DNA from: Rhizophagus irregularis
Lineage: Eukaryota; Glomeromycota; Glomeromycetes; Glomerales; Glomeraceae
Length of the DNA stretch: 64,000 bases
Assembly (NCBI RefSeq): GCF_026210795.1
Contig: NC_089447.1
Location: 2,978,501 to 3,042,500, forward strand
Reading direction: 5' to 3'
Numbering within the stretch: the stretch's first letter is position 1; each line of letters opens with the position of its first letter. The notes below the pieces were generated by a model, which searched no databases, was not told the origin of the DNA, and saw nothing but the letters and a program-made list of their open reading frames with translations. Below, in pieces: positions 1-64,000 of this stretch. A program made the position numbers and the translations under genes.

Positions 1-3000
1 TAATATAATATGTATATATATATATATATGTATATAATAATAATGAATACGACATACATTACATATATGTGATCACCCTTACCTGTAATAATAATTAAAA
101 CATAAGGGAGATTTTCTAAGATATTATTCCCTAATTATAAATATAAATATAATTATATTTTTTTATATATTTTGATATATTAAATGTGTAACAATAAACC
201 CCACAATTAATAATAGTGAATCATAAATCTAATTGTTTTCTTAAGTATCAAAAGAAGGTAAAAAAAATGGACTATCATATAACAGGTTCTTTTTTTCTTT
301 ATTATTGGTAAATAGGAATCTTTTAGGAAATTTTTTAATTTTATACTAGTGTTCCTTTTTACCGGTCTCAAATAAAATTCTATTAGAGATAAGCTCCGAA
401 GCCTTGTGTGACAATGAAGCCCGAACCAATTGAGATAAGTAATATAATGAGAGTTTATAAAAATCATTGTTTTATTGTTTGTGGCTGATTAAATGGGTTC
501 AATGATTTGAATAGAATTTTTTATTGGGGGTACAACATTTTTACCAGGGATTTAATCAAGTTTTGTACTCAAATTAGAAACAAATTTTGCCGTATGTTAC
601 CATATGTTCAACAATGGAATTACTTATGGCGTATTAAATGCGTATGAGCCACTAACTTAGCCAACCGGCCGTAAAATGAATAAAAAATTGGGAATGATCT
701 CATCTTGCATAAATACTAAACCGATTTTGGACATGTCCATTGTTTTGATTCTTGTTCCTTTAATAAACTCTTGATTCACTCATTAGGAAAATTTGTTATT
801 AAAGTTATAACCACACGAAATTTATCTTTATTGTGAAGGTAATATCTCGTGAAATTTATGTGGAGTAAAAAAAAGGAGGGAATGTCTTTATTATGAATAA
901 GATTGTTTATTATATCTTATTATGAATAAGAAATCTTTTTTAAAATACCAATTTTGGAAATAACAATTTCACAAGCCATCCTTTTAAACCACACCCATTG
1001 TATTGTAAAAGTAAAAAAGTTAAAAAAAGTGTAAAGTGTAAACCACACACACATGAATGCCACACATCAACCACGCCACATTGTATTGTAAACCACAATC
1101 ATTGTAAACCACATTCATTGTTTGTTATTTTTTTTTTGAACATAATGAAAATTTTATTCAATGTGTCTTTTAATGTAATTAAAGGGAAAGGAATTAATAA
1201 TAAGATAAGATTAATAAGATTAATAAGATTTTTTTAAATGAAAAAAATTTTTTTTTAAGAGATTTTTAATAAGATTTCTTTTGGATAATTTATAATTTAT
1301 AATAAAAAAGTTTATCCTATGTTTGTCCTTATTAAACATTTTTAACCATTTGGAACTATTTGGACCTTATTAAGCATTTTAACCATTTGACATTTGACCT
1401 TTACTTTATCACACATTCATATCATGATAAATTCATGTGAATTTTTAAACCATTAAAATATTGGATATGATATTCCGATATTACCATATTATCATGAAAT
1501 TTCGTATTATATAATGTATAACGTTACTCATGTGAAATCGAGCAAGATTTCCGGTTTCATACGATATTACATAATAATAAAAGGGGTGTGAAGGTCTAGA
1601 CTGATTGACCAATTGGACGGATTTGACGGATTCCACATTTTTCCACGTGATGTTAAATTAATTATTTGGCGTCATATTTTAAAAAAAATTAAAATTGCAT
1701 AACGTGGATAAAAATGTAAAACAAACTTGATTTTTAAAATTCTTAAACAATCATAGTTTAATATATATGACAAAACTATGCATGTAATCAATCCTCTTAC
1801 AGATCACAAAAAAAAAAAAAAAATAAGAAATTTGAAACGCCGAGCAGATAACGGAAGGTTTAAATATCTCCGAGTTTTATAATGATTGTTCCATTTCTTA
1901 TGGAATTTTTTTTAATAACGTAAAAAACCTTTATTAATGTTACAATAATAATAATAATTTTTTTTTGGAAAAACTTTAGTAAATTTTTTTTTACCTTATA
2001 ATGTAAATAGAATAAAACCAAAAAAAGAATGATTATAAAGAAAACTATGGAATATCCTGAGTTAAAAGCCGAATTAAATCGTTTCATAAACTTTAATCAT
2101 TATTTAAAACTATAAAGGACTTAAAAAAAAACAAAGATGAAACTAAACCTTCATAATATTAAAAAAAAAAACGTTTAATAATTTTTTTTGTTAACCATAT
2201 ATTGATTTATTATTATTTATTTTTATTTTTTTTATTTTTTTCTTTTAAAATAAAAAAGTTTTGACGTTTAATAATAATAATAATATGATATAATATAAAC
2301 CGGTAAATATTTATTGTGATACAATTTTTCAAAAAAAGAAGAAATTCATCAAATCAACAAAATGTCAAAATAATTCTTATTGCTTTTTATTACAATGTTG
2401 TGCATATATTTAGTAAGCCTGCATGTTGTAATATTGTAACATTATATTCTTTTTATCAGTTAAAAAAAAAACTTTAAAAAAAAAAAAAAAATTACGAATT
2501 CAATGCATACTTACATCATGTTAATCAAAAGAATAGGATTTGATAGGAAGAATAATAGTAACAAAGGTAATTCAAAGAACAAACGTAATTCAGAACAACG
2601 TAATTCAGAACAAACAGTAATTCAGGGTTTAAAAAAATGTTATATATGGAGGGGGGAATATGTATGCATAATAATGGCTCAGAGAATATAAAAAAGGAGA
2701 AGATCTTCGATAAAGTTAACGTTGTGTGATATTTGATTTCAAAGATTAGTTTAGTTTTTAAGATATTTCCCACTGTTTATCATTTTATTATAAAGTTTTT
2801 ATTGATAATGGAAATTTTGATTAGTGGGGGTTCATTAACAAAGAAAAAATATTATAATTATTTGGGGATTATCATCATGTGAACAAAAAAAAAAAAAAAA
2901 AATGTGGCTGTCAATGTACATTTTACAGTATTACACCTTATCCTCGCAAGTTAATCTCTACCATATCTGATAAATATTATCATAAGATCAAAACAATTTC

Positions 3001-5476
3001 AATTGGGAAATTTGGGAATATATTTTCCGAAAATTCAAATGAATATTTTTTTTTTTTTTCTTTAAAAAGATAAGAGAATGAAAATGATGAAATGGCGTGA
3101 AAATATATATATAAAAAAAAAAATTTATTTATTTATTTATTTACTTTTTCCTACCATATGGGCATGAGTGAAAAACATTTTCGGGATAAGGTGATAAGGT
3201 TTTTTTTTTTAAAAAAAAAAAATAGCATGAGAAGAAATTGATTTTTTTTTTTTTTATAAAAATGAAAGATTTCTTTTTTGTAAGCTTATCAATTTCACTT
3301 ATCGGTTCCAAATGTATATCAAATGTTTATGTGTATATATATAAAATGCGTGATCATGCCCATGCATAGTTGAAATACGCCCACGCTGTTTTTTAAAGCA
3401 ATGGCATTTGATTTTCAATTAAAAAATTAAATTACCTAATTTTTTTTTTTTTTTTTGTATATTTTAATGAAAAATAATATAAAAATAAAATTTTTTTGAT
3501 TAAAAAAAGATAAATTTAAAAACATTTCGCATAATCAAATAATAAAAATGACTAAAATTAAAATTACTTTTTTCATTATTTACAATAACTTTTTTTTCAT
3601 TTAAACATATAAATTACATATACATATATATATACATATACATATATATATACATATATATATATATATATTTTTAACATATTTTTAACATATTTTTAAC
3701 ATATTTACACATAAATGAGATCTCTCATTCGGAACTTACGGAGTACGAAGTAAAACGAATATCCAATCAAAATAATCTACATTAAAATGCATGAAAAAAA
3801 AAATTTATCAGTATAAAGGAAACTATTTTAGGATTCTATTGAATATACCATTTTCGAAATTCAAAAAATTCTAATCCCCGAACTAAACGTAAAAATGTAT
3901 AGTAATTGTAATAATTGTACGAATTTGTACGACATCTTGTGATAGAATTCATCTAATCGTAAAAAAATGAGTCAATTTTTGTTATCACAATTAATAAGAG
4001 AGTATATTAGAGTACGCTAGGGTATACTAGGGTATACTAGAGTATACTAGAGTTTATGAGGTTTGAGTTTATGGAAAAATTTCGTTCATATGACCAACTG
4101 ACAAACTCAGCCAAAAAATTCTCTCTGTCCAATTTACCTAGTATAGCGCAGTCACAAGGAACGCAGAAGTCGCAGAAAGTCGCAGTAAATATTTACATTA
4201 TATATACATTTATATACCATAAATTCAGTTCTTTTATACAAGGGTAAAAATCTCAGCCACAGATATTATTCTTTGATTGGTTGGATCAAAATATATCAAA
4301 TATAAATATTTCGTTTTTAAGAGATCAAAATATGGCCTATATGGCCTGATATTCTAAATACCTTATGATAACTTATGATACTTTATTAAAAAGAAAAACT
4401 TTTTGTTTTTTTTTTGTGAGATGATCTAATGCATTTTAAACATTCAAATAAATTAATTAACAATGAAATGTAATACCAAAGATGCCACGAGAATAATTAA
4501 ATAATGAAAAAAATGTATTAATTATGAATATGATGAATTTAGTAAAAAAAAAATTTAAAAATTTTTTTTTTAAAAAAAAACTCTTTTTTAAAAAAAAAGA
4601 TACGTTTAATACGTTTTCTTTTTATGGATTGAATTATTTTGATAAAAGAACGTAGATTGAAGGTTAATTATAAATAGTTTCATAATTTTTTCATATATAT
4701 ATATACACAATTTTATATTAAATTAGAATGAATGGTAAAATGGTAAATAAAAAAAAAATTATTAACATTTTTCAAAAAAAAAAAACAATAATAATAATAA
4801 TTAAATTCAGGAAAACTTTTTTTTGAAAATGTAACCTTTCATTCTATTTAAAGTTAACAAAAAAAAAAAAAAAAGTGTTTTAAAAATAAATAAATAAATA
4901 AATAAATAAAAAGCAAATAAAGCAAATAAATATAATATAAATACATCATATATTTTTTTTTTGATGTTTTTGACAGAACAGAAAAAAAGTGACAACTCAA
5001 ACCCCGGTTAATAATTTACTGCGGGATTTTTGTGCTATATAGTATTGTGTATAAAAAAAAATTTTTTTTTTTTATTTTATTTATTTATTTATTTATATTG
5101 TTACTTTATTTACTATTTATCTATTTATCCAAAATACAAATATATATTTATACTTGTTATTCTAAAATAATATAAATTATTTTGAACTGGTATTTTAGCC
5201 GATATATATTAGTAATAATAAAGTAAATAAATAATATAAAATTTTTATATATATATAACCATCAAATTCTTTCAAATTTTTTTTTCAATCTGAACAAAAA
5301 AAAAATTTTTTTTTAAGAAAAAAAAAAACTTTAATTTATTTTATACTTTCATCGGAAAAAAAAAAATAATAAATTTTTTTTTTTAAAAAAAAAACCCACC
5401 TTTTTATTTATTATCATTACCATTTATCCTCTCATATTCCCTACGAAGAAAGAAATTTATCACCCTTTTTTTCCAA
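1..5476. other. gene-free AT-rich flank
   Basis: No convincing gene is seen. The stretch is dominated by poly-A/poly-T runs and TA or TTTA microsatellites. Short open frames here have low-complexity Lys/Asn/Phe/Ile translations and no recognisable domain. Local repeats include copies of TTGTAAACCACA near 1010-1115, TATTTTTAACA repeats near 3670-3705 and a 10-bp array at 4001-4050. The last few hundred bases are poly-T/poly-A rich and probably include the promoter and 5' leader of the HMG-box gene. Confidence 0.6.
4001..4050. repeat. 10-bp tandem repeat, about 5 copies
   Basis: Five slightly diverged copies of AGTATACTAG (also AGTACGCTAG and GGTATACTAG) run head to tail. The unit contains the palindrome GTATAC. 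No gene overlaps it. Confidence 0.7.
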
Positions 5477-6700
5477 ATGTCAGCGGCTATTCTTCGACCA
5501 AATAGCGAAACACAATATTATTCTCCTGCAAATTATTCTAGACAAATGCAAATGTTGCACCAACAACAACAACAACAACAGCAACATCAACAACAACAGC
5601 ATCATAATCATCATCAATCAAATTTCTTACAATCGAACAATTGTAAAACTGAATCTTTACCCCTATCTTTACCTGACCAACAACAACAACAATCTTCCAT
5701 GTTAAAGAATAATAACAATACAAGTCAAATTAACAATAATACTTCCGCACCTCATTTTGAATATGTTTCATATGATAGAGTTCAAGATCTATATGAACAA
5801 AGAAAAGGTCATTTTTATTTCATTCCTGAAGGTTTTGAACCCGTCTTGGTTCCCAATGATTCAAAAGCTCAGGCTGTAACAAATTTATTGGAAACCTCCA
5901 AACCTGTCTCTACCGCTCCTAATGTTTCAAGAATGTTACCTGATACTGATGTTCGTTTACCATCTTATGCCTTACCTTGTGGTGTCGCTGGACCTGCAAA
6001 GAAGGATGTTGCTCCTAATGGTAAAATTCCTAAAGTTAAGAAACCTCCTAGACCTCCGAATGCTTTCATACTTTATCGAAGAGCGAAACAACCAACTATT
6101 GTCGCTCAACATCAAGGAATTACAAATAATGAGGTTTCTAAAGAAATTGGAAAGATGTGGCACGAAGAACCGATGGAAGTTCGTCTTAAATTTCAAAAAA
6201 TGGCCGAAGCTGCTAAAGAGGAACACATGAAAAAATACCCAGAATATAGGTATCGTCCAAGAAGACCACAAGAAAGGAAACGTCGCGTTCAAACACGTGA
6301 AGCTTCAAACAGAAGATCTTCGGCCCCAACTTTACCTCATCGTGTATCATCATCATCCGTTGTAGAAAATCCTGATTACATATCATCAAGACGTGTATCA
6401 TCAATATCTAGTGATGGAGAAAATAGAAGTCCTATTCAAAATCAACAACAAATTTATTACGCTAATTCCGAAGCACCATCAGATTCTACTTATGGTGGAA
6501 TGATTGATAATCAAACAATGCCACCACAATTCACTTCTTACATGCAACCATCAATTAATGATTTCTCAGTATTTGAGGCTCAACCTCAGGATATGTCGGA
6601 AGACGGAGTTGATTTTGATTATGATTATAACGATTATAATCCACAAATGATAAATTACGCAGGGCATTATCCTCATCATCAATACGTACAAAAATATTGA
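5477..6700 (+). CDS. MATA-type HMG-box transcription factor
   Basis: A single-exon gene for a 407-aa DNA-binding regulator that should act in the nucleus. The N-terminus (about residues 25-75) is rich in Gln, His and Asn; the Gln tract (residues 29-41) is written largely in CAA codons. A conserved block around residues 95-140 (YVSYDRVQDLYEQ, then FYFIPEGFEPVLVP) precedes the HMG box at about residues 188-265, which reads KPPRPPNAFILYRR, then KEIGKMWHEEP and a basic tail RRPRRPQERKRR. The PNAFILYR plus KEIGKMW pattern is that of MATA-HMG (sex-determination-like) boxes, not of tandem structural HMGB proteins. The C-terminus is Ser-rich, then acidic/Tyr-rich with DYDYNDYNPQ. This class is strongly expanded in arbuscular mycorrhizal fungi, so a mating-type role cannot be assumed. 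The start is the first ATG after a poly-T-rich leader. The box is certain; the biological role is not. Confidence 0.9.
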   Translation: MSAAILRPNSETQYYSPANYSRQMQMLHQQQQQQQQHQQQQHHNHHQSNFLQSNNCKTESLPLSLPDQQQQQSSMLKNNNNTSQINNNTSAPHFEYVSYDRVQDLYEQRKGHFYFIPEGFEPVLVPNDSKAQAVTNLLETSKPVSTAPNVSRMLPDTDVRLPSYALPCGVAGPAKKDVAPNGKIPKVKKPPRPPNAFILYRRAKQPTIVAQHQGITNNEVSKEIGKMWHEEPMEVRLKFQKMAEAAKEEHMKKYPEYRYRPRRPQERKRRVQTREASNRRSSAPTLPHRVSSSSVVENPDYISSRRVSSISSDGENRSPIQNQQQIYYANSEAPSDSTYGGMIDNQTMPPQFTSYMQPSINDFSVFEAQPQDMSEDGVDFDYDYNDYNPQMINYAGHYPHHQYVQKY

Positions 6701-8540
6701 ATTATTAATTAATTCGTTTATATTACGTCTTGTTACCCTATTGCTACCCTCTTGGCTTGCGCCCTTCGGCGTAACCTGTCTAGACTCTAGAATATTCGTT
6801 TATTTTACGCCAAATTCTAGATCGTATTGAAAGATTCAAAAATTTCTCAGTATTTCAAATATATTTCAGTAGTCGATGTTCAAAAAAAAAATTCGTTTTT
6901 TTTTTATTTTTAGTTTATTAATGTATGTCTTCGTCGAGACATGCATTTTTTTTGAATTCAAATTTTATTTTTATTTTATTCTTTTTTTTTTTTCGTTATT
7001 AATACTTCGTTTTTTTTTTTAAATACTACTTATCAAGTAGTTTTAAATCATTTTAAGGTGAAGTTTTGAATTATTCCTTTAACTGTTAATATAATTTTTT
7101 ATTTTTATTCTAAATTTGGCTTACAAATTATAATTTTTTTTTTTCTCAAAAATACACAGATCTTTTTCAGATCAAAATTTTATCAACTATACTTTTTAAG
7201 TTTTATAACACAAAAGATTTTTTTATGACATGATTTCATATTTCTTTTTCCCCTTTAAAACTTACGCTTTTTTTTTCTTTAAATGAACCACACTAAAAAA
7301 AAAAACTAAAAAAAAAAACATAGTATTATAACTTTTTTTATATATATATTACTAATTATAATAAATATACAGACAAATATATGCTATAAGGACTTTACAA
7401 TACATTCATACATATATATATATATATATAAAAAAAAAAAAGGACATTCGAATCTTATATATAGCTTTTTACATTTTTATTATTGTGAATAACATTTTTA
7501 GCATTTTTTTTAATTCGAATAGACATGTATATTTTTCTTCAAAGTTACTTTCTTCTTCTTGTTTACATATATTTTTCCCCCTTTTTTCTTTTATATATAT
7601 AGTACATAAAACCCCCTTTTTTTCTTCAAGCATTACATTCTTTTTTTTTAAAAAAAAATGTACAGATGTTTTTTATACATTATAAAAAAAAAGAGATATA
7701 TTTTTAGTGACGTGGTGAAAAAAAAAATAAAAAATAAAAAAAATAAAAAAATTAAATAAAAATTATAAATATTTTTAAAATAAATAAAAATCATGCTGCG
7801 CATTTTATACTTTATAACTTTATCAAGTATTATTATTATTATAAATTACATAAATTATATAAATTTAATCTAAGTTTTTTATTAAGTATTGACTTTTCCG
7901 CCGAGTATCTAATTCGGTAAAGACCGAATTTTTGCTCCGATTAAATTTCAGCCACTGAGTCGTTATGAATGATTATGACTGAGGTAAAATTGACGGTTTT
8001 CCCGCCTATTCTAGAAAATTTCTTTTTTTTATTTGTCATTTATTTGTCATACTAATAAAAACTAAAACTTTAAAAAAGATAAAATTTTAAAATATGATGC
8101 AATGACATTATAATACTTCCGTAAACTTTTAGTGAGTCACTCTGTCAAAAGTACGCCATATCGCCATCAAACAAAAAGAATTAGACTTTTTTTTTAATTT
8201 GACAATAAAAAAACTTTTTTGTATTACAAATAATAAATTTTTTTTTTTGCTGCGTTTGTTATTAGTCTTTATTATTAGGAAAGTATGATTTTTAAATACC
8301 CGATTAGTTAAATAAATAACCTTGCTTAGCATTTTATCTTGGTGTATTTTTTAACAGCGGATGAACGGAATAGACCGCAGTGATTTTAGAACGCCAAATA
8401 TATGTAAAAAATACGTTTATTACGGAATTACCAAATATAAACATTAATTACGTACCTTAAAATGTTTTTAGAAATTTGGAATATTTACAAATACAAGCAA
8501 AATAAAAATACGCCATTTTAATCATCGGAATGAAGATTCC

Positions 8541-8640
8541 GGATTTAAGTAATTGGGATTGGTCAAATAATTGGATTGGATCGGATGATTTAAGTAATTG
8601 GATTGGTTGAAATATTGATTGAGTTGGATTGGTTGAAGGA
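8541..8640. repeat. imperfect about 45-bp tandem repeat
   Basis: The segment TTTAAGTAATTGG(G)ATTGGT recurs about 45 bases apart, surrounded by further GGATTGG words. Low-complexity array, two full copies plus degraded ones. Confidence 0.5.
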
Positions 8641-10640
8641 TTGAGTACTTTGAATAATAACATTTGAATACATTTGAAATATTTGAAATAATAAAGATTT
8701 GAATACATTTTTTAATACATTCAATACAATATAATCTATAATATTTTATAATATTTTTTAACATTCCCCCCAAAATTTTATTTCGGAATTTTTTTAAATG
8801 GAAAATTTTTCAATTTTCCCCACAAAAATATCGTGTGGAAGAACAATGGCACATCTAATTTTGTATATCATTGGATAACCAGAATATGCACGATTACATA
8901 TAATTTACATAATAATTACCAAATTTATTTAAAATTGTCGGGTAAAACTAAATACTTTTATAAATTTACATCACACAAAAAAACCGGCCGACCATACAAA
9001 TTTGAAACACGTTTGAAGATTTTTTTATTACTGGATGAAATTCTTGTTTATGTATAAAAAAAAAACGCCCTCCAAAAAAGTTTGTACGATTTATCATTAC
9101 CTTATTAAAAAAAAAAATTCTTTTTTCTTTGTTCTATTTTATAAAATTCCAAATATCGAATTTCTTGATGATTTCCTTTAATGGAATAATTCAAATCGAA
9201 ACAATTTTCAATAAAATTACATGTGTTTATACTTTTTTTTTGCCGTTCTTTTTTTGTATAACTAACTTAAACCACATGTTTTTTTTTTTTTTTTTTAAAA
9301 AACCGAATGAAAATTTTATCGTACATTGTGTATTTCAAACTCAATCTAAACAATGGAAACCATTTATGTAATTATATCCGCAGTTAGAATAATGGAAAAA
9401 TTTTACAATGGATGTTAAATGGATGTAAATAGATGTAAATGGATGTATTGAAAAATGAAAGAAAAATTAAAAATGACAATAGGGTTTAAATTTATTATTT
9501 TTTGTATAAGCCACATTTAAAGAGGGTCGGAGTGTCTGAAAAATTATTCAAATGGGTAAATTTATTCATTTATTTTTACTCTATTTGTAACAAATCGTAC
9601 ATATATGTAATGTTTGTACCTTTTATTACAATTGAAGAATCTTCAATCCTTGTTATATAACTTGTTTAATTACTAGTTTCCAGGGCGCAGTCTAATAAGA
9701 TTATATGGCTGAGTTTAGAAAATTTTCAATGAATACCTAAATTTATTTTATTTTTTATTTAAACAAAGAACCGATAAATTTTTGATTGTCCTTATCACAA
9801 TGGAAAGATCACATATCATTTGTGATAAATTTTCTTTAATACATATATAAACATAACATAAACACGAGCGTATAAAAAATATATATAAAATGCAACTTAA
9901 AATTTCACATTCTTTCGCATTTGTACTTTTTTGATTTTTTTTTATTTTAAAAAAAAAAAAAAAAAAATTTTTATTTATTATTGAACAATAATAAATTTTT
10001 TACAATATATATTATCGAGTATATTAAAATTTTTTTAAATTCCTTTGTTATCTTGTTTTTCTTGTTATTCTAAAATAAAAAAAAAAAATGTTGTGTCCTT
10101 TATGTTGTCTTTTGAAACTAAACTCATTTTGTGTCAACAAAATATTTTAGAACAATATTAATCATTAATGTTGTAATGAACTCATAAAATTATTATTGTT
10201 CTTAAAAAAAACTTATTTTAAAACTTGTGTTAAATTTCTTTTAATTTAGGAAATATTCACGTTATCTATTTAATCTTTTTTTTTGTACCTTGGGAATTTT
10301 TTTTTTAGTAAATTATTTTGGGGATAATAAATTAGAGATAAACCAAATAAAGATAACAAAAGAAATAAAAAAAATTCATTTAAAGAATAATAAAAAGTTC
10401 TGCAATTAATGTTGGGTTACATATTTACATGTTCGAATATTAGACGCGTTTTGTTTATCTTTTATTTAAATTACTAATTTTTTTTCTTTTTTTCTTTTTC
10501 ATCCCTGCATTTCTCTTTTTTTACGAGATTACAAAGATTACAAGATTACAAGTACAACAAAAATACACAAAGTTTTTTTTTTTTTTTCGTCCCTTGCATC
10601 AAATTTCAGCCCAAGATAAAAAAGAATCTTCAATAACAAC

Positions 10641-10714
10641 AAGTATATCAAAGTATATCAAAGTTACAAATAATATCTTACAGTTAGTATATCAAAGTAT
10701 ATCAAAGTATATCA
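10641..10714. repeat. AGTATATCAA 10-bp repeat in two blocks
   Basis: Two and then three copies of the 10-mer AGTATATCAA, separated by about 25 bases. A similar short array of TATAGGCAA-like words follows near 10755-10795. Confidence 0.6.
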
Positions 10715-11116
10715 ATGTTTAAAACTTTAAAAACGCGCGTGCGTTACAGTTATAAACAGTATAGGCAATATAGGTAGTATAGGCAATATAAGTAATTCGA
10801 ATTTACGCGTTATAGATTAGTAAGATTAGTGGTATTTTGGGTTATAAGGGTTATGGGTTATAAGGGTTATGATTTATGAATTATGTATAGTATGTATAGT
10901 ATGTATGTATAGTTGTAGTTAGTTGTAGTTAGTTGTATACATATATATTTGTATATATAATATATGTATATATATATATATATGTTATATAATTATATCT
11001 ATATGTATATATATATATATGTTATATTTATATCTATATGATATATATGTTATATATATATATTATATACGGTATGTTTATTATTTATTTATATACGTAT
11101 GCATAGGTAATAAATT

Positions 11117-11152
11117 ATAATTATAATTATAATTATAATTATAATTAATTAT
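11117..11152. repeat. AATTAT hexamer array
   Basis: Six tandem copies of (T)AATTA, forming a long AT palindrome able to fold back on itself. No other function is visible. Confidence 0.6.
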
Positions 11153-13803
11153 TATAATAATTCTCTAATTTTTTAATTTTATTAATTTTTTTAAAATTTT
11201 TTAAAATTTTTAAAATTTTTTAGTTTTTTAAACTTTATTAAACTTTATTAAACTTTAAACTTTTTTTTTTACTGAATGTAACTTAAATTAACCATACTAA
11301 CCCATGTTTTAATTAAAAAAAAAACGCGGAAAAACTTTTAGTGGCTTAAGTTCGATATCTTAAGATTTACTATATGACGTGTGATAATCAGTTAGTCACG
11401 AAATCATTTGAATTTAAAATTTTAACGTGTACAGTACACAATTATTATGACAGATAAACAAACAAATATGCAATATAATAATTTTCTTATTATCATGATT
11501 AGGGGAACCCTGATCAAATTAAAAAATCTCTATTTGATATGGTTTATTATGGTAAAATTGAAAAAAAAGGGGACCCGAAACTCAAAAAAGATTAGTTAAA
11601 TTAGTTGATGTAGTGAATGGGAAAATTTTGATTATTTTGATTATTTTGATTAAAAATTTATTTTTATTATTTATTTATTTTTTTTTTGATTTTATATTTT
11701 AATTTAAAGGGAATTTTTACCGGTTATATTTGTTTGCTTACAATCTTTCGCGTAAGTAAATTTTACGTAAAAATCATCACAAGGAGATTTTTAAAACATA
11801 TTATTATTAACTTGACACATGTTCATTTTATTTGACAGGTTTTATGATTCTCACGCACGGTTTAATATATATTAATCCTTTTGTGGTAATTATTTATTAT
11901 GAGAACAATCAAGGAGATGTAGCGAGACTAACATATGCTCTCATTTTTTAATTTAACTTTTTTTGTAAGTTATAAATATTTAGAATTTTCTGAATTTTCC
12001 CTGGCCCCTAGACTTTTTTTTTTCCCATGATTATCCTAAAAAAATCTGGGAAACGGGGAAATCGGGATTTCGGAGATTGTTAAAAAGTTTTTTTCAGTTT
12101 TTTTTTTCCTTTTTTTTTTCCTCATTTAAATTCATTCAATCATTCAAAAAAAGATTTTTTAATCATTTCAAATTAATACATTTTTACATTTTTACACAAA
12201 GAAAATGGTTTCAATAATAATTAATGTCATTCAAAAAATTCCCAAAAAAAATTCCCCTTCATAATTTTACACAATTTACCAAATTTAGTTTAGTACCAAA
12301 TTTGACAGATCAATTTTCATTATAAATACTGTAAATAAATTAATAATAAAATGAATACGGGTAATAAAAATAAAATAAAATAAATAATATATAATAATAT
12401 ATATAATAATATATATAATAATATATATAAATATAATCTTATCTCTTCTCTCTCTTTTTTCGAGGGAACAATAATAATTAATATTGATTGTTCCGTATTT
12501 TTGAAACAATATGATTTTCAATTTCTTTTGTTTTGCTAAAAAGTCTTGATCAATTTTGCGCAATTTGTTGATCATTTCATCAAAATAAAAAATTTTGTAT
12601 CTTTTGGTCGTAAAAAAGATTATTGTATGTACAGTACATAGTATATATTCAATATTAAGTAGTATACATATACATATGTTATATAGTTGTATATTCATCA
12701 TTGTTTCGTTTAAAAATGATTTTTTTTTTTTAGAGTTTATTTGCATTAGACGTACTTACTGTTATTTGTACATTGTATTCAATCTATCTTTTTTTTTTAA
12801 AAAAAAAAAATAATAAATATAATAATAATATTATTATCTATTAATCTTTTCCTCGAAATCCTCCTCCTTATCAATAATAATAATAAAATAATGATACTCA
12901 AAAATTAAAAATGCGCAATGTGCATTAACGTTTGATAATGTATGATGTATCACGTAATTTACACTTAATTATTCATACGTGATGATATTGATTTTAAAAT
13001 TTTTTTTTTAATTTAATTAAAAATCCAAATTATCACATTAAATTATTTATATTTCAAATTTGTATTTACATGGGGTAATGGGTTGTACTTTATATATATA
13101 CTTTATTTACTTATACACTCTTATACACTTTATTCACTTTATTTGAATAACAAAATATAATATAAATTTTTTTTTTTTTGTTTAAAGTAATAAAAAATTA
13201 AAGTTGACTTGTGTTACGTGTCAAACCTGTCAATGTTATTTAAATTTCGTTTATAATTAATTTTATTTCTTCTTTACCTGTTTTTAACATTGCATTTTCA
13301 TATGTGAGTAAGTGAGTTTAAGGAGAATTATTTTCTAGTTTAATAAATTCTCCACTTTTTCAAATCTCCTTATTTAGTAGTTTCTTATAAATCAGGAATA
13401 AATAATTAATTATTACTTTTATTATCATTTTTGTCATGGGATCATGAAATATTTATATATATTGTTTAAAGTGTTTTTTAAACTGTCATTTTATTTTTCA
13501 TCCCCCTTAATAATAAATAAAATAAAATAAATAAATTGGTAAATTGTTCAAATTTCGCAATTTTCTTAATAATGTAAAACCCCCCCTACATTTTATGCAG
13601 GTGAACTTAATATAATGTTTAATCACGTGATATTTTATATTGGGGATTCCCCCAACATAGTAACTATAGAGAAATAAGATGGGTAATCTAATTTCTAAAT
13701 TACGGTAATTTCATTAAAAATACAAGTAATTTCCTTAAATTGGAAGCGGAAAATCGGAAAATCGGAAAATCAAAAACCAAAAATTGCGTAGATATTCGGC
13801 AAT

Positions 13804-14941
13804 TTAAACTCTTAGCCGGTCTTCTATATTCTTTCTTGTTGTTTCAATCAGATCTATTTCTTCATTCTTTGAAGCATTGTATCTTAAAACATTGGTTTGA
13901 TTGAAAGGATTCTCGGGTGATTTCTTTTGAATTTCGTATTATAAAAAAAAACGAATGGAAATTAATTGATCATAAATTTTTCAAACATGAAGATATTTCA
14001 CTCATAAAAAAGCAAAGACTTACTTTGAAATTTTCGTACAAAAGATTATGTAATTGAGCATAACGTAATCCAGGATTTTCTTTTCGAAGTTTTGGCATCT
14101 CATGTTCTTCATATGCACGGAAAGCAGCCTATGTTATAATAAATTATCATTAATATGTATAAATGTATAAGGATGAGGAAAAATGTTTTAATCAACTGAT
14201 ACCTTAAACCTTCTTTCTGGATGTCTTTCAATATTAGAAGCACTTGTAGGAGCACCACCACCATTATTTTCTAATAAATCTAAAGCATCATCTATATTAG
14301 ATGCAGAAAATTCAGGAATTTCTCTTCTCTCCGTGGCTTCTTGTTCAACTTTCTGAGTCTTCTTGATAGCCTTTGTCTAATATATTATAAAATATATATT
14401 AATATAATCTTTTTAATTAACAAAAAAAGGTAAAAAAAAATAGGTATAGACTACCTCTTCACCCGATTTCTTTGTTAATTTTATTACAGGCTTATATTTC
14501 GAAAGTTCTTTTTCTTCTTGTTCTAATAATTTTGCTGCTTCATTTTTCTTTGCTAATTGAGCTTCCTATTATTAATTTAAAACAAATTGAGATCAAATTC
14601 TAACGTAATTTTTTTAAAATATATTAAAATATCTCCCAAAAGTAACGACTGAAAAATATTGATCGTACTTTTCTCAGTCTTTGAGCTTCTTTTTTTGAAG
14701 TATCTTTTGCTCCTACTGACCACTCTTCGGACTCTTTTCGTTCTTTCTCAGCTTGTTTCTTGGAATTAACCTCCTTTTGGTGTACGGCTTTCTTTTCCTT
14801 TGCAGCCGTAACTGATAAGCAAAAAAAAATTATAAATTAAAATAATTATAAAAGAAAAATTAAAATACTCTCGGTTATAATATAAAACTAATTATTAATT
14901 ATTATACCTTTAGTATTTTCTCCTCTGAATTTTTTTGGCAT
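13804..14941 (-). CDS. CCDC124/Lso2-like ribosome-associated coiled-coil protein
   Basis: Six exons (14908-14941, 14669-14811, 14455-14565, 14203-14376, 14024-14128, 13804-13923; all GT-AG and phase-consistent) give a 228-aa protein, close to the 223 aa of human CCDC124. It begins MPKKFRGENTK and continues with a Lys/Glu/Ala-rich helix containing EEWSVGAKDTSKKEAQ. The C-terminal half has the family signature: IDDALDLL, then ERHPERRFKAAFRAYEE, then RKENPGLRYAQLHNLL and SPENPFNQ. In yeast and animals this family binds the ribosomal intersubunit region and protects or recovers dormant 80S ribosomes. The domain pattern is seen directly; the role is inferred from the family. It is divergently arranged with cytochrome c, the start codons lying about 270 bases apart. 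Confidence 0.93.
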
Positions 14942-15210
14942 GATTTCCAAAGTAAAAAAAACGAATTCTTGTAATAGAATCGGAGAAATTATTTTATTAA
15001 TCAAGGCGCAGTAACCGTGTAGGTATTCACATGATTCGCATGAAAAGGTCTGAGCTGTTTCATTTACGTAAATTATTCGTAAACTTATCGGAAATTATCG
15101 GAAAATAAATAAATAGTGTGTCCATCCATCTAAAAAAAAAAAGTATATATTTATATTGATTTTTTTTTCTTTTTTTTTAAAAAAAAGAATATTTTGAATA
15201 ATTTGTAAAC
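14942..15210. promoter_or_regulatory. divergent promoter, CCDC124-like / cytochrome c
   Basis: The 269 bases between the two outward-facing start codons must carry both core promoters and both 5' leaders. It contains GGCGCAGTAACCGTGTAGG-like GC-richer sequence near 15005-15025, unusual in this AT-rich window, and poly-A/T tracts next to each start. No specific factor site can be assigned. Confidence 0.5.
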
Positions 15211-15880
15211 ATGCCTTTTGACGCTGGTAAATATTTAGTTATTTTTTTTTTTCGTTAATTTTATATTTTTTTTAAAAAAAAAATATTGATCAATATTTTT
15301 TTTTTTTTTTTGATAACCTTAAAATAAATAGCAAGTGCTGATGCTAAGAACGGTGCTAAATTGTAGGCCTGAAAATTTTTCATTAATCAATTTTAAAAGA
15401 AATCGAATTTTTTAAATTGAATCATATTTACATTACTTTTTAATATTTTAAAATCAAATTCAAAAAAATTAAATATTTATAATAATAAATTATTAAAATT
15501 TGAAAAAAAACAGGTTCAAGACTCGTTGCGCTCAATGCCATACAGTCGAAGCAGGAGGTTCCAATAAAGTAGGACCAAATCTTCATGGTTTATTTGGTCG
15601 TAAATCCGGTACAGTGGCAGGATTTTCATATACTGCTGCTAATCAAAACAAGGGAGTAATTTGGAAAGAAGATACTTTATTTGATTACCTCGAAAACCCG
15701 AAAAAGTATGATTATATAATTTTTTGAAAATTAGAGAATTTTGGATATTTTATCTCTAATTTTATTATATCTTGTTTTTTTTTCAGATATATTCCTGGTA
15801 CAAAGATGGCATTTGCCGGGTTTAAAAAGGAAAAAGAACGTAACGATGTTATCGCTTACTTGAAAGATTGTACAAAATAA
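15211..15880 (+). CDS. cytochrome c
   Basis: Four exons (15211-15226, 15332-15362, 15514-15705, 15787-15880; three GT-AG introns) give a 110-aa protein. It is the soluble electron carrier of the mitochondrial intermembrane space, passing electrons from complex III to complex IV. The haem-attachment motif CAQCH is present in [13 protein letters not shown], followed by [13 protein letters not shown], then [27 protein letters not shown] (axial-ligand Met in GTKM) and a C-terminal AYLKD helix. It matches the animal and fungal protein nearly end to end. A frame starting inside exon 3 looks like a shorter gene but is only part of this one. A very short first exon (MPFDA) fits the family N-terminus. 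No cleavable presequence is expected or seen. Confidence 0.97.
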
Positions 15881-16291
15881 CTTTTGAATATTACTGATCA
15901 TATTCACAAGGAAAAAGCATATCAAATTATTTAATTATATTAAAAAAAAAAAATAAATTTAAAAAATCTTTTTTAATTGGTCAAATTATTTGTTGACCTG
16001 ACCATAATTAGTAAAGATTTTTTTTGTTTGTTTGCATTTTTTGTTTATAAATTCTGAAAAAATTTTTATCCTTGGTAAAATCAAAAATTTTTTATTAGAT
16101 CAACTTTTATTCATGCTAAAAATAGCCTAATGCAATTCAAATAGAATTCATTTATTTGAATTCCGAGAATTTAATTATTGAGATAGTCATTATATCGCTT
16201 GTGGTTTTAAATATTTACATTACATAATAAGATAAATTGAAATAATAATCATAAGGATATATATATAGATGTATCTCAGTATAAAGAATGT
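15881..16291. other. convergent 3' intergenic spacer
   Basis: About 410 bases between the stop of cytochrome c (+) and the stop of the eIF4E2-like gene (-). AT-rich; presumably holds both 3' UTRs and polyadenylation signals. No gene or repeat is seen. Confidence 0.6.
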
Positions 16292-17509
16292 TCAATCTTT
16301 TCCATTTGTATCTTGTTTCTTAAATGCAGCGTGTTCTTTATGGACTGTAAAGAAATCAAATTATAATTAGGTATCAATGTTTGAAAAGGAAGGTGCATAA
16401 TCTGCATACAAAATCATACCTTTGTAATATGGACTTTGAAGTTTAATATTTTCTTGTAATAATAATTCTTGCAATTTATCCATTATTTTAGAATTTTCAT
16501 GTGCACCGGCATTTTTATTCCAAATAGTAAAAATATCAGCATTAAATCTAGTAGATACCGATAAACCAAAGATATCATCATCTAATATTATACATATATA
16601 ATGTCAGTTTTTTGATCGATTTCTAAAAAGTATTAAAACTCGTTGATTAATTAACCTTTAGAAACAACATCCTCGAACTGTTCCCCAATTAAAAGCATGA
16701 GTAATTCTCTCCAGACTATTTTTGATTCAGATTTATTAACGCGAAATGACCATGCGCCTCCGTTTTCATTATGTGGGTCTTCCCTAAAATATTAAGTTTA
16801 ATTAACTTGATCATGTATTTCGAAAAAAAAGAGTAAAAAAAAAAATGAGGTTAAAAAAAAAGAAACCTACCATACAGGACGAATTCCACTTTTCATAAAA
16901 TGAAGACTACTTCTAAATTGTAATTGATCTGGCCCTATAATATTGTTATAAACTGACCAAAAACTCTTGTGAAAGCAAATAATAATAATTAATTATAGCA
17001 TAAAGAAAATATTTAATAAAAATTCTTTCTTACAATATTTTTTTTTTACCTGAACAGTATTTACAGTTGCAACACTCTTCAGATTTTCTTCGTATTCCTC
17101 TAAAAAAAAAACATATAAAAGAAAAATTCAAAACTTGATGAAATATGGGATTGCCCATTTTATTATGCTCAGTAACAATCAATTACAGGTCTTTTACCAG
17201 GCGTGGCATTCGCGACATATCTTTTTTTTTTAAAAAAAAAGAGCACATAAAGATTAATATTGTTCATTATTGATTAAGAAAAAAATCTTTAATAAAAACG
17301 CACTTATCGTGGTAAAATGTCCATTCGTTAGTTAGAGGGTACTGCTCTGAACTTTTAGTGTTATCTTTGTCGGTAGTACTTTCTTTAGAACTTCGAAGTG
17401 AATTATTTTTCCAGGAATCTGTAGTTTGACTTTTTGAGTTAACGACTGAAGATTTTGTGGTTGAATTAGTCGGTAGTGTGTTAGCATTTGATGTCGTACT
17501 AGAAGACAT
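16292..17509 (-). CDS. class II eIF4E (4EHP/eIF4E2-like) cap-binding protein
   Basis: Seven exons (17304-17509, 17198-17220, 17050-17099, 16871-16965, 16656-16783, 16420-16581, 16292-16344) give a 238-aa protein. It should bind the 5' cap of mRNA in the cytoplasm. Residues 1-55 form a Ser/Thr/Asn-rich disordered tail. The eIF4E fold starts at PLTNEWTFYHDK. The second cap-stacking aromatic is Trp125 in RPVWEDPHNENGGAW. At the position of the first (human eIF4E Trp56) the segment reads EEYEENL, putting Tyr79 there, as in human 4EHP (Tyr78). SFWSVYNNI, ELLMLLIGEQF and IFTIWNKNA are further family landmarks. Class II members usually repress or tune translation because they bind eIF4G weakly. That role is known from animals and inferred here. 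The exon 2 donor (G|gtaaaag) was chosen because it alone keeps frame. Confidence 0.92.
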
Positions 17510-19429
17510 TGTTTTATCTTTAACTTGTCTGTAATCAAAAAAAAATCTATCGTCTATTTTTTATAAAACAAAGTTTAACTAATAAATAACATCGATTTTT
17601 CTTTCTGTTAATGAAATAATTATAAATTAAATAATGATGTTCGCTAATTATTAACTTAGACGAACTCTTCGTACAAAATTTCACATCCCCTTATTTAAAA
17701 TAAATTGATCACCTTTTAAAACCAATCAAAAACTCATCATTAAAACTCTGAATATTGCCTAGCGTGGATTGAGTGACATAAAAATCCGTCATTTTCAGGA
17801 AAAAAATGTAAGACATCATTTTTTATAATAAAAAAAACCTGTTCAGCTAAACATATTTTAAATGCTAAGCAATAAATCTTGTAACAGAAATGTTGAAAAA
17901 TTCCGATGAAATGAAATGAATTAGGCGTGTTAGTATTGACGATTTAATAGTATTTTGAATTTGAGCTTAATTTGAACTTATATTCATATCTTTAGTTGGA
18001 TTTATCATAAGGAATCAAAAAGATCTTTTATCAAGAAAGAAAATCGTTATTACATATGCATCAACTTCAAAAAGGTGTACCAAATTTTTTTAACGCCTTC
18101 TATTATATTATTATATCTGAAATACTATTGGAATATTGAAAGTAATTGGGGTGGATCAGAAGAATATATATATATATATTTTTCTAGTACATGAGATGTT
18201 AGGTGCAGTGCGGTTGTCTCATAATTGTAACTTAATAGAGATTCGCTCAAATCCCTCTCTTTCGGCATGCATAAAAAGGAAAAAACCGGTGAGTGGGTTC
18301 TCGTTCTTTTTTAAAATGTTGAAAATGAATATTATACATTCATTTTGAACGCATGGCGTAAGTTGTAACAAAATATCAGGCGTACTGTACATTAAAAGAA
18401 GAATTTCCCTACAAAAAGGGGTGTTACAGCCTGTTTAAATCAATGATCAACTAAGCGGATAATAGCATAGTATTATTTATTATAATTAGCATTCCTAATT
18501 CTGTGGAAGATGCTCTTTCTGGCTCGGATTAAAGGGTTTTTATTCTTTTTACGACATTTACAGTTGTAGAATTAGAAATTCAAGATATATAATGAATCGT
18601 AGCATCTATATAAGAATTTTGATAGAAGTTTGGTTTTCGTTTAAAAAATTTATTTTAAATTTCATTAAACATATGAAGATTTTGCCTATGAAAAGAGATT
18701 TCAATAAAGCAAGGTCAAGATCCTAATCAAAATCTAATCCGTGAAGTTGGCTAGAGTCTCGAACAAAACTGGCAAATTTATCAAGTTCTTCAATATATGC
18801 AAGTTGAAGAATTTTTTGATAAACAGACAAGTTAAATTAACCATTCAAGACTTCATATCATTCTTATTTGATGAAATAAACCAGTTTGAATGTTTGGATC
18901 TAAAAATTGATATATTGATGCCACAGACTGAACTAGCAAAAATTGGAATAATAAAATTTTCGTGCAATGTATTATTGTAAAAAATGTAGGTAGTAACCTA
19001 GAAAATAAAAGTTCATTTTAAAGATTTGTCATATATCTATCATATTAATAAATGTGAAAATTTTTAATTTGACTAAAATCTCTCACTTTCCATACTGATG
19101 AGCATACATAATGTTTGTTAGAATTTTACAGAAGATGCGCTTTACGTTTGGTAATCATACCTTGAATAATCCTACATTTCACGTTATTAATAAACAATTT
19201 ATTATTCTCTTGGCACAGTAATTTATCATCCTCCGAGGTATTTGACAAAAAGGAGTAATAATGAAATAGACTATCTCGAGATCAGTTGGAGCTTGAGATT
19301 TAAGTGCCGGGCAAAATCAGAATCCGTGGTTTAAAGTTGGATCCTGAAGCCGGAATAAATCTTCATTCTGATTTATAATCAAATAAACTAATGGAAGTGT
19401 TCATAATTTTATATTCTTTAATGACATTA
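17510..19429. other. gene-free spacer with a tRNA-like relic
   Basis: About 1.9 kb with no supported protein gene. Open frames at 18136-18348 and 18741-18980 show no domain, no partner exon and low-complexity composition. The only recognisable piece is a degenerate tRNA-like sequence near 18193-18266, listed separately. The first few hundred bases are probably promoter of the eIF4E2-like gene. Confidence 0.55.
18193..18266 (+). other. degenerate tRNA-Met-like sequence (relic or SINE head)
   Basis: The order GGTGCAGTGCGG (D-arm/A-box-like), GTCTCATAA (identical to the anticodon loop region of elongator tRNA-Met, anticodon CAT) and GCTCAAATCC (B-box-like) over about 70 bases resembles a tRNA gene. 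The anticodon and T stems do not pair properly and the acceptor stem is not closed, so it is unlikely to be functional. A dead tRNA copy or the head of a tRNA-derived SINE are the options. I see no second copy in the window. Confidence 0.3.
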
Positions 19430-20832
19430 TTATTGTTCAATTATATCTTCAGTATCACTGTTAGATCTTAGAAAATTCTCCAATGCCTCCCGATCATCTG
19501 CTGTTTCTAATTCAACTTGTTCTAAACTAGTTATCAAATCTTCATCTGATAGTTTTGGTGAATATTCTATGAAATAACAAAAAAAATATGTATGTAAATA
19601 CGTAATAATAAATTTCGAAAATTATTATAAATCAACATACCATTATGTAATGCAGGATTTATCATTCGCTTTTTGTAGTTTTCCATTTGTGTTTCAAAAT
19701 CAGCTTGATATGACTGCACTTTTTGGATTTTATGATTCCTCATAAACTCCTCATAATGTTGTTGATACATACTCCTTTTTTCCGATAATTCAGCCCTAAA
19801 TAATAAAACTTAATAAAATAAGCAGTTATAGAATAAATATCCTATTATAAAACATATTTACTTACTCTTTTTCTTCGATATGTTTATCAAGTGAACGAAG
19901 TTCGGTTCGTTTCCAATCTTCGAAAATTTGTTCTTGATTATTTTTTGCATAATCATCAATCATATTCTCCAACTCTGACAATTTTCCTTTTAGTGAAACT
20001 TTTTTTAAAAAAAGAAAAAAAAATTACTAAGACTTTCTTGAATTATAAAGGAATGTCAATTAATTGTGATCTTACTTGCAGAATGGGTTATTTCATCGAT
20101 CATTACTTTTACTTTAGGCAATTGACTAGCCTCCGATTTAACTAACTCGCATGTTTGATAATGATTTTCACATTTTTTCAATATTTGCTGAATAAGCCCA
20201 TCAACTAACTAATAAATTCGAAAAGATTTAAGTATCAAGAATTAATAAAAGTAATGTTAAATGCCGACTTACAATAGCGTTACGAAAATTATTTTCATCC
20301 TCAGCTTTTATCGAATTCCAATCATTCTCATATCTAAAAGCATTTGAAAAGCAAATAAAATTAAGTACGATGGTTCATAACAAAAATCATGTCAATTTTA
20401 AAACCACCTTAATGAAAATTCAGTAGTGGCTGGTATGTCTAGACTCGGTATTGTACGTGACTTGCTATAATGTAAGACAACAATAATAAATAAAAGTCGG
20501 AGGAAAAATTCAAAAATGAAAAGAAATAAAATAAAATATAACCTTAAATACCCAATCACGGGTAACCTTGGTGACAACGAACCTAAACGCGGGTTTAATG
20601 CAGGTGTAAGAATTTCGGCCGATTTTGTACGAATGTTTTCCCATTCATTGCGAACAACCTGAAGTCTTAAAATAAATTTAATATCTAGAGTTAATTAATA
20701 AGTGTGGGCGATCAATAAATTTTCCTCTAAAAGAAAGTTGAATTTCTTAAGTAGGTAAATAATTGCTCACCCAGTCGTATCTATAAAGTCCTTAAAACTA
20801 GCTGAAGATATTTTTTTGAACTGTTCAAACAT
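19430..20832 (-). CDS. dysbindin-like BLOC-1 subunit
   Basis: Eight exons (20771-20832, 20543-20665, 20408-20464, 20273-20333, 20076-20208, 19866-19998, 19641-19795, 19430-19566), all GT-AG and in phase, give a 286-aa protein. It aligns by eye to animal dysbindin in order: SRTIPSLDIP and RYENDWNSI (human RTVPFLP, RYEDTW), a long central coiled coil (LEQ/KCENHYQTCEL to IEEKEAELSEKRS), YQADFETQMENYKKRM (human FQQDMEQYL), and the acidic tail DEDLITSLEQVELETADDREALENFL (human LEQMDLMDISDQEALDVFL). Dysbindin is a structural subunit of BLOC-1, which acts in endosome-to-lysosome sorting. The neighbour on the left is unrelated; on the right it shares a 173-base divergent promoter with RPL37. The assignment rests on motif order, not on a search. 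Confidence 0.85.
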
Positions 20833-21005
20833 TGTTAAGATATCAGATATGCAAGATGTGCAACTACGTCTTAATTCTTAAACGTAACAAGGCACGTGAG
20901 ATTAATACATTATTGACCAATGAAACTTGATGATCTTAAAAAAGATAAAAACGGAAATTTTAATAATTTATTAGAATCCTCCTTCCAATATCTCTTTGAT
21001 TCAAA
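20833..21005. promoter_or_regulatory. compact divergent promoter, dysbindin-like / RPL37
   Basis: Only 173 bases separate the two start codons. The sequence includes AACGTAACAAGGCACGTGAG with an E-box-like CACGTG at about 20892-20897, the only such palindrome near a ribosomal protein start here. Two outward promoters must fit in this space. Confidence 0.55.
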
Positions 21006-21653
21006 ATGGTAAAGTTTTTCTTTGTCTTTTTACATCCATTAATCATCGAATTAGTAATTAAATTATTATAATTGATAGTTTGATTATTTTTTTAATGAGC
21101 TTAAATAATTTATCCGGAGAATGAGAGCGATGATAAACAAAAATAAATCTGTGATTTTGAATATTTATTATTAAATCAATATTATAGACAAAGGGTACCT
21201 CAAGCTTCGGTAAACGCCACACAAAGACCCACACTTTATGCCGTCGATGTGGAAGGCGTGCATTTCATAATCAAAAGAAAACTTGTGCTCAGTGCGGATA
21301 CCCCTCTGCAAAAACGAGGAGCTGTTAGTAGTATATTGAAACTTGATTTTTAATTGTGAATTGATTGAATCAAATAATTTTCACTCAAGTATTAATTTGA
21401 CAATTTTTTTTAAAAAAAATAGACAACTGGAGCGAAAAAGGTAAACGTAGAAAAACTACAGGTACTGGCAGAATGCGGTATTTAAAGCATCTTCCTCGTC
21501 GTTTTAAGAATGGTTTTCGTGAAGGTAAAAGATTTTAATGAATTCTATAATTCCATATAATTTTTTTATTTATAACAAATTTTATGATCTTTTATTATAG
21601 GCACTCAAGCAGTAAAACGATCAGCTCCAGCTACGGATAGTTCTGACGTTTGA
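21006..21653 (+). CDS. 60S ribosomal protein L37 (eL37)
   Basis: Four exons (21006-21008, 21188-21323, 21423-21524, 21601-21653) give a 97-aa protein, the family's usual length. Exon 1 is just the ATG, followed by a 179-base intron, a layout common in ribosomal protein genes. The protein starts [23 protein letters not shown] and carries the zinc-binding pattern C-R-R-C ... C-A-Q-C, then [37 protein letters not shown]. It is a structural zinc-ribbon protein of the large ribosomal subunit that contacts 5.8S/25S rRNA. The complete match and clean splice phases make this call near certain. Confidence 0.97.
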
Positions 21654-22379
21654 AGAATTTTTCTTTTAGTAACTTTTTAAATCTTTATGTAAATGACAAT
21701 AATTTTAATAAAATGAATGCTTAAAGTTACACTATATTATATACTACATGACGAAAATTTGGCAAAATTTTTTAATGCCAGCCATTGTAGAATAAATTTC
21801 CTTTGAAGGTGAATCTGGTAAAATATAGACAACACAGATATATCTCGAACAACCTTACTTTCTACAAAAAACTACAGTTAATCAATTATAAAATAGATGA
21901 GAAACAGACCGAGTTCTTGGGTTCTAAATCAATGGATGATCAGCAATGCCATTTAAATTATTATATTTTAAAATTTCTATTTCATCACCGGTTCTAGCTT
22001 ATACGTAACAATATGATGGATTTTGGATTAGCCATTTCATTCCTTTTTACATTTCTTTATATTTCCTTATATTTATATACACTTATTTATGTATCCAAAT
22101 TTCATTCACAATGTTAGAATTTTAACCAACTTTTGTTAATGATTCAAGATCATACAAGTTTCAAAATTGACTTTATCGATTAATTGAAATAAAATTTTAA
22201 AATTTTTTATCACGGCTGGCATTACGGCATTAAAAACGAGATACTCGTGACACGGAGTGATCATCAATTCATCAATTATAAATAAAACAAAAATTTAATT
22301 TAGCTAAATATCTTTTGGAGCTCCCAAATAACATGCGTATATGGCAAAATGTTGCGCGTGCACTATATATACACTATAT
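21654..22379. other. spacer between RPL37 and the Cys-repeat gene
   Basis: About 730 bases without a supported gene. It holds the RPL37 3' region and, at its right end, two overlapping TATATATACAC/TATATATGG words just before the proposed first ATG of the Cys-repeat gene. Confidence 0.5.
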
Positions 22380-24458
22380 ATGGACATTCCCCGACGCCAT
22401 TATCGAGTTTATGACCAAGAATTGTCCAAAGTTGTCTTAGACCAACAAGCATTTATAATACCAGCTGACAGGCTTTCTCGTTTTATGGTGTAGAACTTTT
22501 AATACTCAGGTGAGAAGCGTAATAATTAAAATTATCTTCCTCTTGCAAAGACTTGTTACGCTTCTCAGTAAAAATTAATTGACGCGTTTTCTTATTTGGT
22601 CCTTCGGGAAGTGTCTTTTGTCACACAAAATTAATTCTGCTGGATACTCTTTATTGAATTTTTAATGCTTTGCTGTAACGATATCTTAATTGTTGTGGCT
22701 ATAAATGGAAGAGAGATTAAATCAAGTGAGTTAAGTTTATTAACAGTTTATTTCGCCAGATTTAAATATAATCATACCTACCATATAATCACACACTCGG
22801 GAAGAGATTGTCTGATTGTGACTGTATTAAAAAATTTCTCCGGTTTATAATAGCAAAACTTGGAAAAGTGTAATTGTAGAGAGTGTGTGATTATATAGGA
22901 TAGGCCGATTGGGAATTACCGTATAGAAGTACGACTGTATAATTAACATTTATTTTTCTAGATTACTGAAGTCGTCCGTTTCATAACTGAAAATGACGAT
23001 TATATTATAAAAGGCAATTGGTTTTGTCAGCATTGGCGATGCAAACACGAACCAAAATGTAATAATGAACAAGAATGTAGAAACAGATGCCCACACGAAC
23101 CGGAGTGTCAAACCGAAGAGCAATGTCGAACCTTATGGGTATGCAAACACGAACCGATATGCGAATTCAGAGAACAGTGTCAAAGAAGATGGTCATGCCG
23201 ACATAATCCGATGTGTCAAAATAAATGGTTTTGTAGAAAAAATTGGAGATGTATGCACCCATCACGATGTAAAGACATATGGGAATGTAAGTACAGATGG
23301 ACAGAAGAATACGAACCACATTGTCAAGGAAGATGGCAATGCTATCACAGACAGAAATGCCGAACAAAATTACAATGTCAAAATAAGTCATTTCAAACCG
23401 AATGGAAATGCCAGCACGAAGCCAAATGTTATAATAAATGGAAGTGCCAAAGCAGATGGCAGTGTCAACACAAAAAGAAATGTGAAATGACGAATTCTAA
23501 AAAATCGAAGTGCCAAGCAAAATGTCAACATCAATGTAAAAACGAAGAGGAATGTCTGAAAAAATCGCATCAGGATGAAAACGAAAAGGAACGTCTGAAA
23601 AAATTGAACAAGTTTGAAACCAAATGGAAATGCCAGCACCAGTGCGAGAACCTAAGGGAATGTAAAGAAAAATGGAAATGCTCACATGAAAACGAACCAA
23701 AATGTAAAGACGAATGGAAATGTCGATCCAGAGGTTGGAGATGCCAACATAGTCCGCCATGTGAAGGTTCTTGTCAAGACAAGTGGGACAGAGAAAATGA
23801 ATGGAACTGTAATCATGCAAAAGAATGTCAGACTAATTGGCAGTGTCTAAACGATCCACAATACAAAAATAAATGGCAGTGTCTAAATAAATGGACAATA
23901 GGATATAGCCAGAATGAACTCAAAGCAATTTTAGAAAAATCCCACCAGCAACTATATAATTTTTTTTCACAACAGTGCAAAGAATGCGGAAAAAATTGTA
24001 TTATTTCGAGTTTCATCCTATATAAAAGGTCAACAACTATGTTCTTGGAGGTAAGTCAGGATTACAGAACAATTTTGCTTATGAAATGCAAAAGAATTGA
24101 CATTCTTCCTCAAATATCCTAATAGAGAGAGATCATTTGTCACCTAGTATGGGCAAAAGCAAAAAAAACTAGAGGGGATGTGTTTTATAGAGTGTTTGGC
24201 AGCTGGAAATGCGATGAAAATCATTCTTGGGACAGCTCCTATACTTGGATATCACTCCGAAAGTTTGTAGAGAATCAGGCACGCTTGTCAGATCGTGATT
24301 ATTGGAAAATTAAATGCCATGAATGCCGGAGCGATGGCAACATTTCGAGTTGGCAGATAATTGTAGGATCAAAAGACGGCCCCCTTCATGAAAGAGAGCT
24401 ATGTGAAAAGTGTCGAAGTGGTGAAGTGTGTGTGCAAACAAACTCCTACTTTGGCTAG
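22380..24458 (+). CDS. 3CxxC zinc-finger protein with 18-fold W-x-C repeat
   Basis: The well-supported coding part is 22962-24050 plus 24126-24458, joined by a 75-base GT-AG intron that keeps frame. A proposed first exon (22380-22487, starting MDIPRRHYRVYDQELSK) and a 474-base first intron are tentative because the donor is weak. From about 23014 to 23897 the protein is a tandem array with 18 W-x-C triplets, typically W-x-C-x-H-x(3,4)-C spaced by 4-9 residues, rich in Lys, Gln and Glu. It is followed by QQCKECGKNC and, after the intron, GSWKC...W, KCHEC and HERELCEKCRSGEVC. These match the Cys/Trp/His landmarks of the fungal 3CxxC zinc-binding domain. I read the array as an amplification of the first knuckle of that domain. 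The function is unknown; metal binding is inferred. No signal peptide or membrane segment is seen. The protein is unusually repetitive for its neighbourhood and may vary in length between strains. Confidence 0.7.
22511..22567. repeat. 12-bp perfect inverted repeat
   Basis: TGAGAAGCGTAA at 22511-22522 and its exact reverse complement at 22556-22567 enclose 33 bases. It lies in the proposed first intron of the Cys-repeat gene, and could be a small MITE end pair or a hairpin. Confidence 0.55.
22783..22896. repeat. 16-bp perfect inverted repeat
   Basis: ATATAATCACACACTC at 22783-22798 is the exact reverse complement of 22881-22896, with 82 bases between the arms. The match continues imperfectly outward (CCTA / TAGG). 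The small size, inverted ends and intronic position fit a MITE-like insertion. Confidence 0.6.
22907..22939 (-). repeat. mariner/pogo-like terminal sequence, single end
   Basis: Read on the minus strand this ends TACAGTCGTACTTCTATACG, which resembles the ACAGTNNAACCTCNATATA termini common in Tc1/mariner/pogo elements. A TA follows it directly. The partner end was not found nearby, so this is either one end of an eroded copy or chance. Confidence 0.3.
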
Positions 24459-25232
24459 TGTGATGCATTATAAATGTAATTAATTTATATTTAGTAGGTA
24501 GTTGTCAAAGAGTAGCCCTATAGGTGGGAACATGGATTTTCTTATTGAATTATTTTTGAATAATATTGTTTATTTGCTTTCATTTATTATAGTATATTAA
24601 ATACTGTTATTAAATATACAGAAATTCATATATTTAAATTATTTTATAATAAATAAATTATTATATAACGTTATTCTATGCCAATTTTTACAATTTATTA
24701 AGAAAAGAAAAAATATAAATTATCAGAATTATAACTCTGGAATTCAGGTCACATAGTGACAAATAGTTATTTATCACTATATTAATGTAATAAATATTTT
24801 ATTTATCACTATATTAATGTAACAAATAACTATTTATCACTATATAATTATGATAACAATAATATTTATCATAAAAAAAAATTTATTATGATAGTGCTAT
24901 TTTAATCTATTTATATCAGTTTTAATTTATTTACTAATTAATTAGATTTTATTAATAGTTTTTTAGTTTTTTATCTAAAATTTGATTTTATTCTTATAGA
25001 AATTAGATTTAGGCATTTCATTATTAAAATTTTTAATATTTATAAATTATAAAGGAGTTGAATAATCTCTACTTAATGACAATAAAAGAAAGATGTTACA
25101 GGTAAAATGCTGTCCAACTGGCAATCATGCCAATTGAAGTATATTTGTCAATCCATAGTCAATCCGATGGTATAATATAATATAATATCATATTAGATGG
25201 AATCAGAAAATTTTCTATTGATGTTTAGGGCA

Positions 25233-25389
25233 CTGTCAGATATTACCTAATATCACTTTAATATAAAAGCTTACCCCCCCTCCCCTAGGTAAGATATGTT
25301 ATATATATAATTCCTTATATAATATTATATGTAACTTAAGATCTTTAGTTACTCCCCCTCCCCCTAAAATATTAGGTAATATCTAACAG
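25233..25389. mobile_element. 157-bp MITE-like element
   Basis: The ends CTGTCAGATATTACCTAATA (25233 on) and, on the other strand from 25389, CTGTTAGATATTACCTAATA form a 21-bp terminal inverted repeat with one mismatch. The inner flanks mirror each other too: a C-rich tract (CCCCCCCTCCCC) near the left end and another C-rich tract near the right. No coding capacity, and no clear target duplication. Confidence 0.6.
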
Positions 25390-25451
25390 CATCCTTATTG
25401 TCAAAATCAAAATAACTGATTGGTATTTATTTGTACTAAGATTTTTCAAAC

Positions 25452-25597
25452 AGTTGATTCAAAATTATTTGGCAATTAAAGTAAAATAAGTAGTGACCAG
25501 TTGCCTATTAATGTTTATTGCTAAATAAAATAGTTGATTTAGCAATTTACAGTAAAATAGATGGCGATTGGTTGCTTATTAATGTTTATTGCTAAAT
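25452..25597. repeat. two-copy tandem duplication, about 75-80 bp
   Basis: AGTTGATT...GCAATT...AGTAAAATA...TTGC(C/T)TATTAATGTTTATTGCTAAATA occurs twice head to tail with about 80% identity. Non-coding. Confidence 0.6.
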
Positions 25598-25957
25598 ATT
25601 ATATTGGTCATCAATATGTACAAATCTGATTTAATAAATTTTTAACAAAAATAATAAACGATTTTGTATAATTTACATTATAATAATATTAACAATATTA
25701 CATGTTAAATTTTCTTCCTATAGGAAGAACAGCTATATAAACTACTGGATTTCTTTTTCCGATTTTATATATACTTGGTATAAATCAACCAAGTATATTA
25801 TGTACCAGAATTATGTAGTCTTTATCAATTTCAAAAAATTATTTGTCCAGATTTTTTGCGTTATAGCCTTCAATATTGTTAACTTGAAAAATAAAATTTC
25901 GTTTAATGATTTGGAGTCAATATGAACTATTTTATAAAAGCCAATTTATGTATTAGA

Positions 25958-26713
25958 GACGTACCAGAAATTATGTAATTATGCTCAATTAGAGACCTGA
26001 CCCCTCCTACCCACTATGTGATTGAATTCTGATTGGCTAAAAAAATCCATACAGTATAACATATAATATATTATATTAATATATATATTATAATACAATT
26101 AGTTTGCTATTTAATAATCCAATTTGCATAAACTTTTTTTTGTTTTGTAGCCCCATTTATGCTTTATAAAATAAAATAAAAATTTATTGAAATTGGACTG
26201 CTAGATGGTGAAATAATTGCAAAAAAGCTTGTTAATAAATAAATTATCACATATTATATATATATTATAATACAATTATTTCACTATCCAATAATCCAAT
26301 TTGTATAAACTTTTTTTTTGTTTTGTAGACCTTTTTATGCTTTACAAAACAAAAAAAAATTCATTAAAATTGAACTGATATATAGTAAGTTAATTGCAAA
26401 AAAGCTTCTTAATAAATAAATTACTATATATTACATATATATTATAATACAATTATTTTACTATCCAATAATTCAATTTGCATAAACTTTTTTTTATTTT
26501 ATAGCTCTCTTTATACTTTATAAAACAAAAAAAATTCATTAAAATTAGACTTTTAGATGGTGAGATAATTGCAAAAAAAGCTTCTTAATAAACAAATTAT
26601 ATATTATTTACTATAAAAGATATACTATTACCATAAAAGGTATATTGTGACATCTGATTGCAGGACCTGACCCTCCACCCACCCATTAAATCACGTAATT
26701 TCTGGCACGCCCC
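25958..26713. mobile_element. inverted-repeat-bounded element enclosing 177-bp tandem repeats
   Basis: The left end reads ACGTACCAGAAATTATGTAA and the right end, on the other strand, GCGTGCCAGAAATTACGTGA, about 80% identical. Just inside each end a CCTGACCC(C)TCC...ACCCAC block occurs in direct orientation. The interior holds three copies of a 177-bp unit. No coding capacity. The layout fits a non-autonomous DNA transposon, but I see no clean target duplication, so the exact borders are uncertain. Confidence 0.45.
26087..26617. repeat. three-copy 177-bp tandem repeat
   Basis: Units start at 26087, 26264 and 26441, each opening ATTATAATACAATTA and containing CCAATAATCCAATTTG(C/T)ATAAAC, a poly-T tract, a TTTATAAAA/TTTACAAAA palindrome and GCAAAAAAGCTT. 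The period is exactly 177 in both steps. Satellite-like and non-coding. Confidence 0.8.
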
Positions 26714-28300
26714 TTATCTTATTTTCCTTTCCTATTTTTAACTTATGTTCAAAGTAATACTGAACTTAGCCTGGATATATTTCTATTGAATCATTTTCTT
26801 GCATGAACTTTGCAAAATGGCAACATCATATTTATATGATGGGAATTGTAAATTTCAATAGGTTAGTTTCACATGTATTAATAAAGTACTATGAAGATGC
26901 TTTACATTTATCACCTGATATGTAAAAAGTGACTTGACCTTTTTAGTGGTATTAACTTGACTTTTCATATTGTAAAATATATTATGTAATCAAAAATGAT
27001 ACTTGATATAAGTCAAGACAATGATTTGCATTGATAGATATAAATAGCATCTATATATTATGATTTTTATGATGCGATATATTAATATTCTAAAATTAAT
27101 TTTGGCATACTGTAAATTATATTAAAAAATAAAGTTTTAATAAACCTTTTATTCACCTTATGCAAGTAAAATAAAAATTGAATGAAACTAATCAAATTAA
27201 TCAAACTTACCATTTTATTAAGATTTTGTAATAATAGAATTATGTAACTTTAAAATCTATGTTATTTTATCTGCAAATTTTATAACTTTTCCAATCATAT
27301 GTTTATAGCTTGAAAAATATTTATTCCAGTATTACTGTCACTTTTCTACCTCACGTAATTTTTTGTAGCACATCAGCCTCATTTGTTTTTTTGTGTAATT
27401 TTTAGAAAAATTTTAATTGCAAAATTCATATTTAAAGTATAAAAGTTAATAAAATAATAAAATATGTTTTATTGATAAAAAATAATAATAAGTTCATTTA
27501 ATTTTTACTTTGAAATTTATATCTGCTTATTTATTATTTATTAATAAAATAAAATGTATAACCCATAAAATAAATATAATAAATAACACCTAAATAAATA
27601 TAAAAATGTACGTTTCTTATGTCTTCTAATAGATATAAAATATAAAAATGTGTATCTATTAATAAAATAAATATAGCATCTTTCCTAACTTTTCTAATAG
27701 ATATAATAAAACAAGTATAATAAATAATAATCTAAATAAATATATAAATGTGCATTGTCTAAAGAAATTTAAAAAATGTATAATGCACTTAATATTATTA
27801 TAAAGTATATTTATAACTTTATAAATATGTAAAATAATTCAATAAAAATAATTATTTGAATAATGCTATACTTGTTAAGCAATTTTAATTAGCTTTTAAT
27901 GAATGACCAAAGTACTAAAATTATTTATATAAAAAAGATAAATAAAAAAAATAAAAAATAGTTAATATAGTAGTAAAAATAAACTAACAATAAATTTTAT
28001 ACTTAAATAATTATTTAAATTCGATATTTATAGCTTTTTATAAACTTTTTATCTGATATTAAAAAAAGAAAGAGGAAAAAGTAAAAAGAGTTACAAAAGT
28101 TATAAAATCACTGTTATTAAATATAAATAAATCAATGAGACTAATATAACACAAAATCATGTGGAGTAGAAGAGTAATAGTGATACTAAGAAAAATCTTG
28201 GAAAATTAAATAGATAAATAGATGTTTACATTTCTTTTGCTATTTATTATATAGCTGAGTAAACATAAAAATAATTTTGTTACTTGAATGCTTAAATATT

Positions 28301-28346
28301 AGCTCACAAGCCAATATATTTTTAAAGTACTTTTGGCTTGTGAGCT
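28301..28346. repeat. 13-bp perfect hairpin
   Basis: AGCTCACAAGCCA and its exact reverse complement TGGCTTGTGAGCT flank a 20-base AT loop. Isolated in gene-free DNA; no T-run follows that would suggest a Pol III terminator. Confidence 0.5.
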
Positions 28347-28796
28347 GGTTTATGAGAAGCTTTATACTTAAAGGCTTTGAAATACAGTGGTAAATATAAC
28401 TATATCAGTGATTTCTTATAATAATACTATTTGATGTAATCTGGTTATTTGTAAATATTTAGCTTTTTGGTAAAATAACAATAATCCTTTATTTAAAAAT
28501 TTTTAGACTTTCATTTTAATTTAAGCAATTTAAAAAATCAGACAATAGAGCACAGTCAGTATCAGAGTGAATTAAATATAATAAATACTTATTATATAAA
28601 AATTTCAGAAGTTAAACAAATTGTAAGAAAGTGTAAAAAGAAATTCGCTATAAATACTTTTTTTTATTTAATCATTTTGAAATTGTAAACCACATTTGAA
28701 AAAAAATATCAAAGAAATGAAAAGAGACAAATGTAAACTAAGTTCATATTTTGTTAAAAGCGTTAATTATAAATATTACTTCAACAGGCCACTTAG

Positions 28797-29195
28797 CAAA
28801 TTGCAGTTTGCATAGACTACCTTGTAAATTGCAGTTTGCAAGAGAATAACTGCAGTTTATCTATAATAACTATTGGATTTAAGGTTGCTTGCCAAAACCT
28901 AGGGGTTTAGACAAAATGGCGTTTTGCCGAAAAGCAAAATTCTGCCAAAACTATATTAAAGTTATATTAAAAAACTGGCGAAACTTTGGAGAAAGGTGAA
29001 ACTGCCAAAACTTATTATAAATGCCAAAACTGCCAAAACTCTGCCAAAACTATAATAAATCTATAGTAAAATTTTGACAAAACTAATCGTAGGATTTTAA
29101 AGAGGTTTAGATAAGCAACCTTAATTGGATTGCAGTTTATACAGACTACTTTGTAGATTGCGATTTATACAGATTACCTTGTAAATTGTAGTTTG
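28797..29195. repeat. 28-bp tandem array split by a MITE
   Basis: Copies of AAATTGCAGTTTGCATAGAC followed by TACCTTGT recur with 28-bp spacing (starts of GCAGTTT-like words at 28803, 28831, 29132, 29160, 29188, with a shortened copy at 28852). The array continues on both sides of the element at 28880-29123. Confidence 0.7.
28880..29123. mobile_element. 244-bp hAT-like MITE with 8-bp target duplication
   Basis: The ends read TAAGGTTGCTTGCCAAAACC and, on the other strand, TAAGGTTGCTTATCTAAACC: 17 of 20 positions match, the first 11 perfectly. The element is flanked on both sides by ATTGGATT (28872-28879 and 29124-29131), an 8-bp target duplication typical of hAT elements. The interior is non-coding with repeated GCCAAAACT words. 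The intact duplication suggests a fairly recent insertion. Confidence 0.8.
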
Positions 29196-29979
29196 CATTC
29201 ATCTATGATTAGCTCTATAACTATATTTAATAAAACATGATGAGTAGTTAAAAAAAATTTGGCATTATAACTGAATAAAGATAAAATTAATCTTATAATA
29301 CCTTTCTTTTTATTTAACAAGAATAATAAGAATAGCAGAACAATAAAATTTTTCTGAAATAAACAAGATATCACTTTGAAATAATTAATGAAGAAACCTA
29401 ATTGCAATAGGTAGATTGTCTTTATGAGATTTATCTCTAGAACTAATGTTTTATAAATTTATTTATTTGATTTTTTTTAGAAAAAAGGAATTTAAAATTC
29501 GAAAAAATAAGTCTCAGCTACCCTTAAGTGATATTATTCATCATTCAAAAAAAAAAAAATTTCAAGCTACACATCTTATAAGTAAAATATATTGAAGATT
29601 TTAATATTAACAAAGAAAGTGAGGCCAATTAAGATTTCAAAGATAATTACATTAAAGTTAACTGATTTATGACTTTTCTTGCATAAAAGAAATCAACTAG
29701 GAAAAGAAAATCAGTAAGTTATACTGAAAATTCAAAGGAAGAAGATCATTCATTTAATTAAGATTATATAGATTAACCTAAGAGAATAAGTAATTTTTTA
29801 TTATTTCACGTAATTATAAGTATTCTGATTCCAATACTATTGAATTTATTAGAAAACAAAAATTAAAATCAAAGCAATTATAAAGAAAAGTGAACTGTGA
29901 TAATATGAACAAAAATAATATTATCATAGAAACTTTAGAAGATGAAAATACATCAAGTTCAATTTAACTAACTATGATA

Positions 29980-30110
29980 TCAAATACTTAGAAGATACTA
30001 CTTTATGTGATTATTTCAAATATATCCCAACAAATTCTGACGTTATTTGATATTTCAGAAGATTTTCCACTTCATGTGAATTTACACCATATCCAATAAT
30101 TTGACTATCA
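29980..30110 (+). repeat. dispersed coding-relic repeat, copy A
   Basis: This segment (AATTCTGACGTTATTTGATA ... TTCAGAAGATTTT ... CCAATAATTTGACTA) is clearly related to 59750-59830. One frame reads ISEDF-like fragments. It looks like decayed sequence of a multi-copy family, not a live gene. Confidence 0.45.
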
Positions 30111-30699
30111 AAAATTTCCTGTTTCTTGTGGCATAAATAGGTTAAGATTACAAGTAAAGGAAATGTAAAAATGACCGATAAAAAGACTGAACAAGATTTG
30201 ATAAAAATAGATCAACTACCATGTATTACAGATAATAACACCTTTAAAAATTCGTTTAAAGAAAAATACAACAAAATAGAAGATGATTTGAAATGAAAGC
30301 TTTCATGTATAAAGTATTTTATAATGTTTCAGATTTTACAAGTGAGGCACAAAATATTCAAAAAGCTACAGATAACTTATCTAAAATATTAATTTTTTTA
30401 AAAACCATTTGAAAGGCCTTTAAAAAGTATTTTAAAAGCATTTTAAAATGCCCTTTTATGTTATTTTCATAATATTCTTATTAGTACTTATAAGCTCATT
30501 GTTAAAATATTACAAAACAATTTTAAAAGGCTTGCAGAAGGCTTTAGAATACATATCATTTAATAATCATCTTAAAACAATTTTATTATTAATGCGAACT
30601 ATATATATATATTTTATTATTAATGCGAACTATACCTATATAATTATTAAACAGCAGTATAAAGAAAATCATTTTTGAAGTAATTTCTATTGTTAATGT

Positions 30700-33600
30700 C
30701 ATGGTTTTCTACTGTATGTACAGGAAGTACCACAATCATGCACAAAATGAATTTTTTGATGTGAATTTATAATTGAAATTGGATGTATTCGCTTCTAATT
30801 TTCATTACGTCCTTGAAGTAAATACCTATTACATTGCATAATTTGATCAAACCCAATCAAATCAAACCATTCAAACAATAAGAAAACATGATAGTTATTG
30901 TCATTTGATCAGTGTACAAAAATTGCTTGAATACGTGCAAACCATTTTTCATTTTCAATATCATCGTTGTCTTTTTTTCCTTCTATCTCAACAACATCAC
31001 CTGCTTGAAGTTTTATGTTTTCTTCGATTATCGTATCATCATCTATAATTGTAAAAGAAAGATGCTGATAAAAATTAATATTATAATGCGCCACGGCTGC
31101 TTGCTGTCCAAAATAATTATCGTATGTCCATGATATGTCTGAAACCATATTTTCATCAAGTTTCCTTCCTGAAAATCCGTTTTCTTGTATTTTCTGTTTG
31201 TTCCATTTACCACGAACTTTTATATTAATATAGTTGGATGAGGGTGACGTAAATTATTTTCTTGATCTATTATTATATAGATTTCAAATAAGTGATTTAA
31301 TATTCTGTAAGTAAACTAAAAATCGTAGTTGCTTATAATACCTTCTTCAATATCTTCATTTGAATATACTTGCGAAGTTAAATACCATCCATCAAATAAA
31401 CTTTTAATTTTTCCATTAATTTGTATATGATTATGTAAACCACGATCTATTAAATATCTTAAATTATAAATTGTAGTTAGTGATCAATAAATAATTATGG
31501 GAGACATTTCTTAAATAATTTATTACCTAAGACTTTGCAATGTGTTTTCTCGTTTGATGAAATCCAATTCCACATTTTTCTTATTGGTATGTGGTACATA
31601 ACTTTTATGTATTCGATGAACCATTTCTTTCAATGATACCGATGCATTAATAAAATTACCAAAGCGTTGTGCATGCTCAGAAAGATGACGAAGAACATGA
31701 AGGTTTGGTAAATTTGAAAACTCTTCTGGAAATACCTATCAATTTCAATTATCAGAAGTTAGTAATTGCTGGAATAAAATCTTATTACTAAGTAAAATTT
31801 TACCTTCAACAAATCAATAGACAAGTTTTGCAACGTCGCATCTAATCTAACATAATCATTATCAGACATTGATTCCGCAAATACTGCTTTTGAACATATG
31901 GCAAACTTAATCCAACATTGTTTAATCATTGATATTGCTTGTGAATTTAATCGTAATTGGTTATTTTTTTTGATACGTTGAATTATATTATTTTTGATAG
32001 AGCGGTTGTTAAGACATCTACGTAATAGAAACGGCATCATTATAGCTAACCTTAATGTATCAGACATAAAGTAACTGTTCCGATGTGATATGGGGTTTTG
32101 TTGACGCGACCAATATGATGGAAATTCAAATGATTTCCATACAGTAAGAAATTTAGCTTCTCCATCTCTTGTAAAAGATTCTAATGTAATATTAAGCAAT
32201 CTGCCTCCCAATCCAGCCACTGCATGAAATGCATCTTGTGATGTTTGTGTATGACGATCTCGAAATAATTGATCCAAAACATTTGGCTTAATATATAAAC
32301 CGTGCTCTTTTGCAAAAGCTGTTTGTAATGAAGGTACGTCATGTAATTGGTGCAAATAATCAAAATAATTATCAGTAAGGTGATGATATCTTCCATGCTT
32401 TTTAATATCATAATCAATTTCAGTAAGATTCTCTTTAAACACTTCACAAGTTCTGCATCCATAATTTGCATTTTGACGTAAGATTCCAGCAAGCGTCATT
32501 ACCTTGAGGTAGATCAGCCGTAGTCAAGCCCAATCCACCAGTCACCCAAACCTCTTCTTCCCCGATCTTCATCACAATGCCATGTTGTAATTGTTTAATG
32601 TCTTTTATAAATGGTTTGATAACATCCTCAAACTCTCCACCGAATGGGACGAACCCTATTAAAAAATGATTTTTCAGTTGTTGACGTAACTTGAGTGTCA
32701 TATTACCGAATTGAACATATAGTCCTCCTAGAGAATGATATACTGTTCTAAAAGTACCGAAATCATCATAGTAAAGATTGATAAAAAATTTGAATACTTT
32801 CATATTAGGTGATGGAGGTATACCCATTGTTATATATTCATTTGGATGGTGATGTCGTTGTTCAATAGGACGAATTGTGTAACGATTATTATGCTTGTAA
32901 AGAATTTCAGAAATACGCTTTTCATAACGGGGTATTTGATCTGTATCCTCAAGCCAAATTACAACTTTTTTTATTATTTGTGAACGTCTTATTAATATAA
33001 AATCATCTGTCATCCACAACTGGTCAGTACCACGAGAAGCTGAACGAAATATTCTTGGCAAATCAAAATAATTTAATAATTTTTGAATTTTAATACGCCA
33101 AGATCCATTTTCTTCCACTTGAATAAATGCCAAAATCCTTCCATAATATCTTACATTGTCAAATTCGTACATAACAAATTCACCAGTACTGTAAATAACT
33201 TGAAACAAATTAAGTATATTAACGATAAAATAAATAAAATGTTTTAATATATTATTATTATACTTACCATCATTATAAGAAATGCTTGTTAAATCAAATA
33301 AAGGTGATTCATGCCACAAAGTTCCATGCCATAGTTCTCTTTTATTAGTCACTTCTACACCAGCTCCAAAATACGTATGCTTTTTTAGTTGAGGATTGTT
33401 TAATACTCTTTCAATATGGTTCAAAATAGAGAAATAATACGCTTCTTTAGTTGCTTCAGAGTTAGATAGAGTATTTTTCTGCAATATTGGAACAGTTAAA
33501 CTTGAAATGGGCATTAAAGGTAGTTTATTTCGATATTTTTTAACGGTAGAAAGATCATTTGGGAGATCAAAAATACAAAATTGAGGATGTTTGAGGATAT

Positions 33601-34055
33601 TTATAAGATCCTTATACGCAGCTGTTCCTATGATCAAGTTGTTAATAATGCAATACAAGTTTCACAAGTCGATCATATTTACCTATCATATGTTTTACAG
33701 TCCATATAAAAATCAGAAATACTGAAATGTTTGGGAAACATTGACCGTTTAAAGAAGAACTATAATCATATACAGTGTTAACGTTAGTATCAGATAATTC
33801 AGCATTAACGTCAGTATTTTCTAAAGGTTCTGAAATGTTTTCAATATTTGAAATATATTCTTCCCCATTATTCCACTGAAATGTATCAGTATCGTCAGTT
33901 TCACTATTATGTTGAGATTCTACATTAACACGTAGGTTATTTTGAAAGATGTTGGCGACTCGAGTATCTCTTTGGACAAATTGTGGTTTTGTTTTTTTGG
34001 TATTTCTTATTCTTCCAGTAGTAAATTTATTTGTTTTTGTACGCACTCTATGCAT
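30700..34055 (-). pseudogene. degraded BAH-like/tnp2-type (Plavaka/CACTA-like) transposase gene
   Basis: Coding pieces in one order on the minus strand start at an ATG at 34055. A 55-base GT-AG intron (33628-33682) joins WTVKHMIG to TAAYKDLINIL. After a second intron (33199-33267) comes a BAH-like module (STGEFVMYEFDNVRYYGRIL to VVIWLED), then the transposase-like core (NLYYDDFGTF, LGGLYVQFGNM, FIGFVPFGGEFEDVIKPF, GGLGLTTADLPQGND), continuing as LAGILRQNANYGCRTC and RDRHTQTSQDAFHAVAGLGGRLL. A 31528-31737 exon carries LPNLHVLRHLSEHAQRFGNF. A second BAH-like module (WTYDNYFGQQAAVAHY, AGDVVEIEGKK) ends near 30909, with decayed sequence (HFVHDCGTSC) to about 30719. A one-base frameshift lies near 32480, the exon joins near 31200-31340 do not fit, and stops occur near the C-terminus, so it is probably dead. 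The superfamily is inferred from core and C-terminal motifs; the abundance of such genes in Glomeromycotina is from memory. Confidence 0.55.
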
Positions 34056-34456
34056 TATTTGTTATCTAATTTTAAATGGTTGAAAAATTTAATAAGAAAG
34101 CATAGATATATAATTTAATTTGTAAACTACGTTCAGTTGAAGAAATTCTTATTTATATCAGATAGAAAATTGAGTTGAAAAGAGAAAAAAAAATATTTAG
34201 TTGAAATTGAAGTCTATTTATGAGATATCGGGCGGAATTAGAATTATTTAATCAAGTGATTAAGCAGAAATATTCTAATGAGGCACAAGTAGAATTATCT
34301 AGACGAATTATTGATTAATAATCTAATTATCTAGATGAATTATTGATTAATAATCTATTGATCTTTATAAAATGATGAATTATATTTTTTTCATAAAAAA
34401 ATTATCAGTCGTAAATAATATTCATTTAGAATCATAATTTAAGGATAAGATAATCA
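34056..34456. promoter_or_regulatory. divergent spacer between the transposase relic and its partner gene
   Basis: About 400 bases separating two outward-facing ATGs. AT-rich, with a partly repeated segment TCTAGA(C/T)GAATTATTGATTAATAATCTA around 34295-34362. If the two genes belong to one mobile element, this is its bidirectional promoter. Confidence 0.4.
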
Positions 34457-35824
34457 ATGACTCGTAACGAGAAAAGACAATCTAGCAGTCCTTCATACGA
34501 ATTTATAAGTTCAGATGACGAACCAGCAACAGGTAATTTAACGCTTTAACAAAATTTATAATTATTTTTTAAAAAATTAAAACTGAAGGTGATAATATTT
34601 TGTTTATTATTAAAGTAGCAATATCACCATCTGAAAAAGAACTTCTTACAGTTGTAGTAACATTACCTGATGAAAAATTAAAACTTTTAAAACGTAAAAA
34701 TAATTTTATTTTTTGGATACTATTTTAAATACTGAATTTCACGAATATTTTATAATAGCTCAAGAAAAAACAAGTCAAAAGAAACGAAAACTTGGTCCTA
34801 ACCCACTTAAAAGGCAAAAAATTTCTGAATCAATGGCTTCAAGTTCGAAAAAATCAATTGAAAATCAAGAAGACTCAGAAAGTTCTTATTACGTTGAAGA
34901 AGAAGAGATTGATGAAGCCAAAGTAAATAATATGGTCAGAATATTTGTTAATACTTTTAAGAGAAATCCCGATTTGTGGGCAAATTTCAAGAATGTTGTT
35001 GAAGAGTTATTATCTGAAGTGCCGATTACTCCAATTTCATCAACAAATTCTTCTGGCAAAGGAGGCAAAACTAGACAAATAATTACTGATGATGTAAGTA
35101 TCGTATTTAATTTATTTAGATTTTTTTATATTAACGTAATTATATTTATTAATTTTATCTTTAATTTTATATTTTTAAAGAAGAGTGGAAATAATATATC
35201 ATCTAAGAAAGATAAAGATTTTTTAATGGAATTAAAGTGTCTTTTTCTTAGAAGCCGTAACCCGTCTACTTCCACTTTACAACAAATAATCGAAAATATC
35301 TGGCCAGGATACATCATCAACTCCCCTGAATCAACCGCATATATTTCCAAAGCTCATCGATATTTTGACTCGTTCAGAAATGACTTAAATAAGAACATGA
35401 TAATACTTGCACGCCAGTTCATAAAAGACAAAGAGTATGTATAATTTTTAGTAATTCAACAACAGTTATAATTTGTTCTAATAATTTTATTATTTTTTGT
35501 AGTATTGAAATAAATGATACACTCGATAAAGATGAAATAATTAATTATGTGGATGAGGCAATTGTAAAAAAAACGCTCTCTCTTTTTTTAAAGGCTATTC
35601 ACAGCTCATCATGGAATAATACCGAATTTGTCAAAACTCTTAAAAGGTTTGTACGACATTGTTTATATTTTCACGTACAACATATTATTAATGGAGAAGA
35701 TAAGACAAGATACAGTGTAGATGTACTTGAAAAAGTCAAATCAGATAACGTTAACAATATTACGAAAGATTTACCAGTTCATAGTTTAAGTGGTTTAGAT
35801 TTAGCAAACAATGTTTTTTTGTAG
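34457..35824 (+). CDS. 354-aa protein of unknown function, probable partner of the transposase relic
   Basis: Five exons (34457-34532, 34616-34693, 34759-35093, 35181-35434, 35503-35824), all GT-AG and phase-consistent, give an unbroken 354-aa protein. I do not recognise a domain. The N-terminal third is charged and disordered (MTRNEKRQSSS, QKKRKLGPNPLKRQK as a possible nuclear signal, then an acidic EEEEIDE stretch). The C-terminal half is predicted helical: FLMELKCLFLRSRNPSTSTLQQIIENIWPGY, HRYFDSFRNDLNKNM, EAIVKKTLSLFLKAI and HCLYFHVQHI, ending PVHSLSGLDLANNVFL. It lies head to head with the degraded transposase gene, as the second gene of a two-gene DNA transposon would. A DNA-binding or accessory transposition role is only inferred. 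It could equally be an unrelated host gene. Its intact frame contrasts with its broken neighbour. Confidence 0.65.
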
Positions 35825-36251
35825 TTGAGAATTTCTTATTTTAATAGTGGCAATATTTCTGAAGTTTTGCGCACAGCTATTTTATACTTGTAGTTTATAC
35901 CTTGTAGATTTATATTCAATACCTTTTCAAATTATTTGTATTTTATAAACATTGTAATTTTATTGCTAATCCATTGCAAAAAAACGCAACAAAAAATTGA
36001 ATATTTTTAATACATCTATAAAAGCATTTTAGAAGTATCGTAAATTTAAACATTTTATTATATAAGGCTTTTGCAAGTTAAATAATGCTTATGGAATGAT
36101 TGTAAAATACATATATAATGATTTTAAATGCCTTTTTAAAAAATTGCATGTTTTAGCTAAGAATTAACAACTCAAATATAAAAATTGGTATGCAAAAAAC
36201 TTAAAAATAAGAAGAAAAGTATGGTATTTAGATTAAATGGTGAATACAGTT
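35825..36251. other. spacer to the left edge of the 986-bp element
   Basis: About 430 AT-rich bases after the 354-aa gene. It contains GGCTTTTGCAAG near 36066; a similar GGCTTGCAGAAGGCTT occurs near 30529, left of the transposase relic. These might be subterminal motifs of the proposed two-gene element, but no terminal inverted repeat could be fixed. Confidence 0.35.
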
Positions 36252-37237
36252 TAAAGATGTTAGCCGTAACTGTAATATTAAGACACAGTGTCGTATGTAA
36301 TAGGTTGCAACCTATCTACATTAAAAAGCAAAAGTTGTAATGCTGTAATTAGGTTGTAATGCCATAATTAGGTCGTAATACTGTAATTAGGTCTTAATGC
36401 CGTAACTAATCCGTAATGCCGTAATTCCGAAATTACGTATGTAATTTCGGCCAGAATTATGCACAATTTTAGCAGAAATTAACAAATATCCTAAAAAGGA
36501 AAGTGTTGTTACACAAAATTCCAGTGTCGTTCCACTAAAATCAATTTTCGTGGAACGGCTATCGCCAAAAAAGGAAAGATCTGCATTCCCGTTTTGGCTG
36601 AATTATGATTTTCGGCTGAAATTACATGTTTAAGTGAAATTACGTTAATTTCGGCCGGAATTATATTTCGGATTTCGGATTTCGGATTTTAGGAAATATG
36701 TGACCGTGTAATTTCAATTTTAAGGGGTAAATAATATCAAAAATAATAATAATAATAATTTTTTTTTTTTGTAAAAAAGTTTATATGTAAATTATGCATA
36801 AAATCATCTAATTATTAAAGATATTATGCTAATTTAATATAAATTTTTTGAAAAAAACTTAATATTTCCCACCTTCCACCCCCGACTACCCACCCCTAGG
36901 GATTTTGGTTCATTATATAATTTTTTTCTTTACACGAACGTGTATACAAAATACAAAAAAAAACGCGACGCGTCTTATGTACCCCCTAAAAATTAAAATT
37001 ACACGACATATAAACTATTGTAATTTACTTTTATAATTCATTACTTTTATTTTAAATTTTTATGCCATTAAAAATTACGACATTACAGCCTAATTATAGC
37101 ATTGCGACCTAATTACAGCATTACGACCCAATTACAGCATTACGGCCTAATTACAGTATTACGAAAAGTGTCATAACTGTAATGCTGTATGCTGTAATAT
37201 TACGGCATCAGCCAATCAATTACGGCTAACATCTTTA
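36252..37237. mobile_element. 986-bp non-autonomous hAT-like element
   Basis: The left end TAAAGATGTTAGCCGTAAC and right end (other strand) TAAAGATGTTAGCCGTAAT match for the first 18 bases. ATACAGTT flanks both sides (36244-36251 and 37238-37245), an 8-bp target duplication. Inside each end is an array of five 19-bp units of the type GTAATGCTGTAATTAGGTC (36337-36431, and in inverted orientation about 37071-37163). The centre has repeated GAAATTACG/AATTTCGG words and TTTCGGA triplets. There is no coding capacity. Subterminal arrays of short repeats are the usual transposase-binding layout in hAT elements. Confidence 0.85.
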
Positions 37238-37250
37238 ATACAGTTAAATC

Positions 37251-37957
37251 AGGACCCCAGACATCATATATATAACTCACATTTGAGTTTTAGCAAATTC
37301 AATCAAAATTAGGTTAAACTCATAATTTTAGATAAAGCAAATTGATTGAAAATTAATTAATAGTCATAATTATGAGTTTTAGCAAATTGTGTTGATTTTA
37401 CAAAGTTATTTTAATTTAACTTATCCTTTTTTTTTAACTTTTATTGATAATATTTTTAAAAATATTAGTTCAGGGTCCAAGTTATATTTTGGCCAAAATT
37501 AAGCATAATGCAGGCCAAAAACTGTCTGATTAATTTCGCAACATTTTATTTTTTAATAATTATTTATATTTAATTTATTATTTTTATTAATTATTATTTT
37601 ATCTATAATTTACACATTTTTAATTATAAATTATAAAAATTAATAGTTTAATTTATATTAATTATTTATTTTTTATTGATAATAAAAAAAAAAAGATTGT
37701 TAATTTCAGTAAATTGATAATTAAATTTACCAATCTACAAATAATTTGAATAAACTGAAATTATATTTTATTAAGCAAATTTAAACTTATATTATTTAGA
37801 ATTTTACTATACCTCATATTTTAAGTTTTAGCAAATTAGTATAAATTTAAAATGTGATAATTTGATTTTTAGCAAATTAGATCTATTTTAGCAGGAGCAA
37901 AAAGTGCTAAATTTATGCAAATCAGTTATGAGTTATATATGTGATGTTCAGGGTCCT
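37251..37957. mobile_element. 707-bp non-autonomous element abutting the 986-bp element
   Basis: The ends AGGACCCCAGACATCATATA and, on the other strand, AGGACCCTGAACATCACATA start a roughly 29-bp terminal inverted repeat with about four mismatches, continuing to TATAACTCA. GTTAAATC flanks both sides (37243-37250 and 37958-37965), an 8-bp duplication. Its left target copy overlaps the right target copy of the neighbouring element by three bases. The interior is AT-rich and non-coding, with repeated GAGTTTTAGCAAATT words. Confidence 0.8.
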
Positions 37958-38400
37958 GTTAAATCTTTATGTACTGATGAAGTTGTTTTAGGGAATTAGT
38001 ATCAGTATATTGAATTATCGGTATACAATTTACTGTATATAAATCATGTCTATTATTAAATTAACAAATAGTTAGATCTTAATAATACTAATGCTTTTAA
38101 TTGAAAATAATATTAATACATTGAATATATTATGAGTAACATAATGTGAAGCAAATACTACCTGATTAATAGGTCAAAACAATTAAATTTTGGCAACTTT
38201 ATAGTGCTAGTCTGAATTAATACTAGTGTAGCTAAAATATTGGTACATCTTTAATATATGTTATTATAAAGGAACCAAGAAAAAGTATCAGTATACGTTA
38301 CATCATGAAATTATATATAATATCAATACAATGCAGTTTTTTTATTATATGTAAAATGGGACAATGAAAATTTATTGATACAGGAAATTATTGGTACACT

Positions 38401-38429
38401 GGGGATCGGTATATAGAGGGTTGACTGTA
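38401..38429 (-). repeat. mariner/pogo-like terminal inverted repeat, single end
   Basis: On the minus strand the end reads TACAGTCAACCCTCTATATA followed by CCGATCCCC, a close match to the generic Tc1/mariner/pogo terminus. Several CGGTATACA-like words lie to its left between 38010 and 38400, possibly subterminal repeats of the same element. The opposite end was not found. Confidence 0.5.
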
Positions 38430-38441
38430 GTAGTTAGATTA

Positions 38442-38744
38442 TATGGTGGTAAAAATAATGAATAACAGAAAAGGTTAAAGGGATAGCTAGAGTATAAAAT
38501 AAATACTCAATATACAAAAATATATAGATTATATGGTGGTATTTAGATTATAATATTTAGATTATATGGTGGTATTTAGATTATATTATTTAAATTATAT
38601 GGTGGTAGCTAGATTATATAGTGGTATTTAGATTATATGATGAATTGATGATACTATAATCTAGGGCAAGTGGGATACCACCATATAATATATAAGAAAA
38701 AAAAAAGAAAAAAAAGAAATCATTATATTATATGGTGGTATCCC
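38442..38744. repeat. GATTATATGGTGGT array ending in a 20-bp perfect hairpin
   Basis: AGATTATATGGTGGT recurs about five times between 38442 and 38640. Then GGGATACCACCATATAATAT (38672-38691) and its exact reverse complement (38725-38744) enclose a 33-base purine-rich loop. The hairpin arms contain the same ATATGGTGGT word as the array. Confidence 0.7.
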
Positions 38745-40061
38745 AGTGGTATTCCACTAATGTTATTATAACATTTAATAAAATAAATATGCTATTTTTA
38801 ATAAGTAATAAGATAATGTTTATAATACTTACATAATTTCCTCATGCATGATCTCTGCATATATAATTAAATTATTTATTCCTTTACTTTTCATTATTGT
38901 TGATATATTAGTCATTTTAGTTTAAGGAGCCCATTGTTATAGTAAAGAAAGTTTAAGATCTTAAGCTAATTCTAATTTGATAAAAAACAATGTAACCCCT
39001 TTAGTTTTTAAGCTTATATATTAAGCTTATATATAAAAATCAAAAAGTTTACATAATAAAGATAAAAAATCATTTATATTTTTAATTGTACAGCATCTTT
39101 TTTTTTTACAAAATAAATAATTTCAAAAAAAAGAAAGGTGTTACTTGAAAATTTTTATGAACAATTTGATATATAAAATTATTATTGTTGCACTTTTACT
39201 ATAAAGTTGAATTCAATCATATCATGCTATTTTATTACTAATGCCAAAATCAAATTTAGTTTTTACTGAATTTTTGGTTTTCATGCAGAAAGTATGATTA
39301 AAAAAGAAAGTGCAGTTACGGTATATCATTATCATATCATTTTGTTATACTAATGCGATATTGTATTTTTAAAGTCAAGGAATTCGGTGTTCTAAACATA
39401 AATTTTTTATGTAATTGTTTATAATATCTGCACCAATCCTAAGTTTATCCATTGTAAATTAATAGATCGAATATACGTTCGAAAAATTATCGGATACAAT
39501 TGATAACCTTAGGACAAAAGAACTGAATATTTATTTGGCGTCGGTATCTTGCAAATTTCGGAGGTTTGCCATTTTGACAGGGACTGTTTAAGCGACAAAA
39601 TCCAAAGAAAGGTTAGTTGATATTTATCCGTTCTATCTTAAACCAATTTTTTGCACTTGATCATTAGTATAACATCTGAAATAAGCGATAAATAAATTTT
39701 CTATCAACATTATTTGTGTGAAACTTTTAAGGATCCAACCCGATTTTTGGTTTCATTAAAATTACGTGTCAAGATAAACCATAATTGCAAGAAACTCATC
39801 AATCATTTTAAAATGATTAACCATAATTATAAATGATTAACCATAATTGGAAGAAACTAGATTAACCATAATCGGCATAAATTTACTTTTTTTTTTAATA
39901 ATTCCACCGATCCTGACATGATTGATTTTTTTATGTAACGTTTAATTTTTCTCAATTTGGAAGATTCGGATGATTGCACTATATAAACAAATACCAGTCT
40001 TTTATTTTAAACAAATAATATTTAAAGACGTAAACCAAAATTTATCACAATCCTTTAAAAT

Positions 40062-42376
40062 ATGGAACAAGTAAAACTAACAGCTATATCAACAAAACTT
40101 TCAGAAGAAGAGGACACAGATGAGGAATCAGAATTCCTTCCGTCATTCACACAACCTACAACACTTCCACATTCGTTTTCAGCAACAACTGTAAGCGAGA
40201 ACACCGAGATATTGGACGATAAAGAATGGCTCATTAAAAGCAAGCACATTTCTACCGGAAGTTCTTCCCGAAGAAGTCATCATAATGGAGAACATGCAGG
40301 ACGTGGTCAAACTTCAGGAAATCGAAGAATGAGTCTGAATTTTGATAAATCAGAACATGTTATAAAAATGTGTGCAATGGCTTGTGCGTGTACGTTTGGG
40401 GTTGGAAGTCACTTTGCTTCACATATTATTGGACCTATGAAGGGAATATTAATGGAGGTATTGTATCTGTTATACACACTAGTTTATATGCTGATAATCT
40501 TGCAATTAATTTTAATATTAATTACCCTACTTTGCTCTTTATGATAAAAAAGCAACTTGATCTCACAAATACTCAATTTTCACTATTGGTCGCATCTCTT
40601 ACTCTATGTAATACGGTGATCCCAATAGTTTCAGGGCTTCTTGTAACAAGATTTGGAACTACTCGTAGTTCCTTGGTTATAACAACAATAATTCTATTAG
40701 GAATGATCATTTTCACTGTCGCGAGTTGGAATGGCAAAGTTGGAATTATGATCGTTGGATTTATTGTTTTTGGGTAAGAGCAATTCTTTTGATCCAATTT
40801 ATTCAAAATATTAAAAGTCTTAGAACTCAATGCTTTTATTTATATCTCAGTATGGGTTTGGCGCCTTTAACAATTGTCCAAGAAACTATTATTGTCCAAT
40901 TTTTTCAAGGAAATGGATTAGGATTCGCTTTAGCTGTTGGATTGACATTAGGGAGATTAGTAAGTATTGCAGGCTTAATAATTATATTATTTCTTTCTTT
41001 GTTTTCTACGATTTTAATATATATGAAAGTAATTATTATATAACGTATTTTATATAAATTGTTATAGGCCTCATTTATTGCTACCGTGTTGGCCGTTCCA
41101 TTATCCTTAATGGAGCCATTAACATATGTTACACCTTTCATAGTAGCCACTGCCACGTGTGCAGTGTCATGGATTATGAATATTATATATGTATATATAA
41201 TAAAACATGCCGACAATAGGAGAAATCATAACAAGGAAAGTGCTGCCTTGCATTCGGTGGTGGGAAAGAAAACTGTTCATTGGAATGCTATATTCGATTT
41301 GTCAGATATTTTTTGGTGGTTTTTGGTTGTAGGAGTTTTATTTGGAGCTGCAATGTCGCCTTTCCTTCATTTATCAAGGTTAGTTAAACATGTTTTTTAC
41401 GTGTTTCTTACTTAAACAAAATTTTTAATATGTTTAATTTGTTTTAATTGATTTAATTGATCTTGTTGGATAATTATGCAGCAATATAATTAAACATAGG
41501 TTTGATACAACAGATATTTTGGCCGCATGGGAATCTTCTGTAATATTATTATTACCAGTAATATTATATCCTTTTTTAGGATTATTTTTGGATAAATTTG
41601 GTTATAGATTATGGATATGTAAGATCATTAAAAATTTTTTTTTTTTTTAACTTGTTACACATATAATATATTTTATCTGTTTTATAGTAATATTTGGATC
41701 AGCAGCTATATCGATAACTTACTTATTGTTACTCTCACCACCACATTTAATACACCCATTTCCGCCGATATTCCTCTTCGCTGTGGCTTATGCGGCAGTT
41801 CCTCTTACTATGGTCACCCTTATTCCACTGCTCACGAAAAATGTTTCAACTGGTCTTGGACTACTGAAAAGTGTAGATAATATTGGTGCAACACTTAGTC
41901 AAACATTTGCTGGAATATTGCTAGATGCGCATATAAGACATAAAAAATATTTAATTGATGACGAGGGTATAGAATATGGTCATGAGGATGATGATTTAGT
42001 AGCCTTAAAAATGTTTGCTATATTAGGTGGTTGTTTGTTTTTGGTCTCTTTGATATTCTGGTGGATGGATAAAACGTATAAGAGAGGAAGTTTAAATGCT
42101 AAATATGAAGGTGAACATCATAATGATAATAATAATAATTATGGACACCTGAGTACTAGTGAAGAAGAAGAAGTGCATAATACAGGACAAATGCACATGA
42201 TGATTGTGGAAGATGAAATCTCTTATGTTAGGGATGCATCTTTTGAGAAAAGAAGAAGAACTCTTATTTATATGGGAATTTTAGGTATAATGATGATAAT
42301 ATGTTGGATTGTTTTTGGAGTTGTGGCTTTTGAAAAAGCTGGAACAAGTGCTTCCGACGAAAAGGAGCCGGAATAA
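40062..42376 (+). CDS. MFS transporter, MFSD1-like
   Basis: Six exons (40062-40457, 40553-40773, 40851-40959, 41068-41378, 41482-41618, 41688-42376) with in-phase GT-AG introns give a 620-aa membrane protein. About 100 cytosolic N-terminal residues are acidic and Ser-rich. They are followed by MFS helices with landmarks QLDLTNTQFSLLVASL, SGLLVTRFGTTRSS (motif-A-like loop), GLAPLTIVQETIIVQFF, GFALAVGLTLGRLASF and, in the second half, SVDNIGATLSQTFAGILLD. The long acidic/His-rich loop near residues 520-565 and a last helix at IYMGILGIMMIICWIVFGVV are also clear. The order fits the MFSD1/YCR023C-type branch, lysosomal or vacuolar carriers; animal MFSD1 exports dipeptides from lysosomes. Substrate and location here are inferred. 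N-terminal EFLPSF and DKEWLI could be acidic di-leucine-type sorting signals. Confidence 0.88.
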
Positions 42377-42688
42377 ATTATTATTTAAGAAAGACTTTTG
42401 CTTAAAAAATAGATTATATTACTTTTTATGAATAACCTACGACTTTTGAAATTCATTCCTTGTAAAAAAAAAAATAATATACAATTAAATTACCATGAAT
42501 TATAATTTAGACTTTAAATACTAATGATTAAATAATAATTTAATAAAAAATATATAAGCGTGTAATACTTAAAAACAGAGCAAGTTATAATAAATTAAAT
42601 TTTCTTTTTATTTTATTATAAATATTATAAGTACAAAGAATTAATAAATACAAAAATTATTATTGTAACAATTTTAAAGATTAATAAA
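42377..42688. other. convergent 3' spacer
   Basis: About 310 AT-rich bases between the stop codons of the MFS gene (+) and the SYAP1-like gene (-); both 3' UTRs must lie here. Nothing else is seen. Confidence 0.6.
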
Positions 42689-44166
42689 TTATGTAAATTC
42701 TTTTAATTGTTCCTCCCAATTTTCAGGAACTTCTTCGTCACCATCTTCCGTAACAACTATACCATCTGATGTATCAAAATCCTTAATCCAAGCATCTATT
42801 TTTTTTTATAAAAAATATTATCAAGATGATATCAAATTGAGTTCTAATTATAAATTATGAACATACCTGAATCTTCTCCCTTGTTTGCATCAAATAAGAC
42901 TTCTTTATTTGATAAATTCTCTTGTTGCTTATGCTTTTTTTTTGTTTCCAGCAAAATATTACAATTCAATGAGTTTACTTTAAATTTGATATAATAACAA
43001 TTTATTGTAATATAATTACCTCTTCTTTTTTCTCCTCTTGTTTTTCTGTAGTTTCCATGGATGTTGATTCTTCAATAGGATCTTTCTGAAATACTTCATT
43101 TTCTAAGACTACAGAGTCAATTGAACCTAATGAAGTTTGTTTAATTAAAGACACTCTGTAGAAATAATTCCTCCAAAACATTGGTTCCTGTACACTTAAA
43201 TTTTTTAAAAAATTATTAGTAATAATCTTCTATCAATTAATTAATTTACACAATTCAAATACTTACTGAGCTGGAACCAATTCAAAACGCATACGATTGA
43301 GATTAGGATCAGCATTCAAAGCAGCTGAAGCAGTTTGAAAATAAACATTCATATCGAATTGAAAATTTGTGTTTTCTGGTGGGGAAATTGTGAAATTTCG
43401 TTTATTCTAAAAGATGTGGTAAAATAATATATCACATAGTTTATTAAATATTGTTCTTAAGGATTAAATATGAGTATTGACAATCCCTTACTTGGGATAA
43501 AGCTAATATCTGTTGTTTAAGGCCTTCTTCATCCGGAAGTCCTACCCAAGGAGCGACGGCTTCTAAAATCGGGAATTTGAAGTATGTTAATTTAATTCTG
43601 AAATTGAATTAAAATAAATAAAACTAAAAAACTAAACAATACCTGTTCCAACATTAGGTTTGTGTGATTCTTCATTAACTTGTTTAACAAATTCTTCATG
43701 CTCGTTCTGTAGATTTCTTGTAGTTTCTTCCACTTTTTGTTGAATTGTTTTTGTTAAAGACGCGACACTAGTAAAAGCAGTTGTCGCAAATGCTGAAAAA
43801 CCAATAATTGAAAGTAGTCAGGAGATTTAAACCTCTCTAACGGATAATTCAAAAATCAATTCACTTACAAGAAAACATTGCAGTATTTACAGTTTTTGGA
43901 ACCTGCATATTTTTCACGGATTCTGGCACATTGTTCATAACGGTTGTCGGAACATTCTTTACAGCGTTAGTTAGATCTAATTTTTTCATTGCTTCCGGAA
44001 GCTCAATGTTTTTAACTGCAGCTGGAAGTTCAAATTTCTTTACGGAAATAGGAAGCTCCATATTTTTAACAGCAGATAGATCTATATTTTTTACTGCCGA
44101 GGGAAGTTCGATATCTTTAACTGCTTGAGGTATTTCAAAATTCTTGACTACTTTTGGCACTTCCAT
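42689..44166 (-). CDS. BSD-domain protein, SYAP1-like, with N-terminal 9-residue repeats
   Basis: Seven exons (43869-44166, 43643-43792, 43492-43562, 43267-43406, 43020-43194, 42867-42933, 42689-42795) give a 335-aa protein. Residues 1-97 are about ten copies of a nine-residue unit of the form V-K-N-[IFM]-E-L-P-x-A. Residues 100-150 are helical (TKTIQQKVEETTRNLQNEHEEFVKQ). The BSD domain spans about residues 155-240: PWVGLPDEEGLKQQILALSQ, then FDMNVYFQTASAAL, then the signature EPMFWRNYFYRVSLI. An acidic/Lys-rich tail ends DAWIKDFD, then NWEEQLKEF. BSD domains in SYAP1-type proteins sit on Golgi/endosome membranes and link to Akt/TORC2 signalling in animals; the role here is not known. It shares a 411-base divergent promoter with the syntaxin-6 gene. 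The exon 5 acceptor (aaatttaag|T) was chosen to keep phase. The start is the first ATG. Confidence 0.87.
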
Positions 44167-44577
44167 ATTTTAACGTATTGGTTAAAACGTTATTGGACTT
44201 TAATTGATCATAACTAAGGAATTAGATTTTCACACATTTAAACATCGAAAATCTAAATAGTACATCAATTTTGAAGACATATAGACATATATTTGGCCCG
44301 TGACACGTCTAGGCCAATTTGTTTGTTTAACATATAATACCAGTTTTGGTGAAATTATGGCGTTTACCCGCGTCTGGCCGGCATTAAGAAATCAACCATG
44401 TTTTTGAATGTTGAGAAAATAATATCACGGTGTCATGTGGTGGTAGAAAAACCGATCATCATGTGTGAAATCTGGCCAATAAAGAAATTCAACCATCAAT
44501 ATCTGGTTTATATTTTCTCTCATTCTTTAAGCCCTTCACAATAATTTCTTCCTTTGTACCTAAATGTGATATTCAAA
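44167..44577. promoter_or_regulatory. divergent promoter, SYAP1-like / syntaxin 6
   Basis: 411 bases between two outward-facing ATGs. It is less AT-rich than the surroundings and contains CCCGTGACACGTCTAGG near 44297 and ACCCGCGTCTGGCCGG near 44367. TCTGGCC occurs twice (44375, 44470), possibly a shared element. No factor can be named. Confidence 0.45.
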
Positions 44578-45892
44578 ATGCCGGATGGTGACCCATTTTT
44601 TACAGTTAAAGAGTATATATAATAATCTATTTTAAATCTTAATTGTATATTAGCAACCGTTGAAATTCAATTCCTTTTTTTTTATTTTAGAGATATAGAA
44701 AATAATGTTGCAACAGCATTGACGTTATTTAATAGTTGGAATCGTATCTACAATACAGTTTCATCTAGGAATAATGAAGAACTAAAGAGAACAGAAGAAG
44801 AATTAAGGACAACTTTACAAGAAATAATAACTGATCTAGACGATGTAGAAGAAACAATAAATATCCTTTTCTTGAATAGAAAAAAAATTTTATAATTCTT
44901 CTTAATTATCGAATTCATTATCCTTAACAAATTGAAATGTATATTGAATTAAATACAAGTTGTTGAAAGTAATCCTGATAAATTTGGTTTAACAAAGACT
45001 GAAATAGAATCACGTCGTGAATTCGTTGAACAAACAAGACAACGATTACAGGTAAGTAAATCATTATTTTTTTCTTTTAAGAAATTATTATTAAAATTAT
45101 ATTCACATTTAATTTAGGAAATTCGATTAACATTGGATGACCCTCCGAAACGATTAAATTCTACGGGAAATCATCAAGTATGCTCTGCGAAAAAATAAAT
45201 TTTATTATCTATTTTCTTTTGCTAAATTTATCTTTACAACATATTCCTTATTTAGGAATTAATTGACGGATATAAGTCAACAAAAGTTTTTGAACAAGTT
45301 AGATCAAAATCAAGATATGAAGAAGTTATAGAAATGGATAATACTAGATTCATAGAAAATGAAGCTCAACAGCAAACTGTTAAGATTAATTATTAAAATT
45401 ATTCGATTTTTTTTTTGGAAGGAAATATAATTGAATAAATTATTTTATTTTAATAGATTTTGATGAGAGAACAAGATGAGCAATTAGAATCATTGTATGG
45501 AACCGCTAAGAATATTCACGAAATTGCTACTACAGTGGGAACTGAATTAGAGGATCAAAATATGTATGACAAGTTTATTTGTAGGATAGTAGATTATGTT
45601 GAAATTGCTTAAACTTATTTATCTTTAGGTTGTTGAGTGAATTTGGAGAACAAGTAGATAGAGCTCAAGGAAGATTAGAAAGAGCCATGAAGAAAGTAGC
45701 TTATGTTATTAAACAAAATGAAGGTAAATTCTGACTGATATATTGTTTAATTAAATATTGTTTAATATTTATTAACATTTCATTAATTATAATATTATTA
45801 TATTACTTTCTTTAGAATCAAAATCGAATTGTTGTATTGGAGTTTTAATTGTTGTATTAATTATTTTGCTAATATTAGTTGTAGCTGTTTAA
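44578..45892 (+). CDS. syntaxin 6 / Tlg1-type Qc-SNARE
   Basis: Eight exons (44578-44612, 44691-44860, 44957-45051, 45118-45177, 45256-45378, 45457-45563, 45629-45723, 45816-45892) give a 253-aa protein; human syntaxin 6 has 255. It starts MPDGDPFFTVKEDIE (human DPFFVVKGEV). The N-terminal three-helix domain contains ITDLDDVEETIKVVESNPDKFGLTKTEIESRREFVEQTR. The Qc SNARE motif runs from about residue 160 (ILMREQDEQLESLYGTAKNI to RLERAMKKVAYVI), with the central Gln in EFGEQVDRA. A C-terminal anchor follows (NCCIGVLIVVLIILLILVVAV). It acts in fusion at the trans-Golgi network and endosomes. Seven introns are needed; six are GT-AG. The second (44861-44956) fits only as an AT-AC U12-type intron, which restores exactly the syntaxin-6 spacing (ETIKVVESNP versus human ETISIVEANP). 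Confidence 0.93.
44861..44956 (+). other. probable U12-type AT-AC intron
   Basis: The 96-base intron starts ATATCCTTTTC, an exact match to the minor-spliceosome 5' splice site (ATATCCTTT). It contains ATTATCCTTAACAAAT, a near-perfect U12 branch site (TTCCTTAAC) with the branch A about 19 bases before the 3' end, and ends TAAATAC. No GT donor that keeps the syntaxin-6 frame is present nearby. Splicing at AT-AC gives a 253-aa protein aligned without gaps to syntaxin 6 at the join. Confidence 0.82.
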
Positions 45893-48185
45893 CAATAAGA
45901 ATATATTGTATTACTGGTAATTTAGTCATGTTTATAGGTTTACAAAATAATTGTTTATTAGAAAATATGTTTAATAATTTATTTGGGAGAACAAAAAGTA
46001 TAATTGTTAAAAGTAAAAATTTTTTTTCGCTTAATTTTACTTACTCATAAAATAGGGCAATGAGAATTATTCGAAGTGATAATTAACCAGCGTAAATTAT
46101 TAGACCACTCCGAATATAGTCCGATCGGGGTCAATTACTTTTGGAGATTTTAAAAATTAATCGAATTAATAATAATAATGGCTAGTATTCTGTAGCGATC
46201 GGCCTTCATCTTGGTTCTTCAATCCCTTGCTGATTTTGAAATAATTTTCTTTGAAAATTCATTAATAAAAATACAGTACATAATACCATAAATTCCGGTC
46301 AATAACAAATACTGCAATACAAAACCAATCCGTTAAGAATTCATAAAAATCGCTTTAAATTCGTAACATCTCAAGTTAGATAACAAATTATATTCACACC
46401 GTCCATGTGTTATAATTTAAATAACGAAAATCACTACTCAATTTTATGGTAACAGGTTTTGCATGAGAATCTTATATAAAAGGTGATCTTTTTCGGGGGG
46501 AGTTCATTTGTTTGTATTCGTTTTCTTTTTTTAATAAAAAAATGCCTGTAGAAACTTTTATCGATAGTATTATCAGAAATACCTGATATTGAGAGAAATG
46601 ATATTTAATTAATAAAACTTGATGTAAAATTTCAATCTTAGTACTCTTACATATTTTCTTGACAACGAAAAAAATCTCTTTTAAACATCAATGAATTATT
46701 CACATGATATATATCATTACAATCTTTTGATTATCCTTACTTTACATTAATTTATCTTATACTCACTTGGAACGTAAAATTCTAATAATAATAATATTGA
46801 TGACAAAATATTATTTGAATGAATGATATTAAAAAAAAAATCTAAAGGAATTGAAGTTTTAAAAAAAATTAATGTAAAAATTTTTTTAAATTTTATTTAA
46901 ATTATAATAATTATAATTTAATAAATTTTTTTTAAATGAATTTGTTGATCATAAGAAGGAGGAATTTCTTTATATGAATTATTGTCCAGAGCAAGGAAAT
47001 AATTCTTATTAATTTATTAATTTCCTTTAAAATTTATTTTATTTTACAAGAATTATTTGTATTTTACTATTCTTGAATATTATATTTCTAATTAGTTTAA
47101 CCGTAAATTTGTTCTTAAAATTTTAAAAAATTGTAAAAATTTAAAAATATTAGATTTTGGTGGTCAAAGTATGATAGTAATTACTAGACAATGTTATCAC
47201 ATTTAAGGATATTTTCTTAAAAATTGCTGTTCATTTCTCAATGTAATAGAAATTGAATGTTATGCAAGTAAAAGATTAATTAAAGAATTTGCTAATTAAA
47301 TATTAAAGTTATAGTAGGTCTTAATCCCCAGATAGTTGATAGGTGTACAACAAATAATTTTGGTGGGAACTGATAAAATAATAAACGTGGTTTCTTGTCA
47401 TTCACAGATATAATCGTTAATGATATTAGAAAATAGATGGGAGATTTTCTAGTATTCAAGGGATAAAGATAAATTGCTTGTATATAAGACATCCTAAAGT
47501 TGTTTCCTTCAAGATAAGGACGATAATATGATTAGGAATAAATATTATATTGCCAAAGAAGAATATTGTATTATTTATGAGAGTGAAGAAACGAAGAAAC
47601 GAAGAAAGTGAAGAAAACGAAGAAAGTGTAGTAAGCGAAGAGAATGAAGAATAAGACTTACATAAGACTTATAAGGATACAAAATCCTCAGGTAAGAATA
47701 TTGTATTTGTTGCTCTTTATATCTTTATTGATCAATCAAATATTAAAATTTATTTTCTATTTTATAATATATACAGTAAATACTCACCTGCGAATGAACA
47801 GATTTGAAAATGGACAATTGGACATTTTTTTTTCATTAAATAAGTCACTTTCTTCTCTCGTCAACCCCTTTATAGTCATCCTACATATAGTCCATGAAGA
47901 AATTAAAAATCTACTTTTTAATACATATTCATCAAAAGAAATGAATTTTTAAAAAGTGTGGAAATCGGGTGATCTGATTTCACGGGGTGGTTAGTGGTTA
48001 CCAATAGTGGATTACGTAGAAAAATTATAAAAATAAATATCCAGTATTTTAAAATGATAATCTTCGAATGTGATATATGTGTTTTTGTAATTGTACAGTT
48101 TATTTAAATAAATAAATAAATAAATAAATTTTTTAAATATAATAAATTACTTGATCTATAAAAAAATCTTCACTCTTTTTTTTAT
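45893..48185. other. spacer between syntaxin 6 and the START gene
   Basis: About 2.3 kb. No intact gene is seen. It contains an F-box/LRR-like relic near 46535-47300, a GAAGAAAG/ACGAAGAAA-rich purine repeat at 47578-47660, and AT-rich filler. The last 200 bases are probably the 3' UTR of the START gene. Confidence 0.5.
46950..47300 (+). pseudogene. possible F-box/LRR gene relic
   Basis: One frame reads FVLKILKNCKNLKILDFGG and, after a stop, FLKNCCSFLNVIEIECYASKRLIKEF. The spacing of Leu, Asn and Cys is that of leucine-rich repeats in the F-box proteins found elsewhere in this window. Further stops interrupt it and no F-box could be read upstream. An ATG at 46542 (MPVETFIDSII) stops after 14 codons. 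Weak evidence; chance in AT-rich DNA is possible. Confidence 0.25.
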
Positions 48186-49989
48186 TTAAATAACATTCCT
48201 ATTACGCCATTTCTTAATTCCTGCAATCAATACGAGACTATACGCAAAAGCAACAATTATAAATCTGTTCGCTTTTGAACCACCTTGTGAAGAATTCCCT
48301 CCAAATAATAAAACAGTATCTATAAAAGATTTCCAAAAAGAAGAACCTGTAAAAGGAATCTTTTTATCAATAGATCTTTTATTATTGTTTCCTTTTGTAT
48401 TTGATAGAAATTCATCGAATGATGAATAAGCTGGCCTATCTGATCTGGTACTATTTTCAACCAAACTTCCTCCACTAAATGAAGCATTCCTTCTATGATA
48501 ATTATGCTGTAAGGAAGAAGATGAGGAAGATGATGATAAAGATACAGAAATTGATGATGATGATCTTTTTGGTACTTTTGGTATGAATGGAGTATTTGTA
48601 AGCATTTTTGAAACGCTTTGATGTGGCATTTTGGAAAGTAATTTATTCAATTTTTTAACCGAGGCTGGCAATTCTCTCGTTGATACTAAGAAAAATGACG
48701 AATTAATAAATCTTTTTTTAAATTAACTATAAAATTTTTTAAAATTTATTATATCCTTACCTAATGTAATTACGGATTTAGGAATCCATCCTTTTGGATT
48801 GGCATCAGCAATTTGAACTACAAAGCACTTATTTGGTTGATCTTTGATAGGCGTAACAACCACACCAGCGCAACCAGCTTCAATTCTAATAACTCCCGAT
48901 TTTTCAGGACAAAGTTTATGTTCAATACTTTTATTAACCATGACCAATCTACCATCTTCAAGCTGTGTCGAATATCCAATAGTAACAACATCCCTTGCTG
49001 ATGTTGGAAAGACTGCTTTCATTTTGATATACTTTTTAAAGGAATAAATAAATATATAATTTTTTTTCAAAGTAACACCAACTTTAAAAATTAAAAAAAA
49101 AAACAATAAATAAATAAATATATATATTACCTGAACTCTAGTAGATTCATCAATAGTTTCAATAATTCCAGCTTCATCAGTCATAGGATCCCATTCAGAT
49201 CTTCTTCTAACATCAGCTAATAAATCAAAAGTAGTTTGTGGTGTATTTTCCATCGTACCCATAATTTTAAAGCAACAATCTGATACTTTGGAATTTTGAT
49301 AAACTTTAATATCCGTATCTTTATCTTCATAAATTAAACTCCATGGCGCGTCATCATCTTTTGTATCGACAAACTCTAGAATTGTTCCTAATAATCGTGT
49401 TGTTATTTCTGAATATTTATTTTTTGACGCTAAAATAAAATAAATTAAAATTGTAGATAATTAGATAAATAAATAAAATTCTTTTTTTAAGATTAAACTA
49501 TAATTACCAACTATTGGCGGATTAAGTGAGAAATTTTGTGTTGAAGAAATTTGTCGAGAATTTGTTGATGCATTTTTATTATCTTCATTATTATTCACTT
49601 GTTTTCCGGAAGAGTTTATAGACCTTTTGGTATTATTATGATTATTATTATGATTATTATTATTATTAGATTGTCTTAATGTCTTTCCTGAAAGATAATT
49701 AATTAATGCTGTAGATAAACTCGGTATACCAAGTAAATGATGATATGCAAAAAAGAAGACTAATTGAAAAAATATAAAGTGAAGACTATCTAATGACCTA
49801 GAAAGAATGTCTATTTTATAAAAATAAGAGGTAAAAGTAAAAATTTTTTTTTAGTGATTATGAATGAAAGAAAGAAGAACCGCAACTTTATGAAAGTTTT
49901 AATAACTTACGTTTATTCATTTGATATAATACCAAAGGAGGAAATCCCAATACGACGATTAATGATGCTATACTTGTCTCGGAATTCAT
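48186..49989 (-). CDS. membrane START-domain lipid-binding protein
   Basis: Exons 49911-49989, about 49508-49811, 49131-49429, 48761-49031 and 48186-48685 give a protein of roughly 470 aa. The N-terminus (ETSIASLIVVLGFPPLVLYQ, then SLHFIFFQLVFFFAYHHLLG) looks membrane-inserted, followed by an Asn/Ser-rich linker. The START domain starts at WSLIYEDKDTDIKVYQNSK and includes TFDLLADVRRRSEWDP, then MKAVFPTSARDVVTIGYS and CFVVQIADANPKGWIPKSVI. After a Ser-rich stretch comes a C-terminal anchor (FIIVAFAYSLVLIAGIKKWRNRN). START domains bind sterols or phospholipids between membranes; the ligand here is unknown. The first intron boundary is uncertain: the good donor at 49910 needs an acceptor near 49790 to keep frame, while a weaker in-frame donor upstream would allow the acceptor at 49812. 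Everything from exon 3 on is firm. Confidence 0.82.
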
Positions 49990-51987
49990 TATTATTAAAT
50001 CTTTACGAATATTTTATTCGTAGTGTTGATAAAAATTTTGATGAAGAGATGAAAAATTCAGTAAAAGATTATTTATAATTTGGTGATCCATAATAAGTTA
50101 AATATGGCAAATCGGCGCCAATAATCTTCTAATATTTAATAAATGGTTTTTTTTTAAAATGTAATGACGGATGTTACACGAACGTCCACGATATGTACCA
50201 TGCAGGTGTGTTATTATCACGTGACTCGTAAATAAAATTCTTACATTGTTAATGACACTATAAGTAGTATAATTAAATCACCATTGTAAAAATTTGTTGT
50301 ACTTTTTTTTAAGTTCGACGGTTTGTCAATTGAAGAGAAATAGTAATAATTTACATGAAAGAAAACCGGTTAATTATTTACATCATGTGACATCAAATAA
50401 ATGGCGTAATAAATTCTACTTTCTTGAATAGGAATATTATTTTGACAATAAACACTTTCCTTTGTGAGTGAAAGTTCCAGACTTTGTTTCAAGTCTGAGT
50501 TTATCAAAGAATTTATTTCAAACTTTTCAATTTCACAATTTCATATTAACGCATTTTACATTCTAATAAAAAAGATTTAATAATATATATATAAATATTT
50601 ACTAAGTATTTCAAATATAGGATAATTACATTTTAATCTAAAGATGAGTAATAATATTTTTTATTAAATCTGTTGGCAATAAATAGATTATAATCTAGAA
50701 TCTTCAAATGCAGAATTAAGGAGGAATGTAAACAAATTTATCATTATTTGAAACTATTTGAAACACAAACTTATTATATGTAAACAAAGTATATAAATGT
50801 TTGCTGCTCCGGCATCCGGATTGATCCGGATCAACTCGGATAAATACGGATATTCGGATGGGAAATCCAAAAATTATTAAAGATTGGATAGAATGATCAT
50901 GTGACTTTTCGATAGAAACATCAAATACCGCAAATACCAAATCAATTACATTTGCCACATTTTTTTTTTTAAAAAAAAGTGAAGGTTTCTTGAACTATTT
51001 CATTTTCGTTTTAAATGATTTATTCCATAAAGGAGTTAATTGAATTAATTAAAATAATTATTTAGAACAATCAGATTCTAGAGATAACAAACCTTAGTTC
51101 AGAAAATGGATCATTATAGAATAATTTTTGTATTATTAATATTCTTAATCGTAATTATTGCAATTATTAATGTAATTATAAAATGTAATATTAAAATTCG
51201 CCAAATAACATACGTTTTTCTTTTTTTGGTTAGTAATTAGTGATAAGATTCGTCCAGTTAAATTAGAAATACCTAAAAGAGTAATTTAATTCTACGTGTG
51301 AATGTGGGAAGTGATCTTTGGTTCTTTGGGAAAATAAAACTAACTTACGCTTTTTATTAATCAAATTGTGAAATGATTACAAATACTGTATAAAAAATTA
51401 CCGTATATAAATGATTTCGAAGATTGAACTTTTTCATTGAGAAATGATTAAGAAATGATTGGCCTATTGATTATAATTATTAATGTCAATTTCACTAATT
51501 TTATATTACTATCTAAGACCATCCTAAGCTTGAATAACAGGTAATTTTTAATATATCTTATTTTATTTCTTATTTAATAAAATTAAAAATTTTTTTCTTT
51601 TAATTTTTAAAAAAACTTGAAAAAGGTATTGTAAAAAATAGTATAACAATAAGGATATATATAGTAATATTCGATATTCAAAACAATATTAAATAATTTT
51701 TTCTAAATATATAGATATGAAACATAATCAATGGTTAATTAATCTGCAATTTTTTGCATGTACACAATGCAATTTTTCTTTCTATTATGATGTACGACGT
51801 GCATTGCCTTGCATTGGCATGATTAAGTATTTTCCGACCTATTTTTTATGAATAAAATTAAAATTCCACTTTTACCCTTAATATTACAAGAAATTCCTTT
51901 TTCCTTATTTTTTTTTTTTGAGGAAAAAAAAAAATTTCAAATCTCCTTAAAAATTTTTCTTTTTTTTTTTTCTACTTTTTTTAAAAT
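49990..51987. other. gene-free spacer upstream of the F-box/LRR gene
   Basis: About 2 kb with no supported gene. Short frames at 50716-50958 (-) and 51848-52051 (+) show no domain; the second is a shadow overlapping the F-box gene start. GGATNNGGAT-type words cluster at 50813-50862. The last 150 bases before the F-box gene are poly-T/poly-A promoter-like sequence. Confidence 0.55.
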
Positions 51988-53610
51988 ATGTATAATAATA
52001 AAAGGAAATTTCCACCAAATTTACCTTTGGATTGTATTGTTGAAATATTAGAATATCTACGAAATGATAAAAAAACACTTTTTTCAAATCTTTTCGTAAA
52101 TCGAACATGGTGTCAACTTATTATACCATTATTATGGTATCGACCTTTCGAAATAAGAAATAAAGAAAATATTAAGATAATCGATACATTAATTTTATGT
52201 CTTTCAAAACGAGAAAAATTAAAATTTCTAGAAAAGATGAATGGAAATCGAAAAATGATTAATATAGAAAGGACACCGATATTTGATTATCCACATTATA
52301 TAAGAGGATTAGATTATAGAAATCTTGAATATTTAATTGAAAGTTGGGTAACAAATTCAAATGATAATCTTTTACCTCGTAATATTGAAATATTTTTATT
52401 TAATCTTATCGGAAATTTAATATTTACTCGTTCACGTGGATTAACAATTTTAACTTTAGAACATTATGATTATTATTATTATAAATTTAGAAAATCAAAT
52501 TATACAAGTTTTAAAGAAATTTTATCTTTTAATAATATTAAAAATACTTTGGAAAATTTACAAAAATTGGAAATTAAATTTTTTTCAGAAATTTATGATG
52601 AAAAAATTAGTTCAGAAATAATATCAAATTTATTCTTTACCTTATCAAAATATGCAAATAATATAAAACATATTTATATTGATGTTTCAGTTGAAGAAAC
52701 TATTTTATTCTCCCAAATTTGTGATTCTTTTACAAATTTAATTGAATCTCAATCAAATCTTATAACTTTAGAAGTTAATCAATATTTGGGTTTTTCTTTT
52801 GTTAATTCTTTATATACTCAATCAAATTCTTTAACTCTTCTTAAAATTAATTATTTAAAAAATTTTCATACTTTATTACCAGCTCTTAGTGCTTGTATAA
52901 ATTTAGAAACTTTGGAATTTTCAGAATATTTTATGATTGAAGATATTGATGATTTGGTTACTTGTGTAAATAATTTATCTCCTATTTATATCAAAAATTT
53001 ACTTGCTTATAGAATTGATCCTGAAAGTATTGAAGAAAATTTTGCTTCTTCTATGATGATTTTAATTAAATTATCTGTAAATACTTTAAAATCTTTAACT
53101 TTAGATCATGTTAATCAAGGAATACTTGAAGTAATAAGTATTAATTGTCCTAGAATTATTTATCTTTCTTTAAATATTATTCCTGAAGAAATTTCTTTTT
53201 TTTCTAAAATTTTATCTTCTTTAACTTGTTTAGAATCTTTGATTTTTATAGAAGATTTTACTGGTGATTTATCTTTTCGTAAAAGGAATATTTTACTTGA
53301 TATTGCAAGTAATTTACCTTATACTTTAAAATATTTTGGTTTTTGGACTATGGATTATGATATTTTATATGATTTTTTACAAAATATTCATGTTTCAATA
53401 CAAGAATTGGATATATTTAAAGGTTTAAATGATGATGAAATGAATATTATAATTAATTTTGCAAGAAATAATGGAAATTTAAAAAAATTTGGTTATAAAA
53501 AAGTTTTTTCAAATGAATCAAATGTATCTGATTTATGTTTTAATGAAGCAAAATCTATTATTCCAATTATTGGTGAAGCAAGACATATTAAACATTATGT
53601 AATTAATTGA
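51988..53610 (+). CDS. F-box protein with LRR-like C-terminus
   Basis: A single-exon 540-aa protein. The F-box is at about residues 8-52: FPPNLPLDCIVEILEYLRND, then LFSNLFVNRTWCQLIIPLLWYRPF. The remainder has irregular leucine-rich repeats, for example NTLENLQKLEIKFF, SACINLETLEFSEYF, NTLKSLTLDHVNQGILEVISINCPRIIYLSL, SSLTCLESLIFIEDF and NLPYTLKYFGFW. Such proteins are substrate receptors of SCF (Skp1-cullin-F-box) ubiquitin ligases; the target cannot be guessed. The family is large in mycorrhizal fungi. The gene uses extremely AT-biased codons, as do its neighbours. No intron is needed, and the start is the first ATG after a poly-T leader. Confidence 0.87.
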   Translation: MYNNKRKFPPNLPLDCIVEILEYLRNDKKTLFSNLFVNRTWCQLIIPLLWYRPFEIRNKENIKIIDTLILCLSKREKLKFLEKMNGNRKMINIERTPIFDYPHYIRGLDYRNLEYLIESWVTNSNDNLLPRNIEIFLFNLIGNLIFTRSRGLTILTLEHYDYYYYKFRKSNYTSFKEILSFNNIKNTLENLQKLEIKFFSEIYDEKISSEIISNLFFTLSKYANNIKHIYIDVSVEETILFSQICDSFTNLIESQSNLITLEVNQYLGFSFVNSLYTQSNSLTLLKINYLKNFHTLLPALSACINLETLEFSEYFMIEDIDDLVTCVNNLSPIYIKNLLAYRIDPESIEENFASSMMILIKLSVNTLKSLTLDHVNQGILEVISINCPRIIYLSLNIIPEEISFFSKILSSLTCLESLIFIEDFTGDLSFRKRNILLDIASNLPYTLKYFGFWTMDYDILYDFLQNIHVSIQELDIFKGLNDDEMNIIINFARNNGNLKKFGYKKVFSNESNVSDLCFNEAKSIIPIIGEARHIKHYVIN

Positions 53611-54306
53611 TTAGAGAAAAATCTGTGAGAAACTTAAGAAACACTGAGAAAACTTAAGAGAGAATTTGAGAATTTGAGGATTTAAAAAAAAAAAAAAAAA
53701 AAAAAGATTTGTATATTTAAAAGACATTTTAAGGTTTCTTTTTAAGATATTATTATTTTTTGTTTTTTCTTTTTTTTTTTTTCTTTTCTTTCTTTTTTTC
53801 TTTTTGTTGGGAAATTAAATTAGTCGATTTTAGTTTTTCTTTTTTTTTTTTCTTATTTTTTAGGATCTTCTTGGAACTATTTTGATCCTTTACAATATGT
53901 TGAATGATCCTTTACAATATGTTGGAATGAATGGAATAAAAAAATTATTATGTTATGATAAATAAAAAAAAAATTGTAAAATAAAAAATATTATATAATT
54001 GGACTTGTAAAGTTCAAAATAATACATATTATAATAAAAAATTCCGATCGGAATGCGTACAAGGTCAAAAAAAACGAAAATATACAGTATAATTTCTTAT
54101 CGCAAAGGAATGAGATTTTACTAGCGTAAAAATTATTAAAAATATCAGAGCGACAGGATGCTTTGGCAAGTTGAACCCTCCTGCTGGAAAAGAAAGACAA
54201 GGAAATGTTTCATAAAAATTATTAAAAATATATAAAAAAACAAGTAAGGAAATGTTTAACATTTATCGTCCCATCAACTATAATCATCCGTTCATCAACA
54301 AAATTT
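53611..54306. other. convergent 3' spacer
   Basis: About 700 bases between the stops of the F-box/LRR gene (+) and the RRM gene (-). It begins with AACTTAAGA- and GAGAAT-type words and an A-run, then T-rich tracts. TTTACAATATGTTG(A/G)A is repeated at 53888 and 53911. No gene seen. Confidence 0.55.
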
Positions 54307-55615
54307 TTAATTTTCTTTTTTTTTCCTAAAAGTTTTATTGATCTTTAAATTTAATCCGTTTAAAGTTACATAACCTGATTCAATAGCAGTCGAGAAACAC
54401 TCTTTTTCCTCGAATTCTGCAAATGCGCAGTTCTAAGAAGAAAAAAAAAAATATTGAATTATACAAACGCAAAGTATTTATATAAGCACAAAAGTTTTTT
54501 TTTCTTACCTTATTACGAATAATTCTAATGAATCTAACATGTCCAAATTTATTCTCTAGACATTGTTTGAGTTGATGCACATCAATATTTTCTTTACCGA
54601 TACCCACGTAAATTGAATTGAATCCTTTGTATTCTCCAAAAAAATCTTCATTGATTTCATTCGTTTCATTATAATTTCCTTGATAATCAGATGTAGATGT
54701 CGATTGCAAATTATCATTTTGTTCATGTTGTCCATTTTGTCTATGTTGTCCATTTTGTCCATATACTCCATTTTGTCCATGTACTCCATTTAGTCCATGT
54801 TGTCCATTTTGTCCATAGTATCCATTTTGTCCATGTTGTCCATTTTGTCCGGATGAAACAAAATCATTTCTAACTCTGGGAAATTCGTTAGAGAAAGAAG
54901 CCCCATTGACTTTCGTAGAACTTCCTCCTTTAGTTACTTCTTTATATAAATTCGGTGAATTTGGCAAATTGATGATGTTATCATTTTCTTTAATTTGTGG
55001 AGGAGAGAAATGATTTTGTGGAGGGGAGAAATGATTTTGTGAATTTTCTGGATATACGAATCCATTATTCTGCTCAATTTGACCGAATGTATAATCATTT
55101 TTTTTATTCTTGGTAGAGAATACATTTCCGAATTTTATATTATCGATCTTGCCATCTGATCCTTTTTTTTTTTAAAAAAAAATAATAATAATTAAATGAA
55201 TGTTTATAAAAAATAAAATAAAATAAAATAAATAAATTATATATATCTTATATTACATACCTTTAACTAAATCTCTAAAACTTTTTACGAAACAAATTTC
55301 ATCACGAATACTTTCTACATTGGTATGCATAGCATCACATTCCAAATCCTCATGTTGATTACTATTTTTAGTATTATAATTATTACCAAATTTTTCTTGA
55401 AATTCTTTTGAATCTTTTAATAATTCCCTAATTAAAGATCTTTGAATAGAAATCAATTCATTTTGAGCAGTTGTTATTTGATTATATTTTAAAAGGGAAT
55501 AACTTTTATTATTATCTAAACTATTTTTAGTATTTTCATATCCATTACATAATGATGAAGAAATAATTGAAGTATTTTCAGAAACATTATCACCGTGGTT
55601 CATGTTTAAAGACAT
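54307..55615 (-). CDS. RRM RNA-binding protein with Gly-Gln-Asn-Gly repeats
   Basis: Three exons (55261-55615, 54509-55161, 54307-54432) give a 377-aa protein. Residues 1-118 are hydrophilic and Asn/Ser-rich with a helical segment (TTAQNELISIQRSLIRELLKD). Residues about 223-266 are a six-residue repeat built on G-Q-N-G-x-[HY]. A single C-terminal RRM spans about residues 295-372: RNP2-like SIYVGIG, HQLKQCLENKFGHVRFIRIIRNK, and after the last intron RNP1-like NCAFAEFE, SAIESGYVTLNGLNLKI-like closing strands. It should bind single-stranded RNA. The repeat and Asn-rich tracts suggest a low-complexity region that could drive condensation; this is inferred. The intron splits the RRM between RNP2 and RNP1 and must be spliced for a complete domain. 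A specific orthologue is not recognised. Confidence 0.8.
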
Positions 55616-56965
55616 ATGAAAGGATGAATATTATTAACTGGTAAGTGGGATACACGAAGGGTGAGGAAATGAAAAATAATATGTATTATGAAAATTACGG
55701 AAAGAGATATTATTATAATAAATTTCTCAGTTGATTTAATTTATATTGATTCAAATAAAAAATTTTTATTATTCGTTACTTAAAAAATGATCTAATATTC
55801 AATATGCTCTTATGTAATCCCGTCAAACTTTCAATACAGAAATAGACGGAGGAAAAAAAAAAAAATTTTTTTTTTCCTTAAAAAATAAACCGTAAGCCAC
55901 AACTTCCGATACTTCACATGACTTTATAAATCCCACTAAATGTTACTGCGGAAAAGAACTTGTTCATGTGGTTTTGTGTACGACAATAAACAAAAGGGTT
56001 TGCTTTACATAGGACAAGCCGATTGCCTTTATTTTTTTACATTTTTATTTTTTTTCTCTTCTTTTAATTTTTCTTAATAAAGACAACAATAAAAATTAAC
56101 TAATGAATTGTAGAGAAATCCATTGTTCATTAATTTTTTATTGATTTTTTAAGGGAGTATAAAAAAAGAACAAAAGATTTACTCATTATTTTTTTTAGAT
56201 GGATTATATTTTCAGAACTTAAATTATGGGAATGTTTATGATCGATCAATTAACCTTAATAGGTCTGGTACGTTGAAATTTACGCATTAAACCTTAAAAG
56301 TTCTATTCCGAAAATCATTATCATTTTAGTATAGGAAATTCATCACATTAACAATAAACGATCATTTCACTAAGATTTTTCTAACGATTTACCCGAAACA
56401 AAAACAAAAGGCTTTGAAAGTATGAGAACTTTGATACAAAATAATGTAACATAGAAAGTAACACGTAATTATTAATCATTATTAATCTTCTAACCTTAAC
56501 CTCATAATTCCTGGTATTTCTGGTATTAATTCCTGTATTTCTAGTATTTATAGTGATTCCCGTAATTCCCGTAATTCCGTAATTCCGTAATTCCCGTGAT
56601 TCCCGTGATTCCGGGCTATTCATATTAATATATTTAATTAAAAATTCTTTATTTAATTAATATTCTTTACAAAACAACAAAAACATGGAAATTCAATAAG
56701 GTAACGTTATACGTAATCCACGTAATCCACAACTAGCACCAGTTCCATTCAAAAAATTTGTTGATCGTCAATTATAACGTAATACAATTAACACAATAAC
56801 ACAATGACATACATTACATACATTTCATGTTTATCTCGGGGTGTCCTTTGTTGCCCTTTTTGCTATGATCAAACAACTTTTTTTTTTTTAACCTATATAT
56901 ATAACTTGGGTGAAGAACTTTTTTTAAAGGTAAAAATTTCATACCACTATTATTGATTCAAAAAT
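55616..56965. other. divergent spacer, RRM gene / F-box gene
   Basis: About 1.35 kb between two outward-facing genes, containing both promoters. No gene is seen; the 56381-56623 minus frame is only the translation of the microsatellite at 56510-56620. Poly-A/T tracts lie near 55850-55885. Confidence 0.5.
56510..56620. repeat. 9/10-bp repeats of ATTCCCGTA / TTCTGGTATT type
   Basis: About six copies of (A)TTCC(C)GT(A/G)A follow several TTCTGGTATT-like copies. The unit changes gradually along the array, suggesting slippage growth. Confidence 0.65.
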
Positions 56966-57774
56966 ATGGAAGATAACCTTTGTAAAAAAATTTTGAATAA
57001 ATTGACTGATATTAATGAATCAAAGCTTACCTTAACTCAAATTCCACCAGAGATTCTTGAAATAATTTGCGGATATTTATGTCCTAAAGATCTATTTTCT
57101 CTAACTTTAGTATGTAAGAAATTAAAAAATTTTTTGTGGTCATTTGATTCCAATATGACACAACGTATTTGGCGTAACTCAAGAATCAGATGGTCAACTT
57201 TTGTTGAGTATAAAGGAGTTCCTCCTCCTTCTGAAGAGATTATGTCCCAGCAAAAGTGTATTTGGCTTATTGATTTGGTTGATGCTTGTCAAATTTGTGG
57301 AGATAAACGAAAAGATGGTTCAAGGATTTATTGGCCTTTTAAACTGTATAGTTGTAAAAATTGTATAGATTCTCGTGTTATAAGGTATTTGAAAAAAAAT
57401 ATTTTCTTCTTTCAAAACATTAAATAAATTTTATTAACAAAAATAATTTTTTTTTTTTTAGCTTTGAATCAGCAATACAAAAAGGAATTTCGGGCTCCGT
57501 ATTTTATTCTTTACCTTGTATTTTCCTTTACAACGAGCATGGAGTTGATAGGTATTGTTTAGAAAGTGATGTTTTAAAAACTCAAAGAGAGTATGAAAGT
57601 ATTAATGTTGAGAAAAGAGAAGAATGGATTAAAGAGAAAATAGGTGATCAATTTAAAGTCAATGATCTTCTTATTCAATATACTCAGAGAGAAGAGAGTA
57701 GAATCCGGAAAGAGAAACCCAAGTGTCGCCCCGGAAGAGCGACTAGAATGATATCTAATAATTATTACTATTAA
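56966..57774 (+). CDS. F-box protein with zinc-ribbon-like module (paralogue 1)
   Basis: Two exons (56966-57384, 57462-57774) give a 243-aa protein. The F-box is at about residues 22-62 (LTQIPPEILEIICGYLCPKDLFSLTLVCKKLKNFLW), followed by NMTQRIWRNSRIRW. A Cys pair module comes next: DACQICGDKR, then FKLYSCKNCIDSRVI, i.e. CxxC...CxxC. The intron follows directly and the C-terminal part is charged and helical (KREEWIKEKIGDQFKVNDLLIQYTQ). It is probably an SCF adaptor, the Cys module being a common companion in fungal F-box proteins. It is clearly related to the gene at 58681-59449, with the same domain order and the same intron position relative to the Cys module, so the two are a local duplication. 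Confidence 0.85.
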
Positions 57775-58680
57775 TGTATATTAATGTACATAAATTCGTT
57801 TATTTTTACATAATAAACGTAGATAATAATGAAATTAAAACTTGTTAAAACGTTAAAACGTCCATAAATTCGTTTATTTTATTTTATTTTATTTTATTTA
57901 TTTCATAATAATTCATAATAATGGGACAAGTCACATACATAGCGGTCACGATATTCATAATTATGCACATAAATTCATAGATAAACGTAGATAATGATGA
58001 AATTATAATAAAAATTAAATGTTAAAACGTACTGTACATAAATTCGTTTATTTTATATTTCATAATAAAATAATGGTCAATGGAACAAGATTTACCCCAA
58101 CGAGTTCTGAATTGTTCCATGTGCAACCATAATTACCAGGTAAAAATCAATAATTAGCTCGAGATACTATACATAAAATTCGTTCATCTATTTCATGATT
58201 ATCACGTCAATTCATTGATCAGATCCACGTGACTATGTGACTATCGCGACTATCGTATACTACTTGTATGTCGCACGGATCTACAGTACTAGTCTTATCA
58301 TTATATCTTTCATTGTAAAAAAACATTCCAAGTATATTTCGAATTTCGATCGTTTGTGAACGTATAATTCTATTGTTCCTTTTAATCTCGCAGAGATAAT
58401 CAAAAAGAAAATGATATCAATAATACCATAATAATTGTCATTGATTCATTGATTTTTTATTTACGGCACGTGATGTTATGGCAATTTTTGTGAAACCGTT
58501 AAAAACGAGAAAAATTGAAAAAGGCTTAGGCAGGAGATCATAGATGGCGTGATACTATTTTCTCCGTTTCTCTGTTAAATAAAAAATAAACAAAATAAAC
58601 CCAATTTTTTTTTTCACAAAGCTTTAATCATTTGTTTGCTGTTTTTTTTATAATTCATATTTAGAATAATTAATTCAAAA
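57775..58680. other. spacer with diverged repeats between the two F-box paralogues
   Basis: About 900 bases. CATAAATTCGTTTATTT occurs near 57789, 57863 and 58029, and ATAAACGTAGATAATNATGAAATTA at about 57812 and 57983, so the first 300 bases are an imperfect duplication. The rest is ordinary AT-rich sequence with the promoter of the second F-box gene. Confidence 0.5.
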
Positions 58681-59449
58681 ATGGCCTCAACATTACCTTT
58701 TGAAATTTTAATAGAGATTTTTAGTTATCTTCATCCAAAAGATCTTTATTCACTTTCATTAGTATGTAAACGTTATCGTACATTATTATGGTCAAAAATA
58801 TCAACTACAACTCAAGATATTTGGCGTACTTCAAGGATTCGTTATATTTTACATCCAACTTTTGACCCACCCGAAAAGATGTCCGAACAACAATATAATT
58901 ATTTATTAATGGTTGTGAATTCTTGTCAATTTTGTGGTGAATGTTGTAGATACAAGTTAGCTATGCATTGGGAATTTCGTATATTTTGTTGTCATGATTG
59001 TTTATTACAAAGATGTATTAGGTAAGTTTAATAAATTAATTTTATTGTTCCTTTTTTAAAAAACGAGTTGATTTTAAAACAAATCTTTTTTATCTTCTTT
59101 ACAAATTGCCTACAAATTTCATCAAAGTCGAAATTCACTTATGAATGATTGGAAAGTATCAGGAGAATTATTGGCTTGTTTACAACAAGTCATAACACCT
59201 CCAAGATCAAAACAAAAATTATTTTTAGTATCAGATATAATAAAAACATTATCTGAATATCATGATATTGAAGCTGAGAATAAACGATTAATTTGGATAC
59301 AAGAAAAACAATCATATATTAATAATATGATCAGGGAACATAAAAAATATAAAGCTCAATTTGAATTAATCAGGTATAGTAATAGTGAAAGAATTCAAAG
59401 ATTACTAAATAGGTTTAAATTTTATAAACATACTTCTACTTTAGTTTAG
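58681..59449 (+). CDS. F-box protein with zinc-ribbon-like module (paralogue 2)
   Basis: Two exons (58681-59021, 59128-59449) give a 220-aa protein. The F-box is at the extreme N-terminus (LPFEILIEIFSYLHPKDLYSLSLVCKRYRTLLW), followed by TTQDIWRTSRIRY. The Cys module reads NSCQFCGECCRY, then FRIFCCHDCLLQRCI. The intron lies right after RCI, at the same place as in the paralogue at 56966-57774. The C-terminal half is helical and charged (SEYHDIEAENKRLIWIQEKQSY). Protein part 2 is quite different from its paralogue, suggesting old duplication or fast change. The likely role is an SCF adaptor; the substrate is unknown. Confidence 0.85.
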
Positions 59450-60289
59450 ATTTATTAGATTGAGTTAATTAATAATCATTAATGGATTTTTTTACACTAA
59501 AAATAGATTATTTGACTTAACTTTATAAAATTTAAATCAAAGTAATAATGATTTAGTAAACAATTTTTTTGTAGTTTTTTTTTCTTTGTAATTTTTTTTT
59601 CTTTTATAATTTGTTATATATCTTTTTTTATATATATATATATTTAGTTACAATTTTGTATAAAATAAAGTGTATATAAATTTTAGATCAATTAAATTAT
59701 TATTATTTATTGTATATGTATTTTTTTATAAAATATGAATAATTTTATAGAATTCTGATATTATTTAATATATCAGAAGATTTTGCTACTTTATATAAAA
59801 GTACATCAAATTCAATAATTTAACTAATCTAACCAGTTCAGCTAGTCCAAATTTATATACTTAATAAATTAATTATAACAAAAGATATATACTGTATAAT
59901 AAATATTTATTATATTTTATTTACATATTTTATATAATAATAAATTATATTAAAAAAACTGTTAAAGAAAAGTTTATCTCTTAAACTATAAGGGTTAAAA
60001 TTAATTTTAAAAATTTTTGAATTTTTAAAATATCTTAAGATCTAGTGATCATAAAAAGATGAAATTATATTTATTACTAGTCATGTATCATGGCTAAGTC
60101 CCAACCATTTGTATTTATTTTTCGCATGTATTAATAAAATTTTTTCTTAGCATTTTTCTGAAATCGCACGGTCCTAAAAATCTGGTGACTTTATAACCTA
60201 TTTCTTTTGGTAAAATGTCATAGTATCTATGTATATTTATATATACTAACTAACTTTTGAATATTTCACTTGTATAAAATTTATCAATT
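59450..60289. other. spacer with a dispersed repeat copy
   Basis: About 840 AT-rich bases. The segment 59750-59830 is related to 29980-30110 (AGAAGATTTTGCTACTTTAT, ATTCAATAATTTAACTA). No gene is seen. Confidence 0.5.
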
Positions 60290-60898
60290 ATGACATTCGA
60301 GTTTGAAGTATTAAAAAAGCGTATTGCTGAACTTAAGGCTAAGAATGCCGAGCTTGAGGCCAAAAAAACTGAACTTTTAAAGCAGATTATAGAGGAAAAT
60401 ACTAAACGTAATGTTAGAGTTGAGAAACTGGAGCAAAAAAATAAGGAGCTTGAGACCAGACTTGTGATAGTAAAATAGGCTTCCTTACCAATAGAAAAAC
60501 AGTCGTATAATGATAATCCTTCTAACGATAGTATATCTAACTTTAATTCAGTTGTAAAGTATTATGAGAAACCATTGGTGAATGTGAAAACAAATAATTC
60601 CTTTCCTGAAGAAGTTTGCTATAATAAACAAGAACTGATAACAGAGGTGACAGTATCTGTCAACTCTGTAAAATACCTTAATAGCAAATCGTTAGAAAAG
60701 AAAGATATGAATAGTTTCTTACTTGAGGCTCATAAGAAAATCATTAGTAGTGAAATAAAGCAATACAATAAGAAGAAATTTCTACGTGAGTCAGCTAAAA
60801 ATCAAGTCTATTCGAAATTATCAAGTGACAAAAAAACTGTTACCAATGGTAACGATCAAGATTTGAAATTATTACTTAGCATAGGTGATAATGTCCAT

Positions 60899-61513
60899 TA
60901 GGGATGGTTAGATCAGTCCTGGTCCGGTCCTGGTCCTGAGACCTATAAGTCCTATTAAACGGACCTGCGAATCAGATCCTGTTAGGACCAGTTCTGAACC
61001 TGATCTCTGGACCTGGTCCTGATTAAGTTATTTATAGATTTTATGAATTTAGTAATAACTAAATATAAAAAAAGTGAGTTGCGATATTGGGATTCACTTT
61101 TTTATATTGATTTTATATAGAAAAAGTGAGTTGTGTATCGTGATTCACTTTTTTATATTGATTTTATATAAAAAAGTGAGTTGCGGTATCGCGATTCACC
61201 TTTTTATATGATTTAATATAAAAATGTGAATCGCAATATCGCAACTCATTTTTTATATGATTTTAATAATATAAAAATTGTATTGCAATATTGCAATGCA
61301 CTTTTTTTATAATTTATAATTACTTAAAATCAAATTTACAGCAAATTATACATATATAATTTAAACATATAGATCTCTTATAACCTTATGCTTAGGTAGG
61401 GCTTTTTAGGACCCTATCCTCGTCTTCTGGTCCAAAATTTGGACTTAAAGATCTGCAGACCAGGTCCTAGGACCAAGTCTTTAGGTCCAGGACCTAGGAC
61501 TTTACCATCCCTA
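60899..61513. mobile_element. 615-bp hAT-like non-autonomous insertion
   Basis: The left end TAGGGATGGTTAGATCAGTC and right end (other strand) TAGGGATGGTAAAGTCCTAG share the first ten bases and a following TCCTGGTCC/TCCTAGGTCC pattern; TAGGG ends are typical of hAT elements. GGTCC/GGACC words are dense inside both ends, and the centre holds a five-copy hairpin array. No good 8-bp target duplication remains. It interrupts the coiled-coil relic. Confidence 0.6.
61067..61312. repeat. five-copy 50-52-bp array of hairpin units
   Basis: Units start near 61074, 61126, 61176, 61226 and 61277. Each contains a short palindrome of the type GTGAGTTGCGATA...GATTCAC between TTTTTTATAT spacers. Later units drift in sequence but keep the palindrome. 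Confidence 0.7.
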
Positions 61514-63100
61514 CCTATCATCCATTGAGGATAACCACAAAAATGATCACTTGTACTAATAGCGAGGATGCCCATCTGATGAAATATCTGAGCCAATTGC
61601 TACACAACCGCTTGATAGAAATCAAGTCACTGAGAAAATTTTAAAGCATGAACTTTTTAAGCCTATTTCTTCAGTGGTATCAGTTAAACTACATGATGAG
61701 TCCATCTTAAACAACATAATTGAGGGCTTTACGCAAAGATTAGCTTATTAGATTGATGAGGCTATGAGAATGGGTCTAAAAGAAATCTTATGCTTATATC
61801 ATTATTCTCTCGAGTTTGAAAAAAAAGTAAAAAATATTACAGCTGATGGCAAGATTAAAGATAAGACAGCAAGATCAATGATATACAAAGATATGTTACA
61901 GTATTTACCTAATGTCACTCTGGATAATTTGCAAATCCAAATACATAGAACTAAAATATTCTTATGCTGTTTGAAAAAAAAGAGGTTGGGATAGATAGAA
62001 TTAAGTTAGTCACTTGTAACATGAGTGATATTTCTAGATTAACCAATACCCAAATTCAAAATATTATAGATTATATGAATGATCAGCAGGTTCATAAAAC
62101 CATTACCATTGATAATGATCAGAATCATATGACTTTAGCAGAAACGATTTCATCAGCCACATCTCAAACAAGTAAAACTAGTCTAATCTATAACCGCACA
62201 TATTTTTGCAACAAGATATTGGATCAATATCCATCTATATAAAGAATTTAGTAGTGAAAATTTTGATTATTATGGGATTATCAATGATACATCATGTGGT
62301 CTCAAAAGGACCTGCTCATTATTATGCAGTTTAGATCATGATGATGAGGAAAGTATAGAAGGTAGATATAAGGCTGGATCCTATTTTATTAAATGTAAAC
62401 AGCACGAAATTGAGATAGTTGCATAGTCTCATTGCTTTACAATAGTCTGGGTAACTCTTTGAGATGATAATCTATCTGTGAATTTTTAATCTTTTTTTAA
62501 ATGAATAGGTCTATATAAGAAAAAAGGAATTTAAATTGATTTGCAATCATATAAAAGGCAATATGAGCAAGTCCAATAAAGTATTAATCCCAAGTATCTG
62601 GATTGGCATGCCAAATTAACTGGTTTACCAAGAGTTTGACGGATAAGATCCGTTCCAACTTATACAAATAATATAAAAGAGAAATGGGACTTGAGCTATG
62701 GCAACTATCAGAAGTACATGAATCGGAAGTCATAAATTTGCCAGAAAATAAAGTATCCGATTTATCTTTTCCTTCTTCGGTGAGCAATGTCAAGAAAAAG
62801 GGCCTATCACTTTTGAAGCTAGATCCAATCCAGAATTAATTATCAAATCCATCTTAGAGCACTTCCCATACTTGAAATTCTGAAATAGTTTCAGAGGGAT
62901 TGATAATTATGAGCTCAACATGTCCTATTTGCAATGGAAAACATGGGAATTATGGATTACATGGCTCATGGTACTGCAAAAATGGGAATCAGCTCCCTTA
63001 TGATCCTGAATTAGCGAAGTTCTATTCTCAAGATAAGTTGGAATATTGTCTTACCTGCAACACTTCAAGCAATAAACTCAAGTTCGTGATCATAGTATAG

Positions 63101-63467
63101 ACCTGAAAATGCGCAGTTGCAATGTGATGATGTAATTCTGATTCCGATTTGTGCGAATCACATCCTCTAAAATATTATTCGAATATAGGTATTTTTTTCG
63201 TCAATCATCATTTCGTCATTTGAAATGTCAGAATGCAAGTTCGTTATAACTGTTATAAAATGGTAATATTAAATGACGGGGATCGTTCATTCTGCAGAAT
63301 TTACAAGCACGCATATGTATAGAATTTTTATTTTGTATAACTTGCAATGTATAATCTACTATCTATTCATTCATCTACAATAATATTTATGAAAAATTAT
63401 AATTATTCTAAATTTTCATAATCATGTTTGGAAATATTCATGCATACCATAATAACTTCATTCACCA
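63101..63467. other. spacer before the Uma2-like gene
   Basis: About 370 AT-rich bases between the coiled-coil relic and the stop codon of the minus-strand gene; no gene or repeat seen. Confidence 0.5.
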
Positions 63468-64000
63468 TCATGGCCTAGAAATTGAACCAAGTACATTATT
63501 TAATTCCAATGTCCATCCACATCCTAATACCAAATGTTCATTCCAATTAAATTTATAGTAAGTCGCATTGGTACCATTCCAGTAAATAAAATATGGTGCA
63601 CGATTTGTTCTGACATTTGGAGGATTTTCAGGAGTTGAAGGAACTGATGCAACTCCAGGATTCGGATTCTGACGGAAAGGACCTTGACTATCGGGCAATG
63701 CGATTCTAACAAATTCTATCGCAGGAAAATTCTGCTGAATCACAGGAAGTTTATCAAATGCACGTTGACGATTGGGGTCACGGTTATAAAATACCTATCA
63801 AGTATTTAGATCTGATGAGCAAAGCCATTTGCAATTTCTGCAAGAATTTAATAAATTACCTCAATATACACATTTGGTGGCAGACATGCATTAGCGATTG
63901 GGTTATGCAATTGCTGGTAAGTTAGCCTTTGAAACCAGACACCAACATCTGGTTTATAATCATTTCCCGCCATCACACAATATGTATTAAGTGTTACAAA
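63468..64000 (-). CDS. Uma2-like (PD-(D/E)XK fold) protein, 5' end outside the window
   Basis: Two exons are visible (63860-64000, continuing beyond the window, and 63468-63794) around a 65-base GT-AG intron, and the stop is at 63468. The readable C-terminal part is about 155 aa. It contains YKPDVGVWFQR, then LPPNVYIEVFYNRD, with Asp in PDV and Glu in IEV at the positions of the acidic residues in Uma2/PD-(D/E)XK nuclease-like domains. FDKLPVIQQNFPAIEFVRIALPDS and PYFIYWNGTNATYYKFNWNEHLVLGCGW follow. I remember this arrangement as a repeated family in Rhizophagus; nuclease activity is not implied. The true start cannot be seen: an in-frame Met lies at MAGNDYKPD, but coding may extend further upstream. 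Confidence 0.55.

Follow-up and report, generated by a model that had tools for sequence, protein, structure and literature searches.

A probable AT-AC minor intron in the syntaxin-6 gene of Rhizophagus irregularis

Introduction

Does the 96-nt interval that splits the syntaxin-6 gene of Rhizophagus irregularis, starting with AT and ending with AC, belong to the minor (U12-type) class of introns, and where exactly does it end? The interval lies at 44861-44956 (+ strand) of the window, the term used here for the whole 64,000-nt stretch of DNA that was analysed (C19:2978501-3042500), and all positions given without a contig are those of the window. An initial annotation had read the interval as an AT-AC minor intron and had concluded that the genome must keep the minor-spliceosome RNAs. 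Here we examine the gene model, the splicing motifs, alternative borders and the genome-wide occurrence of both the motifs and the machinery, and compare the intron with those known from the same species and from the same gene family in animals.

Results

The syntaxin-6 gene

Judged by its predicted product, the region 44578-45892 (+ strand) is a syntaxin-6/TLG1-type SNARE gene of R. irregularis with eight exons and seven introns. The spliced translation runs from ATG to stop over 253 residues, with all eight exons open, and the protein obtained by AT-AC splicing matches, both above the Pfam cut-off, PF09177 (STX6_10_61_N, Syntaxin 6/10/61 N-terminal domain; 104.8 bits, profile positions 1-99 of 99) and the SNARE domain PF05739 (31.2 bits); a C-terminal hydrophobic anchor is visible by eye in the translation. 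The four PDB sequence matches to the spliced protein are syntaxin 6 (PDB codes: 1lvf, 4j2c and 2nps) and syntaxin 10 (PDB code: 4dnd).

In the gene model, all of it on the + strand, exon 1 (44578-44612; MPDGDPFFTVK..., aligned to syntaxin 6) is followed by intron 1 (44613-44690), a GT-AG intron of phase 2 that is of the ordinary U2-type by motif, its best branch match being 5/8. Exon 2 (44691-44860) ends in ...EETI plus the first base of the next codon, intron 2 (44861-44956) is accordingly of phase 1, and exon 3 (44957-45051) resumes with (K)VVESNPDKFGL.... Exons 4 (45118-45177) and 5 (45256-45378) are followed by exon 6 (45457-45563), where the similarity to the syntaxin 6 SNARE chain 2nps_D begins, by exon 7 (45629-45723), which carries the SNARE domain according to Pfam, and by exon 8 (45816-45892), which encodes the C-terminal hydrophobic stretch and the stop. 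The six introns other than intron 2 are all GT-AG in this model; they match the branch motif at six of eight positions at most, and none has the U12 5′ splice site and the full branch motif together. Adjoining the gene, on the other strand (43861-44169, - strand), an open frame encodes imperfectly repeated units of the AVKNxELPxAVKN type.

Motifs of intron 2

Intron 2 starts with ATATCCTTTT (44861-44870), a match to the U12-type 5′ splice site consensus RTATCCTT. Its branch region, ATTATCCTTAAC (44917-44928), contains the core motif TCCTTAAC at 44921-44928, which matches at all eight positions, and the interval ends with the dinucleotide AC (44955-44956), 28 nt past the branch motif. The coordinates, the start, the branch motif and the AC end thus agree with the initial annotation, which had placed the branch motif 19 bases from the end; this distance had to be corrected to 28 nt. 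The corrected distance is inside the range of -40 to -5 that was scanned for U12 introns in PMC2846911. It stands at the long end of what is seen in this genome, where the branch-to-end distances of the 30 motif matches described below span 8-28 nt (counted to the first AC or AG from 8 nt onwards) and one other match reaches 28 nt.

ATATCCTT followed after 30-60 nt by TCCTTAAC occurs once in the window, compared with 0.02 occurrences expected, and 2 of 100 shuffled sequences contained at least one. Under a first-order Markov model of the gene, the probability of the starting 8-mer at its fixed place is 2e-5 and that of the branch 8-mer within 45 nt is 2.9e-4. A looser scan of both strands of the window returned three other weak pairs (two on the + strand, at 19837 and 44111, and a third on the - strand), and in none of them is a perfect 5′ motif combined with a perfect branch motif.

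Motif pairs across the genome

The genome searched comprises 146,748,485 bases in 32 contigs. RTATCCTT followed after 40-70 nt by TCCTTAAC was found at 30 places, compared with 7 for the reversed pattern. These 30 places are motif matches and candidate introns, judged by the motif and by the correlation with the end. When the end was scored, for all 30 loci on both strands, as the first AC or AG at least 8 nt past the branch motif, AC came first in 17 of the 18 A-starting matches, while 9 of the 12 G-starting ones had AG (Fisher p = 1.3e-4 for all 30, an approximate value, because the near-copy loci L006/L030 and L022/L024 were counted as independent). The AC and AG ends are outside the search pattern, therefore their correlation with the start is an independent sign that the minor-intron class is real in this genome. 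Two of the near-copies, L006 and L030, are almost identical to each other and resemble a repeat rather than introns, and were retained in the 30; the other two, L022 and L024, make up two of the three G-starting exceptions, and in both an AG is found two bases past the AC.

The enrichment of motif pairs at the 40-70 nt spacing does not extend to 71-101 nt. At the latter spacing 44 matches were found, of which 32 were recognized by eye as one dispersed repeat, leaving 12, compared with 9 in a reversed control in which repeats are still included. The dispersed repeat (for example C1:698073-698179) begins with GTATCCTTTAAAATATTT or a close variant and contains TCCTTAAC, and would inflate naive counts of minor-intron motifs.

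A separate observation concerns C31:2081500-2091400, where three minor-intron motif pairs fall within 7 kb, starting at positions 1112, 5807 and 7772 of that segment. The sequence between the second and the third pair has its best match to DNA-PKcs (54.4 bits; the next, SMG1, 31.1 bits). The two GT-AG junctions (1112 and 7772) give an open frame when joined with 120 nt on each side, and the AT-AC junction (5807) gives no open join at 120 nt, perhaps on account of short exons. The segment may hold one DNA-PKcs-like gene with three putative minor introns.

The 3′ end and alternative borders

Splicing to the AC yields the junction EETIKVVESNP, which aligns to ETISIVEANP of syntaxin 6 (PDB code: 1lvf) with no gap (73.7 bits); the gap-free ETIKVVESNP junction of the initial annotation was thereby reproduced. 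Among the splice readings compared this one gives the best protein.

The most serious competitor is another U12-type reading, of the AT-AG subtype, in which the intron would end at the AG at 44958-44959, or in which both ends, three bases apart, would be used. This AG is in frame and opens no stop, and minor introns of an AT-AN class have been described (PMC8280824). The resulting junction, EETIIVESNP, is one residue shorter and needs a one-residue gap, and its scores are lower both to 1lvf (68.5 vs 73.7 bits, a loss of 5.2) and to the Pfam profile (100.7 vs 104.8 bits, a loss of 4.1). The AG is even more distant from the branch motif (31 nt), and it departs from the genome-wide preference for AC after an A-start. 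We consider use of the AG, alone or alongside the AC, unlikely, and the AC strongly favoured as the 3′ end. That 44861-44956 is a U12-type intron, whichever of the two 3′ ends is taken, is nearly certain, and that it is specifically an AT-AC intron ending at the AC is highly probable.

It is very improbable that the U12-like motifs are present by chance and that the gene has here a U2-type intron of the ordinary kind, bordered elsewhere by GT-AG or GC-AG. Eleven in-frame GT/GC-AG pairs that introduce no extra stop can be drawn (donors 44700-44959, acceptors up to 45050), and none of the 11 keeps the conserved N-terminal domain whole. Compared with AT-AC splicing, each costs the protein 19 or more further residues, all of them in that domain, the mildest removing the stretch from VEETI to LTK, and the chance expectation for the motif pair in the window, given above, speaks against coincidence. 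Hardly more credible is a decayed gene copy in which the interval stays unspliced: retention of intron 2 would indeed bring in the two stops that the interval contains, but PF09177 matches a single gene in the genome, in two pieces that flank intron 2, and none of the eight exons is interrupted between ATG and stop; together they encode the N-terminal domain, the SNARE domain and the hydrophobic tail.

The minor-spliceosome machinery

The genome contains genes for all four minor-spliceosome RNAs, each above its Rfam gathering score, as the initial annotation had predicted: U12 on contig C19 (68.9 bits), U6atac on C17 (79.9 bits), U4atac on C13 (55.0 bits, with a cut-off of 53) and U11, which has two matches, on C20 (71.9 bits) and C30 (55.5 bits). 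The window itself contains no Rfam match. The first 75 nt of U4atac and of U6atac are predicted to pair extensively with each other (-43.1 kcal/mol). The two U11 copies (C30:407421-407547 and C20:3660035-3660175) have near-identical 5′ halves; the 3′ stem of the C30 copy fits poorly, and this copy may be a pseudogene or a variant.

As for specific proteins, the search for the U11/U12-48K protein that the initial annotation had suggested as a check was successful, one being present as a homologue at C28:665046-665120 and in neighbouring exons (joined query, 51.6 bits against chain 8r7n_F of the 48K protein). ZMAT5, RNPC3 (65K), SNRNP35 and SNRNP25 have been reported in R. irregularis by reciprocal search (PMC10639083); U11/U12-48K is absent from these four orthologues as named in the methods passage of that paper. 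CENATAC (CCDC84), which is reported to favour AT-AN introns (PMC8280824), gave no match in the genome when searched as PF14968, and the control genomes likewise gave none. Taken as a sequence-based reading, the interpretation of 44861-44956 as a minor intron is supported.

Pairing of the intron with the snRNAs

The branch region ATTATCCTTAAC is complementary to the segment GUAAGGAUAAU of the genome's own U12, with one A bulged. ATTATCCTTAAC equals the reverse complement of GTAAGGATAAT of this U12 except for an extra A, the arrangement expected of a bulged branch adenosine. As a positional test, duplex energies discriminate poorly. In a scan of the gene with U12 the branch site ranks first, with -10.9 compared with -10.5 at 45226 (a margin of 0.4 kcal/mol), and with U6atac the best site, by 0.2, is at 44865 and overlaps the 5′ splice site, whereas the four best sites for the 5′ end of U11 are all near 45137, in an exon.

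We propose that ATATCCTTTT is most likely recognized by U11 and then by U6atac, and that U12 would pair with ATTATCCTTAAC in such a way that a single A bulges out and serves as the branch nucleotide. U4atac would then leave U6atac, and position 44860 would be joined to 44957 at the AC, giving an uninterrupted syntaxin-6 N-terminal domain. The order of snRNA action in this scheme is that of the textbook minor-spliceosome mechanism. From the motifs, the frame and the protein fit, all of which are present at this locus, we infer that transcripts use the junction 44860/44957.

Discussion

On the evidence of its sequence, 44861-44956 is a real AT-AC minor intron, and one that is ordinary for R. irregularis. 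The intron class, its presence in R. irregularis and its presence in the STX6 family are each already known separately. R. irregularis has been reported to have 205 minor introns (0.272% of 75,377) and four minor snRNAs (Larue and Roy 2023, PMC10639083), and an AT-AC U12 intron is listed for human STX6 and Drosophila Syx6 (CG7736) in Table 2 of PMC2831892; the surprise that the initial annotation attached to a U12 intron in a fungus was consequently overstated. The accepted picture remains unchanged, because the minor introns of R. irregularis have already been published. Intron 2 itself may be already listed in introns.info or in the supplements of PMC10639083. The words syntaxin, STX6 and SNARE are absent from the main text of that paper, the word syntaxin is absent from the main text of PMC2846911, and the text of PMC7367187 has none of STX, syntaxin, Rhizophagus and fungi; among the literature matches listed, a scope outside which introns.info and supplements fall, no text names the syntaxin-6 intron of R. 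irregularis.

We lean towards the view that intron 2 is the ancestral AT-AC intron of animal STX6, its codon position and rare subtype unchanged since before the split of fungi and animals, fish having switched to GT-AG, and its retention may tune the amount of this Golgi/endosome SNARE. The switch to GT-AG in fish STX6 is described in PMC2831892. Table 2 of that paper gives the intron as number 1 of 2, with the species of the count unstated in its header and with no codon, and none of the texts examined states at which codon the U12 intron lies in animal STX6. If the position matches that in animals, the locus would add one more ancestral minor intron with a conserved subtype. For work on minor splicing in fungi, a clean AT-AC intron in a chromosome-scale assembly that also contains the minor snRNAs is well suited as a reference and as a target for RT-PCR.

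Of the known systems compared with intron 2, the minor introns of R. irregularis, as described in the text of PMC10639083, come from the same species. Their phase bias is 1 > 2 > 0 and genes of vesicle-mediated transport are over-represented among their hosts, and a phase 1 intron in a SNARE gene fits both; no difference was seen. Two further fungi with described U12 introns, Phycomyces blakesleeanus and Rhizopus oryzae, have both AT-AC and GT-AG U12 introns and U12 spliceosomal RNAs (PMC2846911), although their U12 introns are far fewer, about 20 and 4, respectively (cited in PMC10639083). With human STX6 and Drosophila Syx6, the latter also counted among the fly U12 genes in PMC2952598, intron 2 shares the gene family, the U12 class and the AT-AC subtype (PMC2831892), the difference being that here the gene is fungal.
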